Below are positions 1-64,000 of a stretch of DNA of 64,000 bases, piece by piece. Below the pieces are notes generated by a model. It ran no database searches. It was not told the origin of the DNA and worked only from the letters and a program-made list of their open reading frames with translations. How positions within the stretch are numbered: the first letter of the stretch is position 1; every line of letters starts with the position of its first letter. The position numbers and the translations under genes were made by a program. The stretch lies in NCBI GenBank assembly GCA_951640195.1, contig OX621171.1, positions 1,736,001 to 1,800,000 on the forward strand, written 5' to 3'. This stretch comes from Porpolomopsis calyptriformis (taxonomy: Eukaryota; Basidiomycota; Agaricomycetes; Agaricales; Hygrophoraceae).

Positions 1-75
1 CTAATATAGAGAAAGAATGGAAAATTATGTCCGTGACATACACCTCACTTTTTGGGAAATTCGACCTGAATTATA
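1..75 (-). mobile_element. Chromovirus LTR edge and 3' internal remnant
   Basis: The first bases closely match the LTR end and adjoining internal sequence seen at 23235-23310 and 18440-18490. They share the string ccgtgacatacacctc and then a 'gggaaattc.acctgaatt' stretch. The LTR ends at the gtgaca near base 38, and the rest is the region between the last ORF and the 3' LTR of a minus-strand element. Similarity stops at about base 75. This is only the edge of an element that continues left of the window or is deleted. Confidence 0.6.
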
Positions 76-233
76 GGTGATATCCCCCCAAGGTTGGGGT
101 TAGCCCAGGGTTTTGCTAGCTGTTTTAAAGGGGATATAAAACTGTCCAGAATTTACAAGTCAAAAAGAAGCCATTATAAGTGAGAGAATGCAAGAAAAAA
201 AAGCAAAACAAGGAGAAAATTGAGAAGTGTAGT

Positions 234-336
234 GCACATCAGACACGTCCGATGTGCGCAAGTAATCTCTGTTTTGGGTAAGACATCATAACCGAGAATC
301 TCAAATCCTTGCGCACATCGGACGTGTCCAATGTGC
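234..336. repeat. Inverted pair of hairpin palindromes
   Basis: Two near-palindromes, at 234-257 and 313-336, each have 11-bp arms (GCACATCGGAC and its complement) around a 2-bp centre, with one mismatch apiece. Each is flanked by TGC or GCA extensions. The two copies are also inverted relative to each other across a 55-bp spacer, so the segment could form two small hairpins or one large one. No coding or transposon signature is attached. They resemble the 30-bp palindromes at 11994-17163 in design (TGCGC-type ends, dyad symmetry) but not in core sequence. Confidence 0.75.
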
Positions 337-337
337 A

Positions 338-2414
338 CGAGGATTCTCACTTAGAGATATTGCAAACCTGTGTAGTTCAGATTTCAGATATACAACATGG
401 GTAGCAGTGTTATTATAAGTAGTTTCTGAGTTGTATCAGGCTGATAAACTTAGTTAGAATTATTGTATTAGTAACTTAAATTGACTTAATGAATATTGTT
501 ATTGAGGAATTATAATATCAGATAAGGAAAGTTAGACATGAATCAATTATAAAAGACACTAAGATTATTATAATACAAAAGCATATACAAGATATACATG
601 AAATTAAAAAAGAAACTAAGATTACAGTAAAATGATTATAACCTAGCTTATTGAACATCACATCGGAAGATCTGATGTATTACCCAGGCAACCCCAAAAC
701 CCTGTATAATAAAAAATATCCATAAATTCATAGAACATACCTCTGCATCTGACTAATGTACCCTAATATTTTCAGAAAGGTGGTGTTACCCATTCCTGGG
801 TTCTTGATTTTACAATCTTTTTAGTCTAGGTTGAAGGTGTGTCAGGTGGCCCATGGGTCACCTGGCCTTTTCCACTCAAATACCCTGTCCGCCTAGGAAA
901 TAACTATCTAGATATATTTCCCATATATCTAGCACCCTCCATGCCAATTATCACATCTCCGGATGTGTTATATCCCAAGATATCCTGCTCACAATCTGAA
1001 ACCTGGATTTTTTATATTTTCCGCATTCCGGGGCTCATATCACATTATCAGACAGTTTATAAATTCCAATTTTCATACATGTTATACCCACACACATCGT
1101 TTCTAATGCTGCTGGATTTCATAATATTTTAAGCAGCCACTTTCAAGAACGAACCTGGACAAGGAGGAGGGGGGGTTGGGCCGCCTACTCGGAATCAACT
1201 GAATTGCTTACTAATATGACATGTGATTAACTTTCCACTATTTGTCAGCAAAGAGGGTGTCTCATTACTTACGGACCGCCAGGGACCGCCCGTCCATTTA
1301 GTAGGGGCCGCCTAGGGTCGCCCGTTCGTTTAGTAGGGGTTGCCCGTTCATTTAGTAGGGACTGCCCGAGGCAGTTCCAGTGAGTTCAGTATCAAAGCTG
1401 GGACTGCCCGTAAACTTCCTACAAGTGGGCACAGCCACCCATTCACGCTTACATACCAACCACTACCACCACCTCTCACTACCCCAACCCTCCCCGACCC
1501 CCCACAACCCCATCCCCTCCCTCTGAAGGACCGAGATGACCCACTGGGTTGTACAGTGCAGGAAACAAATGGGCGGTAGCGCCTGTTCATTTGTGGTACC
1601 TCGCTGTGCCTGACCACCACCACCAGTAGTGGATGTTGGTGGATGGGCACAGCCAAGCACCACAAACGGGCATTACTGCCTGTTCGTTTCATGAACTGTA
1701 TGACCCAGGAGGCCATCTCGGTCGTTCTGAGGGCGGGGTTGTGCTCGCAGTGTAGAAGGCATGAGGGATCTTGTGGGAGATTCCTCTCATTCGTCCAAGG
1801 GGTATCGGAACACGTAGGAACTGATTCAGTAATCAGATGATGATGGACAGGGGTTTCAAGCTTATGAAAGCTTGATATATTGGGTAGGAAGGGAAGGTGT
1901 GTCTGTCTTTTTTAGTGATTATCTACTTGATATATATAGAGGAGGTAAATAAAGGAACTTCTTTGTAGGTATGTGTACAAAGGATAGTTCCTTTGTAAGA
2001 ATATGTGAGTGGAAATTAGGTAGATAGGTGAAAGGAAGATAGGAAAAGGTAGATAAGATAAGGAAAACAAAGAAAAGAGACTTTCCGATCGGTCTGGGGT
2101 GTTTCCGAAGGAGTTCGTGTTTTCGGAAGTCCTCCAGTTAGAGGCGGACATTATCGGAACGTTTTATCGGAAAGTCGGAAGGGTCGGGTTTTGGGATATG
2201 TGTATACGGATTTGGTGAGGTTGAGCTTGTGTGTGATGGAAAGGTTTTCCATTCATAGGGAGAGTGGATCTCCTACATATCTAGGGTAGTTAGATACCAG
2301 CCGTCCCCAGTTGGTGCGAGAATAGAGTCGAGTCACGTGATTTTGTTGACTGCATTTTACATGTGATTGTATGTGACATGTCACTATTTTCTCTCTTGAA
2401 TAACAACTACAACG
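338..2414. other. No gene recognised
   Basis: Short open frames on both strands here are of low complexity or overlap each other, and none shows a domain, codon bias or splice structure that I can support. The stretch holds a small tandem repeat (separate entry) and C/T-rich segments near 1440-1530. It could contain the promoter of the pseudogene that starts at 2415, but no specific element is evident. Confidence 0.5.
1285..1375. repeat. Short imperfect tandem repeat
   Basis: Three copies of TTTAGTAGGG, at about 1297, 1329 and 1351, are each followed by a G/T-rich linker and GCCCGTTC or a variant. Spacing is irregular (32 and 22 bp). Related 'ctgttcgttt' words recur at 1580 and 1680. No coding interpretation is offered. 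Confidence 0.5.
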
Positions 2415-3341
2415 ATGTCCAATGACAACGAACAGACAGACTTCAAGAGTCTGGTCATCGAGCTTCAAGACACGTCGGTCCTCCATCCTGGGGGGCCAGA
2501 GAGCTCCGGGTATGATACCTGGGTGCTGGAGAACGCGGATCGCGTGGTAAGTCTTTATTTGATCTGTCTTGACGCTGGACTAATCAGTCTGTGCAGACAA
2601 ACTTTTTAGTGAGACTCCCGGAGATGATAGAGGGTGGGGAGGAGATTCCCCGAGTGGTGGAAGATCTCGCAGAGGAGATAAGCGAGTCATATGAGAAGCA
2701 CGGGGAGTAGTGGAAGGCGGAGAGGAGGGCGATGGAGGAGAAGGAGAGGGCGATAGAGGAAGAGGCGCGGGCCGAGGCAATCGCGGAGGAGAGGCGGGAG
2801 GCCGAGGAGGTAGCGGAGAGGACAACGGAAAAGATGGAGGAGAGGAGGATCGAGGAGGAGGAGAAGGAGAAGCGGGAGCGGGTTGAGTGAGCAAGGGCCC
2901 ACTGGGAGAAGATGCTGGGGGCCAGATTGAAGGCATCGGAGGAGCCTTCGGTCATAACGACAGAGAGGGGAGGAACAGCGACGGAGACATTGGAGCGGGT
3001 CGGGAACGGTGAGGATGAGGTCGGGGTGGGGGAGGAATCGTCGAAGAAAGGTGGACGGGTCAAATCTGCCATGCAGGTAAGTATGTTTTTATTTCCATAG
3101 CGTGTATGATCTAATATACATGTTTTAGTGTCATGAGCCAGCATGCGACCACTGCGCCAAGCGCCTGGTCCCATGCGTCAAGTATCTGGGAGGTGGGGCG
3201 TGTGGTCCGTGTGCGCGAGACCACGCCTCATGTTCGAAGTCCAGCGGGTCGAAGCGGAAGGCGAGCGTGGAGGTGAAGCCGAGGCAGAAGCAGCCTCTGA
3301 AGGCAGTCCCGAGGCCGGTTCCAAGCCATCATAGCTGCTAA
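2415..3341 (+). pseudogene. Coiled-coil protein with C-terminal Zn2Cys6-spaced cysteines (family member 1)
   Basis: Three exons can be read in one phase: 2415-2546, 2597-3076 and 3129-3341, with introns gtaagt..cag and gtaagt..tag. The product begins MSNDNEQTDFKS. The middle exon encodes a long Glu/Arg/Lys coiled coil, and the last exon encodes a cysteine cluster with spacing C-x2-C-x6-C-x8-C-x2-C-x6-C followed by a basic tail. That spacing fits the fungal Zn2Cys6 pattern, although such clusters are usually N-terminal. Two in-frame stops, TAG at 2708 and TGA at 2888, break the coil, so I call it a pseudogene. A second member with the same order of parts lies at 6054-7703. The family function is unknown to me; DNA binding is an inference from the cysteine spacing. 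Confidence 0.7.
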
Positions 3342-3429
3342 CAGCCCTGTATAACTTGAGATATCTGGCAGGAAATATGCCAGATATTGTACGAGTTCTA
3401 TAAATTTCTAGACATTGTTGTAATTGTGC

Positions 3430-4985
3430 GGTTATCACCAATTGCATATTCTCACCATTTTATTGGCATCTGCATGTAGCCCTTTGTCATCTATCTTATG
3501 ACCTAGACAGTCAATAACATCAGTGTACAGTTTGCACTTCTCCTCTTGGAGGTAGAACTTGTATTCTCATAGTTTACCAAACACAAGACCCAAGTGTTTT
3601 TCATGCTCCAAGACGGAAGCACTATAGATGAATAGATTGTTGAGATATGCATGCATGAATATACCAATGAAATCTTGAAAGATTATTGTCATTACCCGCT
3701 GGAACATAGTGGGTGCGTTGCAGTCTCCTATCTGCATTGTATGGCTCACATAGGTGCCATATATAGTTGCAAATGCGCTTTTATGCACGTCTTCAGGTAC
3801 TGTCCGTACCTACTCATAAGCATCTGATAAGTCAATTTTTGACCTTATGGTTCCACCAGCCACATCATATCTGATCTGGTCTTGGTCTGGAAAGGGCGTA
3901 ACATCCTTTAAAGTATTGTCGTTGCATTTACGACAATCAATTGGCATCTGTAGAGTGCCATTCTTTTTTGGAATGCACAGCATCGGAGCTGCTTGATCAG
4001 TTTGCACTGATTCCCACCATCTGGTGCATGTATACTGCGCAATCTTCACCATAAGCTGAGGCTTTAGTGAGTCTGGACATCTCAGAAGGTAGTAATTGTA
4101 CTTCTTATCTTTGTCGATAAGAGGTATGTGGTGATTGACACCACGTACTGGAGGCAATTCCTCAGGTACTCCGTGCATAATATCTTGGCATGCTTTGATC
4201 CATTTGGCTCGAAGGCAAGGTCTGTCCTCATGTGTTAGGGATGTTTCAGTCCTTTTGTTCGGTTGAACAATTTGAGCTACACTCAGTAGCATCTTTTCAT
4301 TAGACCCGGTAGGGGTATTCTCTTTTATTTTCTTTGTGTTCGCATCTGAACACCTTTTTCTTGAAAACTCCTTGACAAACTCTTTTGGTTTGTTGGTTTC
4401 TATGATGTCCTGTCTGAATGTCTTCCCTGTAGAACCTTTCGGTTCTGCATCTGCTAGTCATTCAGCAGACCTTTGTTCAGTTCGTCACAGTGATTGTCTG
4501 CACACGATTTCATCATTTTCCTCCCCTTTAGTTAGAGTGGGAGCAGCTACCCTGTAGACCATTATCTGGTTCACGCTAGGCTCTAGTGTAATTTTGAATT
4601 CACACATGAACCCAATGCCAATTATAGCATTGAATCTGTCGATATTTATGATATCAAAGTAGTATTTCTTTGCGATACTTTCATACTGCATGGGACAGTA
4701 AGTACTGTAGTTAATCTGTGATCTGCTACTGCGGCATCCTAGTTGGATTGGAACAGGGTCCTTCAACTGATATATTTTCAAATTTGTGACTCTCGCAAAT
4801 TCTGGGCTAATGGCATCAGAGGTGCTGCCTGTATCAAACATTACAATGGCTACAAGGCCATTTAATTCCATGCAAGCCACTAAAGGCCTTACTTTCATGC
4901 TCAGCTTCACTGGGTGGTCCCTGCTGTCTACTGGACTTACAAACCCATGATTTGGGTTAAGTGTCCTCTTTGAACACTTGTTCAT
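3430..4985 (-). mobile_element. Gypsy-type retroelement fragment: protease and reverse transcriptase
   Basis: Read on the minus strand, 4985-4485 holds a retropepsin-like region with the active-site triad DTGS, followed by a Gly-x-Gly (IIGIGF) second motif. Segments 4292-3810 and 3788-3430 hold the start and palm of a reverse transcriptase (PKKNGTLQMPIDCRKCN, then KIDLSDAYE). The catalytic YxDD box appears as YLNNLF, so both aspartates are changed to Asn, as G-to-A changes would do. The frame is interrupted between the segments, and RNase H and integrase are absent on this strand. It meets a plus-strand integrase fragment of similar type at about 5040. It is a dead remnant. Confidence 0.85.
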
Positions 4986-5041
4986 TATTTATAGATGCCA
5001 TAAATTCATGAGCAGGCTCCCTCACATACTATCCCAAATTT

Positions 5042-5875
5042 TGAATACTTCATTCAGAAACAGTGAAATCGATTGGCGAATGGATCTTTGAGGATATAAT
5101 CTGTTGATGGGGCTCTCTTCGAGAAATCATTATGGATAATGGAACAGCTTTCTTAGGAGCCATAGATCACTTTGCCAAGCGCTATCAGATCAACCACATT
5201 TGCATCAGCAGATACAACTCTCGCGTGAATGGGATAGTCGAATGATCTCACTTCGACATACAACAATTGCTATTTAAAGCTGTTGATAGCAATCAGAAGC
5301 AATGGTTGATCGGAGCCTACTCTGTATTTTGGGCTGAGTGCATCACTACCCAAAAGCAATTGGGATGCTCACCCTATTTTTCTATCACTGGATCACAGCC
5401 ATTGCTTCCTTTAGATATTTCTGAAGTGACATATCTCCTTCCCACTCCAGATTCGGTTCTCTTGATGACTGATCTAATATCACAACGTGCAATCGCTCTA
5501 CAGAAATGAGACACTGACTTAGAGCAACTTCGATCGAAGGTTCTCACTGCTTGCCTACGATCCACAGTTCGATTTGAAAAGAGACACAAGAAAACTATTC
5601 ATGACTACGACTTCAAAACTGGTGATCTTGTACTCATTTGGAACACCAAAATTGAGAAGTCTCTCAATTGAAAGATGCATCCTCGATACCTAGGACCCCT
5701 AGTCATAATATCTTGAAACCTAAGAAAAGCTTATATCATTGCAGAGCTCGATGGATCCATCTTACATCATCCATTGCTGCATTTAGAGTCATCCCATACT
5801 TCACCTGAAGATTGATCGCAATACCTGAATGATTCCTCAATATATCAACTTCACAACTTAGAGAGATGGAACATT
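5042..5875 (+). mobile_element. Gypsy-type integrase C-terminal fragment
   Basis: One reading frame gives an integrase core and tail: IIMDNGTAFLGA (a core aspartate), NHICISRYNSRVNGIVE (the region of the catalytic glutamate), then a long helical section, the FKTGDLVL motif of the C-terminal domain and RYLGPLVII. At least four interruptions are TGA codons where an arginine is expected, such as after NGIVE and before KMHPRYLGP. This suggests CGA-to-TGA decay. Protease and RT matching this orientation are absent. The neighbouring protease-RT remnant lies head to head, so the pair probably arose by inversion or by two insertions. Confidence 0.85.
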
Positions 5876-6053
5876 CGCTAGCTAGCAAACCACTCAATAG
5901 CATTGCAATCGAGGACTTGTAACCTGCTGTAACGAAACTCTATGCAATCTTTTTCATTTCAAAGTCTTTCTTTCATTTTTTTTAAAAACAAAAATACAAT
6001 TTTTAGAGGAGAAGACTAGAGGCTACAAAATTATACAAGACAAAGTAAAAAAT

Positions 6054-7703
6054 CTACAATTGGTCCAAGACCATTCCCTCTTCCTTCTCTTCTAAACCCC
6101 TTAGAATCTCTTTGAGAATGATGATCCACACCTTTACACATGCTTTCTCCTCCATGATCACCACCAAAACCTCCCGTGACTTCTCTTCATCAGCAGCTAC
6201 CACCTTCACCTTTCCTTTCTGACCCGCAATCAGCCGCATCATTTCCTTTGAGCTCTCACCCACTGTCTCCTCCTCGAAAGGCAGGGTCTCATCAATATAG
6301 ACTACTGGACCTATAGAAAGAAGAGGTTATAAAAGAAAAAGGATAACTTATGAGACACAGCCCTTGCTAATTTCTGAACCCCTTTCAATGATTCTCCTGC
6401 TGTTGCTGACTTGTTCGCACCCTTCGATTCCACCTTGGGCCACAGCTTGAACTTCTTGCCTAGCCACGTTTCCCCCTTCCAATAGCATCCACACTTATCC
6501 ATTACGCACTTGACGCATAATGGATCGGCAGGGTCGATCTCGCATTCCGCGCTGACCTTTTCGCAAAAGTCACACTATGAAATAAAAGAGTCCATTAGTA
6601 AAACAAAAATAAGAGAAAAGAGAGAGAAACTTACCTTGCCCTCGACTGGGTGCAGAGTTTCCTCCATCGCCTTTCACTTGCGGTACTCCCATGTCATCAT
6701 CACCAGAAGGGACTGACCCTTCTCTGCCATCCTCTCCCGGTAGGCCGCCTTCAACCACTCAACTAGTTCTTCTGCAGTCAGCGATTGTGCTGCTGCTGCT
6801 GACTCATCTTCACCATCCAGGGGCTGGTGCCTATCCTCCATCATCTCCATCATCGCCCCCATCATGTCTGGCATGTCTGCCAACACCTCTGCCACCTTCA
6901 TTCCACCTTCGCCCGCCGCCTTTTCTGTCTCTTGATGGAACTCCTCCTCATCAATTTTGCTATCCAGAAGCAGCTGAAGGAGCCTCTCATAGGTCTCCTC
7001 CACCTGCTTCTGGTCCTCTGTGTCCTGCACCTCCCATTCCTCTCATTCTCATTTCTCTTGCTCCTCTCATTCCGACCTCTCGACCTGCTCCTACTCCTCT
7101 TGCTTCTCTCATTCCTCACATTCCACCTGCTCTCATTCTTCTCGCACCTCTTGCTCAACTCATTCTGCCTCCACCCTCTCCCTCACCTCGTGTTCCTCTT
7201 CTGCCCTTCGCTCCTGCTCAACCCTCTCTGCCTCCGCTTTCTCCTTGGCCTTGCGAGGTACCACCTCTGCCAACCTTGGCATCAGCAGCTCCCTGACCCA
7301 CTCCAACCACCCTCATTCTTTAAAAGTGTCAAAGGTCTCGTGGGCCTCCTTTTGCCATGCAACAACCTCATCATCTGTTGATGTCTCTTTCAGGGCCTTT
7401 ATAACCTGATTATATGCAATATAAAAGATGGATTAGCAAAAGAAAATGATTGGAAAAACAAAAACTTACTAGCAACTTGCAGAATTGTTGCCCCCAGATC
7501 TTGTAATCTTCAGGTTCGGCAACACCATCTAGAAGCGACTTCATTTGGTCACTTATCTTCTCTTTCGCAATAGTAATGATGTTCTTCATCATTTTTGAAT
7601 GATTTGTTGTGGTTTTCTTGGCATTGTGGTACATGGTTTGAAGATGGTTGTATCTGAAGAAGAATGTGACACAGTTGTCACACTTATAAATGTGCCTCAG
7701 CAA
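6054..7703 (-). pseudogene. Coiled-coil protein with C-terminal Zn2Cys6-spaced cysteines (family member 2)
   Basis: The minus-strand exons are: 7703-7470 (helical N-terminal part ending WGQQFCKLL), about 7409-6610 (Glu-rich coiled coil, then a Met/Asp/Glu-rich region), 6576-6350 (cysteine cluster starting CDFCEKVSAEC) and about 6316-6054 (ending GMVLDQL). The introns have gtaagt-type donors. The cluster spacing is C-x2-C-x6-C-x8-C-x2-C-x6-C, identical to the gene at 2415-3341. The coil carries many in-frame stops, mostly TGA with some TAG. A further TGA, probably from TGG, follows TWEYRK. The last splice junction does not keep frame, so a small indel is likely. The function is unknown. Confidence 0.7.
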
Positions 7704-7759
7704 TTACCAGCAAATCATGTGATTGACTAAGGACAGTTAACATTTCAGTGAGGAGGAGA

Positions 7760-8354
7760 TGATATGACCCCTCCATCCCCTGAGCACCGTATATTCAACT
7801 ATACAAATACTAGATGCCTATCAAGTCCTTCGAACATGAACTTGAACCCTCCGAATGCCCCTGAAAGCTCCCAAACATCCCAAACAAGTTCAAGAATCAT
7901 TGAACTCTCCAAACACAATTGAAGCTTTCTGAATGTGAATGAAAGTTTGTATATCAAAGGGAAGACACTATTCAAAGGTATCAGTTCTCTTCTATTTCTC
8001 CCTTTTCATTCGACTTCTTCATTCCCATTCACTACTTTCCCCTTAGATCATTAGAGAGGCTCCCCTTTTATCAAGGGATCCTTGTACTAGAAGATATATA
8101 TACTGTATGTTGTAGCTAGTGATCCAACAAGTTAGATATTCGCTTCTCTCTCACTCTCGAGTCTAGATCTTCTAAGACTTCCTCTCAACTTCCTCTTTCG
8201 ATCTTCCGATTCTCCTAATCCCCTGATTGATCTCGTTTACGAATGATTGAAGACTCCCTTTCCACGATCATCGATCATAGACTGTGTTGAGACTCTTTAG
8301 TTGTCCTCGCACCTTGTTCTGTGTTCAGTTCTCATACACGAAGCAGACATATCA
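7760..8354 (-). repeat. LTR-like element, minus orientation
   Basis: This 595-bp block is an inverted, diverged copy of 8940-9579. Read on the minus strand it starts TGATATGTCTGC and ends GGTCATATCA, so it has TG..CA ends with a short inverted terminal match, as solo LTRs do. Shared internal landmarks include AACTGAACACAGAACAAGGTG and CTTTGATATACAAACTTTCATT (each read in the appropriate orientation). No target duplication is visible (flanks gagga and ccgtg). It abuts the broken transposase frame that begins at 8355. Confidence 0.65.
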
Positions 8355-10862
8355 CCGTGCTCATACATCATTCTTGAACATGGTGATATTGTACCAATTG
8401 AGAAGATGTTGGGGGTCAGGGGGCACAATGCTTATTGCCCCTGTCAATCCTGCACAATAAAAGGTATTAGGATGTTTCAGGTTATGGAAAAATCTACCAT
8501 GTCCCACTCACCACTCCCAATGCTGATCACCTAAGCTGCCTATCCATCGACCCACACTCACTTCCACTACATACTCACAACCTCCATATCTTGGCACTTG
8601 AAAAGTGGGAATCTGCAACTACAAATGCCAATCAAGAGATCATTAGAAAACAGCATGGAATCCAACACCCACCTATCTTGAGGCACATATCATCAATTGA
8701 CTACACAGTATCATTCCCTTGGGAATGGCTCCATATTTTCTTCAAGAACACTATCCCCAATCTCAAGAAACACTGGAGTGGTAGGTTTAAAGGCCTGGAT
8801 GTTGGCACAGAAGATTATGAAATCCCAGAATGTGTCTGGGAACAAATTGGCAAGGAGACTGCTTAAGCTGTGCAAGAAATACTATTATCATATGTTCATA
8901 TCCTTGCTAACATCCACAGAGACTCTGGTCACTACATAGTGTTATGTCTGCTTTGTGTATGAGAACTGAACACAGAACAAGGTGTAAGGACAACTATAAA
9001 GAGTCTCAACACAGCCTATGATTGATGATTGTGAAAAAGAAGTCTTCAATTATTCATGAACATGATCAATTAGGGATTGGAAGAGTTGGGAAATCAAATG
9101 AGGAAGTTGAGAGGAAGTCTTAGAGAAGATCTAGACTCAAGAGTGAGAGGGAAGCAAATATCTAACTTGTTGGATTACTGGCTACAATATACAGTATATA
9201 TATCTTCTAAAACATGGATCCCTTTGAGTATATATCTTCTAAAACAAGGATCCCTTTGAGTGTATATGATAAAAGGGAGCCTCTCTAATGATCTAAGGGG
9301 AATATAGTGAATAGTAATAAAGAAATCGAATGAAAAGGGAGAAATAGAAGAGAAATGAAGCCTTTGTATAGTGTCTTCCCTTTGATATACAAACTTTCAT
9401 TCGCATTCAGAAAGCTTTGATCACATTCAGAGAGTTTGATGATTCTCAAACTCATTTGGGAGGTTTGGGAGCTATTGGGGGCATTTGAAGGGTTCGTGTT
9501 CATGTTCAAAGGACTTGATAGGCATCTAGTATTCATATAGTTGAATATACAGGGCTCAGGTGATGGAGGGGTTGTATCAATGGCTAAAGCTTAGGGCTTT
9601 TGGTTCATGTATGTGGCCCCTATTGTCTTGAAGGACCATTTTCAAGAGGACAAATACTATGATCATATGTGCCTGCTGGTCAAGATAATGAAGAAAACCT
9701 TACAGTTTGAGATTACACTGCAAGAGATCAATGAGATGGAAGCTGACATTATCAACTGGGTCCAATTCTATGAAGAGTATGTTACCTAATTGACTTTTGA
9801 CATTTATAATAAGTATTCATAGGTACTATTATTAATACTAAGAAGGTCGACTCTCAACCTGTCTACTCATGATCCATAGGCTTTTGCATGTTCCAAATGA
9901 CATCTATCAAGCTAGTCCTTCATGGTCAACATGGTCATTTTCTACTAAGCGGTTTTGTAGTTTACTGTAATCTGGTCTCCATTCATGCAGCAATCTATCA
10001 GCTAACCTGGACAAAAGGGTACTTCACATGGCATATCTTAGCTAACTGGCTGTCAAGTACTGTATAATCTTGGGCAAGAGCTCTCAGATATTCAAGGTCA
10101 ATGATCAGATAAGTTAAGGTGGAGTAAAGAAACTTACCCTGAGTGTACATCTGGCATTTTCTTGTGTGTATATTTTACATATTCCATTCCTAGATCCAGA
10201 TCATGTATTCCAACCACCACACATCAGGAGTTACCAGCCCAATAATGATTTATATGCAAGAGTCATTCAATACCTCCCTACCTTGCTTGGAGGAAGATGA
10301 GATGTGATAGCCATGAACCTGCCTGATGTTATATCAATGTGGGGTAAAATGCATATCTGCAATGGAGGGGATACCATCTAGTCCACATTCTGGCTGAGGA
10401 AGCTGTCAAGATGTAGGAAGTATCACAGGAACAACTTCTACATTTGGGTAAGTGTCCTTTGATATTATTTGGATTCAGAAGCTAATACAAGCAGTATGAG
10501 ATCACTTATATTGGGAGACATGGTGAAGAGATCAAAACAATAAACTATGGTGTGTTAGAATGGATCCTGGTCTATCATTTAGGAACTGAGACTCTATGGG
10601 GGGATCTCTGGTGCAAGACTCAGATCCTTGCACTCATTACACCATGGAAGACAGATAGTGAGGATGCAGCCTGGGCTGTGACCTACTTCAAACATCAACT
10701 AGTATCCATCATCATAGATATCAGGAACATCTGTGGTGTCATGGGCCAGGTTAAAAGTGATGGAAGATGGGGTATCATTAACTGCAACATAGGACTTGTA
10801 TAGGGTACATTTGTCACTGATGATGCTTAGCATTCAGACTCAGACTTCATAGGAGACAAGGT
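8355..10862 (+). pseudogene. Plavaka-type DNA transposon transposase, decayed and interrupted
   Basis: Several blocks line up in order with Plavaka-type (CACTA-like, fungal) transposases as I know them: ILEHGDIVPIEKMLG and GHNAYCPCQSCTIKG (8370-8465), HISSIDYTVSFPWEWLHI with GRFKGLDVGTEDYEIPE (8685-8850), then after an LTR insertion WFMYVAPIVLKDHF and FEITLQEINEME (9600-9740), HRLLHVPNDIY (9880), and a C-terminal WGDLWCKTQILALITPW to GRWGIINCN section (10590-10790). The frame is broken by many stops, mostly TGA, and by small frameshifts. The N terminus is missing, replaced by the LTR-like block at 7760-8354. No terminal inverted repeats could be assigned. Confidence 0.88.
8940..9579 (+). repeat. 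LTR-like insertion inside the Plavaka transposase
   Basis: This 640-bp insertion starts TGTTATGTCTGC and ends GTTGTATCA. It separates two transposase blocks that would otherwise join (..IHRDSGHYI and ..AKAxGFWFMYVAP). It is an inverted copy of 7760-8354 with scattered differences and a small internal duplication near 9190-9255 (the 'atatcttctaaaacatggatccctttgag' type unit occurs twice). No clean target duplication remains. It has no coding capacity. Confidence 0.75.
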
Positions 10863-11243
10863 GTAGCACTTACTTTTAATAGTCTTATTGCTTAGAATAT
10901 ATATATAATATGCAACAATAGCATAACTAAAATTACTAAAGGTCAGTGCCAATACTCACTGAATCTAATAAATTAGTGATGAGTGACACTCACTAAACAC
11001 TCATGAGTACCAAAAACAGTGACTTGGTTACTACATTTTAGGTTATCAGTGATAAACTCACTTGATTTACCTTCCTGTAGTGTAAAGCAGGCATCACTCA
11101 ATTCTAAAAATGACTATGTATTTGACACCTACATATATGTTAGGGATACCTATGATGGCTGCATGTGGTAGCATAAGATGGCCATCATCTAGTCTATACT
11201 ATTCTCAAAGGTTACACCTTGGATATTCACCAGTACATGGGAC

Positions 11244-11945
11244 TTGAGCAACATATCCAAGATATGCGATCCTATCAAATTGATAAAAGCAATCTGCGAT
11301 CTACTGTGGGTTAAGAATCCAAGCACAAGGAAAGGTGTTACAGATCCCATTCCATTTGTCACCATGATGTCTATATACATCATTGCCCTACTTGATCCTC
11401 AATCACCAGTGCAATGTCATGCCACTGAGAACAACTACACATTGGGAGCTCCATGGATGTCTAAACATGGTATGTAAAAATTTTGTGTCCACTGCTTGCA
11501 ATGACAACACTCACTCCTATACAGGGATGAAAGGGTTGCAACCCCTGAATCTCATTCAGATGGGTATAGTGAAGGCCAGAAGCTGTGGCATTTTAACTTC
11601 ACCCAAGTTTATGAAGTCATGGGAGCTGCATTCTGTGTGGGAGCTTGAGGTATTTTAAAATGAGATAATGGTATTAATAGAAACCCCCCATATGGCACTT
11701 GGAAAGCTGTCTGCAAGATTTTTGGTTGCACAGTAGCCAACAGGCTGGCATGTCATGGGGAATGTACTGCTTGAGCACTTCCGGAGTCAGTGCTACCTGG
11801 TCCATCAATGAACACTGTCGGTGATTGAGATGTAATCATTGTGGACGACTCGGATTCTGAAGGATCCTCTGTGGGATTGGATCAGAAAAGGAAGGGGGGG
11901 TCATTATCGCAATTGTCGAAGCGCCGTAGGATGAGGATGAGTTAA
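11244..11945 (+). pseudogene. Unrecognised protein fragment with SUMO-interaction-like motif and nuclear localisation signals
   Basis: A single phase runs from MSNISKICDPIKLIKAICD through a central block (KLWHFNFTQVYEVMGAAF, then GTWKAVCKIFGCTVANRL) to a stop at 11943. At least four in-frame TGA codons lie where Arg or Trp would fit. The end of the protein carries VIIVDDSDSE, which resembles a SUMO-interaction motif with an acidic flank, and two basic patches (QKRKGG and SKRRRMRM) typical of nuclear localisation signals. A probable intron lies near 11470-11525. I do not recognise the family. It precedes the ParB-motif gene on the same strand, and the first 30-bp palindrome starts 48 bp after its stop. 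Confidence 0.45.
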
Positions 11946-11993
11946 AGAAAGGTCATAACTGTAGATACAAATGACAATTTGACCTTTCCAAAT

Positions 11994-12366
11994 GTGCACC
12001 ATCTGAGCATGCTCGGATTGCGGGGAATAGCTTGAAAATCATGATATGCCCCATCCAATCATGTCATTATTGATACGACCAAGACCCTATTTGTTACGAT
12101 TATGCGCCAAAGGAGCATGCTCCTTTGGTGCAGTGTATCCATCACTGAGGTGGTAAACCCATTACTCATTACAACACGAGTAATAGTATTATACAATTAA
12201 ATAATAACATCCGAGAAATGAGCATGTTCATTACACGCAAACATCACTTAAATGATATAACCATACAAGAGGAAGTGCGCCAAATGAGCATGCTCAAATA
12301 GCACATGTATGATATTACACAATGTAATCACAATACCGCGCCATTTGAGCATGCTCATTTGGCGCG
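11994..12366. repeat. Four 30-bp palindromes upstream of the ParB-motif gene
   Basis: Copies lie at 11994-12023, 12103-12132, 12276-12305 and 12337-12366. Each is 30 bp with the half-site TGCGCCAAAnGAGCA followed by its complement, and the core is GAGCATGCTC. The arms vary together (for example GGAG..CTCC in the second copy, TGAG..CTCA in the third), so dyad symmetry is kept while sequence changes. Between copies the DNA is AT-rich and unique. They lie upstream of the gene starting at 12572. Confidence 0.88.
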
Positions 12367-13423
12367 TGATATATTCATACAATGATATATAATTCTAATC
12401 ATGTGATGTATTATTCCCTTATTGGGATGCACCCAAGCATCCACCGTTATATTAGCCGGCCACTTAGGCCCGGGATTTGCTGAACGAGCTACCTATTTAA
12501 AGGCCACCCCGGCAAGCACCTGATCCATTTTCGACCCTCTGTCTGAATGCTCACAACCGTGAACACACAACATGCCACCAAAACGCTCCGCGCCAAAAAG
12601 CAGCAAAGCCAAGACTACCAATAAACCAGCACCCGCCGCAAGCGAAGCAGCAGACCAGCCAAGTGAAGCAGCAGACCAGCCATGAGCGTCTGGGTCTGGG
12701 TCTGGTGCAGGAGCCATGAATGATCACCCGAGTAACGAGACCCAACTAGAGCAGAGAGAGGAGACTGGGGTTGAGGTAAGTCGTCTTAAAAGGAAAGTGA
12801 CAGACACAAACTAAAGAGAGGGTAGGAGATCACCACGAACGACTCTGCAGCGGCGGCAACCAGCAAGGCCAAGGCCCGCTACATACTGATCAGCAAAGCC
12901 ACGATTGGGTTTGCCAAACTTGATCTGGCTGCTCAAGGGATGGTGTTTCACTTTGGAAAGTATAACCCGAGGGGAAGGGATGCGAACCAAGTCGCATGGT
13001 TATCCTGAGATATGAAGATGAACGGAGTCCAGTGGTACAGGAGGGAGTCCATGCTCCCCCTCTTGATCCCTGATCACAAGTATCTGATGGAGGGGTCATA
13101 CACCAAGGATGCCACTCTGGGTCCCAATGTGCCAGAGCTGAAGCTCACTGAAGAGGGAAAGGCCAAGTATCAGCGTTGGGTATGTGCAAGTGGGCAGCAT
13201 AGGTACGCTGCGCTGATGAGCTTGAGAAGAGAGCGCGTGGGGAAGATTGACAAAATGAGGGCGAAGTTGACGAAGATGAAGAAACCTGACCTCAGTGGAC
13301 CAGCGTTTGATGCGATGCAGGAATTGCAGGCAGAGATTGAGGATGAGGAGGAGTCTTTGGATCAGTTCGGGTGGTGGGTGGTGGTGATATATGATGAAGG
13401 TAAGCAAGATTTAGTTTTCATGT

Positions 13424-13561
13424 TGCGCCAAACGAGGATACTCGTTCGGTGCAAGAGGGACCAGAAATGACTTAGAGTGCGCCAAACAAGCATCCTCATT
13501 CGGCGCAAGAGGGAAGAGACATGACTTAGAGTGTGCCAAACAAGCATCCTCATTTGGTGCA
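13424..13561. repeat. Three 30-bp palindromes in tandem within one intron
   Basis: Copies lie at 13424-13453, 13479-13508 and 13532-13561, separated by related 23-25 bp spacers containing 'gacttagag'. This looks like local tandem duplication of one palindrome plus spacer inside the intron 13400-13624. The first copy has CGAGGATACTCG at its centre, the other two CAAGCATCCTCA. Confidence 0.88.
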
Positions 13562-13946
13562 CTGTTTATGGTTGACATCTAGTGGTCTATATTATTTGAT
13601 CCTCATACACTCATTCTTTTTCAGCTATATTGCTTCGCGATGGAACCAACACTCTGTTCGAGCTCTCTCGCAACAATCCTCTATACCAATATGGGGAGAT
13701 GGAAGCCGAAAAGCTGATCATGAAAGTGCGGGAAATATCTGCTACCAAAGGGAACCTCGATGCCATCAAGAAGATTCATCTGGAAGCAGGAAGGACCGAT
13801 ACTCGATTACGACAAGTGCTTGCTAACCCGGACATGTTGGAACTGTTAGATTCATTCAACTTCCACGGGCGGCACTTTATGTATTCAAAGGTTATGCAAA
13901 CGACTTGGATACACAAGCACTTATTAAATGTTGCCGGAGGGGTAAG

Positions 13947-13976
13947 TGCGCCAAACAAGCATACTCGTCTCGCGCA
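13947..13976. repeat. 30-bp palindrome in intron
   Basis: This copy starts directly after the 5' splice site (ggtaag then TGCGCCAAACAAGCA) of intron 13942-14018. The right arm reads TACTCGTCTCGCGCA and is partly decayed. Confidence 0.85.
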
Positions 13977-14614
13977 ATACACTTCTTTAATACTTCATTA
14001 TTATTTCTGTTAATATAGATCATATGCGAACTCATGTTGGATATGCAGGATATTCTGATAGGTCTTTTCAGACCAACAAACCAATTCGTATTCTCAAACA
14101 AGGATTTAAAGAACCATGCATCAGCGATGAAACGGCTATATGATAGAGTTCAAGTCAAGGGACAGGAGGACGACGAGATTGAACGCTTTGAGCTGGATGT
14201 CAAGTTTAGGTGGAGCCGTTTCAAGGGCAAGGGCGAACAGCCTGAAAGGGAGTTCCTGAATTCCGATCTCCTTGACGCTCTGGATGAGTGTTTCGAGGAT
14301 GAATACTCCCAGGATATTGAGGATGGGGATAGGGCAAGCAAAACGTTAGGGATGGGGGAGACATGGAATATGAAGTGTATGGAGGGGTACAAGAAGGCTG
14401 TTGGGAGTGTTTGGAGGAGAAGGGTATTGGACGAGCTGAAGGAGGGTACCGGCAAGATGGTTCAAGACAATTTGCATGACAAGACAAGATGGGCGTTGAG
14501 CAAGACAGAGAAGAACCACGAGCCATTTCCTTTCTTCACCAAATCAGTCATTATTAGCTTGGCTGAATCATTTTCATTGATGGAACTGGGCCTGAAGGAG
14601 GTGAGTAATCAGAA

Positions 14615-14644
14615 TGCGCCAAACGAGCATGTTCTTTTGGTGCA
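14615..14644. repeat. 30-bp palindrome in intron
   Basis: It lies in intron 14601-14687. The left half is TGCGCCAAACGAGCA, the consensus half-site, and the right half is TGTTCTTTTGGTGCA. Confidence 0.85.
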
Positions 14645-15982
14645 CCTTGACACAGCCTATATTCATTCTTCTTCCTCATTCATACAGGTATGCAGGTGGA
14701 TCGAGCCTCTTGTAGATTACCAACTCGACATCAGGACTGGGTTGGCCTTAGCGGACTACTCAGCGCTCGTACTCGGAGCCATTCAGGACAATCGAGAGAC
14801 ATTCAATGATCCTCATGAAACCACTTTGAAAGTATGTGGCATTATTATCTTTGTTAAATCAATACAACTAACATACTTATAGCTGTCTCTGCTACTGGTT
14901 GCCAATTGATCGGCGATTCTGGCCCTCGACCACACCATTCAATATGACGACAACATTCATGATTTCTATCGTCCTAGGAACAAAGGTGACCTGGAGAAAT
15001 TCTTCAAGGATGATAATGACGACTTGCCTGATTGGTTTGTGAATGCCGTTGGGGAACAGGAAGCAGAGTACAAGCTGCTATATGGCCAGTTGATGGCACT
15101 GCATAAGAAGAAGACCCCCACTTTGGTCAGCGACAATTGGTGCCTTCATCGAACTTGCTGGGAGTTCAGCAACTCCAAGAATACAACTCATGACTGGAAG
15201 CCACTTATCCAATCGGCGATTCTCGAAAAGGCTTTGGTCCAGAACTACCGTCGTGAACTTCTGGAGCAATGTCCCCCTGCGGTCGAGTTACGTCGACAAA
15301 TCAAAGAGTTTTTTAGTCGGATGGTGCTGCCGAGACAGATTATCAACACCAAAGGGAAGTTGTCGACAGAGAAAGTCCAGGAATGGAACTTCCCGGATGC
15401 AATTGAAGAAATCAAGGACAAATCAGAACGGCCATTTGACTTGGGTGAGATGCTAGAGGATGTGGACACTCGTCGGCATTGGAGGGAGGATAAGAAATCG
15501 CTTGCTTCTATAATCGCCAGAATTGAGGCATTGCCTTTTGCGACCATCGATCCATATCAACCGACAGTACTCGCAAATGGGGTCTACGAAGCCGTCAGGA
15601 AGCTGATCAAGGAATTGGGTTAGAACTGGGCAGTTCATGAGCAATTCAGGAAGTTGCCCAAGCCTGGCAAGGAGGATGAGCCATACGGTCCTGACCATAA
15701 ATCCCATTACTTGGAAGGCCGACCGGAACCTTTTTATATCACTCTGAGGAAAAAGCGTGGCGCCCCAACGCCAAATCAACAGGTAAGTCGAAATTGGATT
15801 TAAAAATGAATCTTAATGGCTGAAATATTGTGTGTAGAAGAAGGCAAAAGCCATGAAAGAGATAGATGCTGGAGATGGTGTTGTGGCTGTTGAGACAGAT
15901 CCGGTTACGATTGTGCCGGAAAACACAATGATGCAACAAGCAAAAGTGGATGTCGACTTATGTGAGTTAGGCAGATGGTAAA

Positions 15983-16068
15983 GGCGCCATCCGAGCACGC
16001 TCGCTTGGCGCACTGTGGAGTTTGGGTCTTGAACCTACTGCGCCAAGCGAGTGCACTCACATGGCGCA
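15983..16068. repeat. Two 30-bp palindromes in intron
   Basis: Copies lie at 15983-16012 (centre GAGCACGCTC) and 16039-16068 (centre GAGTGCACTC), both inside intron 15962-16136. The second centre, TGCA in place of CATG, is itself a palindrome. Confidence 0.85.
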
Positions 16069-16175
16069 ATATTATGATATAGAATGAATTACTCACACTA
16101 GTCTATTAGCTAACCCACCCCTCTCACAACTATCAGCATTGACACCGTTGCCTTCATCTCAAGGTGAGTGTGTGT

Positions 16176-16205
16176 TGCGCTATTGGAGCATACTCGAATG
16201 GCGCA
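16176..16205. repeat. 30-bp palindrome in intron
   Basis: It lies in the 72-nt intron 16163-16234, shortly after the GTGAGT donor. It reads TGCGCTATTGGAGCA and then TACTCGAATGGCGCA. Confidence 0.85.
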
Positions 16206-16503
16206 TTGGCTGGCCTAAACATGATTTATTATAGATTTCGAGCCAGACACTCGCCATGGCACTGACCAACATCATCAAGATGACCACTCCCTCATAATGC
16301 ATGATACTGAGAATCCAGTTCGACCCATGACACCTCCCCTTGGCAAAAAGAGAGTAGCCCCGGACACACAACGGAGCCCAGGTAAGTGTTGTAATAGGAC
16401 AAAAGCTGTCTCGCAAGACATTATGATAAGACTGATTTGGCACCATGTCTTGTCAGATGGACATAGCACCAAGAGAAAGCCTCCCCCTAAGGGGAGTATG
16501 TAG

Positions 16504-18017
16504 GGATAATCATGTCAGGTGGGAATAGGGGAAATCTTAGAGCGGAGTTATCTCTTTGTGTATAGAAGATATGTTCTGTCTTTTATTGAGTGCATTTACA
16601 GCAGTTACGGGTTGATCTCTCAATTAGTGATGGTCGGTGATATCTAGATAAGTTTGCAAACAATAACGATCATGTATATAATAATGAATGTGTGGGTAAC
16701 TTTCTGCAAGTGAATACAATTGAAGAGGTAAGATGTTATGATTCCCTCTGACATAAAGCCTCTATTCCCCTTAGGTATTTGTCCAATGGCTTTTTACATT
16801 GGTGTAAGTAGGCAATAAGCAGGCAAAGGCCTGTGTGATGTTTTTTCTCATGGATGCTGACTCTAAATAAGGAAAGGAAGTGTAATAGTCCAATAGTTTT
16901 ATAAGTTGGTAACAGCAAGGTACCTGTCAGAAATCCCGAACCCAACACCTTGCGCTATCTGAACACACTCATTTCGCGCACCTTTGGATGATGTCATATC
17001 ACCTTGCGCCATCCGAGCATACTCGTCCTGCGCCCCTATCACGGTTTATATAACAAACTACTAAACCAAAGATAACTCAAGATCTACTGATCGGATTCAT
17101 TCCGAAATTGGTTCGTTGGAATCCTTAAAGCCGTGCGCCATCCGAGTGCACTCATCCTGCGCACTCTGAGCACTTCACTGTTCAGATCATCGATAATGGT
17201 CACTTTCTTCCCTTTCTACCTTGCATTCTGTACAAGCCCCCTTTGAAGCCTATGTTGTGGACAACTTCCCCTTACATACAAGGTCCTTATGACCCTTAGA
17301 TATTTGTTCCCCTTAGTCCTTCACAAAATCCCTTGATTTGACTGCATATATATAATCTACATATTTCATAGTAGACTCTTTAGTTTTGACTTATTCAGTG
17401 CTATACAGGGATTAATGCAATCTACCCCGGGAGTGGGAGTGGGAGGGGATAAACAGGTATATATTTCTAATATTAGTTTTGCTTAGGTTAATTGATATAC
17501 CTATGGTATATATTGAGTACCAAATAGTCTATTCAACTAAGTGATAAAACTTTAGCACCTATCTATCTTAGCCAAATCTCAACTGATTTAGATAATAGAG
17601 TTATTATGGGAAAGGTGCAGTATAGGGCTAGACTGTGCAATTTAGAGCGTGGGAATCAGATAAGTATTGATAGAGGTATAAGGAGATTTTGGCTGGGAAT
17701 AAAGAAAGGCTCCTTCCTCCTGGACTCAATTCTTGATAGAATTTGCCAGAAATTGAGGATTAGGGAGTTTATTACATAATCTACATGCAATACTAGAATT
17801 TTCTGAAAAAAAAGCAAATATCAAAAAATTATAGCAATAATGTAATTAAATAAAGGTACTTTCAATATGGAGTCAAACCCAAATGGATTTAGATGAAAAT
17901 TAAAATATGGCTAGATTATTAGATAGGCTAGAGCATACAAACAAAGGCAAACACTGTACAGCAAAAGGGGAAGCAGGGGAAAGAATATAAGGAGAGTGAA
18001 TACATTAATATGATAAA
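16504..18017. other. Intergenic, no gene seen
   Basis: It is AT-rich and carries only very short frames. Three more 30-bp palindromes occupy 16951-17163. The remainder up to the chromovirus LTR at 18018 shows no domain, repeat or RNA gene that I can support. Confidence 0.6.
16951..17163. repeat. Three 30-bp palindromes downstream of the ParB-motif gene
   Basis: Copies lie at 16951-16980, 17005-17034 and 17134-17163. All three have ATC or TAT in place of AAA in the left arm, a subtype shared with 15983 and 16176. The last has the alternative centre GAGTGCACTC. No copy is found elsewhere in the window by eye. Confidence 0.85.
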
Positions 18018-18453
18018 TGTTAGGGTCCAGTTATAACCCTGGTGTTATAAACCGGTTGTTCAGAACGCGTTTTACTTCGGGTGTTCTGTCCCAAGAGATA
18101 CAGGGTATGGTTCCAAGTCCTTGTTATGAGTAGCTAACAAGGAATCAGACTTAAGGTCTGATATATACAAAGGTACTCTTTATATACTGACTACTTATCT
18201 GTGTGAGTCAGTGCAGCATAACATGTGTAGGAGATAAGGGATGAGTCATCATGATTGATGATGAATCATAAAGGGGTTGAAACATAACAGAAATGAAAGA
18301 TGTCTGCATATGGATAGAGTAGTGGGGAATCCCAGAGAAAGGCAATGGGGAATCCCAACGAAAGAATGTGGGGATTCCCAAGATAAGATACAGGTTTGCA
18401 TACGATAAGATAGAAGAAAGAAAAGGAAAGAAAAGAAAATTACGACCGTGACA
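18018..18453 (-). repeat. 3' LTR of chromovirus 1 (minus-strand element)
   Basis: The block begins TGTTAGGGTCC and ends GACCGTGACA, and is 436 bp long. It shares long stretches with the LTR at 33234-33644 and the inverted solo LTR at 34278-34643, including the 'aaggaatcagacttaaggtctga' and 'tatatactgactac' parts. The 'tatata' and 'gactac' region is a plausible promoter core. The partner LTR of this element is lost, because the element is truncated at 21562. Confidence 0.85.
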
Positions 18454-18488
18454 TACACCTCAGCTTCAAAGGAAATTTGTCCCAAATT

Positions 18489-19235
18489 TCAAACTTGGGC
18501 GGTGTCAGTCGTCTCGTCCTCTGAGGCCTGGGTCGGGATTTCCTCAGTGGCGGGGGCCTCAATGGCCACTGAGGGGGAAGCGATGAGTTCGCCTTCCGAA
18601 GCCACTTCGATGGGGGAAGGGGCTCAGACTGTCACGACATCATCGTCGTTGTCTGGGTATTCCAAATCAAGGTCAATTGGGTATTCGACTGATTTCCTGT
18701 ACTCGATTAAAGTTTCCGTTGTCACGAGATCTCGTTGAGTCTGAAGGAAATCTTCCCTGGTGAGCCGCTTGGATTGGCGACTCTCTTCCATGAGCTTGGC
18801 GATGATGGCGCGGCTGGTAACATCGTAACAGTCTACCCACGTTCGTCTCTTTTGTTGTTGGAGCTCCCAAATTTTGAGCTCGCTCCGGTCCTAACAGTCT
18901 TTCCAAAATCCAATGCTTTTGCGTAACGATTCGATCTCGGCTTGTAGGGCATCGTGCTCTTCTCGAAGTTCTCGGTTCCAGTTGCTGATGCTATTGTTAT
19001 AGACTGTGAGACGTGAGATGGTGACAGCAGGATCTTCAGGAGGAGGGGTTCATGTAGGATATTCCCTGAAGAAATCTTCTGCATGTGCGCGAGCCTGTCG
19101 ATGCAATTGTCGAGTGGAGGAGGCAGAGGTGGAGGGGCTGGGAGTAGGGGAGTGGATGGCAGATGAGGGGATTCGTCCAGCACGTCGGATGGCGATTTGA
19201 GGGGAGGGGGATTGTGTGGATCGTGTGGCGGGCAT
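18489..19235 (-). pseudogene. Extra ORF between pol and 3' LTR of chromovirus 1
   Basis: On the minus strand this starts MPATRSTQSPSPQIA. A Ser/Pro-rich head is followed by a coiled-coil segment (ELREEHDALQAEIESLRK) and an acidic Glu/Ala/Thr-rich tail. Several in-frame stops (TGA, TAG) show that it is dead. The same frame and order are present in chromovirus 2 at 23309-24053, so it is a real third ORF of this retroelement lineage and not noise. The position matches that of env-like or accessory genes, but no transmembrane segment or known domain is visible. Confidence 0.6.
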
Positions 19236-19390
19236 GATGAGATTGTTGCGACGTTTTGGCTCAGTGGTTTTGGTGGTTGCAACAAAGTTTTGAGTCGTGA
19301 AGGAAAATGGAGACGTCTTCACAGTATATAAGGAGTGATTCTAAAAATAGAGGTCAATTCTTGGCAGACGGTATAATGACAAATGAATGA

Positions 19391-21562
19391 ATAGATTCAG
19401 GTTGCCGTTTGAATTGAGTCTTCGTACGTCTTCACAATTTCCTTGGCGTGTCGTAAAATGTTTGATCGATCTTCCCAAGTGGCTTCTTCGATCGGATAGC
19501 CTTTCCATTTGACCAAATATTTTCATCATCGTTTAGCTCCGGAATGTTGCAGTATGGATTCGACCTCGTATTCTTCTTCGTTTTCGATCAGATCAGGAGG
19601 AGGCCGTGATGTGTCGATGACATCAGGGTGGAGCAATTTATTTCTGATGTTGGGTCTCAGGAGTGAAACGTGAAAGACTGGATGTAGTCTCCATGTTCCA
19701 GGGATGTTGATTAGATAGGCAAGGTCTGATATCTTCTTCAAGACCTTGAATGGTCTGGTCCGTCGGTTGTCGAGCTTCTTCGAGGGTTGTGTCATCTTGA
19801 TATTCTTGGTGTCCAGCCAGATCTCCTTCTTCATAGGAGGGTGAGGGTTTCCATTTTCGATCGGCATATTTCTTCATCGATTCCGTTGTCTTTGATAAGG
19901 ATCGTTCGGCATTTTGCTGTGCACGTGTGAGGCGTTCATGAAAGGTGTTAGCTGCGGGCACGTTGCTTTGGTCTGGAATAATCGTGGGGAGGTGGGGATG
20001 ACGTCCGTATTCCATATAGAATGGTGATTGTGAAGTGGCAGAGTGTTGCCAATTGTTGTAGGCAAATTCCACAGAAGCAAGCCATTCCGACTAGTCATCC
20101 TGCATGAAGTTGGTATAGAAACATAAGTAGACTTCGAGTTCTTGATTGGTACATTCTGTTTGACCATCTGTTTGGGGGTGATATGCAGTGGAGAGACTGG
20201 AGATGATTCCTAAGGAGTTATTGAGGGCTTCTGTGAATTTCGACATGAATTGCACTCCACGATCGGATATAACCTTTTGGGGCCATCCATGATGTTTCCA
20301 TACGTGATTCCGAAAGAGTTTCACAGCACCTTCTGATGAGAGATTGGAAGTTGTCGGAATGAAGTGAGCATGTTTGGTGAAGCGATCGACAATGACCATC
20401 ACAGCATTGTAGCCTTGTGATTTGGGGAGTTCAATGATAAGATCGACGGTAATCTCTTTCCATGGTTCCATAGAAGGGGGTATGGGTTGGAGTAGTCCTG
20501 ACAGCTTCGAGGGGAAGTTCTTGTTTTGTTGACAAGCTGGACAGGATCGAACGTAGTTGGTGATGTCTTGTGGGGCACTGTCCCAAATAAAGTTACGAAG
20601 TACGAGTTCCTTCATCTTCTCAATGCCAGTGTAGCCAGCGTGGGGGTAGGCGTGGGACAGTCGTATAATGTCTGTGCACAAAGATACTTCCTCCGGCACC
20701 ACTATCTGACCTTCAACATTGCGCACAAGCCCATCTGCTTGGGTCCAAGTGAGTGAGGCATCCTTGAGTTTATCTTGGATCTTCTGCGGGAGTGGGATTT
20801 TGAAGTGTAATCTAGAAAGAAGACTTGAATTTGACAATTTGACAATCGAATTAATCCATCAATCGCGCGCTATCAGAACTTCGTTCTCCATGTCGGCTTC
20901 GACGTCAGGCAAGTAATCAGGGCGTCTGGACAGGCCATCGGCTTTGTTCTTTCTTCCTGGAACATACTCAATTTTGTACCCGAATCTGGACAGATACTCA
21001 GACCAATGAGTTTGGCAGTTCAATAAACGAAGATTCTTAGAGAAATATCGCAAGGCCAAACTGTCTGTTCTGATGAGAATATCGTGTCTTGCTCCTTCAA
21101 GGAGATGGCGCCATTGTTTGAAGGAATCAATGATCGCCAGGAGCTCTAGATCGTGAGTAGGGTAGTTCTTTTCAGCAGGGGAGGTAGATCTTGAATGATA
21201 GCCAACAGGTTTCCAGTGTCCGTCATGAAACTGGGAGAGTATTCCTGCGATTCCGATGGTGGAGGTGTCAGTTTCCAGACAATAGGGGAGATCGCGATCA
21301 GGAATATGAAGGACGGGTGTGTTCGTCAAAAGGGATTTGATGTTGTCGAAAGCTTCTTGTCTTCGAGGGGTCCATTCCCATGCAGTCTCATTGTGCAAGA
21401 GTTCATAGAGAGGGGTAGCGACCTTGGAGAAACCTTTAATATATTTTAACCAAAAGTTCGCACTGCCCAAGAAGGATTGGAGTTCTTTCACCATTTCTGG
21501 AACAGGCCAAGACATGATAGCATCGACCTTCTTTGGATTGGTGGTGATTCGTCCTTTGGATA
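19391..21562 (-). mobile_element. Chromovirus 1 pol fragment: RT end, RNase H, integrase, chromodomain
   Basis: Minus-strand order: RT thumb and connection (FLGSANFWLKYIKGF, 21440), RNase H (LETDTSTIGIAGILSQ, 21280; the second RNase H region near THDLELLAI), zinc-finger HHCC integrase (CPACQQNK, 20540), catalytic core (DLIIELPKSQ, DRGVQFMSKF, then DGQTECTNQELE), GPY-like C-terminal part (RTRPFKVLKKISD, PVFHVSLLRP) and a chromodomain (YEVESILQHSG then KYLVKWKGYPIEEATWE). The chromodomain places it in the chromovirus clade. Frameshifts and stops break it at about 20840, 20090 and 19530. The 5' part is missing because a Tc1 element adjoins at 21563. Confidence 0.92.
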
Positions 21563-23168
21563 CAGTGGGCCAAAAAACTGTTTCAATGTTTTGCAAGTTT
21601 GACTTGACAGTATTATATCTTATGATATAAAATAGAGAGAATTATGAAAACATTATATAAGATAGCCCTTCATCTCGGGTTTAAAACAAGCCCCTAAACG
21701 TTACAATTGGTAAAGTATTTCCAGAGATATTCCTTGTCAAATCTCATTATATCATTGAAACAGTTGTTTTGCTGAGGGCTTGTACTAGTATTTAGTACTT
21801 AGTATAGCCTCCCTTAGCCTTCAATACAGCTTCTACACATCTAGGCATACTCTCTATGAGTTTCTGACACACCTCCACTCCTATTTTATCCCACTCTACT
21901 TGTACCCTCTCCCACAACTCCACAATTCCATTAGGGGGTACCTTATAGTCAGCCAACCTCCTTTTCAAGTGACTCCAGAGATGCTCAATAGGATTGAGAT
22001 CAGGGGATTGGGCAGGCCACAAGAGGACTTTATATCCATGATCCTTCAACCATTTTTGAGCCTTCTTGCAGGTATGTTTGGAGTCATTGTCTTGTTGGAA
22101 GATAAAGTCTTCTGGGGTCTTGTCATAGAATTGGATAGTTTGTTGAAGCTCCTCCTCCAGAATCTTGACATAGAGGTCTCCATCCATTATTCCATCAATC
22201 TTGCAAGCATACCCAATCCCTTCCCAAGCCATGCAGCCCCACATCATGAGAGAACCACCCCAAACTTCTTTGTCCCCTCTACTAGCCTATCACTCAAACC
22301 CTCCCCTGGCTTTTTCCATACCCATTTCCTACCATCTGACCCCAAGCGATTAATTTTGGTTTCATCTGACCACACTACCTTCTTCCAGTCCTCTATGGTC
22401 CAATCTTGATGCCTCAAAGCAAAGTCCATTCTCTCCTTCCTATGCCTCTTAGTGAGTAAAGGTCTTTTCTTCTTTACCACAGCCTTCATCCCCACTTCTT
22501 TCAAGCTATTTCGAACAGTTTGGGAAGAGAGAGGTTGGTTGGTAACATTCCTAAGCATTTGGGTAACTTCCACAGCATTTTCAACCTTCCCAGAGCCAAT
22601 AAAACGAATTGCATAGCAGATATTAGAGGTAGAAAGCTTTGAAGGACGTCCCCCAGAAGATTTGTGGAGATAAGGGCGATGCCTGGAGCATAGCCTGGAG
22701 ATGGTAGCATTGGAAGCACCAGTTATGTCTGAGATTTGGTGACCAGAATAACCAGAATCAACAAGGGAGAGGATGTGATTGCAGTCAGCAGTAGAAAGGC
22801 TTTTCATGATGATAGTGGTCAAGTTCAACTAGTTGTTTGGGTTTGTTTGTTACTGTTCAACACTCACATGATCCACAGGTCACTTTTGGAACCAAACATA
22901 TCATAACAGTCTTCACTTATAAGTTAAAATATCATCTTTTCTAGATTTTAGTACCTCAGCAAAACAACTGTTTCAATGATATCACCAGATTCAAAATAAT
23001 ATATCTCTAGAGATACTACACTGACTGTAATGTTTATGGGCTCGTTTTGAACCCAGGATGAAGGGCTATCTTCTATAATATTCTTATAATTTCATCTATT
23101 TTATATCACAGGATATAATAACATCAAGTCAAACTTGCCAAACATTGAAACAGTTTTTTGGCCCACTG
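21563..23168 (-). mobile_element. Tc1-family DNA transposon with near-intact transposase
   Basis: The element is 1606 bp with terminal inverted repeats starting CAGTGGGCCAAAAAACTG and running for at least 50 bp, bounded by TA on both sides (21561-21562 and 23169-23170). The transposase reads 22828 to 21792 on the minus strand: helix-turn-helix N terminus (SGYSGHQISDITGASNATIS), then the DDE triad in WSDETKI, FQQDND and SPDLNPIEHLW. Counting gives 34 residues between the second D and the E, so it is DD34E. One single-base deletion near 22245 (in the glycine-rich FGGGS region) shifts the frame; otherwise the frame is open. It sits between two different chromoviruses. Confidence 0.95.
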
Positions 23169-23170
23169 TA

Positions 23171-23274
23171 AATCCCATGATGAAACTGTGGGGAATCCCA
23201 AGCAAAGATAAGACAGATCTGACTAAGCTACAATGACTAACATAGAGAAGAAATGAAAAATTATGTCTGTGACA
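23171..23274 (-). repeat. Truncated 3' LTR of chromovirus 2
   Basis: This is nearly identical to the last 100 bp of the LTR at 33234-33644 (aatcccatgatgaaactgtg through gtgaca). The LTR is cut at its TG end by the Tc1 element, so about three quarters of it is gone. Confidence 0.85.
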
Positions 23275-23308
23275 TACACCTCGCTTTTTGGGAAATTCAA
23301 CCTGAATT

Positions 23309-24053
23309 TCAAACTTGGGCGGTGTCAGTCGTTTCATTCTCTGAGGCCTGGGTCTGGATTTCCTCAGTGGCGGGGGCCTCGACGACCACTGAGAGGGAAG
23401 CAATGGGGTCGGCTTCCGAAGCTGCTTCAATGGGGGAAGGGGCTCAGACTGTTGTGACATCATCATTGTCGTCCGGGTACTCCAAATCAAGGTCAATGGG
23501 GTATTCAACTGATTTCCCATACTTGATCAGCATTTCTCTCATCGTGAGATCACGCTGAGACCAAAGGAAGTCTCCTCTGGTGAGCCGTTCAGCTCAATGA
23601 CTTTCTTCCACGAGTTTGATGATGATGGCGCAGGTGGTGACATCATAGCAGTCTACCCATATTCACTTCTTTTGTCATTGGAGCTCCCAAAGTTTGAGCT
23701 CACTGTTGTCCCCAACAGTTCTTCCAAAATGTGATACTATTTCATAACGATTTGTTCTTGGCTTGCAGGGCGTCGCATTCTTGACGAAGTTCTCAGTTCC
23801 ACTGACTAACGCTTTCGCTGTGGACCATGAGATGGGAGATGGTGATGGCGGGGTCTTCAGGGGGTGGAGTCAGGCTGTTGCTGAGAAGTTCGGCAGTGGT
23901 TATACAACGTTGTCGGCATAATTGTCTAGAGATGGGGATCACAGTGGTAGAAGAGGGACCAGGGGTAGGGGAATGGGCGGCAGAGAGGGGAATTCTTCCT
24001 TGACAATGGGTGCCAGTTCGTCAGTCAGGGGTGGAGGTACGAGAGGCAGGCAT
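23309..24053 (-). pseudogene. Extra ORF between pol and 3' LTR of chromovirus 2
   Basis: It is collinear with 18489-19235 and has a similar start (MPASRTS), Ser/Pro head, coiled-coil middle and acidic end. It contains several stops and probable frameshifts. The shared, degenerate frame in two separate elements supports a lineage-specific third ORF of unknown function. Confidence 0.55.
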
Positions 24054-24229
24054 CTTCGAATGATAGTACTGTGACATTGACGTTGGTATGTATACTGGGA
24101 GTAGTAGCATCATCGAAAGTGGGAAAAGATTGGATGGAGTTGTATCAATGACTCTGAGTTTATAAGTGCCTCTCGGATCTAAGAATAGAATTCAAAAAAT
24201 GGACAGCCAGAATGATGACAAATGAATTA

Positions 24230-27200
24230 AGTTGCCATTCAAATTGAGTCTTTGTAAGTCTTCACAATTTCCTTGGCATGTCGTAAGACATTCGATCGTT
24301 CTTCCCAAGTGGCTTCTTCAATTGGATAACCTTTCCATTTGACCAAATACTTTCATCAGCGTCTAGCTCCGGAGTGTTGAAGAATGGATTCAACTTCATA
24401 TTCTTCTTCATTCTTGATTAAATCTGGAGGAGGATGAGATGTATCAGTGACATCAGGGTGGAGTGACTTATCTTCGATGTTGGGTCTCAGGAGTGATACG
24501 TGAAAGACTGGGTGGAGTTTCCAAGTTCTGGGGATATTGATAAGATACGCAAGATCCGATACTTGTTTTAGGATTTTAAATGGTCCAGTTCTTCAGTTAT
24601 CCAGCTTCTTAGCAGATCGAGTCGTCTTGATGTTCTTGGTATCTAACCAAACCAAATCTCCAATTTTAAAGGAGGGAGAGAGTTTCCATTTTCGATTGGC
24701 ATACTTCTTCATTGATTCTGCGGTGTGTGATAGTGGTTCGCCAGCATTCTTCTGAGCACACGTGAGACATTCATGGAAGGTATTTGCTGCGGGGACGTTA
24801 CTCAGGGATTCAAAAGTGATCAGCAAATGAGGGTGACAGCCATATTCTAGATAGAAGGGTGATTGTGAAGTGGCAGAGTGTTGCCGATTATTGTAAGTGA
24901 ATTCAGCAGAAGCCAGCCATTCGGACCAGTCGTCCTGCATAAAGTTGGTATAGAATCATAGGTAGACTTTGAGTTCTTGGTTCATTCATTCAGTCTGACC
25001 ATCGGTTTTAGGATGATAAGCAGTAGATAATCCAGAAATGGTTCCTAAAAGTTTGTTGAGGGCTTCTGTGAATTTTGATGCAAATTGAACTCCACGATCA
25101 GAAATGATCTTCTTTGGCCATCCATGGTGTTTCCAGATGTGATCATGGAAGAGTTGGGCAGTGCCTTCTGATGAAAGATTGGAAGTCATCGGAATAAAAT
25201 GGGCACGTTTCATAAAGCAATCAACGACTACCATCATAGCATCATATCCAAGCGAGTCAGGTAGTTGAATGATGAGATTGACGGTTATCTCAGTCCATGG
25301 TTCAGTAGCAGGGGGTATAGGTTGTAAGAGTCCTGTTGGCTTTGAGGGGTAGTTCTTGTTTTGTTGACAAGCGGGGCAGGACTGTACGTAGTTGATAACG
25401 TCTTGGGAGACGCCATCCCAAACAAACTTTCGGAGCACCAGCTCCTTCGTCTTCTCAATGCCAGGGTGTCCAGCATGGGGGTAGGCATGGGACAGTTGTA
25501 TTATGTCTGTGCGCAAAGATACTTCCTCCGGCACCACAATTCGACCTTCAACATTGCGAACCAACCCATTGGCTTGGTCCCAAAACAATGAGGCATCCTC
25601 GATTCTTTGTGAGATCTTGTCTGGTATTGGTAGCTTGAAGTGTAGTCTTGCAAAAAAGTCTGGTTTTGAAAGCTTGACAATCGAATTGATCCAGTGGTCT
25701 TCTGCAATCAAAATCTCATTTTCCACCTCGCCTTTACCTTTGTTGAAATAGTCTGGATGCCTGGACAATCCATCAGCTTTGTTCTTTCTCCCCGGGACAT
25801 ACTCGATTTTGTACTCATATCTTGATAAAACTTCTGACCAATGAGTACGTCGTCCAAATAACACACAAGCAATACTGAAATATTTGAGGGTGAGACTGTC
25901 GGTACGAATCAGAAGGTCATGTTGTGAACCTTCCAAGAGATGTTGCCATGTCTTGAGACAGTCCATAATCACTAGAAGCTCGGCGTCGTGAGTTGGATAT
26001 TTCTTTTCAGCAGGGGTTAAGGATCTTGAGTGAAAGCCTACAGGTTTCCAATTGTTTCCATGTAGCTGAGACAGTATACCTCCTAAGGCAAATCCAGAGG
26101 CATCAGTCTCCAAGCAGTATGGTAGGTCTTGGTCCAGGACTTCAAGGACAGGGGCATTCATGAGGGAGTGCTTCAAATTATCAAAGGCGTGTTGTCATTC
26201 AGGGGTCCATTCCTATATGGTATCTTTGTGGAGTAACTGGTTGAGTGGTTGGGCAATCTTTGAGAAGTCCTTGATGTATTTTCTCCAGAAATTTGCACTT
26301 CCAAGGAAGGATTGAAGTTGTTTTACGGTTCAAGGTTCAGGCCATTCGACTATGGCTTTGACCTTCTTGGGATTGGTTCCAATATGACCTTTTGTCAAAG
26401 TCAATCCCAGATAGATCACCTCTTCCTTCTCGAATTGGCACTTGATGGGTTTACAGGAGAGTTTGTTCTTCTTTATGATATCAAGGGTTTTGAATGTCCA
26501 ATAACGCAGTTCTTCTAGATTATCTCCGCAGATGAGAATGTCATTGATATAGATAAAAACACAACCTGATTTTAACACTTTAGCAAATCACGTATCGATC
26601 ATCCATTGGAACATAGCTGGAGAATTCCATAGACCACAAAACATCACTCTTAGAATGAAGAGTCCTTTGACTGTGTTGAAAGCAGCTTTCCATTCATTGC
26701 CTTCTTTGATTCGAATATTGTTGAATCCCCATTGGATGTCTACAACCATGAATAAAGCAGCAGATTGCAACTTCGGTTGTTGAACGATTTGATGTAAGAG
26801 CAGTAGGGGATAATGGTTTGGAACTGTAAAGTGATTTAAGTAACGGTAGCCTTCGATTGGTCTGTATCCAGCACCTTGTCCTTTTGCGTTGACTTCTTCA
26901 GCTTTCTTTCCTAGGAAGAAGGGGGCGGCTTGAGGCAAAGATCCTTTGAATATACGTCCAGTGGCCACATTTTCTTCTAAAAACTTCACTAGGAATTCTA
27001 TCTCTCAAGGGGACATTGGATAAGTTATGTTATTTTGGGGTACGAAGTCATCTTTGAGATCAATGACATGATTGAACTCAGAATGAGGTGGAAGGCAATC
27101 GAAGCACTCCTTTGTGAAGACACTAGCATAGTCTTTCCAATAGACCTCCGGTACAAACTTTCACATATCTTCCTCCACCGTGCTGTCTTGAGCTTCATCC

Positions 27201-27566
27201 GATCTTGAAATACTTGTAATCACCAGCGAGACCGATTCTACCACAGAGGGCTCTGCTTTGCTGCTACAATACTGATGAGAAGTCTCTTTGCCTCCGAGAG
27301 CCAGTGTTGACTTCTCCCAATCAATACTAGGGTTTTGAGCTCTGAGCTATGGGTAGCTGAGGATAATATCAATCTTAGATCCAAGGTCAGTCACTTCCAA
27401 ATGGATCCTTTCAATGTGTCCACCTGGAGCTTCTATCCAGACATCTGTGTCAAAAACGATTGGGCCTCCTCAGTTCTCTGACCTATTGGCATTCTGTATG
27501 GGGATTGGGGTTTCCAAATCCTGAAGAGTAAATTCATGATGAGTTGCGAAGGTCTCATCCATAAAG
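24230..27566 (-). mobile_element. Chromovirus 2 pol: protease end, RT, RNase H, integrase, chromodomain
   Basis: Minus-strand order: second part of the retropepsin (continuing NFMDETFA, 27560), RT (GYRPIEGYRYLNHFT at 26870; CGLWNSPAMFQ at 26630; FIYINDIL at 26540, where the YxDD box has Asn for the first Asp), RNase H (LETDASGFALGGILSQ at 26110), HHCC integrase (CPACQQNKNY at 25370), core (DRGVQFASKF, DGQTE at about 25000), GDLVWLDTKN, and the chromodomain remnant to 24230. Stops and frameshifts occur throughout, although 26176-24986 is a 396-codon open frame. The gag and first part of the protease lie at 31475-32873, across the foldback insertion. Confidence 0.92.
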
Positions 27567-27866
27567 CACATGGTTCAGTCAAAGATAGTGGTGAACTACA
27601 GTGAAATGAACTTGCTATATAGCGGTGTTTCTCAGTCCACCGATCTTCAGCCGAAAATACATATATAGCTGATGTACACTGAAGCACCGAAATTTATATA
27701 TAGTAGTGAAATACATCTCCACTAAAAGGCAGGTATGCCAGTACACTACAGGGTAGCCAAGAGTGATAAGGGAGATACACTAATGGGCTGAAGATAGTAC
27801 TCACCAAAGACTATGGAGGGGCCGAGAAATGGATGTATATGTATATGGCTCGGCTGAGATATACAT

Positions 27867-28262
27867 TGCCGATAACTACTGATGGGCCGAAGGTGGTTTC
27901 TACTATATATACAGGTTGGCCGAGATATAGATTGCCAATGCCTACCAATGGGCCGAAGGTGGTTTCTACTATATACACAGGTTGGCCGAGATTTAGATTG
28001 CCGATAACTACCGATAGGCCGAAGGTGGTTTCTACTATATATACAGGTTGGCCGAGATATAGATTGCCAATAACTACCGATGGGCCGAAGGTGGTTTCTA
28101 CTATATATACAGGTTGGCCGAGATATAGATTGCCAATGCCTACCGATGGGCCAAAGGTAGTTTCTACTATATATACAGGTTGGCCGAGATATAGATTGCT
28201 GATAACTACCGATGGGCCGAAGGTGGTTTCTACTATATATACAGGTTGGCCGAGATCGGTAT
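27867..28262. repeat. 66-bp tandem repeat, six units (left arm)
   Basis: The unit containing GGCCGAAGGTGGTTTCTAC recurs at about 27885, 27951, 28017, 28083, 28149 and 28215, which is exactly 66 bp. Because 66 is a multiple of 3, the array is open on one strand and translates as a 22-residue repeat. I regard this as a by-product rather than a gene. Confidence 0.9.
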
Positions 28263-28430
28263 GCTATACTACACCTTCAGAGATGTCCACCAATGCCGAG
28301 AATGGCTCGGCTGAGGGGTAGCAGTTGCATCGGTACCCTATAAATATGTGTATAGTAGATATAAATATATATTGCGAATAATTAATTGCTTCAGCTATAA
28401 ACAACTTTGCTGATAATTGTATACTTTAAT

Positions 28431-29285
28431 CCACCTTCGGAGAGGTCCGCCGATGCCGAGAATAGCTCGGCCAAGGGGTAGCAGTTGCCTCAGTACCCTA
28501 TACATATGCATATAGTAGATAGAAATACATATTGTCAATAATTAATTGCTTTGGCTTTAGATAACTTCACTGATAATTGCATGCATTAATCCACCTTCGG
28601 AGAGGTCCGCCGACGCCGAGAATGGCTCGGCCAAGGGGTAGCAGTTGCCTCAGTACCCTATATGTATGCATATAGTAGATAGAAATACATATTGTCAATA
28701 ATTGATTGCTTTGGCCTTGGGTAACTTTGCTGATAATTGCATGCATTAATCCACCTTCGGAGAGGTCCGCCGACGCCGAGAATGGCTCGGCCAAGGGGTA
28801 GCAGTCACCTTGGTACCCTATACATATGCATATAGTAGATAGAAATACATATTGTCAATAATTAATTGCTTTGGCTTTAGATAACTTCACTGATAATTAC
28901 ATGCATTAATCCACCTTCGGAGAGGTCCGCCGATGCCGAGAATGGCTCGGCTGAGGGGTAGCAGTTGCCTCGGTACCCTATACATATGCATATAGTAGAT
29001 AGAAATACATATTGTCAATAATTGATTGCTTTGGCTTTAGATAACTTTGCTGATAATGGCATGCATTAATCCACCTTTGGAGAGGTCTGCCGATGCTAAG
29101 ACTAGCTCGGCCGAGGGGTAGCAGTTGCTTCAGTACCCTATACATATGCATATAGTAGATAGAAATACATATTGTGAATAATTAATTGCTTTGGCTTTAG
29201 ATAACTTTACTGATAATTGCATGCATTAATCCACCTTCAGGGGGGTCCGCCGACACCGAGGATGGTTTCGCCGAGGTTTCACAGC
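28431..29285. repeat. 160-bp tandem repeat, about six units (left arm)
   Basis: The marker CCACCTTCGGAGAGGTC recurs at 28431, 28591, 28751, 28911, 29071 and (diverged) 29231, exactly 160 bp each time. Units carry a GC-rich part (GCCGAGAATGGCTCGGCC, itself a partial palindrome) and an AT-rich part with TATGCATATAGTAG. Confidence 0.92.
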
Positions 29286-29959
29286 TGCCTCGGTAACCTA
29301 CACTCCATGGATAATTTATTAATATAACTTCTATAGAGATGTAAGACTATCTATCTTAGAGTAGTGCAACATATTTCCTATTTTATTTCTATCTCAATAG
29401 TGAAGTATTCAATGTTTAGTTGTTACTCTCTGCCAAAATGCAATGTCAAATTTCGGACTTGATAAATATGCTTGTAAAAAATCTAGAAATATTTGTACCA
29501 CTTGTTTATATACTCTATATTACATTTATTTGATGTGCCTGACAGGGTGCCCTAGTATAAGTAAACTGTATAGAAAATGTTGTGTTAGATTAACCTATGT
29601 TCGATGTTACTCTACACTGTCACAGTATAGGTTACTATATAAATCTATAGAGTTTTTTCATTACATTCAAACATAGTAGACTACTCAGTATTAGGCACAT
29701 AGTATTAATAGAATATGAAGTACATATACAAGTGGTACAAATATTTCTGGATGTTTTACAAGCATATTTATCAAGTCCGAAATTTAACATTGCATTTTAG
29801 CAGAGAGTAACAACTAAACATTGAATACCTCACTATTGAGATAGAAATAAAATAGGAAGTATGTTGCACTACTCTAAGATAGATAGTCTTACATCTCTAT
29901 AGAAGTTATATTAATAAATGATCCATGGAGTGTAGGTTACCGAGGCAGCTGTGAAACCT

Positions 29960-30960
29960 CGGCGAAGCTATCCTCGGTGTCAGTGGACCCCCCTGAAGGT
30001 GGATTAATGCATGTAATTATCAGTAAAGTTATCTAAAGCCAAAGCAATTAATTATTCACAATATGTATTTCTATCTACTATATGTATATGTATAGGGTAC
30101 TGAAGCAACTGCTACCCCTCAGCTGAGCCAGTCTTGGCATCGGCGGACCTCTCCAAAGGTGGATTAATGCATGCCATTATCAGCAAAGTTATCTAAAGCC
30201 AAAGCAATCAATTATTGACAATATGTATTTCTATCTACTATATGCATATGTATAGGGTACCGAGGCAACTGCTACCCCTCGGCCGAGCCATTCTCGGCGT
30301 CGGCGGACCTCTCCGAAGGTGGATTAATGCATGTAATTATCAGTGAAGTTATCTAAAGCCAAAGCAATTAATTATTGACAATATGTATTTCTATCTACTA
30401 TATGTATATGTATAGGGTACCGAGGCAACTGCTACCCCTCGGCCGAGCCATTCTCGGCATCGGTGGACCTCTCCGAAGGTGGATTAATGCATGCAATTAT
30501 CAGCAAAGTTACCCAAGGCCAAAGCAATCAATTATTGACAATATGTATTTCTATCTACTATATGCATATGTATAGGGTACTGAGGCAACTGCTACCCCTC
30601 AGCCGAGCCATTCTCGGCGTCGGCAGACCTCTCCGAAGGTGGATTAATGCATGCAATTATCAGTGAAGTTATCTAAAGCCAAAGCAATCAATTATTGACA
30701 ATATGTATTTCTATCTACTATATGCATATGTATAGGGTACTGAGGCAACTGCTACCCCTCGGCCAAGCTATTCTCGGCATCGGCGGACCTCTCTGAAGGT
30801 GGATTAAAGTATACAATTATCAGCAAAGTTGTTTATAGCTGAAGCAATTAATTATTCGCAATATATATTTATATCTACTATACACATATTTATAGGGTAC
30901 CGATGCAACTGCTACCCCTCAGCCAAGCCATTCTCGGCATTGGTGGACATCTCTGAAGGT
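29960..30960. repeat. 160-bp tandem repeat, about six units (right arm)
   Basis: This mirrors the left array. The marker GGTGGATTAATGC recurs at about 30000, 30160, 30320, 30480 and 30640, with diverged edges near 30800 and 30960, again exactly 160 bp. Copy number and register match the left arm. Confidence 0.92.
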
Positions 30961-30964
30961 GTAG

Positions 30965-31190
30965 TATAGCATACCGATCTTGGCCAACCTGTATATATAG
31001 TAGAAACCACCTTCGGCCCATCGGTAGGCATTGGCAATCTATATCTCGGCCAACCTGTATATATAGTAGAAACCACCTTCAGCCTATTGGTAGTTATCAG
31101 CAATCTATATCTCAGCCAACCTGTATATATAGTAGAAACCACCTTTGGCCCATCGGTAGTTATCGGCAATCTATATCTCGGCCGAGCCAT
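30965..31190. repeat. 66-bp tandem repeat, about three units (right arm)
   Basis: This is the inverted counterpart of the array at 27867-28262 but with only three units. The difference of three units accounts for almost all of the 201-bp length difference between the two arms. Confidence 0.88.
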
Positions 31191-31474
31191 ATACATATAC
31201 ATCCATTTCTCGGCCCCTCCATAGTCTTTGGTGAGTACTATCTTCGGCCCATTAGTGTATCTCCCTTATCACTCTTGGCTACCCTGTAGTGTACTAGCAT
31301 ACCTGCCTTTTAGTGGAGATGTATTTCACTACTATATATAAATTTCGGTGCTTCAGTGTACATCAGCTATATATGTATTTTCGGCCGAAGATTGGTGGAC
31401 CGAGAAACACCGCTATATAGCAAGTTCATTTCACTGTGGTTCACTGCTATCTTGGCTGAATGGGCTCCATAAAG

Positions 31475-32873
31475 TTTCCAGAAGCTCCGCTATCAATAAG
31501 ACACATAGTGGGGACACGTCGACTAGTGTCTGAAGCTTTGATCCAAAAGTCCATTGTAAGTCCTGAATCGCCCTTTTTGATAGCACCAAGAATTCAAAAT
31601 AGATTGCATGGGGTAATAGTACATCGAGTGGTATGGTCCGTAACATTGGGCAAATTGTCTGAACCTTTTAAAAACCCTGGGACTTCAACTCCATTGCCAG
31701 CCTCTTCTTTTGATCATCCAACCAATTGCGTATACCACATTTTGCCATATCTGACAGAGTTTCACTTGCTGCCAGTGTAGCGGGCAAGTTGATGTTCTCC
31801 ATGTTGGGCTCAGCAGTAATGACACATACGTCATGGCCTTGTCCTCATCCTCGTCCTCGGTAACCACCTCTACCTTGATAATATCCTCCTCGGCATGAGT
31901 AAGAGGTATCGGGTAAATTCTTCGCATCACCGGCGACACAGTTTGGGCAGGCATTCGCAAAATGCCCAGGTTGGCTGCAGGAGTAGCAGTTTCCATATGG
32001 GATCATAAGGGCAGAAGAGGTAGACTCTTCTCTTTTAACAGTGGGGGCTGCTGACATTTGGCGGGTCGTCGTTGCAGCCACAGATGATCCTCAGGCAGGA
32101 AAGGGGTTGGAGTATTAGGGTTGGGACATGGAGGACTGTTTCTGTGAGGTGAGAATGTCCTTTTGATGTTGGTAATGTGTCGTGGCGTCCTTCCACTCTT
32201 GAAGTGTGGCAGGAATGGCAGGGAGTCAGTAAACAAATTCTATGAACTCGGAATCGAGTCCAGCTTGGTAAAGATTGATGAGGGCGGTGTTGTTGAAACC
32301 GGTATCGACCTGTAAAGCACTGAAGCGCAGGTTATAATCTTCAATTTTCTTTCTTCCCTGGCAGAGATTCTTGATGTCGTTATGAGCGCGAGACTGTCGG
32401 TTGATTCCTTCGAACGTTGATCAGAATCGAGCTACAAATGCGGCCCAGGTAGTGGTTGGGCCAGTCCAGTTGACAGCTCTCATGTCATTGGTCTCCTTTT
32501 CGGACCAGGTTTGTGCCATCGTACCCTTCATGAAGGAAAGGGCAAAGGGGATCTTGTGTTCATCGCAGTAAGGTTTTCCCATAAAATACAATTCGCAGCT
32601 GTTGATAAATTTGTCGACATCCTGCTGTCGACCAGTGAATTCGTCTGGCTTGGCCATCTTTATCTTGATGGTGGGAGCAGCAGGAGGTTGTGGTTGAGGT
32701 TGCGGTGGGGGCTGAGGCTGAGCTTGAGCGCCAAGTTGTTGGTTGAGATTCTGAATCTCTGTTGCCTGCTGAGCATTCGAAGCCTGAAGATTGGCCATTT
32801 CCCTCTGCAAGTCATTCATGACTGTGAGGATTTCATTAAGGTTGGGAACAGGGGGATTAGCGTGAGAACCCAT
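31475..32873 (-). mobile_element. Chromovirus 2 gag and start of protease
   Basis: On the minus strand gag starts at 32873 (MGSHANPPVPNLNEI) with a helical N terminus and a Gln/Pro-rich linker, followed by the capsid-like region (FTGRQQDVDKFINSCELYF). A CCHC zinc knuckle lies near 31950 (CYSCSQPGHFANAC), and the retropepsin start, LIDSGASGNF, is at about 31480-31510. Several stops interrupt it. The leader between gag and the 5' LTR (32874-33233) has no gene. Confidence 0.88.
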
Positions 32874-33233
32874 TGGATCAGGTGATGGTGAAGGTGAAGG
32901 TGTTGTTAAAGGTGAAGAGGGTCAAGTAGGTTGTTGGAACGGGAAGGATTGATACCTAACAGTAGGGGGAGTGATGGGACATTGTGACTGGGTAGTGGCG
33001 AGTAAACAAGTTGTTTCACTTTGGGTTCTTCCTAGAGCTTGTGAGATACCTGGTAGAGGGGAAGCTTGACTAGCTTCCTTGTTTGGATCTGGGAAGATTC
33101 AGGTTTGTGAGTAAAGCGATTGAGAAAGAGGATTCTGCTCAGAGGAGTTGTAAAGGTCCTCATCGTCGTTGTCCAGTGTGAAAGCAAAGGTGGATCAAGT
33201 AGAGGGGAGAGAGCAAGAAGGAAGTCTGATTCT

Positions 33234-33644
33234 TGTTATAAACTGGTTGTTGTTGAGACAGTTTTACTTCAGAGTGCTCTGTCCCAAGATGATGATAATG
33301 TCTCAAGTCCTAGTTATTGGGTGTCTAACGAGGAATCAGACTTAAGGTCTGAGTATGACTAACTAGGAGTTTATATACTGACTACGCTACTGTGGATGAG
33401 TCAGTGTTTACATGAGGAATACATGCGACGAGTGAAGATAAGCATGATAGGAAACTCAGAGCATGTGAAGAGATGAAACATAATCATCGGAAATGAAAAG
33501 TATCCTATCTAGGATAAATGAAAAAGATAAGGTTATGGTAAATCCCATGATGAAACTGTGGGGAATCCCAAGCAAAGATAAGACAGATCCGACTAAACTA
33601 CAATGACTAACATAGAGAAGAAATGAAAAATTATATCCGTGACA
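33234..33644 (-). repeat. 5' LTR of chromovirus 2
   Basis: It begins TGTTATAAACTGG and ends ATATCCGTGACA. It aligns with 18018-18453 and, over its last 100 bp, with 23171-23274. No primer binding site complementary to a tRNA 3' end is obvious next to it, which would fit self-priming as described for Tf1-type chromoviruses, but this is not proven here. Confidence 0.88.
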
Positions 33645-34272
33645 CTGACTTCTTTGGCATCAACATCATGAATACTCCTGCTCATACTGTCACACATCTA
33701 CAAAACCAAATTACCGCACTTGAAGCTCGCATTGAAATATAGTGGAATCAAATTGATGAAGCCTTTCAGAGACGCGACAAAGAAATAAGAAAACAAAGTG
33801 AGCTAGATCGGAAGGTTGTAGGATGGATTCAAAGGTATTTCTACTGGAGAGAGTAATACAATTGCGTGAAGGTGAAATACAACCACCTTTGCATTGAATG
33901 TTGCACAAACTAGTTATGCTGCCCACCAGAGCTATAGCCATATGTGATCAACTTCATTCATGAGATGATAGAGATGACTATGCCTTGTGTTGAGTCCATT
34001 GCTGCCAAGATTTCCACTAAATTCCCCCCCAGGGAAAGTTCCATCAGCAATACCATGCTTGTATATCCTGCCATCAAGTATGAGGTACTGGAACTGAGTG
34101 ACTTCATGTCCACCCTATTCATCTTGACTAGTATGCAAACCATTGAGGACAGCATCATCGATACCGATTGAGGAGACCTTTTGATATTCCTCCTCATCAG
34201 TAATGATGATGAGGCAACCCTTCCATCTCTCCCTCAAGTTGAAATTCAGGACGAATTTCCTTTGAAGCCAAG
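33645..34272 (+). other. Degenerate retroelement-like sequence, possible gag remnant
   Basis: From 33669 a plus-strand frame (MNTPAHTVTHLQNQITALEAR, with a stop after IEI, then KEIRKQSELDRK) has the helical look of a gag N terminus. The rest has no recognisable domain. It lies between two LTRs of opposite orientation. Confidence 0.3.
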
Positions 34273-34277
34273 GTGTA

Positions 34278-34643
34278 TGTTACAGTCATAATTTTTCTTC
34301 TCTCTTTCCCTTATCTCCATGTAATCCCCTATCTTATCTTGGGATTCCCCATAGCCTTATCCCAAGACTTTATCCATATGTGGACTCACTTCATTTCCAT
34401 TTATGTTTCAACCCCTTATGATTCATCATGGATCACGATAACTCATCCCTATCTTTGACTCATGTTATATTGCACTAACTCATACTGATAAGTAGTCAGT
34501 ATATAAAGGGGACCTCTTGTATGTATCAGACCCTAAGTCTGATTCCTTGTTAGCTACCCAATAACAAGGACTTGGAACAATACCTCATCTCTTGGGACAG
34601 AACATCTGAAGTAAAACACATTCCAAACAACCAGTTTATAACA
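34278..34643 (+). repeat. Solo chromovirus LTR with 5-bp target duplication
   Basis: The block runs from TGTTACAGTCAT to TTTATAACA and is inverted relative to the LTRs at 18018 and 33234. It is flanked by a perfect direct repeat GTGTA (34273-34277 and 34644-34648). A single LTR with its target duplication is the usual product of LTR-LTR recombination. Confidence 0.9.
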
Positions 34644-34648
34644 GTGTA

Positions 34649-36254
34649 ACAATATTTTGTGAGTACCAAGCTGATTATATAATGATTTCTTGACATTCAT
34701 GATCATGAAATGAGCAGCGCTCATATCAAGGAGTACCAGCTTAAGGATGACAACTGAAAACTCATGCAAGGATGAGCATATTAATAGGAAGGATGAATTT
34801 TGAGGTGACCCTGCCTAGACAGACAGTATACATCCTCATCAAGCATTGGATCTTTCCTTCCCCAACCCACCCACTGTCCCAAGATGGCAGTCCACCACTT
34901 CTGCTTTACCCTGTTGCTTGCATTTGTATATGCCTAGCCTCAACACAGGGTATCACATGTCTACTATAACCTCTGTTGTTTCCCTGCCTCAATCACTCTG
35001 GGATACTATCAACTGAAATCCCACTGATGGGAATGTCACGTCCTCATATGCATCAAAGGCCCTGTCCAAAGAACAAGTTAGTGAACTGCCCTCCCCTAAC
35101 TAACTCTAGATATTGTGTGGCTCAGAGGAGAATGTCATTGACCTCATTCTGTTATGCACCACCAGTGCAATGGGTACCTATCCCATCTTCATTTTCTCCC
35201 CCCACCCTTCTACACACCACATCACTCAGTCCCTTCAGCCTCAGATCAAACTTCTAGTTAATGCATTGTACCGAGCTGTACCCTATGAATGGGTTTACTG
35301 TCTTTGCTCCATACCTCATCACCACCATTGTTTTGCTCAAACATTGGCATGTATATCTCTTGCATCTACATTAATATGTTTACTGACATCTTAATTTATT
35401 TCAGGAACTATTCATTTTGATAATGGACTGTGCTTTAGAAGGGGCTATGTTGCTTGTGCACAGTTATCAACTATGGATAGTCATCAGGTTAACTGACTAG
35501 GGCAAGCCTCTGGAATAGCCTCCATCATAGCCATTACTCATAACAGTGATCCAGTGACTGCCATATCCAAGGTTTTCACCAACCTGAGTTAGTGATGCCT
35601 TGGCTGTGTGGAGCAATTGGTCTGATACATTTGCAAAAAGTCCATATCATCCAATGGAAAGGAAGAATCTAATATTGAACCACTGCACAGCCTTCTCATC
35701 TCCAGGGAATGCATCATTTTATTTGTGGCCCATGACAACGATGCAGCAAGTAAGGTCTGTAATAGTGTTGGTTTCTTCAGCCTTGATAAAGACAAAAGCT
35801 CAATCGAAGGCATCAATTCTTGGCTTGAGATAGGATTTGATAGGTAGCCCCAGGTGTTAGTGACTCTATGGTGTTCTATTCACTCTCCACTGTGGGTATA
35901 GTATTCAATGACAATACAATATCTATTTCTTACCACTCCAGTGTGCATCTGAGATGTCCAGAGCAGAATTGTATTTAATGACAATACAATATCTATTTCT
36001 TGCCACTCAGGTGTGCATCTGAGATGTCCAGAGCGGAATTGTATTTAGTGACAATATAATATCTATTTCTTGTAACTCATCTGTGTCACCGAGATTACCT
36101 AGCCAGCCTGCACCAGAATTGCGAGCGTTGACCAGCGACATACCAGAACTGCAACGAATTTCTGGGCCTTACCTGCTTAATTAACTTTTGATCACATTCA
36201 ATCAGGTGGCAGTTTCCCACCATGGTATATCAGTACCTCTTTGATTTTCCGACG
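34649..36254. other. No gene recognised
   Basis: The frames are short and of unclear origin, and I could not match any to a domain. A 70-bp tandem repeat lies at 35905-36085. The right edge (36255) is the start of a duplicated segment that recurs at 54463. Confidence 0.5.
35905..36085. repeat. 70-bp tandem repeat, about 2.5 units
   Basis: ACAATACAATATCTATTTCTT occurs at 35911 and 35981 and (one change) at 36051, giving a 70-bp period. The intervening sequence includes TGTGCATCTGAGATGTCC. Confidence 0.85.
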
Positions 36255-39200
36255 CATATGGTTGCCAGTCATTGGACAAAGACACATCAAGCAGAGAGAA
36301 AACCAAGAAAAATGGTAAGAACAATTACGAGCAAGCTCAAATGAACGCCAAAGGTTATTAACGAACAGCAAGACAAGTATAGATCACTTACTAAGTCATA
36401 CAAGGATCAACAAAATAGATGACGAGAAAAGGATGCCATTCCGTTTAGGGGGGTATTGGGGGTATCAGAGTCAAGACGCATGCAGCTCGCGCACTGAACT
36501 AGAAGAAATCAAAACATGGGGGTTCTGGCAGACAGTCGGTGTAGCAATGGGTGCTTTAGCATCCTCTCCTTGTCACCTGCAAATTTATTGATAGCATTCA
36601 AAAGGTCACCACGGCGGAGAGGTTCTGTGAAAATAACATGGGATTACGTCAGAGAACACGCAAAGGGCAATCCACATACTTGTAATATGATCGTCCTACC
36701 AAACATACTCACCAGTCAGAATGCCCCACGGAGAGGCAAAATGAAGGGCGTACCATTCCTACCTATATACATCGCTCCCGGTCGCCAATCACTAAACAGG
36801 CATGTTGAGTAAGCAATTAGAAAGGAAACAACCGAGAAACTTAACACGGACTGGCATGAGCGGTGAGTGCAATGATTGGTGTCCGCTTTAATCTGCTTTG
36901 TACCTCCCACGCTCAAATCAACTCCGTCGCTTCCATCCCTCCCATGAATGGCATTGATACGTCCATCTACCCCAAACCCGTGAGCTCGTTGGATGGTTTG
37001 GAATGCAAGTTAAGGACAATTCGGAAACACACCAATATTATATCAAACGGCTTATTCCGACACACCCTCGCCTTAAACGCATCCAGCGCCAAACTCTCAT
37101 TCTCAGCAATCTCTACAGTGTGTCCATATTTCTCCAAGATTTTTACCGCCAACTTCTGGTTCACCAAATTGTCCTCGGCGAGCAAGATGTCGAACACGAT
37201 GTTATTAGGTACAGAGACTGGGCTGACAGTGTTCGATTCGAGTGCAGAGATCAGGGCGGAAGACAAGTCTTGCCCGCTCACAGGAGTAGTGAGTTGCGAA
37301 CTGATGCTGTTGTCTAGGCACCATTTGACTGGATCGCGCATAAGAAGATGGTCCGTCAGTCCAACTGTCACTTCTAGAGCCGATGAAAGCTCACGGTTCA
37401 GACGAGGCATCGACGGGGCTAGTAGTACGATCGGGATATATCTCAGATGCTCATACTCTTGTATACACTCCGTCTAAGGCACACACAGTGAGCATGGGTG
37501 ACCCAAACCAGCAGAAACACATACCACGTTGAGCGAGTCCAGTACGATCAATGTGTGGACAGCGATCCTTATCCGCGACGTCGCTGACTTCATGTACGAC
37601 GAATGGTGTCAAATATAACTCCCGGATCCGATCCGAGACTCCCGTGGTGTCACGCACTGTATCCACAAACAAGATCGTATGCTTGTTGAAAGGTGCCATC
37701 TTCGCCAACGTGCTCTCCATCGAGGTCTGGCTGATCCGTGATGTGATAGTGAAGAAGAATTTACTCCCTTTCGACACCTCACTCTCCACCCACATGTCGC
37801 CCTGCATCAACGACACCAACCTCTTCGAGATGGAAAGGCCCAAACCAGTACCCCCGTACTCCTACCAGGTGAATGAGTTCTCGTAGCCCGCAAAAACAAC
37901 CTGAATCGGTGTACTTACCCTGGTAGTAGACCCATCCGCCTGGCAGAATGTGTCAAATATCAAATTAAGCTTATCTTTGGCTATCCCAATCCCTGTGTCT
38001 GTGACACAAAATTCCAGAGTGACACTCTGGTCATCCCGGCCAGCAGTCGCGTGCTCAAATTGACGTGACCCTTGCGAACCTTGGATGGTGGCGTAAACTT
38101 GATGGCATTCCCAACCAGATTGGTAATAACCTGTCGCAGCCTCAGGGAGTCGCCAATAAGGTGATCAGGAATGTCGGCTTCGACGTTGTAGGTAAGATCG
38201 AGATTATTCTGTGAGGCACGGACGACCAGCGTCTTGAGGATACCGAAAACGGTCTGGCGCAGAGAATAGGATACTGCCTCCATAGTCATACGACCCGCCT
38301 CAACTAGGGGTGGAAAGAAGACAATTCAGGAAGGGCAACATACAATGAAGGGTAAATCGAGACATACTTTTCGATATATCAAGAATGTCGTCAATGATCA
38401 ACAGAAGCGATCTCGCGAGACTATGAACCAACAAAAGGCTCTCCCGCTGCGATCGATTCAGGTCACTATCAAGCGTCAACTCTGTCATCCCAATAATCCC
38501 ATTCATTGGGGTCCTAGTATCACCTTCGCATCAGAGCCAGAACTAAAACGAACGAAAGACAGACGAACCTGATCTCATGCGACATATTTGCCAAAAACTC
38601 ACTCTTACTCCTATTGGCCAACTCAGCTGCCTCCCTCGCGGCGGTATTCTTTTGTATACTAACCCTCAAATTGTAAACCATTTGATTGATCTGCGTCTTG
38701 AGCGAGTCCATCTCCCCACTCGCCTCAACTGTGATGAACCGTGTGAAATCGCCGTCCATGGCCGCCGCCGATATCTGCGCGAACCCGCGAACCTGAGTTG
38801 TCAAATTCCCCGCCATGGAATTCACAGATAATCTGCAGATCCAAATACCACCACGGAAGCCATTAGTAAACGTACCACTTGGACCACAGGGACGGGCGTC
38901 GTACGTGATCTCCTGCCAAATACCCTGCACGTTCCCAACCTCAGCCTGCATTCCCAATTTCCCTTCTGTCCCGACCTCGCGCGCTACTTTCTTCACCTCG
39001 GCAGCAAATATCGCCAGTTGGTCAATCATGTCGTTTATTGTGTTCACGAGGCTTAACATTTCGCCCGAGACCGACACACGGGTGATCTTCTGCGTGAGAT
39101 CCCCACAAGCTACTGCGGTCTATATGAGCAGGGAATGTGCAAATGGGCTCATTAAAGACAATGATGGAATGCTCAAAGTGGGATGGACGTACGGTCGCAA

Positions 39201-39493
39201 CGGCAATCGTCCGGACTTGCAAAAGTGTCAATAGATATGGAAGAGAAAAATGACTAGAATACATGCCGCTTATATTCTGATGGTACTAGTGCGACTGCCT
39301 TGGTGACTTTTGCAATCGACCGGACTTGACTAGTGAGATTAGCGGCAAGGTTGTTGACTACGCCTGTGAGTTCTCGCCAGGTTCCTTCGATGTCGAGGAC
39401 AAGAGCTTGTCCGCCGAGTTTACTAAATAGTAATTCTGCATGTTGCAGCCAACGAGGGGTGGTAAAAGATCACTTACCCTTCTGTGCCGACCT
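36255..39493. repeat. Segmental duplication, copy A
   Basis: Bases 36255-39223 match 54463-57404 almost base for base in the same orientation, and 39287-39493 matches 58728-58939. The 63 bp at 39224-39286 replace 1.3 kb of copy B. The duplication covers the whole 3' part of a hybrid histidine kinase gene plus about 250 bp downstream. Confidence 0.93.
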
Positions 39494-40442
39494 ATTGACT
39501 GACTCGAGTAACCCCCTTAGCGAACTGTCCCAATTTATTGACCTATGTACAATATAACGGTAGCGTACAATGGAATTATGATAGAGTAATTCGCACCATA
39601 GTATTGATAACGTCTTTGAGTTGGACCATGACAACGCCCTGTACTGGCACGGTTATCTTCTGAGATAAGTCACCCCTAGCGACGGCGTTACAAACACGAG
39701 CGACATCTTGGACTTGTGCCTTGAGCAACCGCAGCTCCTCGACGGCACTCATCCCGCTCTCGAACGCAACGGAAGACAAACCGACAGAAGGGTCGGTATA
39801 CACATGTCTCATGGTGGTGGCGTCGGTGGTGACCCTCCCGCAGGTCGGGCAGGTGGAGTGATGTCCATGGGAAGAGGCCGGCGCGGAGGCCGTTGTGGTG
39901 TAAAGGTATCGGGTGTGCTTGGTTGGGGCAAAGCTTGTGAGGTTTTCGAGGGAGATATGTTCCGGGCGGCCATTTGGGGGTGGACAGGGGATGGTGGATG
40001 GATGGTCGTCATCTCGTGGTTCCATTTCGACGTCCTGTTCGGTGGTGCCATTATTGTTGCTTGGATGGGACTCACCGTTGGCGATGATGTGATGATAGAT
40101 AGAATGCGGTGAAAGCTCGTTGGTGAAGGAGGGTATATCACCCACACTTCGTCTCTTTTTTGTATTCAATTGCCAGCTCTCGGACGCTTTAATGGAAGCA
40201 AGCGTGTCTTCTGCAGTGTACATCCGTCTCGCCATTGCACTGAGCGACCTGAGGATGATATCCATCTGTTTATCTGTGGGGCCATCGTATCTGGGGATTG
40301 GAGCCGCCGAAGGACCAAGCTCATAGATGGACAAGAGAGCGACAAGATACGGGAGAAAGGTTGAAGACGATGGTGATTGATTGTCGACGATGTTGGTCAT
40401 CGTCAACGACAGCGAGGAGGAGGAGGGTAATAAGCTCAACAC
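36509..40442 (-). pseudogene. Group III (Nik1-like) hybrid histidine kinase, copy A, deleted and frameshifted
   Basis: Family members sense osmotic stress upstream of the HOG pathway. Minus-strand order: N-terminal region (from about 40442), HAMP 1 (SAVEELRLLKAQVQDVARV, 39740), a partial HAMP, then a jump to the last HAMPs (39077-38580), H-box (SHEIR plus TPMNGIIG across an intron), HATPase ([19 protein letters not shown], then DTGIGIA after the frameshift) and receiver ([28 protein letters not shown]), stop at 36509. Lesions: a TAG in HAMP 1 (about 39505), loss of about four HAMPs, a one-base deletion near 38040 in the HATPase, a 5-bp deletion near 37549, and a TAG in the receiver (CI then stop, from CAG, about 36770). 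It cannot make a full kinase. Confidence 0.88.
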
Positions 40443-40588
40443 GTGCAGAACCGTTTCCTCATCTTATCTCTCACCGTGTCTTCCAATTCCAAACCTCTCC
40501 TCAATCAACGCATAAAATCCTACGAATTCTTCGGTCCTCCGGGCACCCTTTTCGTCACCCTCTCCGTCCCCTTCACAACCTACTTCCT

Positions 40589-43500
40589 CTACTTTGCCTG
40601 CTCAGAGCATTCAGGCGGTTGCCCACCCCGCCTCCCACTCGAGACACTCAAACACAGCCGGCCTTGGCTCTGATTCTGCCCGTTTATCGGACTGTACTTT
40701 TTGAATAACTCGTATGACTTTGTGTATAGCTGCAGTTGACAACGAGGAAAAAAACAGGGGCAATTGTCTTTGAACCGGCTGCGCAATGAGTTGGCCAAGA
40801 GGATGATACGGACCTCCAAGATGATCGTTAGATGATCCACCTTCTTCTCGTTCACGAATCCGGGGGAGGTCTGCAGGGATGTTGGAAGACGGTGTTCATC
40901 ATTTCCTGCATCTCGGATGGTAAAATTCGGGAGTAGTTCCTTGAAACCTCTGAGGCAACGGTACTGAGGCAAAGGAGAGAGCGCGCAATCTATGCCAGAA
41001 AACTCACAAAAGGGGTGGCCGGCCACAGCTCATAACAAATCGCAATAAAGCTTGTCGTTGCCCATGATCGAAAGTGTTTACAACCTACACAAGGATTGAA
41101 CAAAAAACTACGAGAATGAACACTCTGCTATACGACTCACATTCCAGAAGGACACGATGGTGAGCTCTTCATCATCATAGACACCCCCGTAAACTGTATA
41201 TTTCCTCAGATCATCAAGATCAACGGGCGAATTGACACCACCAAGTAAAATCTGGACCTCCTGTTGGTTGAACATCCTGAGAGAACGGGCCACTTGAGGC
41301 TGACAAGGATAAACATCATTCTGGCGCAATGCTTACCGTAGCCACTTTGGATCAATCGTCTCTGAAAGTCCTTCGAAGAATGCTTCGCATTGATATTTGA
41401 TCTGTCTGCTCAGACGGTAGTGTGAGATAAGATGGATGTACTGCAATCTATTGTCGCGGGTAACAGCAATGTTGCTGCCATCTGGTATCAGGTTCAACGT
41501 CTTTACCACTCCGAATTCTCCATAAACACCGTCAGCCAATGTTTCTTTTTTTTTAAAAAAGATTTGATATGCATACCTTCGACAGCAACAGTAAAATTAA
41601 GAGACAAGTCTTCGGGATTTCCGGCGTAGTGCTTCAAGAAAACAAGGCCCTGGTACAAGTTGGGATCAAGTGACGCCAGGTCATCCAAGAAGCTCTGTCT
41701 CTCCAGCCACTGGAATGGATCATGTCAGTGAGGCCATAAGTGACGACGATATCGCGCAACATTGAAATGTACTTTGGCAAGAAAGAATCCTGCGAATGCA
41801 ATGTCAACCAAGATTCCCTCGTAAAGCGCTTTGCCCAGAATTCGACCAATGAAGCGATACCAATCAAGACTGTGTACTGTAAACCAACCAAGGTTCAGTA
41901 ACTCGGACACGGGAAAGATAAGGACGACACTTGCGTTCTTTTGCATATGCGTGAGGATTTGGATAAAGCTCGTTTTTCTGGGTTGCAAGCCATAACCCAC
42001 GATCGGTATCAAAGACTTCTTTGCAGAGCGATGTGAAAAATTCCTTGAACACCCCTCCGCCATCAATTCCAGCCCTAAATATAATTTCGTATCAGCCCCG
42101 AAAAACGGAAATCGGGTAAACTCACTCCACTTGTCCGAACTGGTCGATGAACGTAATCTCTATAGGCAATTTCAAGTTCACCTCCCCTAGCTTATCGAAA
42201 CCACCCTGAGCAACACTTCCCCTCCTCACACGCACCCGTGTCTTTTCCCCAAAGAAATGGTCTCGGATAGTACCTCGACCAACCCTATCGCTTACAACGA
42301 AATGTCGGAAAATTCATACCCGTATCTCGAACGGAATAGCAAATGGAATATTATTGAGGACTCCAAGCCGGGGTGACATGTAGGGTATTTGTCGCTTCGA
42401 GAGGGGACGTGATTCGGTAGGGGTGGAAAGCTGTTGCTCTTCGAAACTGGATACCGTTCAATTTAGCGACTGTGGTACGCTCGAAAAAAAATGAGGAAAC
42501 AAACACGGCAGCATCGATGAAAAACTGCATGTTGATTTGTGAACTGACAAGCCAGTGACCTCATGGCGTGAACGGCCTCCTTGAGCTATAAAACCAGTCG
42601 CGCGTCATTGAACCGGCGTAGGACATCGAGGTGATAAGGCTCACTCTCTCGCGTGTATGGCCAATAAAAATTTAGTTACCTTCTCCCGCACTCTTTCCCA
42701 TTTAATGTTAATGTCTGGCACTCCACCTTCCTGGACATTTGTCTGGTCCTCTCGCCAATACAATGTGAATGCGATATTCAACAGCCTTCGTGATAGAGAT
42801 GTGACTTCATCCAGGGTAAGCGGATTACGTGGCGCCGTTGGAGTCGCTGCGTTAGAGAAAAATTCGTCGTCACCCATGGTGAGAAGAGACTGTGTGTATA
42901 AATCGGCGAGGAACAAGATCGGTGGCCAAGAGGTGGCGTACGCAATATCTAGATAACGGTTAGAAATGTTTTTGGTGTTACGAACTAGCACACAGCATAC
43001 CCATTGATGTATTGTGGCTGTCGTCTTGACCGAGAAGTGAGCTTCGTACATAACCGCGATAAACCTCGCGCACAAATCCCCCATTAGTATACACCAATAC
43101 GGTGCTCAAAATCTCGTCTTTTCGTGCAGGCCAGTTCGTGTTCAACGCGAGTAGAAACGAAATTAAACTTGCCTGCGTCGTGGGATGGTGATGACAGGCA
43201 GTCATTAAGGTGTTTAGATGGGGTGGGGATGGCAGAGTCTCAAGGCGTTTGCGAGTTCGGGCATCTAGAGGCGGTAATACATGGCTAGAGGAAGCCGATG
43301 CTAAGACAGTTACACGAGAATCTGGCTCTGATTCGGAGTCGGAATCGTCCGCGACCCATGAGCGTTCAGTACCACTGGAGCTGCGAGGTTCCGGTGGGTC
43401 GAGTGCATTTTGTGGAAGAGAATGGAGGAGCAGTCAAGAGCTGGAGGTAAGAATCAAAGGAAGAAGACGATAGCTTTGAATATCGCGGTGGCACGAATGT

Positions 43501-43791
43501 AACAAGGTTGGCGATGAGGTAAATTTTTGACTCTATTGATAAGCGGTCTCTGATGATCGGGATTGAGGGTAATAGGATATCCAAGGAGGAAAAGGGGAGT
43601 CGAGAAGATAATTCTGTCAATGTTGCAAGCGGGAGCCCGTTTGGAAGCAACAGAATGGTAAGAACGGCTGACACCGTTGCCTCTAAACATTCACGGTACA
43701 CATCTGGCGACGATACGACAAACGTGAACAGAGGCAACGTCACGAGGGATATTAACAAAGGTAAACTTTGGGATGATTTGGATGCCAAAGG
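40589..43791 (-). pseudogene. HECT E3 ubiquitin ligase, HUL5/UBE3C-like, N-terminally truncated
   Basis: Minus-strand exons with good introns give a middle region (LFLADLYTQSLLTMGDDEFF and LNIAFTLYWREDQ, 42970-42750), the HECT N-lobe (GIDGGGVFKEFFTSL, ELYPNPHAYAK, YRFIGRILGKALYEGILVD) and the C-lobe (MFNQQEVQILLGG, DDLRKYTVYGGVYDD, FTIRDAGNDEHRLPTS). This order and wording are those of UBE3C/HUL5, a proteasome-associated ligase. The usual N-terminal third is absent, and the first coding bases follow a splice acceptor whose upstream exon belongs to beta-COP. After RLPTS the family has TCVNLLKLP with the catalytic Cys. Here the sequence reads TSPGFVNEKKV, so the Cys position appears to be Phe and the tail diverges. 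It is probably inactive. Confidence 0.8.
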
Positions 43792-43841
43792 CTGAAAGAA
43801 TGCGAGATTAGCTAGCCAAGGTAACTAGAGTGGCGACTCAC

Positions 43842-46083
43842 GATGGCTGCGTGCATACATGTTCGCCGATAGGAAATCACAATTTCCTGAGGTAGCACCT
43901 TCCGGTGTCAAGCAGGACATATTTGTGGCCTTCATGACATGCTTCAAGTAATCTCGGGGATCCCTAGAGAAGCAAAACACAACTCTGAGCCGGAGGACGG
44001 CCCACGGAGGGGTGAAAAAAAAATCGACTCACGATATCGTGGTATTCACATTGACTCTGTTCTCCCACTCAAATTCAGTCCACATACTCCGGAACTGAAC
44101 GGACAAAAACATCATTCGAGCTTATGAATGTGGTGCACATATTTTCCACTTACCAGTGCTTCATTGCAGTGCGCGGGTTTGATATAGTCCATTATGTCTA
44201 TGTGTATATCATTCAGAATGACGCAGGCTTCTGACATGTTGCTCCCCTCCCAGAGGATGCTGCCAAATATGACACCAGTCTCGGTCGATGAAACCTAAAT
44301 AGTGTCCAGAGCAGACTAGTGTCCAGAGCAGACCGGCAAGTCATCAGATATTTCGTCTTGCCGAGAAAATGACATGTGTTTACGCACCTTGATGGTAGCC
44401 TTTATGCTCTGGAATCCATGAGGGGGAATAGTATAAACCGACGGTCGTTCAACAATTTTTAAATCCCCCAACGTCGCAAAGTCCAAACAAAGATTCTGCA
44501 GAGTATTTGGGGTCTGATTCACAAGCAGGACATCTGACGAAATACAACGAAGAGGAATGATCATGAGAGGCAACAAAGGACGAATTGCTTAACCAACCTA
44601 ACATAATATCGAAACCATGCATCTTAACGTACACCTCAGCATATATAGGATCAGAAAAGCCTGATTCAAGAGAGTTGAGTAAGGTCATTCACTCAACTAA
44701 TAAACAAGACGAACCTGGGGGCTGAGAAATACGGCTGAGATTAGAAATGAAGTCTTCGTGCGATTCCCCTGCCCCAGTAGCCCTCCCGACGTCCTCGTCG
44801 TACTACAATTAGACGTATTAGTGACGATCTCATACCTGGAACGAAATCCATTACATCGATCGCATCATCTGCCGTTTTTCTGGAGAACTGTCTAAATAGC
44901 AAGAGGTCGTCAACTTGCACAACGGCTGCCTTCGTAGACTCCGCCTCCTTCTTCTCTGTCGCCTTCTTCTACGACCGAATTTCAGCATCAGGCAAAGAAG
45001 CAGGTTGATGAGAAAAAGTACACCAACTTCTTGTGCAGTCAGCATCTTGGAGTATGCAGCCTTTGTGTCCTTCAGGAAAATTTGGCGAACGGAAGGGGAC
45101 TCTTCAAGCTCCCTCAGGGTCTGTATGCAATTGAGGACACGCTCGTTCGAGTCCTCGTCAATTTGCGCAGTCACAAACTTGGACACGAATGATAGATATC
45201 ATGACCAACGTCGCCTGTCGGATAATTCAGTTCCCACCCATCCTCCCAAAAAGAACTTGCAAAAAAAAAATACAAACTTCAGCACGCAGCGTGTTCGCCG
45301 CAGTCTGATCCTTCGTCTGACGGGCGAATCGTAAAACCATTTTCGTCAGCGTCGCAGCCAACACAGCACCAGTGAAGAAATCTCCACCCAAGATAAGCGC
45401 TAAGAAGGGATAGGGGGAAATTATTTCAGTGGACTAGATCAACATACTACACCCCCGATCGACTCACTTCTCAGAGGTGGCTTAGCGGCCGCCTTGACTG
45501 CTTCCAACCGCGCAGCAGATGTGCTCGTAAAGGCCGTCTCAGTTGCATACATCCCATCCGCCAAGACTCTCGGCCTCCCCCCCCCTCCCTCCGCTCTGGT
45601 TTTTTCCTTGTCCTTCTCTCCGTCCCTAGCCACGCCTTCCTCGCCACCCTCACCCGCTTCATCCAACAACCGTTGCTCTGACGCTAATATCGGGATCTCT
45701 CCCAACACCTTTCTAATCTCCTGCATTGCCGCCTGGATATCCGCAACGCTCTCGATGTACTCGCCTAAGATCCACAGCACACCGCGGAAGACCTTGCCAG
45801 ACTTGATCTCTCCAACGGTTTGGTGTAACTTTTCGCAGATTGTCTGTCGTAGGTGAGGGAACCTTTCCACTACCTCGCTTTTTTGAGGGAAAAAAAATTC
45901 AGTCAGTGATGGCACTTGATAGCTATTTACGCACCGGACAAACGCGACCACATCGAGCGCAGAAGGATTGCTTGAGTCACCTAGAAACTCCATCAACGCA
46001 TGCACAACGCTCGCCGCTACTTCGGAAAACTTGATGGCAGTAACATGGATGGATTGGACAAGGAGTTGCCTATATTCGGGGAC
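43842..46083 (-). pseudogene. Beta-COP (coatomer beta subunit), truncated at both ends
   Basis: Coatomer beta subunit is part of the COPI coat for Golgi-to-ER transport. Minus-strand exons read VPEYRQLLVQSIH and HALMEFLGDSSNPSALD (46083-45950), FRGVLWILGEYIES, ADGMYATETAF, LILGGDFFTGAVLAATLTK (45400), SKFVTAQIDEDSNE, VDDLLLFRQFSRKTADDA (44900), then the appendage: [68 protein letters not shown]. The N-terminal HEAT part and the last exon (usually starting FGEDAL) are missing. A small deletion after MISIIRV near 45180 shifts the frame. Copia insertion at 46089 lies in the intron just before the first remaining exon. Confidence 0.88.
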
Positions 46084-46088
46084 CTAGC

Positions 46089-46311
46089 TGTTGGAATAAC
46101 AAGCCTTACAGGGCTATAGGTTGGAAGCGGGAGTGTGCTCGGCTCGGAGCCTGTTCGGATTATGTAGTTATGTACTATCGCGCTTATCCCGACTTACTCG
46201 GGATAACGGACCGGATTAGTGCCAGCGCACAGCCGCGTGGCTGTGCTGTATGTACAAAAACCCGAGGGTGATCCCGAATCACCCTCTGTGCTATTACATC
46301 CCTGTCTTTTA
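46089..46311 (+). repeat. 5' LTR of Copia element
   Basis: The LTR begins TGTTGGAATAACAAGCC. The matching copy is at 50939-51161. The left flank is CTAGC, the acceptor end of a beta-COP intron. The exact 3' limit is uncertain by one or two bases, because AG follows in both copies. Confidence 0.92.
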
Positions 46312-46327
46312 GGTTATGAGCCCTGCG
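46312..46327 (+). promoter_or_regulatory. Primer binding site for a half-molecule of initiator tRNA-Met
   Basis: GGTTATGAGCCCTGCG is the exact complement of the anticodon stem-loop portion of fungal initiator tRNA-Met (CGCAGGGCUCAUAACC, as in the yeast tRNA). Drosophila copia is known to prime from an internally cut initiator tRNA in this way. Confidence 0.8.
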
Positions 46328-46380
46328 TAACCACTTGCAGTCATATTTTCCTTTACTACTAGACTTACCATCATTCCACT

Positions 46381-49300
46381 ATGGGCACCATTGCAGCTAC
46401 CACCTCTACCGCGCCAGCTTCAACCCCTCAAGCAACGACACTTTCAAGCGACACTTTACCCACAAACGTCCCGAAGCTCGAAATCAACGGCTCAAACTGG
46501 GCCATCTGGTCATTTCGTTTCGAAGTTGCTGTGAAGGCTAAACGAAAATGGCGGCATTTTGTAGGAGGGCAAAGGCCAGTTCACACCGGTGTTGTTACCA
46601 CTGATCAACAGGCGGAGCTCGACAAGTGGGATGAAGACGAGGCGACCGCGATGTACCTCCTCACGCAACAGATCCTGGATTCGATCATCTTTCAGATCAA
46701 GGGGCTGACAACCGTTGCCGCCATGTGGAAACTTATCGTCGCTGACTACACAGAGAAGGGAGCGTATGCGAAGACCGACCTGCGGCAAGACTTCCTGCAA
46801 TCAAAGTGCAGAGAAAATGCCAACGTCCGCGAATTCCTAATGGAACTGCGCAGCAAGAAGGAGCGACTGGCAGCTGTCAACGTCAAGATCGATGACAAGG
46901 ACTACGCGTCAACGATACTATCAGCCATTCCGCATTCCCTATCAACTTTCGCCGCAAGTATGGTAAGCGCCGCGAGGCTCCTAGCCTCCCAACAACCTAA
47001 TGTCACCTCTCAAGACATTAAGCCGGATGCGCTTATCACGCTCATCTCCGAAGAGTACGACAGGCAAGTCACTATGCGACAACAAAAGCCTGGTCGGAAC
47101 CAACGAAACTGTTGCGACGGCGACGAAGCAATGTCAGTCGCACCCAACGACTCTAAACGACCTGGAAGACGAACGGGACGGTGAACGGCCGGTCCCAAGG
47201 ATGAATGCTACAACTGTGGCAAGCGGGGGCACTTTTCCCAGGACTGTCTTGCACCCCGAAAGCCCAAACCCTCAGGCAGTGCGAATGCTGCAATCGATTC
47301 TGATTCGGAAGCCTGTTACACTTTCGAACCTGACATCGAGTCCTCGAACGAATCGCGAACGACGACCGACCCACCCCACGACAGATGCACCTCCATGCCG
47401 GAGCTAGGCATCATCACAAATGGCGATGACAATGAGGGGGAGAATTACAATGATAGATACGAGATGGATTGGTTCAACTGAGTAAATGCTGACCATCGTG
47501 ACCCGGAGCGTCGCGGGCGGGATCTCGCATGCGATGACAATTCCGATGCGAGCACTCGTTTCATCACGGATGGAACACCAGTTGACCCTGACCCCATCAC
47601 GATTGCATCAGTCGATGCTGAAGGAAACGCCGGCGAGACGTTAACAATTGAGTTATACGACTCTGGTGCAACCCAGCACATCAGTCCCTACCAAGGGAAC
47701 TTTGACCAACTCACATCAATACCTCCCAAGACCCTCTCTGCCACTAACAAACAGAAGTTCGACGCTGTTGCCAAGGGCGATATGGTTATTGAAATCCCGA
47801 ATGGATCGCGAACGTCAAAAATACGACTCACGGATGTCTTATACTCGCCCGCTGTCGGATACACGCTTGTATCAATCGGACGACTCGATGAAGACGGATA
47901 CTCCACGGACTTCAAACACGGAACTTGCACGATACGAAATCGCAATGGCGATATAGTGGGGCGAATCCCCAAAAGCTGCCGAGGACTATACAAGGTCACC
48001 CACGATGCGCAAAACGAATCTGCGAATGCCATCGAAGACGCCATCAGCGTAATGGACCTGCACAGTCGCCTGGGACATGTATCCCCCACTGCCGCTCGAA
48101 AGCTCATTGAAAAAGGCCTGGTCACCGGACTACGTCTTGACCCAAAGAAGGATAGCGAATCTTTGTTTTGCGAAGCCTGTGTATATGCCAAGGCAACGCG
48201 AAAGTCCATCGCAAGGGAGAGAGTTAGTGAGCGCGCCAAGAACTTCGGAGACGAAGTACACACTGATGTGTGGGGACTGTCCCCAGTTGAAACACTCCGA
48301 GGGCGACGCTACTACGTCTCATTCACTGATGATGCGACACGACATACCTGGCTATACCCGTTAGCAAGAAAATTGGAAACGTTCGATGCCTACCGGAAGT
48401 ATGAAGCATGGGCCCAGACCCAGCACAACACCAAAATCAAGGTCCTCCACTCAGACCGCGGAGGAGAGTATCTGTTGGAAGCGTTTGTTAGGCACCTAGA
48501 GGCTGCCGGAACTAAACAGAAACTCACAGTACACGACACCCCACAGCACAACGGCATAGCGGAACGTCGAAATCGAACCATCCTTGAGAGGGTGCGCGCG
48601 CTCATTTATGCAAGTGGACTTCCGCGATCGCTATGGGCCGAAGCCGCTGGACACATTGTCTGGCTAATGAACCGCACATCAACAAAGGCTCTTGACGGCA
48701 TGACGCCGTATGAAGCACTGTATGGTCGGAAACCGAGCCTTAAAGGGCTACAGGAATGGGGAAACCACGTATGGATTAGAATCGAAGCAGGCGACAAACT
48801 TGGAGGCCGCGTTCGGAAAGGACGATGGATCGGATTTGACTCGAAAAGCAACGGATATCGAATCTATTGGCCCGAAACCCACTCAGTCACTGTCAAACGG
48901 AATGTTTATTGGAACGAAGATGCCGCAACTGTCGAACGAAGTCTTGAAGGAGAGGATTTACCTGAGATTGCTGAGACTTATCCACAGCGCGCAGACACAC
49001 CTGCACCCCCACCAACGCCCCCACCAGCACCGGAACCAGCACCGGCACCCCCGAGAATGATAATAGAAGTCCCCGATCGCCCCTGACGCGATTGAAAACC
49101 TAGCCAACGTATAGCGGACCTAATTGCAGGCAGAGGCGTCGCTTCCACCTCAAGAAGAGACCCAATCGTACCAACCAGAGTACAACTGCCAACAATCCCG
49201 ACCACCACCGGACATGATACAGCCGATGCCAACCAAATGCCGAATGACCAAGATGACCTGACAGCATCAATAGTCGAATACGCAACTATGGAACCTAGTA

Positions 49301-50931
49301 CCAGTTCCACTGATCTAATCAATGAGGCCGGAATGCTAGCAGAGGCAAATGCGACTGAGGCTATCGAACCCCGCACACTTGCGGAAGCAAAATCACTTGT
49401 CGATTGGCCCGAATGGGAATCAGCCATCACGGAGGAACTGAAGACGCTCGAAAGAGTAGGAACTTGGGTGATCGACCACCCACCGCCGGAAGCAAACATT
49501 GTCGGATCAAAATGGGTTTTCCAACTGAAGCGAAATGCCGCCGGAGAAATCGTATGGAGAAAGGCCCGACTTGTCGCGCAAGGATTCTCCCAACTTCCTG
49601 GAGTGGACTACTTTGATACGTTCGCGCCCGTCGCCAAGCTAGCGACAATCCGCACCTTCCTTGCCATATCCGCGCAGACTGATCTCGAACTACACCAGAT
49701 CGACATCAAAGGTGCATATCTGAATGGCGAACTCACCAACGACGAGCGCATCTACATGCATCAACCCCCTGGATATTCCGCTCCCAATTCCAATGGCCAA
49801 GTGTGCTGACTTGTCAAAACAATCTATGGCCTGAAGCAGTTGGGCCGCCGCTGGTACCAAAAACTCGTCGGAATCCTTGTCAACCGGATGGGATTCACTG
49901 TATGCGATGTCGACGAAGCCGTGTTCTTCCGTCGCAATGAAAAGTCCCAGATAATCATAGTTGTCCATGTCGATGACTGCACGATTGGGGCAACGAATCT
50001 TGATTTGATCGTCAGTTTCAAGTCAGAGATACAGAAACACCTTGAAATAACTGACCTCGGAGAGCTGCATTGGCTCTTGGGAATTGAAGTCATCCGCGAC
50101 CGTCAATCCCGCACGATCTCGCTGTCACAGTGAGCCTATATTGATTCAATTGTGCATCGTTTCGGATTTGATGATGACAAACCCGTATCGACCCCGATGG
50201 ACCCGCAAACCTGCCTAACGCAGGCGCAATCCCCTATGACACCCCTTGAACGCGCCCGAATGCGCAACATACTATATCGCGAAGCAGTTGGATCGCTGAT
50301 GTACGCATCACTCGGAACCTGACTGGATATATCATTCGCCGTAACTACGCTTTCCCGATTCTCAAGTGATCCCTGAGAAGCTCACTGGGAAGCTGTAAAA
50401 TGAGTATTCCGATACCTGAAGGGAACAAGGGACCTATGGTTGGTCTATGGGGGAGTCGAAAAGAAGCTCACTGGGTGGGCAGATGCAGATGGAAGCATGG
50501 CTGAGGACTGCCGTGCAATCTCGGGATATGCTTTCCTTATAAACGGCGGAGCCGTCTCCTGGAGTGCCAAGAAGCAAGAAATCGTCTCGCTTTCCATGAC
50601 CGAGAGTGAATATGTGGCTGTAACGCATGCAGCCAAGGAGGCCATTTGGCTCTGGTCGCTAACAAGCCAACTTTTCGGATTCGCTAACCCGGCGATGACC
50701 CTGTTCTCCGACAACAAATCTGCCATCGCTCTCACACAAAACTTGCAGTATCACGCCCGGACAAAACACATCAACGTCCGCTACCATTTTATTCGCTGGA
50801 TTATCGAAAATGGGACCCTCCGACTCGTCTACTGTCCCACCGACGACATGATTGCGGACACCCTCACGAAAGCGCTACCATCTCCGAAAGTCAAGCATTT
50901 TGCTTCGGAACTCGGACTTAGCAAGGCTTGA
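46381..50931 (+). pseudogene. Ty1/Copia gag-pol polyprotein with nine in-frame TGA codons
   Basis: The whole coding region is in one frame. Gag (MGTIAATTSTAP, with the capsid-like LEINGSNWAIWSFRFEVAV) is followed by a zinc knuckle (CYNCGKRGHFSQDC, 47209), protease (LYDSGATQHIS, 47655), GAG-pre-integrase (LHSRLGHVSPTAARKL, 48059), integrase (DVWG, then HSDRGGEYLL and HNGIAERRNRT), RT (WVFQLKRNAAGEIVWRKARL, DIKGAYLNGEL, VVHVDDCTIG with an intact DD) and RNase H (WADADGSMAEDCRAISGY, FSDNKSAIALTQN, TKHINVRYHFI). Stops at 47182, 47479, 49084, 49093, 49807, 50131, 50320, 50374 and 50401 are all TGA. There are no frameshifts. One purine tract (GAGGGGGAG) precedes the 3' LTR. Confidence 0.95.
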
Positions 50932-50938
50932 GGGGGAG

Positions 50939-51161
50939 TGTTGGAATAACAAGCCTTACAGGGCTATAGGTTGGAAGCGGGAGTGTGCTCGGCTCGGAGC
51001 CTGTTCGGATTATGTAGTTATGTACTATCGCACTTATTCCAACTTACTCGGGATAACGGACCGGATTAGTGCCAGCGCACAGCCGCGTGGCTGTGCTGTA
51101 TGTACAAAAACCCAAGGGTGATCCCAAATCACCCTCTGTGCTATTACATCCCTGTCTTTTA
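50939..51161 (+). repeat. 3' LTR of Copia element
   Basis: It is almost identical to 46089-46311. I count five differences, all C/T or G/A, and four of them turn a CG of the 5' LTR into CA. The right flank (ctttctcctagc) contains CTAGC seven bases further on, so the target duplication is not clean. Confidence 0.92.
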
Positions 51162-51681
51162 GCTTTCTCCTAGCTTGGGGACAAGTATACCGACCGGTGC
51201 GACGACTGGGTCACCATACGCACCATTTTCTCCTGCTTCGCCGCTCCCTGGGACGCCTGCATATAATCATTTTCCACCCACGCCGGATCCAAATTTGAGT
51301 GGGTTCCCACGTAGACACAATGCAAACCCCTCAAAGGGCTGACGTTGACATTGTCATGTCAACACCAATTGTGACCCCGAAGGACAGAATGGAAAGACGG
51401 AGGTGGCTGCAAGACGAGGGTCAGTGCGAAATGAGGGCTTCAATCTCTCTGTCTCTGCTCCCCCCTACCAACTTGGAGATGATCATGCAAGCGGTCATCA
51501 TTCATCGAGTACAACTTTGTCACAAAATTTGTGAATAGGAACGAGAGTAGACTACTGACTCCAACTCTATCTTTACCTTGAACACCATCATGCTATCCTT
51601 TCGTTACTTCAATTCAGAGACATGTCTACAATAATAATTCAATAAAATTATAGAAAATATGTTTTAAAAAAATGACTGACC
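51162..51681. other. No gene recognised
   Basis: On the minus strand 51300-51180 is open and could be an exon ending before a gtgcgt donor and joining the beta-COP exon at 46083 once the Copia element is removed. However, the residues do not match what I expect upstream of EYRQLL, so I do not annotate it. The remainder shows nothing. Confidence 0.4.
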
Positions 51682-52764
51682 TCATAGTTCAAGCATCTCC
51701 CTCAGGCGGTCCAACTCTCGTTCAGCTGCCTCGTGTTTCGCCACCTCTTCCTCATGTTTCGCCACCTCTTCCTTGTGCTTCCGCTCAACCTCCTCACGTC
51801 TAGCCACCTCTTCCTCACATTTCGCCACCTCTTCCTTGTGCTTCTGGTCTGCCTCTTCTATCTCTCGTTGGTGTTTCTCTCGTTCACGGGACACACAATG
51901 GTCGATCTGCTTTCATTCCACCTCCGCCTCCTCCTTCTCTATCTCACAAAACTCCTCCCATGCGGCATGATACTTTTCGAGAACCTCCTTCACATCAGGA
52001 GGCAATTCCGTGACCCGGACAGACTTGAACCTCCCTGCCTTGGCATTATTTTCGTCGCTGACAACATAACCGCCAAATTCTAACCGCATCATCTCACAAA
52101 GGGCCCCTGCAAACAAATAGCACTGGGACGTAAACAGTGCGTAGTGAGGCCAGTGGTCATGTAGCACACTCAGCATGACCATCAGCTTGGCCATGGACAT
52201 TGGCTTTGATAGTGAAATGGTACTGAGCGGGATGTGATTTTTGGTTGGGTAGTTTTCAAATGAATTTTTCTCCTGGGTTGGTGGGCCTGGAAGGAAAATG
52301 GTGTCCTTTGCCCTGATGGCATCTTCGGACAAGGTGGCAAGAGAAGTGGAAGAACTAGAGGGTAACCTTCTGGGTGAATGGTTTCCGACCACTGGGCCAT
52401 CTCCTCCTGCCCGTTCTACAAGGAAAAAAGTCTTGGTGATGGGTTATGATCCAATGTCAATGCTGAGGAGGACAGACTCATGTTGGATGCTAGTGGATTG
52501 CTTAAAGTGAGTTGCCTGGCAGACAAAACACGACTTGGCAAGTTTGCCATTTTGCTTGTTCTTTAAAAGCTCCTTGAGCACAGTTACTGGGAGTGTCTGA
52601 TCCTCATCCGGCAAGAGAAAATGGTTAGGGCATACTGGGTTGTTAGCCATGAAAAGCTTTGAGAATGCGGAACGGACTGTGGAAAGAATCAACTGGGGAG
52701 ACATTATAACAATGAGGAACACAAGCAAAACAGGCCAGGCAGGTGAGGTTTCCCCAAGCCTCAA
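51682..52764 (-). pseudogene. Unrecognised basidiomycete protein with C-terminal Glu-rich coiled coil
   Basis: Minus-strand blocks in one phase: LILSTVRSAFSKLFMANN and CFVCQATHF (52700-52500), a probable intron ending at 52420, then NHIPLSTISLSKPMSMAK, HYALFTSQCYLFAGALCEM (52130), LPPDVKEVLEKYHAAWEEF and a heptad-rich tail of HKEEVAKHEEEVAKHE-type repeats to 51682. A TGA at about 51910 (after EEAEVE) where Arg fits separates the tail. The arrangement (short hydrophobic Cys/Trp region, then long coil) resembles uncharacterised agaricomycete proteins I have seen. I assign no function. Confidence 0.5.
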
Positions 52765-54071
52765 GGCAGACGCAAGGTCAATGTCACGAATCTGAAATTC
52801 GAGACATGAGATCGAGTGCGCTGAGGCCGTCTCTCATGAACGTCAAGCAGATTCTAGCTGATCACGTGTAATCTGGTATATATACTGGGAACAACAGTAT
52901 TGGGTAAGTCCAATACTATGATGTTTTAGTCAAGTGGTCTTGACTGTCATCAGAAGCGCATGTTCCCAGTGCAATTCTTAACAGTCAAGCCTAATGAGAG
53001 TACTTCCCACATTAGTCAAGCTTGACATCCGAATCAAGTCCTATCTCGCCATCATGCACCCCCAATTCCACCCTGATAATCACCTCACCCTTGTCCACAA
53101 CACCACTCTCTTCCCCCAGGACCAGCACATGTCCCTTGAGAAGCTCTCAAGTTCCCGCGACCCATCCCCACCTTACGCAGGACCAAGACGGATCGCCTGT
53201 TGAGACGAATGGTGGTTCGTTCATGGTGGCTCGTTGTGCCCAACCACCATCCACCATCACCCCTCACCGCCCTATTACAGCATCCCCATATAAGGTGTGT
53301 TGTCTTGCTCTTATTTGAGTTGATAGTCACCTCTCTTGCATCTCGACAGGCTTCTCAAAGTCTTATATTCTGAAACATTTTCCGTGATCCCGTGATCCTC
53401 TCTCCTATCTTTGTCCCTATGATTGCTCTGTGGGCATATTATCATGCCCCGTTGGCTGTCGTCTTTGACTTTCAAATACATGACCTCCCAGAACTCCTCA
53501 ACAACACCGGTCTTCTTCCCATACCACAACCTCCCGCCGCTGGACCTCTTTCCGATCAGAGAGTTGAACTTACGGCTATGTGTTTTCAAGGAATAGCACA
53601 GATTTCCCAGGCACTGATGGTATACGCATGGATTTTGTGAAGAGTGAGTTTGGTGCCCTCTTGCCAGGTCATTTTGGGGTCAACACTGCTACTTCGGCTT
53701 CGATGCCTTTTAGTAAGGCCTCCCGGGCAGCCTCATGCAAGTGGGCCAGTGATGGGGGTGGAGAGAGTGAAGAAATGTTGAGGAAGCTCGAGATTGGGAA
53801 TCGGGAGCACGACATCGTCGGCCATGATGTTGGAGGATGAGAGACGCGTGTCCTTTTCCATCCACCACAGCTTCATACTCCTCGTAGCACCCTCACTCGC
53901 CTCAATGTCTTTTGCACACTCGCCGAACAAGTGCTGCTGAAAATCCACAGCGTGCCATTCGACTTTACAAAGAGATTCTAAGCAATACCGCAGATAGTAT
54001 CCTAACAATTGTATCGTGAACATCAAACATTGGGAACCTAAGTTTCAATACCCTATTGAAGAGTACTTTCA
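52765..54071. other. Mostly unassigned; possible minus-strand gene remnant
   Basis: Minus-strand frames at 54026-53733 (LLGYYLRYCLESLCKVEWHA) and 53589-53311 (SGGRLWYGKKTGVVEEFWEV) have protein-like composition and could be exons of one decayed gene. I found no domain and no consistent splice path. The rest is unique non-coding sequence. Confidence 0.3.
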
Positions 54072-54452
54072 ATGGCGACCCTCAACACAGTTGGTGGAAA
54101 TCAGACGATCATTTATTACAATGTCGATCCAGGTAAGTTACTTCCCTAAATCTGGTTCAGGTGTGGATTTACTCATATGCCAATGATAAGATCAAGAACG
54201 TCGCGATATCGCAGAATGGCTCTCAAAACTCAACTTCTCGGCAATGCAGTATGATTTTTTTGACAGGAGTGAAAATGGCACTGGAAATTGGCTGCTCGAA
54301 TCCGAAACATTTCAGAACTGGCGGGATGGGAGGTCAGACGTTATGGTGTCCTGGAAATCGTATGATTTTATTTGCATCGATGACATCGATCTTATCATTT
54401 GAACAGCTGGTGCTGGAAAGACCATCCTTGGTACAATACAAGAAATGTGAAT
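54072..54452 (+). pseudogene. NACHT-type receptor, N-terminal stub ending after Walker A
   Basis: Exon 1 (MATLNTVGGNQTIIYYNVDP) carries the glycine/asparagine-rich leader common before basidiomycete NACHT domains. After an intron (gtaagt..aag) comes RRDIAEWLSKLNFSAMQYDF with NGTGNWLLESETFQNWRDG, the linker typical of these receptors. A frameshift then leads to TLWCPGN. A second intron (gtatga..cag) splits the Walker A motif, which reads GNPGAGKTILG when joined. The coding sequence ends within 30 bp of the start of the duplicated segment at 54463, so the rest of the NACHT domain was lost, probably when that segment arrived. Confidence 0.75.
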
Positions 54453-54462
54453 ATCGTTGATA

Positions 54463-57400
54463 CATATGGTTGCCAGTCATTGGACAAAGACACGTCAAGC
54501 AGAGAGAAAACCAAGAAAAATGGTAAGAACAATTACGAGCAAGCTCAAATGAACACCAAAGGTTATTAACGAACAGCAAGACAAGTATAACAAGGATCAA
54601 CAAAATAGATGACGAGAAAAGGATGCCGTTCCGTTTAGGCAGGTATTGGGGGTATCAGAGTCAAGATGCATGCAGCTCGCGCACTGAACTAGAAGAAATC
54701 AAAACATGAGGGTTCTGGCAGACGGTCGGTGTAGCAATGGGTGCTTTAGCATCCTCTCCTTTTCGCCTGCAAATTTATTGATAGCATTCAAAATGTCACC
54801 ACGGCAGAGAGGTTCTGTGAAAATAACATGGGATTATGTCAGAGAACACGCAAAGGGCAATCCACATACTTGTAATATGATCGTCCTACCAAACAAACTC
54901 ACCGGTCAGAATGCCGCACGGAGAGGCCAAATGAAGGGTGTACCATTCCTGCCTGTATACATCGCTCCCGGTCGCCAATCACTAAACAGACATGTTGAGT
55001 AAGCAATTAGAAAGGAAACAACCGAGAAACTTAACACGGACTGGCATGAGCGGTGAGTGCAATGATCAGTGTCCGCTTTAATCTGCTTTGTACCTCCCAC
55101 GCTCGAATCAACTCCGTCGCTTCCATCCCTCCCATGAATGGCATTGATACGTCCATCTACCCCAAACCCGTGAGCTCGTTGGATGGTTTGGAATGCAAGT
55201 TAAGGACAATTCGGAAACACACCAATATTATATCAAACGGCTTATTCCGACACACCCTCGCCTTAAACGCATCCAGCGCCAAACTCTCATTCTCAGCAAT
55301 CTCTACAGTGTGTCCATATTTCTCCAAGATTTTTACCGCCAACTTCTGGTTCACCAAATTGTCCTCGGCGAGCAAGATGTCGAACACGATGTTATTAGGT
55401 ACAGAGACTGGGCTGACAGTGTTCGATTCGAGTGCAGAGATCAGGGCGGAAGACAAGTCTTGCCCGCTCACAGGAGTAGTGAGTTGCGAACTGATGCTGT
55501 TGTCTAGGCACCATTTGACTGGATCGCGCATAAGAAGATGGTCCGTCAGTCCAACTGTCACTTCTAGAGCCGATGAAAGCTCACGGTTGAGACGAGGCAT
55601 CGATGGGGCTAGTAGTACGATCGGGATATATCTCAGATGCTCATACTCTCGTATACACTCCGTCTAAGGCACACACAGTGAGCATGGGTGACCCCAACCA
55701 GCAGAAACACATACCACGTTGAGCGAGTCCAGTACGATGGTATCAATGTGTGGACAGCGATCCTTATCCGCGACGTCGCTGACTTCATGTACGACGAATG
55801 GTGTCAAATATAACTCCCGGATCCGATCCGAGACTCCCGTGGTGTCACGCACTGTATCCACAAACAAGATCGTACGCTTGTTGAAAGGTGCCATCTTCGC
55901 CAACGTGCTCTCCATCGAGGTCTGGCTGATCTGTGATGTGATAGTGAAGAAGAATTTACTCCCTTTCGACACCTCACTCTCCACCCACATGTTGCCCTGC
56001 ATCAACGACACCAACCTCTTCGAGATGGAAAGGCCCAAACCAGTACCCCCGTACTCCTACCAGGTGAATGAGTTCTCGTAGCCCGCAAAAACAACCGGAA
56101 TCGGTGTACTTACCCTCGTAGTAGACCCATCCGCCTGGCAGAATGTGTCAAATATCAAATTAAGCTTATCTTTGGCTATCCTAATCCCTGTGTCTGTGAC
56201 ACAAAATTCCAGAGTGACACTCAGGTAATCCCGGGCCAGCAGTCGCGTGCTCAAATTGACGTGACCCTTGCGAACCTTGGATGGTGGCGTAAACTTGATG
56301 GCATTCCCAACCAGATGGGTAATAACCTGTCGCAGCCTCAGGGAGTCGCCAATAAGGTGATCAGGAATGTCGGCTTCGACGTTGTAGGTAAGATCGAGAT
56401 TATTCTGTGAGGCACGGACGACCAGCGTCTTGAGGATACCGAAAACGGTCTGGCGCAGAGAATAGGATACTGCCTCCATAGTCATACGACCCGCCTCAAC
56501 TAGGGGTGGAAAGAAGACAATTCAGGAAGGGCAACATACAATGAAGGGTAAACCGAGACATACTTTTCGATATATCAAGAATGTCGTCAATGATCAACAG
56601 AAGCGATCTCGCGAGACTATGAACCAACAAAAGGCTCTCCCACTGCGATCGATTCAGGTCACTATCAAGCGTCAACTCTGTCACCCCAATAATCCCATTC
56701 ATTGGGGGTCCTAGTATCACCTTCGCATCAGATCCAGAACTAAAACGAACGAAAGACAGACGAACCTGATCTCATGTGACATATTTGCCAAAAACTCACT
56801 CTTACTCCTATTGGCCAACTCAGCTGCCTCGCGGCGGTATTCTTTTATACACTATCCCTCAAATTTTAAACCATTTGATTGATCTGCGTCTTGAGCGAGT
56901 CCATCTCCCCACTCGCCTCAACTGTGAGGAACCGTGTGAAATCGCCGTCCATGGCCGCCGCCGATATCTGCGCGAACCCGCGAACCTGAGTTGTCAAATT
57001 CCCCGCCATGGTATTCACAGATAATCTGCCACCACGGAAGCCATTAGTAAGCGTACCACTTGGACCACAGGGACGGGCGTCGTACGTGATCTCCTGCCAA
57101 ATACCCTGCACGTTCCCAACCTCAGCCTGCACTCCCAATTTCCCTTCTGTCCCGACCTCGCGCGCTACTTTCTTCACCTCAGCAGCGAATATCGCCAGTT
57201 GGTCAATCATGTCGTTTATTGTGTTCACGAGGCTTAACATTTCGCCCGAGACCGACACACCAGTGATCTTCTGCGTGAGATCCCCACGAGCTACTGCGGT
57301 CTATATGAGCAGGGAATGCGCAAATGGGCTCATTAAAGACAACGATGGAATGCTCAAAGTGGGATGGACGTACGGTCGCAACGGCAATCGTCCGGACTTG

Positions 57401-58939
57401 CAAAGTGAGCTAGAGCAGAAAGAAAATGTCAGAATACGGTGATAAAGAAACAAGAAAACACACATTGTTAGCCATAACATTCACGTTGTCTGTCAAGTCC
57501 TACCCAACAACATCAGTGCCCTCGTGAGAAACAAGAGGTAGGGTCCTCACCTTCCAAGTCCCACCGACATTTGTAACCCTGGCTTGCCCTCCTAATCGCC
57601 CTTCGGTCCCGACCTCCCTCGCCACACGCGTAACCTCATCAGCAAATAGGCTGAAACTCTCTGTCATCCCATTAACCGTCTCCTTCAGTCCCAAAATCTC
57701 ACCCCTCACATCTACCTCGATCTTCTTCGTCAAATTGCCTCCAGCAACGGCCTTGGTAACCTCGGCGATTGAGCGCACTTGATTCGTCAAGTTCATCGCC
57801 ATAAGGTTCACGTTGTCGGTGAGAACCTATGGGATAGAATGAGCGAGAAAAAAAAGTCGCAGAACACAACACACCTTCCACGTCCCCTGTACATCCGGAA
57901 CAAACGCCTGCCCACCTAAAATACCCTCTGTCCCCACCTCTAGTGATACCCGAGTCACCTCCTTCGCGAGAGTCGACAGCTGGGCTACCATGGAATTCAC
58001 AGTCATCTTCAGATCGAGCATCTGCACATCGACGTTCACAAGTTTCCCGAGGTCGCCCAGCGCCACGGCTTTCGTCACTTCTGAGATGGAACGCACTTGA
58101 TTCATTAAGTTGCTTGCCATTTTCTGGAGAAGGAAGGGGGCGTGTGTTTACAGAATCACAAGAAAGTAGAACAAACGCACATTAACATTCCTCGTCGGGT
58201 CGGCCCAAGTGCCCTGCACCCCTTCGACCCTAGCTTGACCACCGAGTATTCCCTGAGTCCCCACCTCGAGAGCAACCCTCGTAACCTCACTCGCAAATGC
58301 GCTCAACTGGTCCACCATAGAATTGACAGTTCCTTCGAGCGTTGCCATCTCCCCCTCGACAAGTATCTCAATCTTCTGTGTAAGGTCGCCCTTGGCTACA
58401 GCGGTGGTGACATGAGCAATCGAGCGAACTTGATCGGTTAAACTTGAGCACATTCGATTGACCTTTTATAAGAATGAGATAAGGCAACCGTACATCCACT
58501 CAAAAACTCAAAAATAGACACTTACATTCCTGACAAGCTCGAACCAAACACCTTCCACGTCTGGAACATGCGCTTGCCCCCCGAGCTTCCCTTGACTGCC
58601 TACTTCCAGCGTCACCCTCGTCACTTCCGCCGCCAACGCACGGAGTCGCACGACCACACCGTTCACGGTGTTATTCAAATCTAAGATCTCGCCGCGGGCA
58701 TCCACTTCGATCTGCTTGGACAAGTCTCCTAGTGCGACTGCCTTGGTGACTGTTGCAATCGACCGGACTTGACTAGTGAGATTAGCGGCAAGGTTGTTGA
58801 CTACGCCCGTGAGTTCTCGCCAGGTTCCTTCGACGTCGAGGACGACAAGAGCTTGTCCGCCGAGTTTACTAAATAGTAATTCTGCATGTTGCAGCCAACG
58901 AAGGGTGGCAAAAGATCACTTACCCTTCTGTGCCGACCT
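54463..58939. repeat. Segmental duplication, copy B
   Basis: This is a direct copy of 36255-39493, 18.2 kb away, with 1.3 kb of extra HAMP-coding sequence (57405-58727) that copy A lacks. The left boundary cuts a receptor gene. The right boundary lies in the intron/exon region of HAMP 1, so the N-terminal exon of the kinase was not included or has been lost. Confidence 0.93.
54699..58939 (-). pseudogene. Group III hybrid histidine kinase, copy B, no N terminus, frameshifted at the H-box
   Basis: Minus-strand order: part of HAMP 1-2 (58939-58730), then successive HAMP modules each with TNQVRSI or TDQVRSI and [17 protein letters not shown] motifs (58723, 58453, 58120, 57811, 57258), H-box exon (56720-56496), HATPase ([19 protein letters not shown]) and receiver ([30 protein letters not shown]). 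The receiver is intact, unlike in copy A. An extra C just after the H-box intron (ACCCCCAATG against ACCCCAATG in copy A) shifts the frame next to the phosphorylated His. The ATP-lid motif reads DTGIRIA where the family has DTGIGIA. The N-terminal exon is absent. It is inactive as it stands. Confidence 0.88.
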
Positions 58940-59694
58940 CTCACAGCTCTACTCTAGTCACCCAGGTTTGTACACTTACGTGGAGTTCAAAAACAGTTCT
59001 GTCATCCTAAAGGGCCTCACGCAATGTTTCAGGTGGAGAACCTCCCGATCTAGGAACGCATAAAGGCGCGTGTAAAAGGACGGATAGTCACTTCATAAAT
59101 TAAATACGACGTTCGAGACCAACAATAAAATAAACCACACACAGATTATACTCCTTCACGAGCACGAACAGGGTATTAAGCGCAAGCAAACCAACGGTTC
59201 CACCTTGAAATGTTCGTGGTCATTAAATTTGAAGGTTCAAAGGAAATACAGAGTGCGAACAAGCGGGCATACCATGATCAACGCACGCTCCCACCCAGTC
59301 CAGGACAAGGATGGGTTTTGTAAGATGGGGTAAAACACCTCTGTGTATCACATTCAAGGCTCGTATGGACAAGTTTCGGTTGGGCACAGTACCAGGCCAA
59401 TACAGGTGTGTAGGCCAGTAATGAGAATTTCCTTATTTAGATTATCTGTCCGTAGGCTTGTCCTCGTTCCCTCACGTCTCTCTCCCTTTCCTCATCTCCT
59501 CAATCATATCCTTCAATCTTGTTTTCGGGCATCCCGTTCCTTCACCTGAACGGATTCACCCTGGTCTCTCATAAGCACACACGGAATACCACGCCTTGCA
59601 TGTCCCAGAGACCATCTCCAGGGCTCGTTACCTCCCATCCATCGCCTTTGACAGACAACGCTGAGTCCCATTGCCCTTGATCATATTAATCACG
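58940..59694. other. Intergenic region
   Basis: No gene is seen. It separates the end of the duplicated kinase copy from the plus-strand gene starting at 59695 and probably carries that gene's promoter. The stretch 59440-59560 is pyrimidine-rich (CTC and TTTCCTC runs), as is common before fungal start codons. Confidence 0.45.
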
Positions 59695-61595
59695 ATGCAT
59701 ATCCAAACGGTTTCTACTATGGACACCACCATTGCTCATTCCCCCGCCACATCTCCTAATTTCCTGCCCCTCGCTCGATCTCCTCGTGTTGTTGCCCCCA
59801 TTTCCGCCGAATCATCGGCACACTTGCTTCACGACATGCCTTCAGCCTTTCCCAATATGGGTGACCTACCAAATCCATCACCAAACCGTATGCACGTGTC
59901 AATCCCCGAGTTTTCCGCACCTGTAACGATGAATTCCATGGACGTGCTTCATGCTTCTCCTTCAGCCTTTCCACCTGCCCCAGGCCTTCTCCATAGCTTT
60001 CAGCCAAGATTGGATATGTTTGGATTACCACCCCATTTATACACAAAGATAGAAATGGAGTCCCCTTCCAATCTGTCCTTCGGGTCTCACCCTCAAATAC
60101 CTCCACCCCCCATGCACATCATACCACCCTCCTACACCGTTGCCACCTCCTCTCTCCCTGCTGCACTTGACTCTATGGTCGTGCCCGTTGGGCGTAGCCG
60201 AGCAGGCTCTTCTGCTTCTCCCGGGCGCCACCCCCCCCCAATTTCTCCCATTGGGTACCCATCAATGAATGGTGGACATCCTTCAATGGATTTTGGCCGC
60301 GTGCAGTTTCCACATGCAAGTTATTCTAACCAAACCAGGGGAATTGACAACCCTCCCGAGTCGACAATCGACCTGCTTTTCGTGTCAGTGAGTGATACGG
60401 TGGAAAGGTGCGCCTCCCTGTAGAATAAACATACGTCAATGTGTTGATCACTCTGTCAAAAGTATGGCTAAAACCCTTAATTCAGTACACGAAACGTTAT
60501 CTCTTGGCCAAACTACAGATGTAAACGCCAAAATGGACGAGCTCAGGAGAGCAACTTTATGGGTTTCTGAGACAATTTCTAAGATAGATGCGCTGTTGCC
60601 ATGCATGGAACCTTCGCCATCTTATGTGATTGCCTCCGCCGTTAATACAAAGCATTCACCTCAGGCAGGATCTGGACTGCCCGATGTCAACCCTGCACTA
60701 ATTGACACCCATGCTACACAATTACAAGTTAACCTTGATGGGCAAGATGTATGCTGCGAGCACTGCGCCTCATCAATGGCCGTAGCCACGGTACGTCTGT
60801 GAGATGTGATAACGATCATTTGATCAACTTTCATATCAGTCTATTCGAGACGGGCAAGAAGAGCAACTGATCCTTCCATTTCACCTCAACGCGGCTCCGA
60901 TATCCACCCTTGATACTTCGTTCTCTCCATCTCGACGTCCATCTCTTGCCGATCCACATGGTTCTCGGTGGGTTCAGAGTGATCCAGTGGTCCCTCAAGT
61001 CGCCTCACGGTTTGTCAAAGCCATTCTTCCGGTTTTCCTTGTATCTCATTTAGGTCTCCATTGCGTGCCCGAAACAGCACAAGCCAACAGCCTCCTGCTA
61101 CCAGTCAAGGCGCTCAGGTGGTGCAGGTACTAACCAGTGCAGCACAATGTGTAGCACGAGAGGCGCAATCACAACCGATTAGTCCCACTGGGGAGTCATC
61201 TGGACATGAGCTTCAAGCTTTGGTCAAACAGCATTATCTATTGACCATGATGGCGGCAGCATGTGGCAAAGAATGTACTAGCCAGCACCAGGAGGGCTTG
61301 CCGCCATCTCCCAGTCGTGCTTTGGCGGAAGCTGCTCGCCAGGTTGTTCTTCAAGTAGCATTTTCGGTTCGCGCTGGTCGGTCTGCTGCTGCCAATATAG
61401 CTGCTCCAGTTGGTGGATCACTGCCATCACCGAGTGCTGCATTGCCGCAGGTGACTGTGAATGAAGTTTCTGCTGCAACTCAGAAAGTTGTTGCGCGAGC
61501 TGTGGAAATGACTGCACCTCTGTCCAGTGAACTTGAGGTTCTAAGGATGGCGGCCACCTTGCTTTTGTGGTGGGAAAACAGCACACAAAATACAA
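59695..61595 (+). CDS. Ser/Pro-rich protein of unknown function, or N-terminal part of the NACHT-WD40 gene
   Basis: The first ATG is at 59695 (MHIQTVSTMDTTIAHSP). The first exon to about 60389 is rich in Ser, Pro, His and Met, like a disordered regulatory region. After an intron a helical segment follows (KTLNSVHETLSLGQTTDV, LRRATLWVSETISKIDALL), with a Cys pair (CCEHC) near 60750. Further exons (60838-61010 and 61053-61595) are Ser/Ala/Gln-rich. Exon joins are approximate. No known domain is recognised. A transcript continuing into the NACHT exon at 61606 is possible, because the gap is intron-sized, but unproven. Confidence 0.45.
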
Positions 61596-61605
61596 TGTCA
61601 TTGGA

Positions 61606-64000
61606 GGAAAGGGAAAACAACAATTGCTTATGACATTGCTAAAGCTTGTAAAACACGAGGTATTCTGGGCGCGAGCTTCTTCTGTTCACGCGACGATGCA
61701 GAATGCAGCAACCCGAACTTGATCTTTACCAGTATCGCCCACCAGCTTGGAATTTTCAGTGATTCATTCAGGACCGAGGTTACTGGTGCTATGAAGGCAA
61801 ATCCTGATATCAGTTACACCGCCCCTTCATATCAACTTGAAGAGCTGATTATCAAGCCCCTTCGTGCACTTGGAACCTCATTCCCTCCATGCGTTATTGT
61901 CTTGGATGCACTCGATGAGTGCATGGATAGCGATTTTATCTCGGTTATCTTATCGTCTCTCTCTCTTCGTGTCAACGAACTCTCTTCACTGAAGATCTTG
62001 GTCACCAGTCGGCCTGCGAAACACATTATCGCAGCTTTCGAATCCACGGATTTGAGCTCAGTGACGCAACGACAGGTTTTGGTTGAGCCAGGCGGCGGGC
62101 AGAGTGATATCGAGTGCTACTTTTCATCGAAACTCGCTTCAACGAGAGAGTTGTATCATCTCGAAAGTGACTGGCCATCGACGGCAGCCATCCATGCCCT
62201 AACAGGGTTGGCTTCAGGCCTTTTCATATTTGCAGCGATTTCTGTCAGGTTCATCGAAGATCGAAACTATTCTAACCCCAAAAACCAACTCGCGCGTTTC
62301 CTGTCTCACCCACCCACTACGTCGACGGGCAGTTCGTCTCCGAACTATGCGTTGGACCAGCTATACGCTCAAGTGTTGAACCATGCTTTCCCTAACATAT
62401 CCCCTGGTCTTTCAGGTCGGCTCAAGATGATTCTAGGCACCATCGTCCTCCTCCGAGACCCGCTCCCTTCGCTTTCTCTCGAACAATTACTAGGCCTGAA
62501 CCCAGGCACGGCTCGAGAGACACTGGAACGTCTTCACTCGATCGTTGTGCCTGATGACGATGCACAAGTGATTCGAATGTTTCATTCCTCATTTTTCGAC
62601 TTCATAACGAATCCGACTCGATGTCTGAATCCTGTGTTCCTTGTGAACCCTCGGGCACAGCATACTTTACTTGCGCGTGCCTGTCTGAACCTTATGAAGG
62701 AACTAAGGCGAGATATTTGTGGAATCAGGAATCCATCATTGCTCAATAGCGAAATAAAGGACCTTCCGGGACGTATCATGACTTGCATTCCACCTCAACT
62801 TCAATATGCATGTCGTCATTGGACTTGGCACTTGTCAAATGCGATGCTCTCTGATATCCTTCTCAACCTTGTGGAGGATTTTTGCTCGAAATATCTACTT
62901 TACTGGGTTGAGGCACTCAGTCTGATGGGAGATCTTCGAAATGCTTTGCTTGCATTGGTTACCGCACGACATGCAATTGCTGTTCGTGACCTCGTTTCTC
63001 TCTAACACTCATGACTTACTTAGTTTTAATAGAAATCAGGCAGAGACATGACTGATTCTATCCGTTTATGTCATGATTGCGAACGCCTTATCCTCCAGTT
63101 CTCGGTCATCGGTCATTCCTCTCTTCAAATATACCATTCTGGGTTGCTGTTCACCCCTTCGGAAGCCTCTATCAAGAAGACGTATGCAGGAGAACTAGAC
63201 CTTTCGATGAAGATGCACAATGCAGCAGATCAGAGATGGAATCCTTGGATACAGACGATGGAAGGACATAACCATCGGGTCAAGTCAGCCGCTTTTTCTC
63301 CGGACGGCAGGTTCATTGTCTCTGGCTCTGATGACAAAACTCTTCGGCTATGGGACGCCTCCACTGGCGGACATCTGATCACCCTTGGGGGACATTCTGA
63401 CTGGGTAAATTCAGTCGCATTCAGTCCACGGGGCGGACACATCGTGTCCGGATCCGATGACTGTACTGTTCGGCTATGGCACTCAATTAGCGGCGCAGAG
63501 TTGATCACCCTCGTAGGACATTTCGACAGAATCAAATCGGTCGCATTCTCTCCAGACGGGATGCGTGTCGCGTCTGGATCCAGCGACAACACTGTTCGGG
63601 TCTGGGATGCCATCAGCGGTGCGCATCTGAACACTCTCGAGGGACACTCATCCTGGGTTGTATCGGTCGCATTTTCTCCAGACGGCACGCGTATCGCGTC
63701 TGGATGCGATGATGAGACCCTCGGGGTGTGGGATGCAGTGAGTGGGGTAATCCTGAACATCCTCATGGGACATTCCTCTGCGGTCAATTCGGTGGCATTT
63801 TCCCCGGATAGCAAGCGCATTGTTTCTGCGTCCTCCGATGAAACTCTTCGGCTGTGGGACGTGGCGAGTGGGGCGCATCTGATCACCCTTGAAGGACATT
63901 CCGAATACATATTGTCTGTCGCATTCTCTCCCAATGGCATGCGTATCGTGTCCGGATCTTCTGACAAAACCATTCGGCTATGGGATGCGGTGAGTGGGAT
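61606..64000 (+). CDS. NACHT-WD40 (NWD) receptor-like protein, 3' end outside window
   Basis: These fungal STAND proteins act in non-self recognition and incompatibility. The NACHT exon starts with a partial P-loop (KGKTTIAYDIAKACKTRG, 61608), then ASFFCSRDD, Walker B (CVIVLDALDEC, 61890) and sensor LKILVTSRP (61990). A helical arm region continues to 62993. A 39-nt intron (62994-63032) joins it in frame to a linker (SLQIYHSGLLFTPSEASIKK) and WD40 repeats from about 63265. Six 42-residue repeats (126 bp each) of the form GHS.WV.SVAFSPDG.RI.SGS.D.T.RLWDA are complete, and another begins at the window edge. The full GxxxxGK loop is not present upstream, so the first exon is either elsewhere or altered. 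No stops are seen. Confidence 0.85.

Follow-up and report, generated by a model that had tools for sequence, protein, structure and literature searches.

Why should a family of 30-bp palindromes be gathered in and around a single gene? The question was raised by a stretch of 64,000 nucleotides of Porpolomopsis calyptriformis (contig OX621171.1, positions 1,736,001 to 1,800,000; the window in what follows), for which an earlier note had described fifteen such palindromes within 5.2 kb, built from one half-site, and had proposed a site family tied to the locus.

Palindromes in and around the gene

Every 30-mer of the window was scored against the earlier consensus, and 16 palindromic 30-mers, rather than fifteen, were found at 21/30 or above, all within 11995-17163. 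When the window was simulated five times with a first-order Markov model, 1 such 30-mer was obtained in total. Half-sites with at most 2 mismatches numbered 14, against 0.27 expected. The palindromes are thus real and clustered as described, with the qualification that they have diverged, the full pattern being matched within 3 mismatches in 3 copies only. The claim that none lies elsewhere in the 64 kb holds for this type (A), of which no additional palindromic copy was found in the window at a core score of at least 17/22; two palindromes of a related type (B) are present. The score at 37530 proved to be no palindrome, with pairing at only 4/15 positions. The features are as follows (strand is given where it applies).

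231-260: B-type palindrome, a second, related type, possibly at the edge of another family member
310-339: B-type palindrome, the same second, related type
11995-12024: upstream palindrome 1, by consensus scoring
12103-12132: upstream palindrome 2, 14/15 pairs
12210-12239: upstream palindrome 3, weaker
12276-12305: upstream palindrome 4, by consensus scoring
12337-12366: upstream palindrome 5, by consensus scoring
12572-16456, plus strand: gene body, orphan-family pseudogene, modelled on splice signals and a tblastn alignment with a relative
12572-12775, 12829-13399, 13625-13941, 14019-14600, 14688-14831, 14883-15782, 15838-15961, 16137-16163 and 16235-16381, plus strand: predicted exons
12829-13399, plus strand: exon 2, with a candidate sulfiredoxin/ParB-like motif SGQHRYAAL ... 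WVVVIYDE, from an alignment of four relatives
13424-13453: intron 2 palindrome a; three also in intron 2 of L057 and L058
13478-13507: intron 2 palindrome b, 54 bp after a
13532-13561: intron 2 palindrome c, 54 bp after b
13947-13976: intron 3 palindrome, beginning within the splice donor (GTAAG|TGCGCC), as in L058
14615-14644: intron 4 palindrome; intron 4 of L058, L059 and L060 also occupied
15983-16012: intron 7 palindrome a
16039-16068: intron 7 palindrome b
16176-16205: intron 8 palindrome
16925-17393, plus strand: truncated LTR of a chromodomain Gypsy family, outside the gene, 85-91% to the LTRs of L042
16951-16980: LTR palindrome 1; the 54/129 spacing was found again in other LTRs
17005-17034: LTR palindrome 2
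17134-17163: LTR palindrome 3

With four in-frame stop codons (12683, 13006, 14907 and 15621), the gene is a broken member of an orphan gene family; its splice sites were placed by eye, and the small 3' exons are tentative. Five palindromes lie upstream of it (four had been counted before) and three downstream. The remaining eight lie in introns 2, 3, 4, 7 and 8 and none in exons, which agrees with the earlier description when checked against the gene model. Had the eight gene-body sites fallen at random, all would have fitted into introns with a probability of 4e-7 if the copies are counted as eight independent ones, or of 1e-4 if they are counted as five. The site arrays have spread as tandem units with periods of 54 bp and 77-79 bp. 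Duplication of the locus was rejected, the upstream region of the window copy matching only itself.

Relatives of the gene

Four relatives (L057-L060) were identified, at 40-44% protein identity over exon 4. Palindromes were found in the matching introns and the flanks of three of these, while the fourth, decayed, retains one; the clustering at homologues for which the earlier note had proposed to look is therefore present. L058 and the window gene have the same layout, with three sites each in intron 2 and in the 3'-end introns and one each in introns 3 and 4. L057, which is 99.4% identical to L058 across 3266 bp, retains the sites of introns 2-4. The sites of L059 are in intron 3, intron 4 (two) and the 3' end (two), with a decayed one (16/22) in intron 2, and the single site of L060 is in intron 4. 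None of the five A-type copies examined is intact: the reading frame of L058 has a stop after codon 857, L057 lacks the gene end, and stop codons are present in L059 and L060.

Outside this genome nothing firm was found. A protein database search with exon 4 as query gave 70 candidates, none at E 0.001, and with the 857-residue translation of L058 none of the 7991 candidates scored reached E 10.

Site types and their divergence

No A-type palindrome was found in a distant relative (21% identity) or in a copy related to that one; both have a 30-bp palindrome of another kind. Counted per gene locus, A-type sites number 13 in the window, 14 in L057, 16 in L058, 15 in L059 and 1 in L060, with no B or C sites, while the counts are 10 B and 2 C sites for L073 and 2 C sites for L074, both without A; the Markov control for these counts gave 0 in 171,025 bases. 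Site type tracks gene lineage across the seven gene loci read. The B and C sites are close in sequence, and therefore their separation is weak.

Searches of the genome, with the reversed pattern as control, gave 135 versus 3 half-sites, 112 versus 4 core sites, 32 versus 0 C sites and 18 versus 3 B half-sites. The proposed tie to the locus thus stands in so far as sites cluster at the relatives of the gene, and fails in so far as the 112 core sites are genome-wide, many of them in Gypsy LTRs. No recognised gene copy lies within 6 kb of 22/32 C sites, of which a minority were read in sequence; C sites away from recognised copies are at C10:128-138k and 181k, C5:349-350k and C12:1549k, and occur as singles.

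The symmetry of the palindromes has been maintained through changes between lineages. At positions 6-10, pairing was found in 160/205 cells (41 sites, three relatives), against a shuffle mean of 107.5 and maximum of 129; within single lineages the excess was beyond the shuffle range in L058 only. Pooled arm mismatches on the sense strand were 38 G-T and 46 A-C (p 0.45), without G-U bias. Because the arms covary between lineages and the mismatches lack this bias, selection on the palindromes looks to be at the DNA level. CpG density in the L058 array is 12.9% within sites and 0.9% outside, an excess partly due to AT-rich linkers.

The encoded protein

Pfam searches of the 857-residue L058 translation gave no family above cut-off and no TET/JBP match. 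PF02195 (ParB) was not matched over cut-off in this protein or in the aligned relatives, and a genome search for ParB_N returned one match, elsewhere and below cut-off. No DNA-binding domain, HTH included, exceeded the Pfam cut-off. Sub-threshold matches were to DUF7343 on exon 4 (E 0.056), to DUF2209 at residues 175-280 (E 0.0015; 19.3 bits, cut-off 26.8), and to FapA, 3H, Nkap_C, RRF_GI and HTH_6 (E 0.04-0.22, one member each). The PDB gave no match at E<0.1, the best (E 0.63 and 0.18) being neither ParB nor sulfiredoxin, and single-sequence structure models were of poor quality (mean pLDDT 56 and 46).

Around the GxHRYAA motif, hhalign against sulfiredoxins gave a probability of 43% over 28 columns and 38% on repeat; the repeat scored 30.8, against a maximum of 21.9 in 100 column shuffles and 17.6 reversed. 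These results are weak evidence for a sulfiredoxin/ParB-like motif in the family protein.

The site in Gypsy elements

The three copies reported after the gene are present as part of the truncated Gypsy LTR rather than of the gene. A genome search in which 40 of 102 candidates were scored gave at least 51 matches to this LTR. The core site was present in 29/29 LTR copies examined of the chromodomain Gypsy family, in a related LTR group, and also inside Gypsy pol, mostly in frame. L042, the only copy in which the chromodomain was examined, is a chromodomain Ty3/Gypsy element with LTRs, gag-pol, integrase, chromodomain and a short target duplication; in L045 the flanks overlap by ~5 bp on the unoccupied copy. 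No relative of the orphan gene was found inside Gypsy by tblastn of four copies. This distribution suggests that a Gypsy retrotransposon has taken up the same sites in the same genome. That Gypsy bears them without a relative of the gene, even in coding sequence, counts against binding by the family's own protein as the explanation of the palindromes.

Proposed function of the palindromes

The palindromes are, we would say with about even confidence, putative binding sites of the protein encoded by the same gene family. Protein binding is the best supported of the options raised earlier: sites cluster at relatives, occupy matching introns and change in sequence with the gene. Confidence was lowered because 22/32 C sites are away from recognised gene copies.

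We infer a selfish gene family whose protein would bind its own palindromes as a symmetric dimer, with NGCGC outside and a YG-centred box inside, read as YGAGYR in type A and YGGAC in B and C. Expression of the element would be maintained by many bound sites across its noncoding parts, most likely through opposition to methylation-based silencing, since most of the CpGs in the arrays fall within sites; the protein would thus work in the manner of VANC anti-silencing for VANDAL elements. Introns would serve as site locations because they tolerate an extra 30 bp. Gypsy elements would have acquired the sites and would benefit in trans. The most specific version is improbable as a whole: a sulfiredoxin/ParB-fold protein on parS-like 30-bp palindromes would keep the element unmethylated, protein and site types would coevolve in separate pairs (A, B and C), with Gypsy cheating through the site even in pol, all independently of VANC.

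Two alternatives are each rather unlikely. If the gene encoded a transposase, the palindromes would be the sites at which it acts in transposition, comparable to the subterminal repeats of Spm/Ac, and array-only copies would be non-autonomous derivatives. The right end (...GTCTAACAAT) is indeed common to 7/7 loci with different sequence beyond it, the array lies near one end of the element, and L047, L048, L062 and L066, without the gene, keep the array, whole or partial, and the right end. Yet the sites run throughout the gene body and are not confined to the ends, no transposase family was matched in the Pfam searches, and inspection by eye showed neither terminal inverted repeats nor a target duplication; the right end is fixed, and the left joins a separate abundant repeat. 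This CCCTGA-ending repeat was rejected as the left part of the element, as it also occurs without it; the 3' sites of the window were rejected as the element's end, as they lie in an LTR.

Alternatively, a host factor, activator or silencer, might bind palindromes carried by, or marking, several unrelated mobile elements. It would account for the presence of the core in the orphan gene, in the LTRs of two Gypsy groups and in Gypsy pol, and for the C sites away from recognised gene copies, but the replacement of A by B and C sites at the B/C gene lineages is not what a single factor would predict.

Miniature mobile palindromes, inserting themselves and surviving mainly in introns, are very improbable. 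The unit is 30 bp, and introns are longer by about 30 bp for each site (50-75 bp without a site, 71-87 with one, 220-225 with three), but consistent target duplications are absent: no flank matches of 5 bases or more surround the 13 window sites or the 16 of L058, and 4-base matches occur at 2/13 in the window (12210 and 13478; 0.42 expected) and 0/16 in L058. The intron positions common to diverged relatives and the spread by tandem units also speak against them. RNA hairpins, as small-RNA sources or in splicing, are equally improbable, for although in introns 3, 4 and 8 copies lie within 5-14 bases of the donor, G-U is not above A-C and the same sites recur in the arrays upstream, in LTRs and within coding sequence.

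Comparison with known systems

No title or abstract returned by searches of the open-licence literature described such a fungal gene and palindrome system. In the plant elements Spm/En (TnpA) and Ac, an element protein binds repeated short sites near the element ends, whereas the fungal sites fill introns too. In ParB-parS, the sulfiredoxin fold has a GxHRYAA-type motif and parS sites are palindromic; the fungal family may resemble it in both respects, although the support from sequence is weak and its protein gave no HTH above cut-off.

Fungal DNA transposons with TET/JBP dioxygenases have been proposed to escape methylation (Kojima 2025, PMC12730594). Both are thus fungal mobile elements with a proposed methylation escape, but the 857-residue relative has no TET/JBP match. 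ParB does not figure in that account, and palindromes are mentioned once in passing (PMC12730594).

The closest likeness is to the VANDAL elements of Arabidopsis, and the VANC protein family is DUF1985. Because no Pfam family was above cut-off in the 857-residue relative, the fungal system would work like VANC without being one. According to two accounts, an element-encoded VANC protein protects its element through its own matched motif arrays; the motifs are short (9-base) and concentrated in noncoding DNA (introns, intergenic regions and element termini), the arrays grow by tandem repetition, and related VANC proteins have different motifs (Hosaka et al. 2017, PMC5735166; Sasaki et al. 2023, PMC10398659). 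The fungal element likewise has motif arrays in noncoding parts, introns included, and its site type changes with the protein lineage (seven gene loci). It differs in that its sites are 30-bp palindromes, not a 9-base motif, that a retrotransposon bears them too, and that it belongs to another kingdom and has no protein family found in common. If the proposed reading is true, it would be a second case, this time in a fungus, whose protein is unrelated and whose sites are long palindromes, so that the strategy would have arisen more than once; it would also offer naturally diverged protein-site pairs for the study of specificity change, and one mobile element exploiting the sites of another.

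Palindromic sites in the window

Genome G000 (33.5 Mb, 17 contigs), in which the window spans C9:1736001-1800000, was searched. It reads as fungal, judging from short introns, Gypsy elements with a chromodomain and hybrid histidine kinases. Based on a threshold of at least 21 of 30 letters of the consensus palindrome of the earlier note, 16 30-mers were identified in the window, all within 11995-17163, while five simulations of a first-order Markov control yielded one in total; the cluster was thus confirmed, but not its count of fifteen. As claimed there, eight palindromes lie in five introns (2, 3, 4, 7 and 8) of the pseudogene and none in its exons. The three copies after the gene, which had been assigned to the gene's cluster, are located in a truncated LTR. 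Two distinct things are therefore mixed among the window palindromes, the gene's sites and those of the LTR.

Features carrying the site in Gypsy sequence
Window 16925-17393: truncated LTR with palindromes at 16951, 17005 and 17134; genome matches
L042 (complete Gypsy element) 4674-4940, 3115-3144 and 2166-2195: palindromic sites in coding sequence

Gypsy elements carrying the site

The truncated LTR has at least 51 genome matches (40 of 102 candidates scored). The L042 element (6477 bp; LTRs of 624 bp, 97.9% alike) encodes gag, protease, RT, integrase and a chromodomain, and its target duplication is about 5 bp, judged against locus L045. Four palindromes were found in each LTR and seven more internally (21/30). 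Six of these seven were examined for reading frame, and five are in one frame. The four between protease and RT share a frame and give APNEHTRFAH-like peptides; of the two in the RNaseH/integrase ORF, one is in the frame of those four and the other is out of frame.

At 17 of 22 core letters, at least one site was present in the matched stretch of 29/29 other LTR copies and at least three in 25/29, although these copies were picked by similarity to window 16900-17420, a query holding three sites, and the choice is not independent of the sites. The L010 LTR has no palindromes under the stricter 30-letter consensus. The 54/129-bp triad occurs in nine loci (L001, L002, L003, L005, L006, L008, L049, L050 and L051), which were selected for holding half-sites and of which L001 and L002 are parts of L046. 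These nine resemble the LTR-like repeats of L046 well past the sites themselves. L046 is related to the L042 element, in which alone the chromodomain was examined. A 41-bp stretch, 83-85% alike, is common to a C-type array (L067 235-275) and the Gypsy LTR (L042 1379-1419, window 17072-17112).

The gene family and its intron sites

A genome search with exon 4 revealed four further gene copies of 40-44% identity. Relatives L057 and L058, on two contigs, are 99.4% identical across 3266 bp. Clustering at homologues, proposed earlier as a check, was observed at L057, L058 and L059 (15, 16 and 13 palindromes at 17/22 core letters), while L060 holds one; two of the 15 in L057 lie in or beside an LTR piece. 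In L058, intron 2 holds three, introns 3, 4 and 7 one each and introns 5 and 6 none, with two further palindromes at the 3' end and eight upstream. The window gene matches L058 in introns 2 to 6 and has two plus one at its 3' end. Introns measure 50-75 bp with no site, 71-87 with one, 175 with two and 220-225 with three. Four stops break the reading frame of the window gene, and no intact copy was seen among the five of type A that were examined.

Near-identical duplicated segments, by eye hybrid histidine kinase-like, were seen at window 36860-38438 and 55050-56634; a copy about 98% alike, at L058 9239-9901, flanks the gene relative on another contig.

Pairing of the palindrome arms

The small-RNA hairpin offered by the earlier note was not favored, since arm mismatches in three relatives were G-T in 38 cases and A-C in 46 (p 0.45); selection on the symmetry appears to act at the level of DNA, not RNA. 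When the 41 sites from three relatives were pooled, 160 of the 205 cells at positions 6-10 were paired (shuffle mean 107.5, maximum 129), and much of this pooled excess is a between-lineage difference. Within single sets the values were 44 for the window (shuffle maximum 47), 67 for L058 (65) and 49 for L059 (53), and over all 15 positions 151 (147), 197 (195) and 143 (150), respectively. Gypsy copies retain only the core of the site: the other loci, most of them LTRs, contribute 106 non-redundant sites, and pairing at positions 6-10 there falls below the shuffled value (168 vs 219).

Gene lineage and palindrome type

Two B-type palindromes at the left edge of the window (231-260 and 310-339) suggest another family member or remnant to its left. 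They led to L073 (C10:166500-173500), a distant gene relative that matches at 20.9% across 431 columns with E 5e-21 and has five more relatives in the genome. Its sites lie before the gene (4938-5614, mostly 79 bp apart) and behind it (2746-2980, 78 bp apart), and were read as type B only. L074, a 51% relative of L073, has the third type, C, before the gene (two clear sites and one decayed).

Among eight tabulated loci, the five A-type gene loci carry A/A3 sites only, L073 has 10 B and 2 C and L074 has 2 C, both without A. In L067, which is not a gene locus but an A-array derivative beside a C array, 5 C and 8 A sites were counted. The split between A and B/C is firm, and that between B and C weak, since their sites are close to each other.

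Genome-wide, 18 B half-sites were found against 3 in the control: nine at C10:169-172k and C11:328-336k, around gene relatives at 170k and 332k, two in the window and seven elsewhere. For ten of the 32 C sites a relative is found no more than 6 kb away (C10:147k, C11:326-336k, C6:120k). The other 22 lie farther from any recognised relative, and C therefore has other bearers (e.g. LTRs, as for A) or copies were missed.

Ends and encoded protein

The right end is common to 7/7 loci, and the sequence beyond it differs. In L047 and L062, both without the gene, an abundant repeat is joined by its CCCTGA end to different points of the element. Of the best 40 places of this repeat, one is on C6 and the other 39 are no more than 370 kb away from a contig end. 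Its copies at C2:3664499, 3689553 and 3714607 are spaced by exactly 25,054 bp, which hints at a giant subtelomeric tandem unit. Elsewhere in the window, open frames resembling, by eye, a Tc1-type transposase (21792-22828) and a tandem repeat open in both directions and encoding RPTCIYSRNHLRPIGS-like units (27746-28321) were seen.

No protein family matched the encoded protein above cut-off. Four aligned relatives share an invariant GQH...A motif, reminiscent of GGCHRYAA of sulfiredoxin, and a WxV..YD strand; in L073, outside this alignment, the motif reads ARQHCFTAI. Profile comparison with sulfiredoxin gave 38-43% probability, scoring above 100/100 shuffles, shuffled columns being a lenient control. 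The sulfiredoxin-like link may serve as a lead, not an assignment.

Comparison with VANC

Site type goes with gene lineage, and the dyad symmetry is preserved. The sites are distributed through the noncoding DNA of the locus and multiply as tandem units. CpG density is 6-16% inside sites and 0-2% outside, in keeping with CpGs being protected or selected, though the linkers are AT-rich. We infer that the family protein binds its own palindromes, and likewise every step from binding onward. The element would be self-recognising and probably anti-silencing, because its palindrome pattern agrees in form with what was shown for VANC, the anti-silencing protein family of Arabidopsis VANDAL elements.
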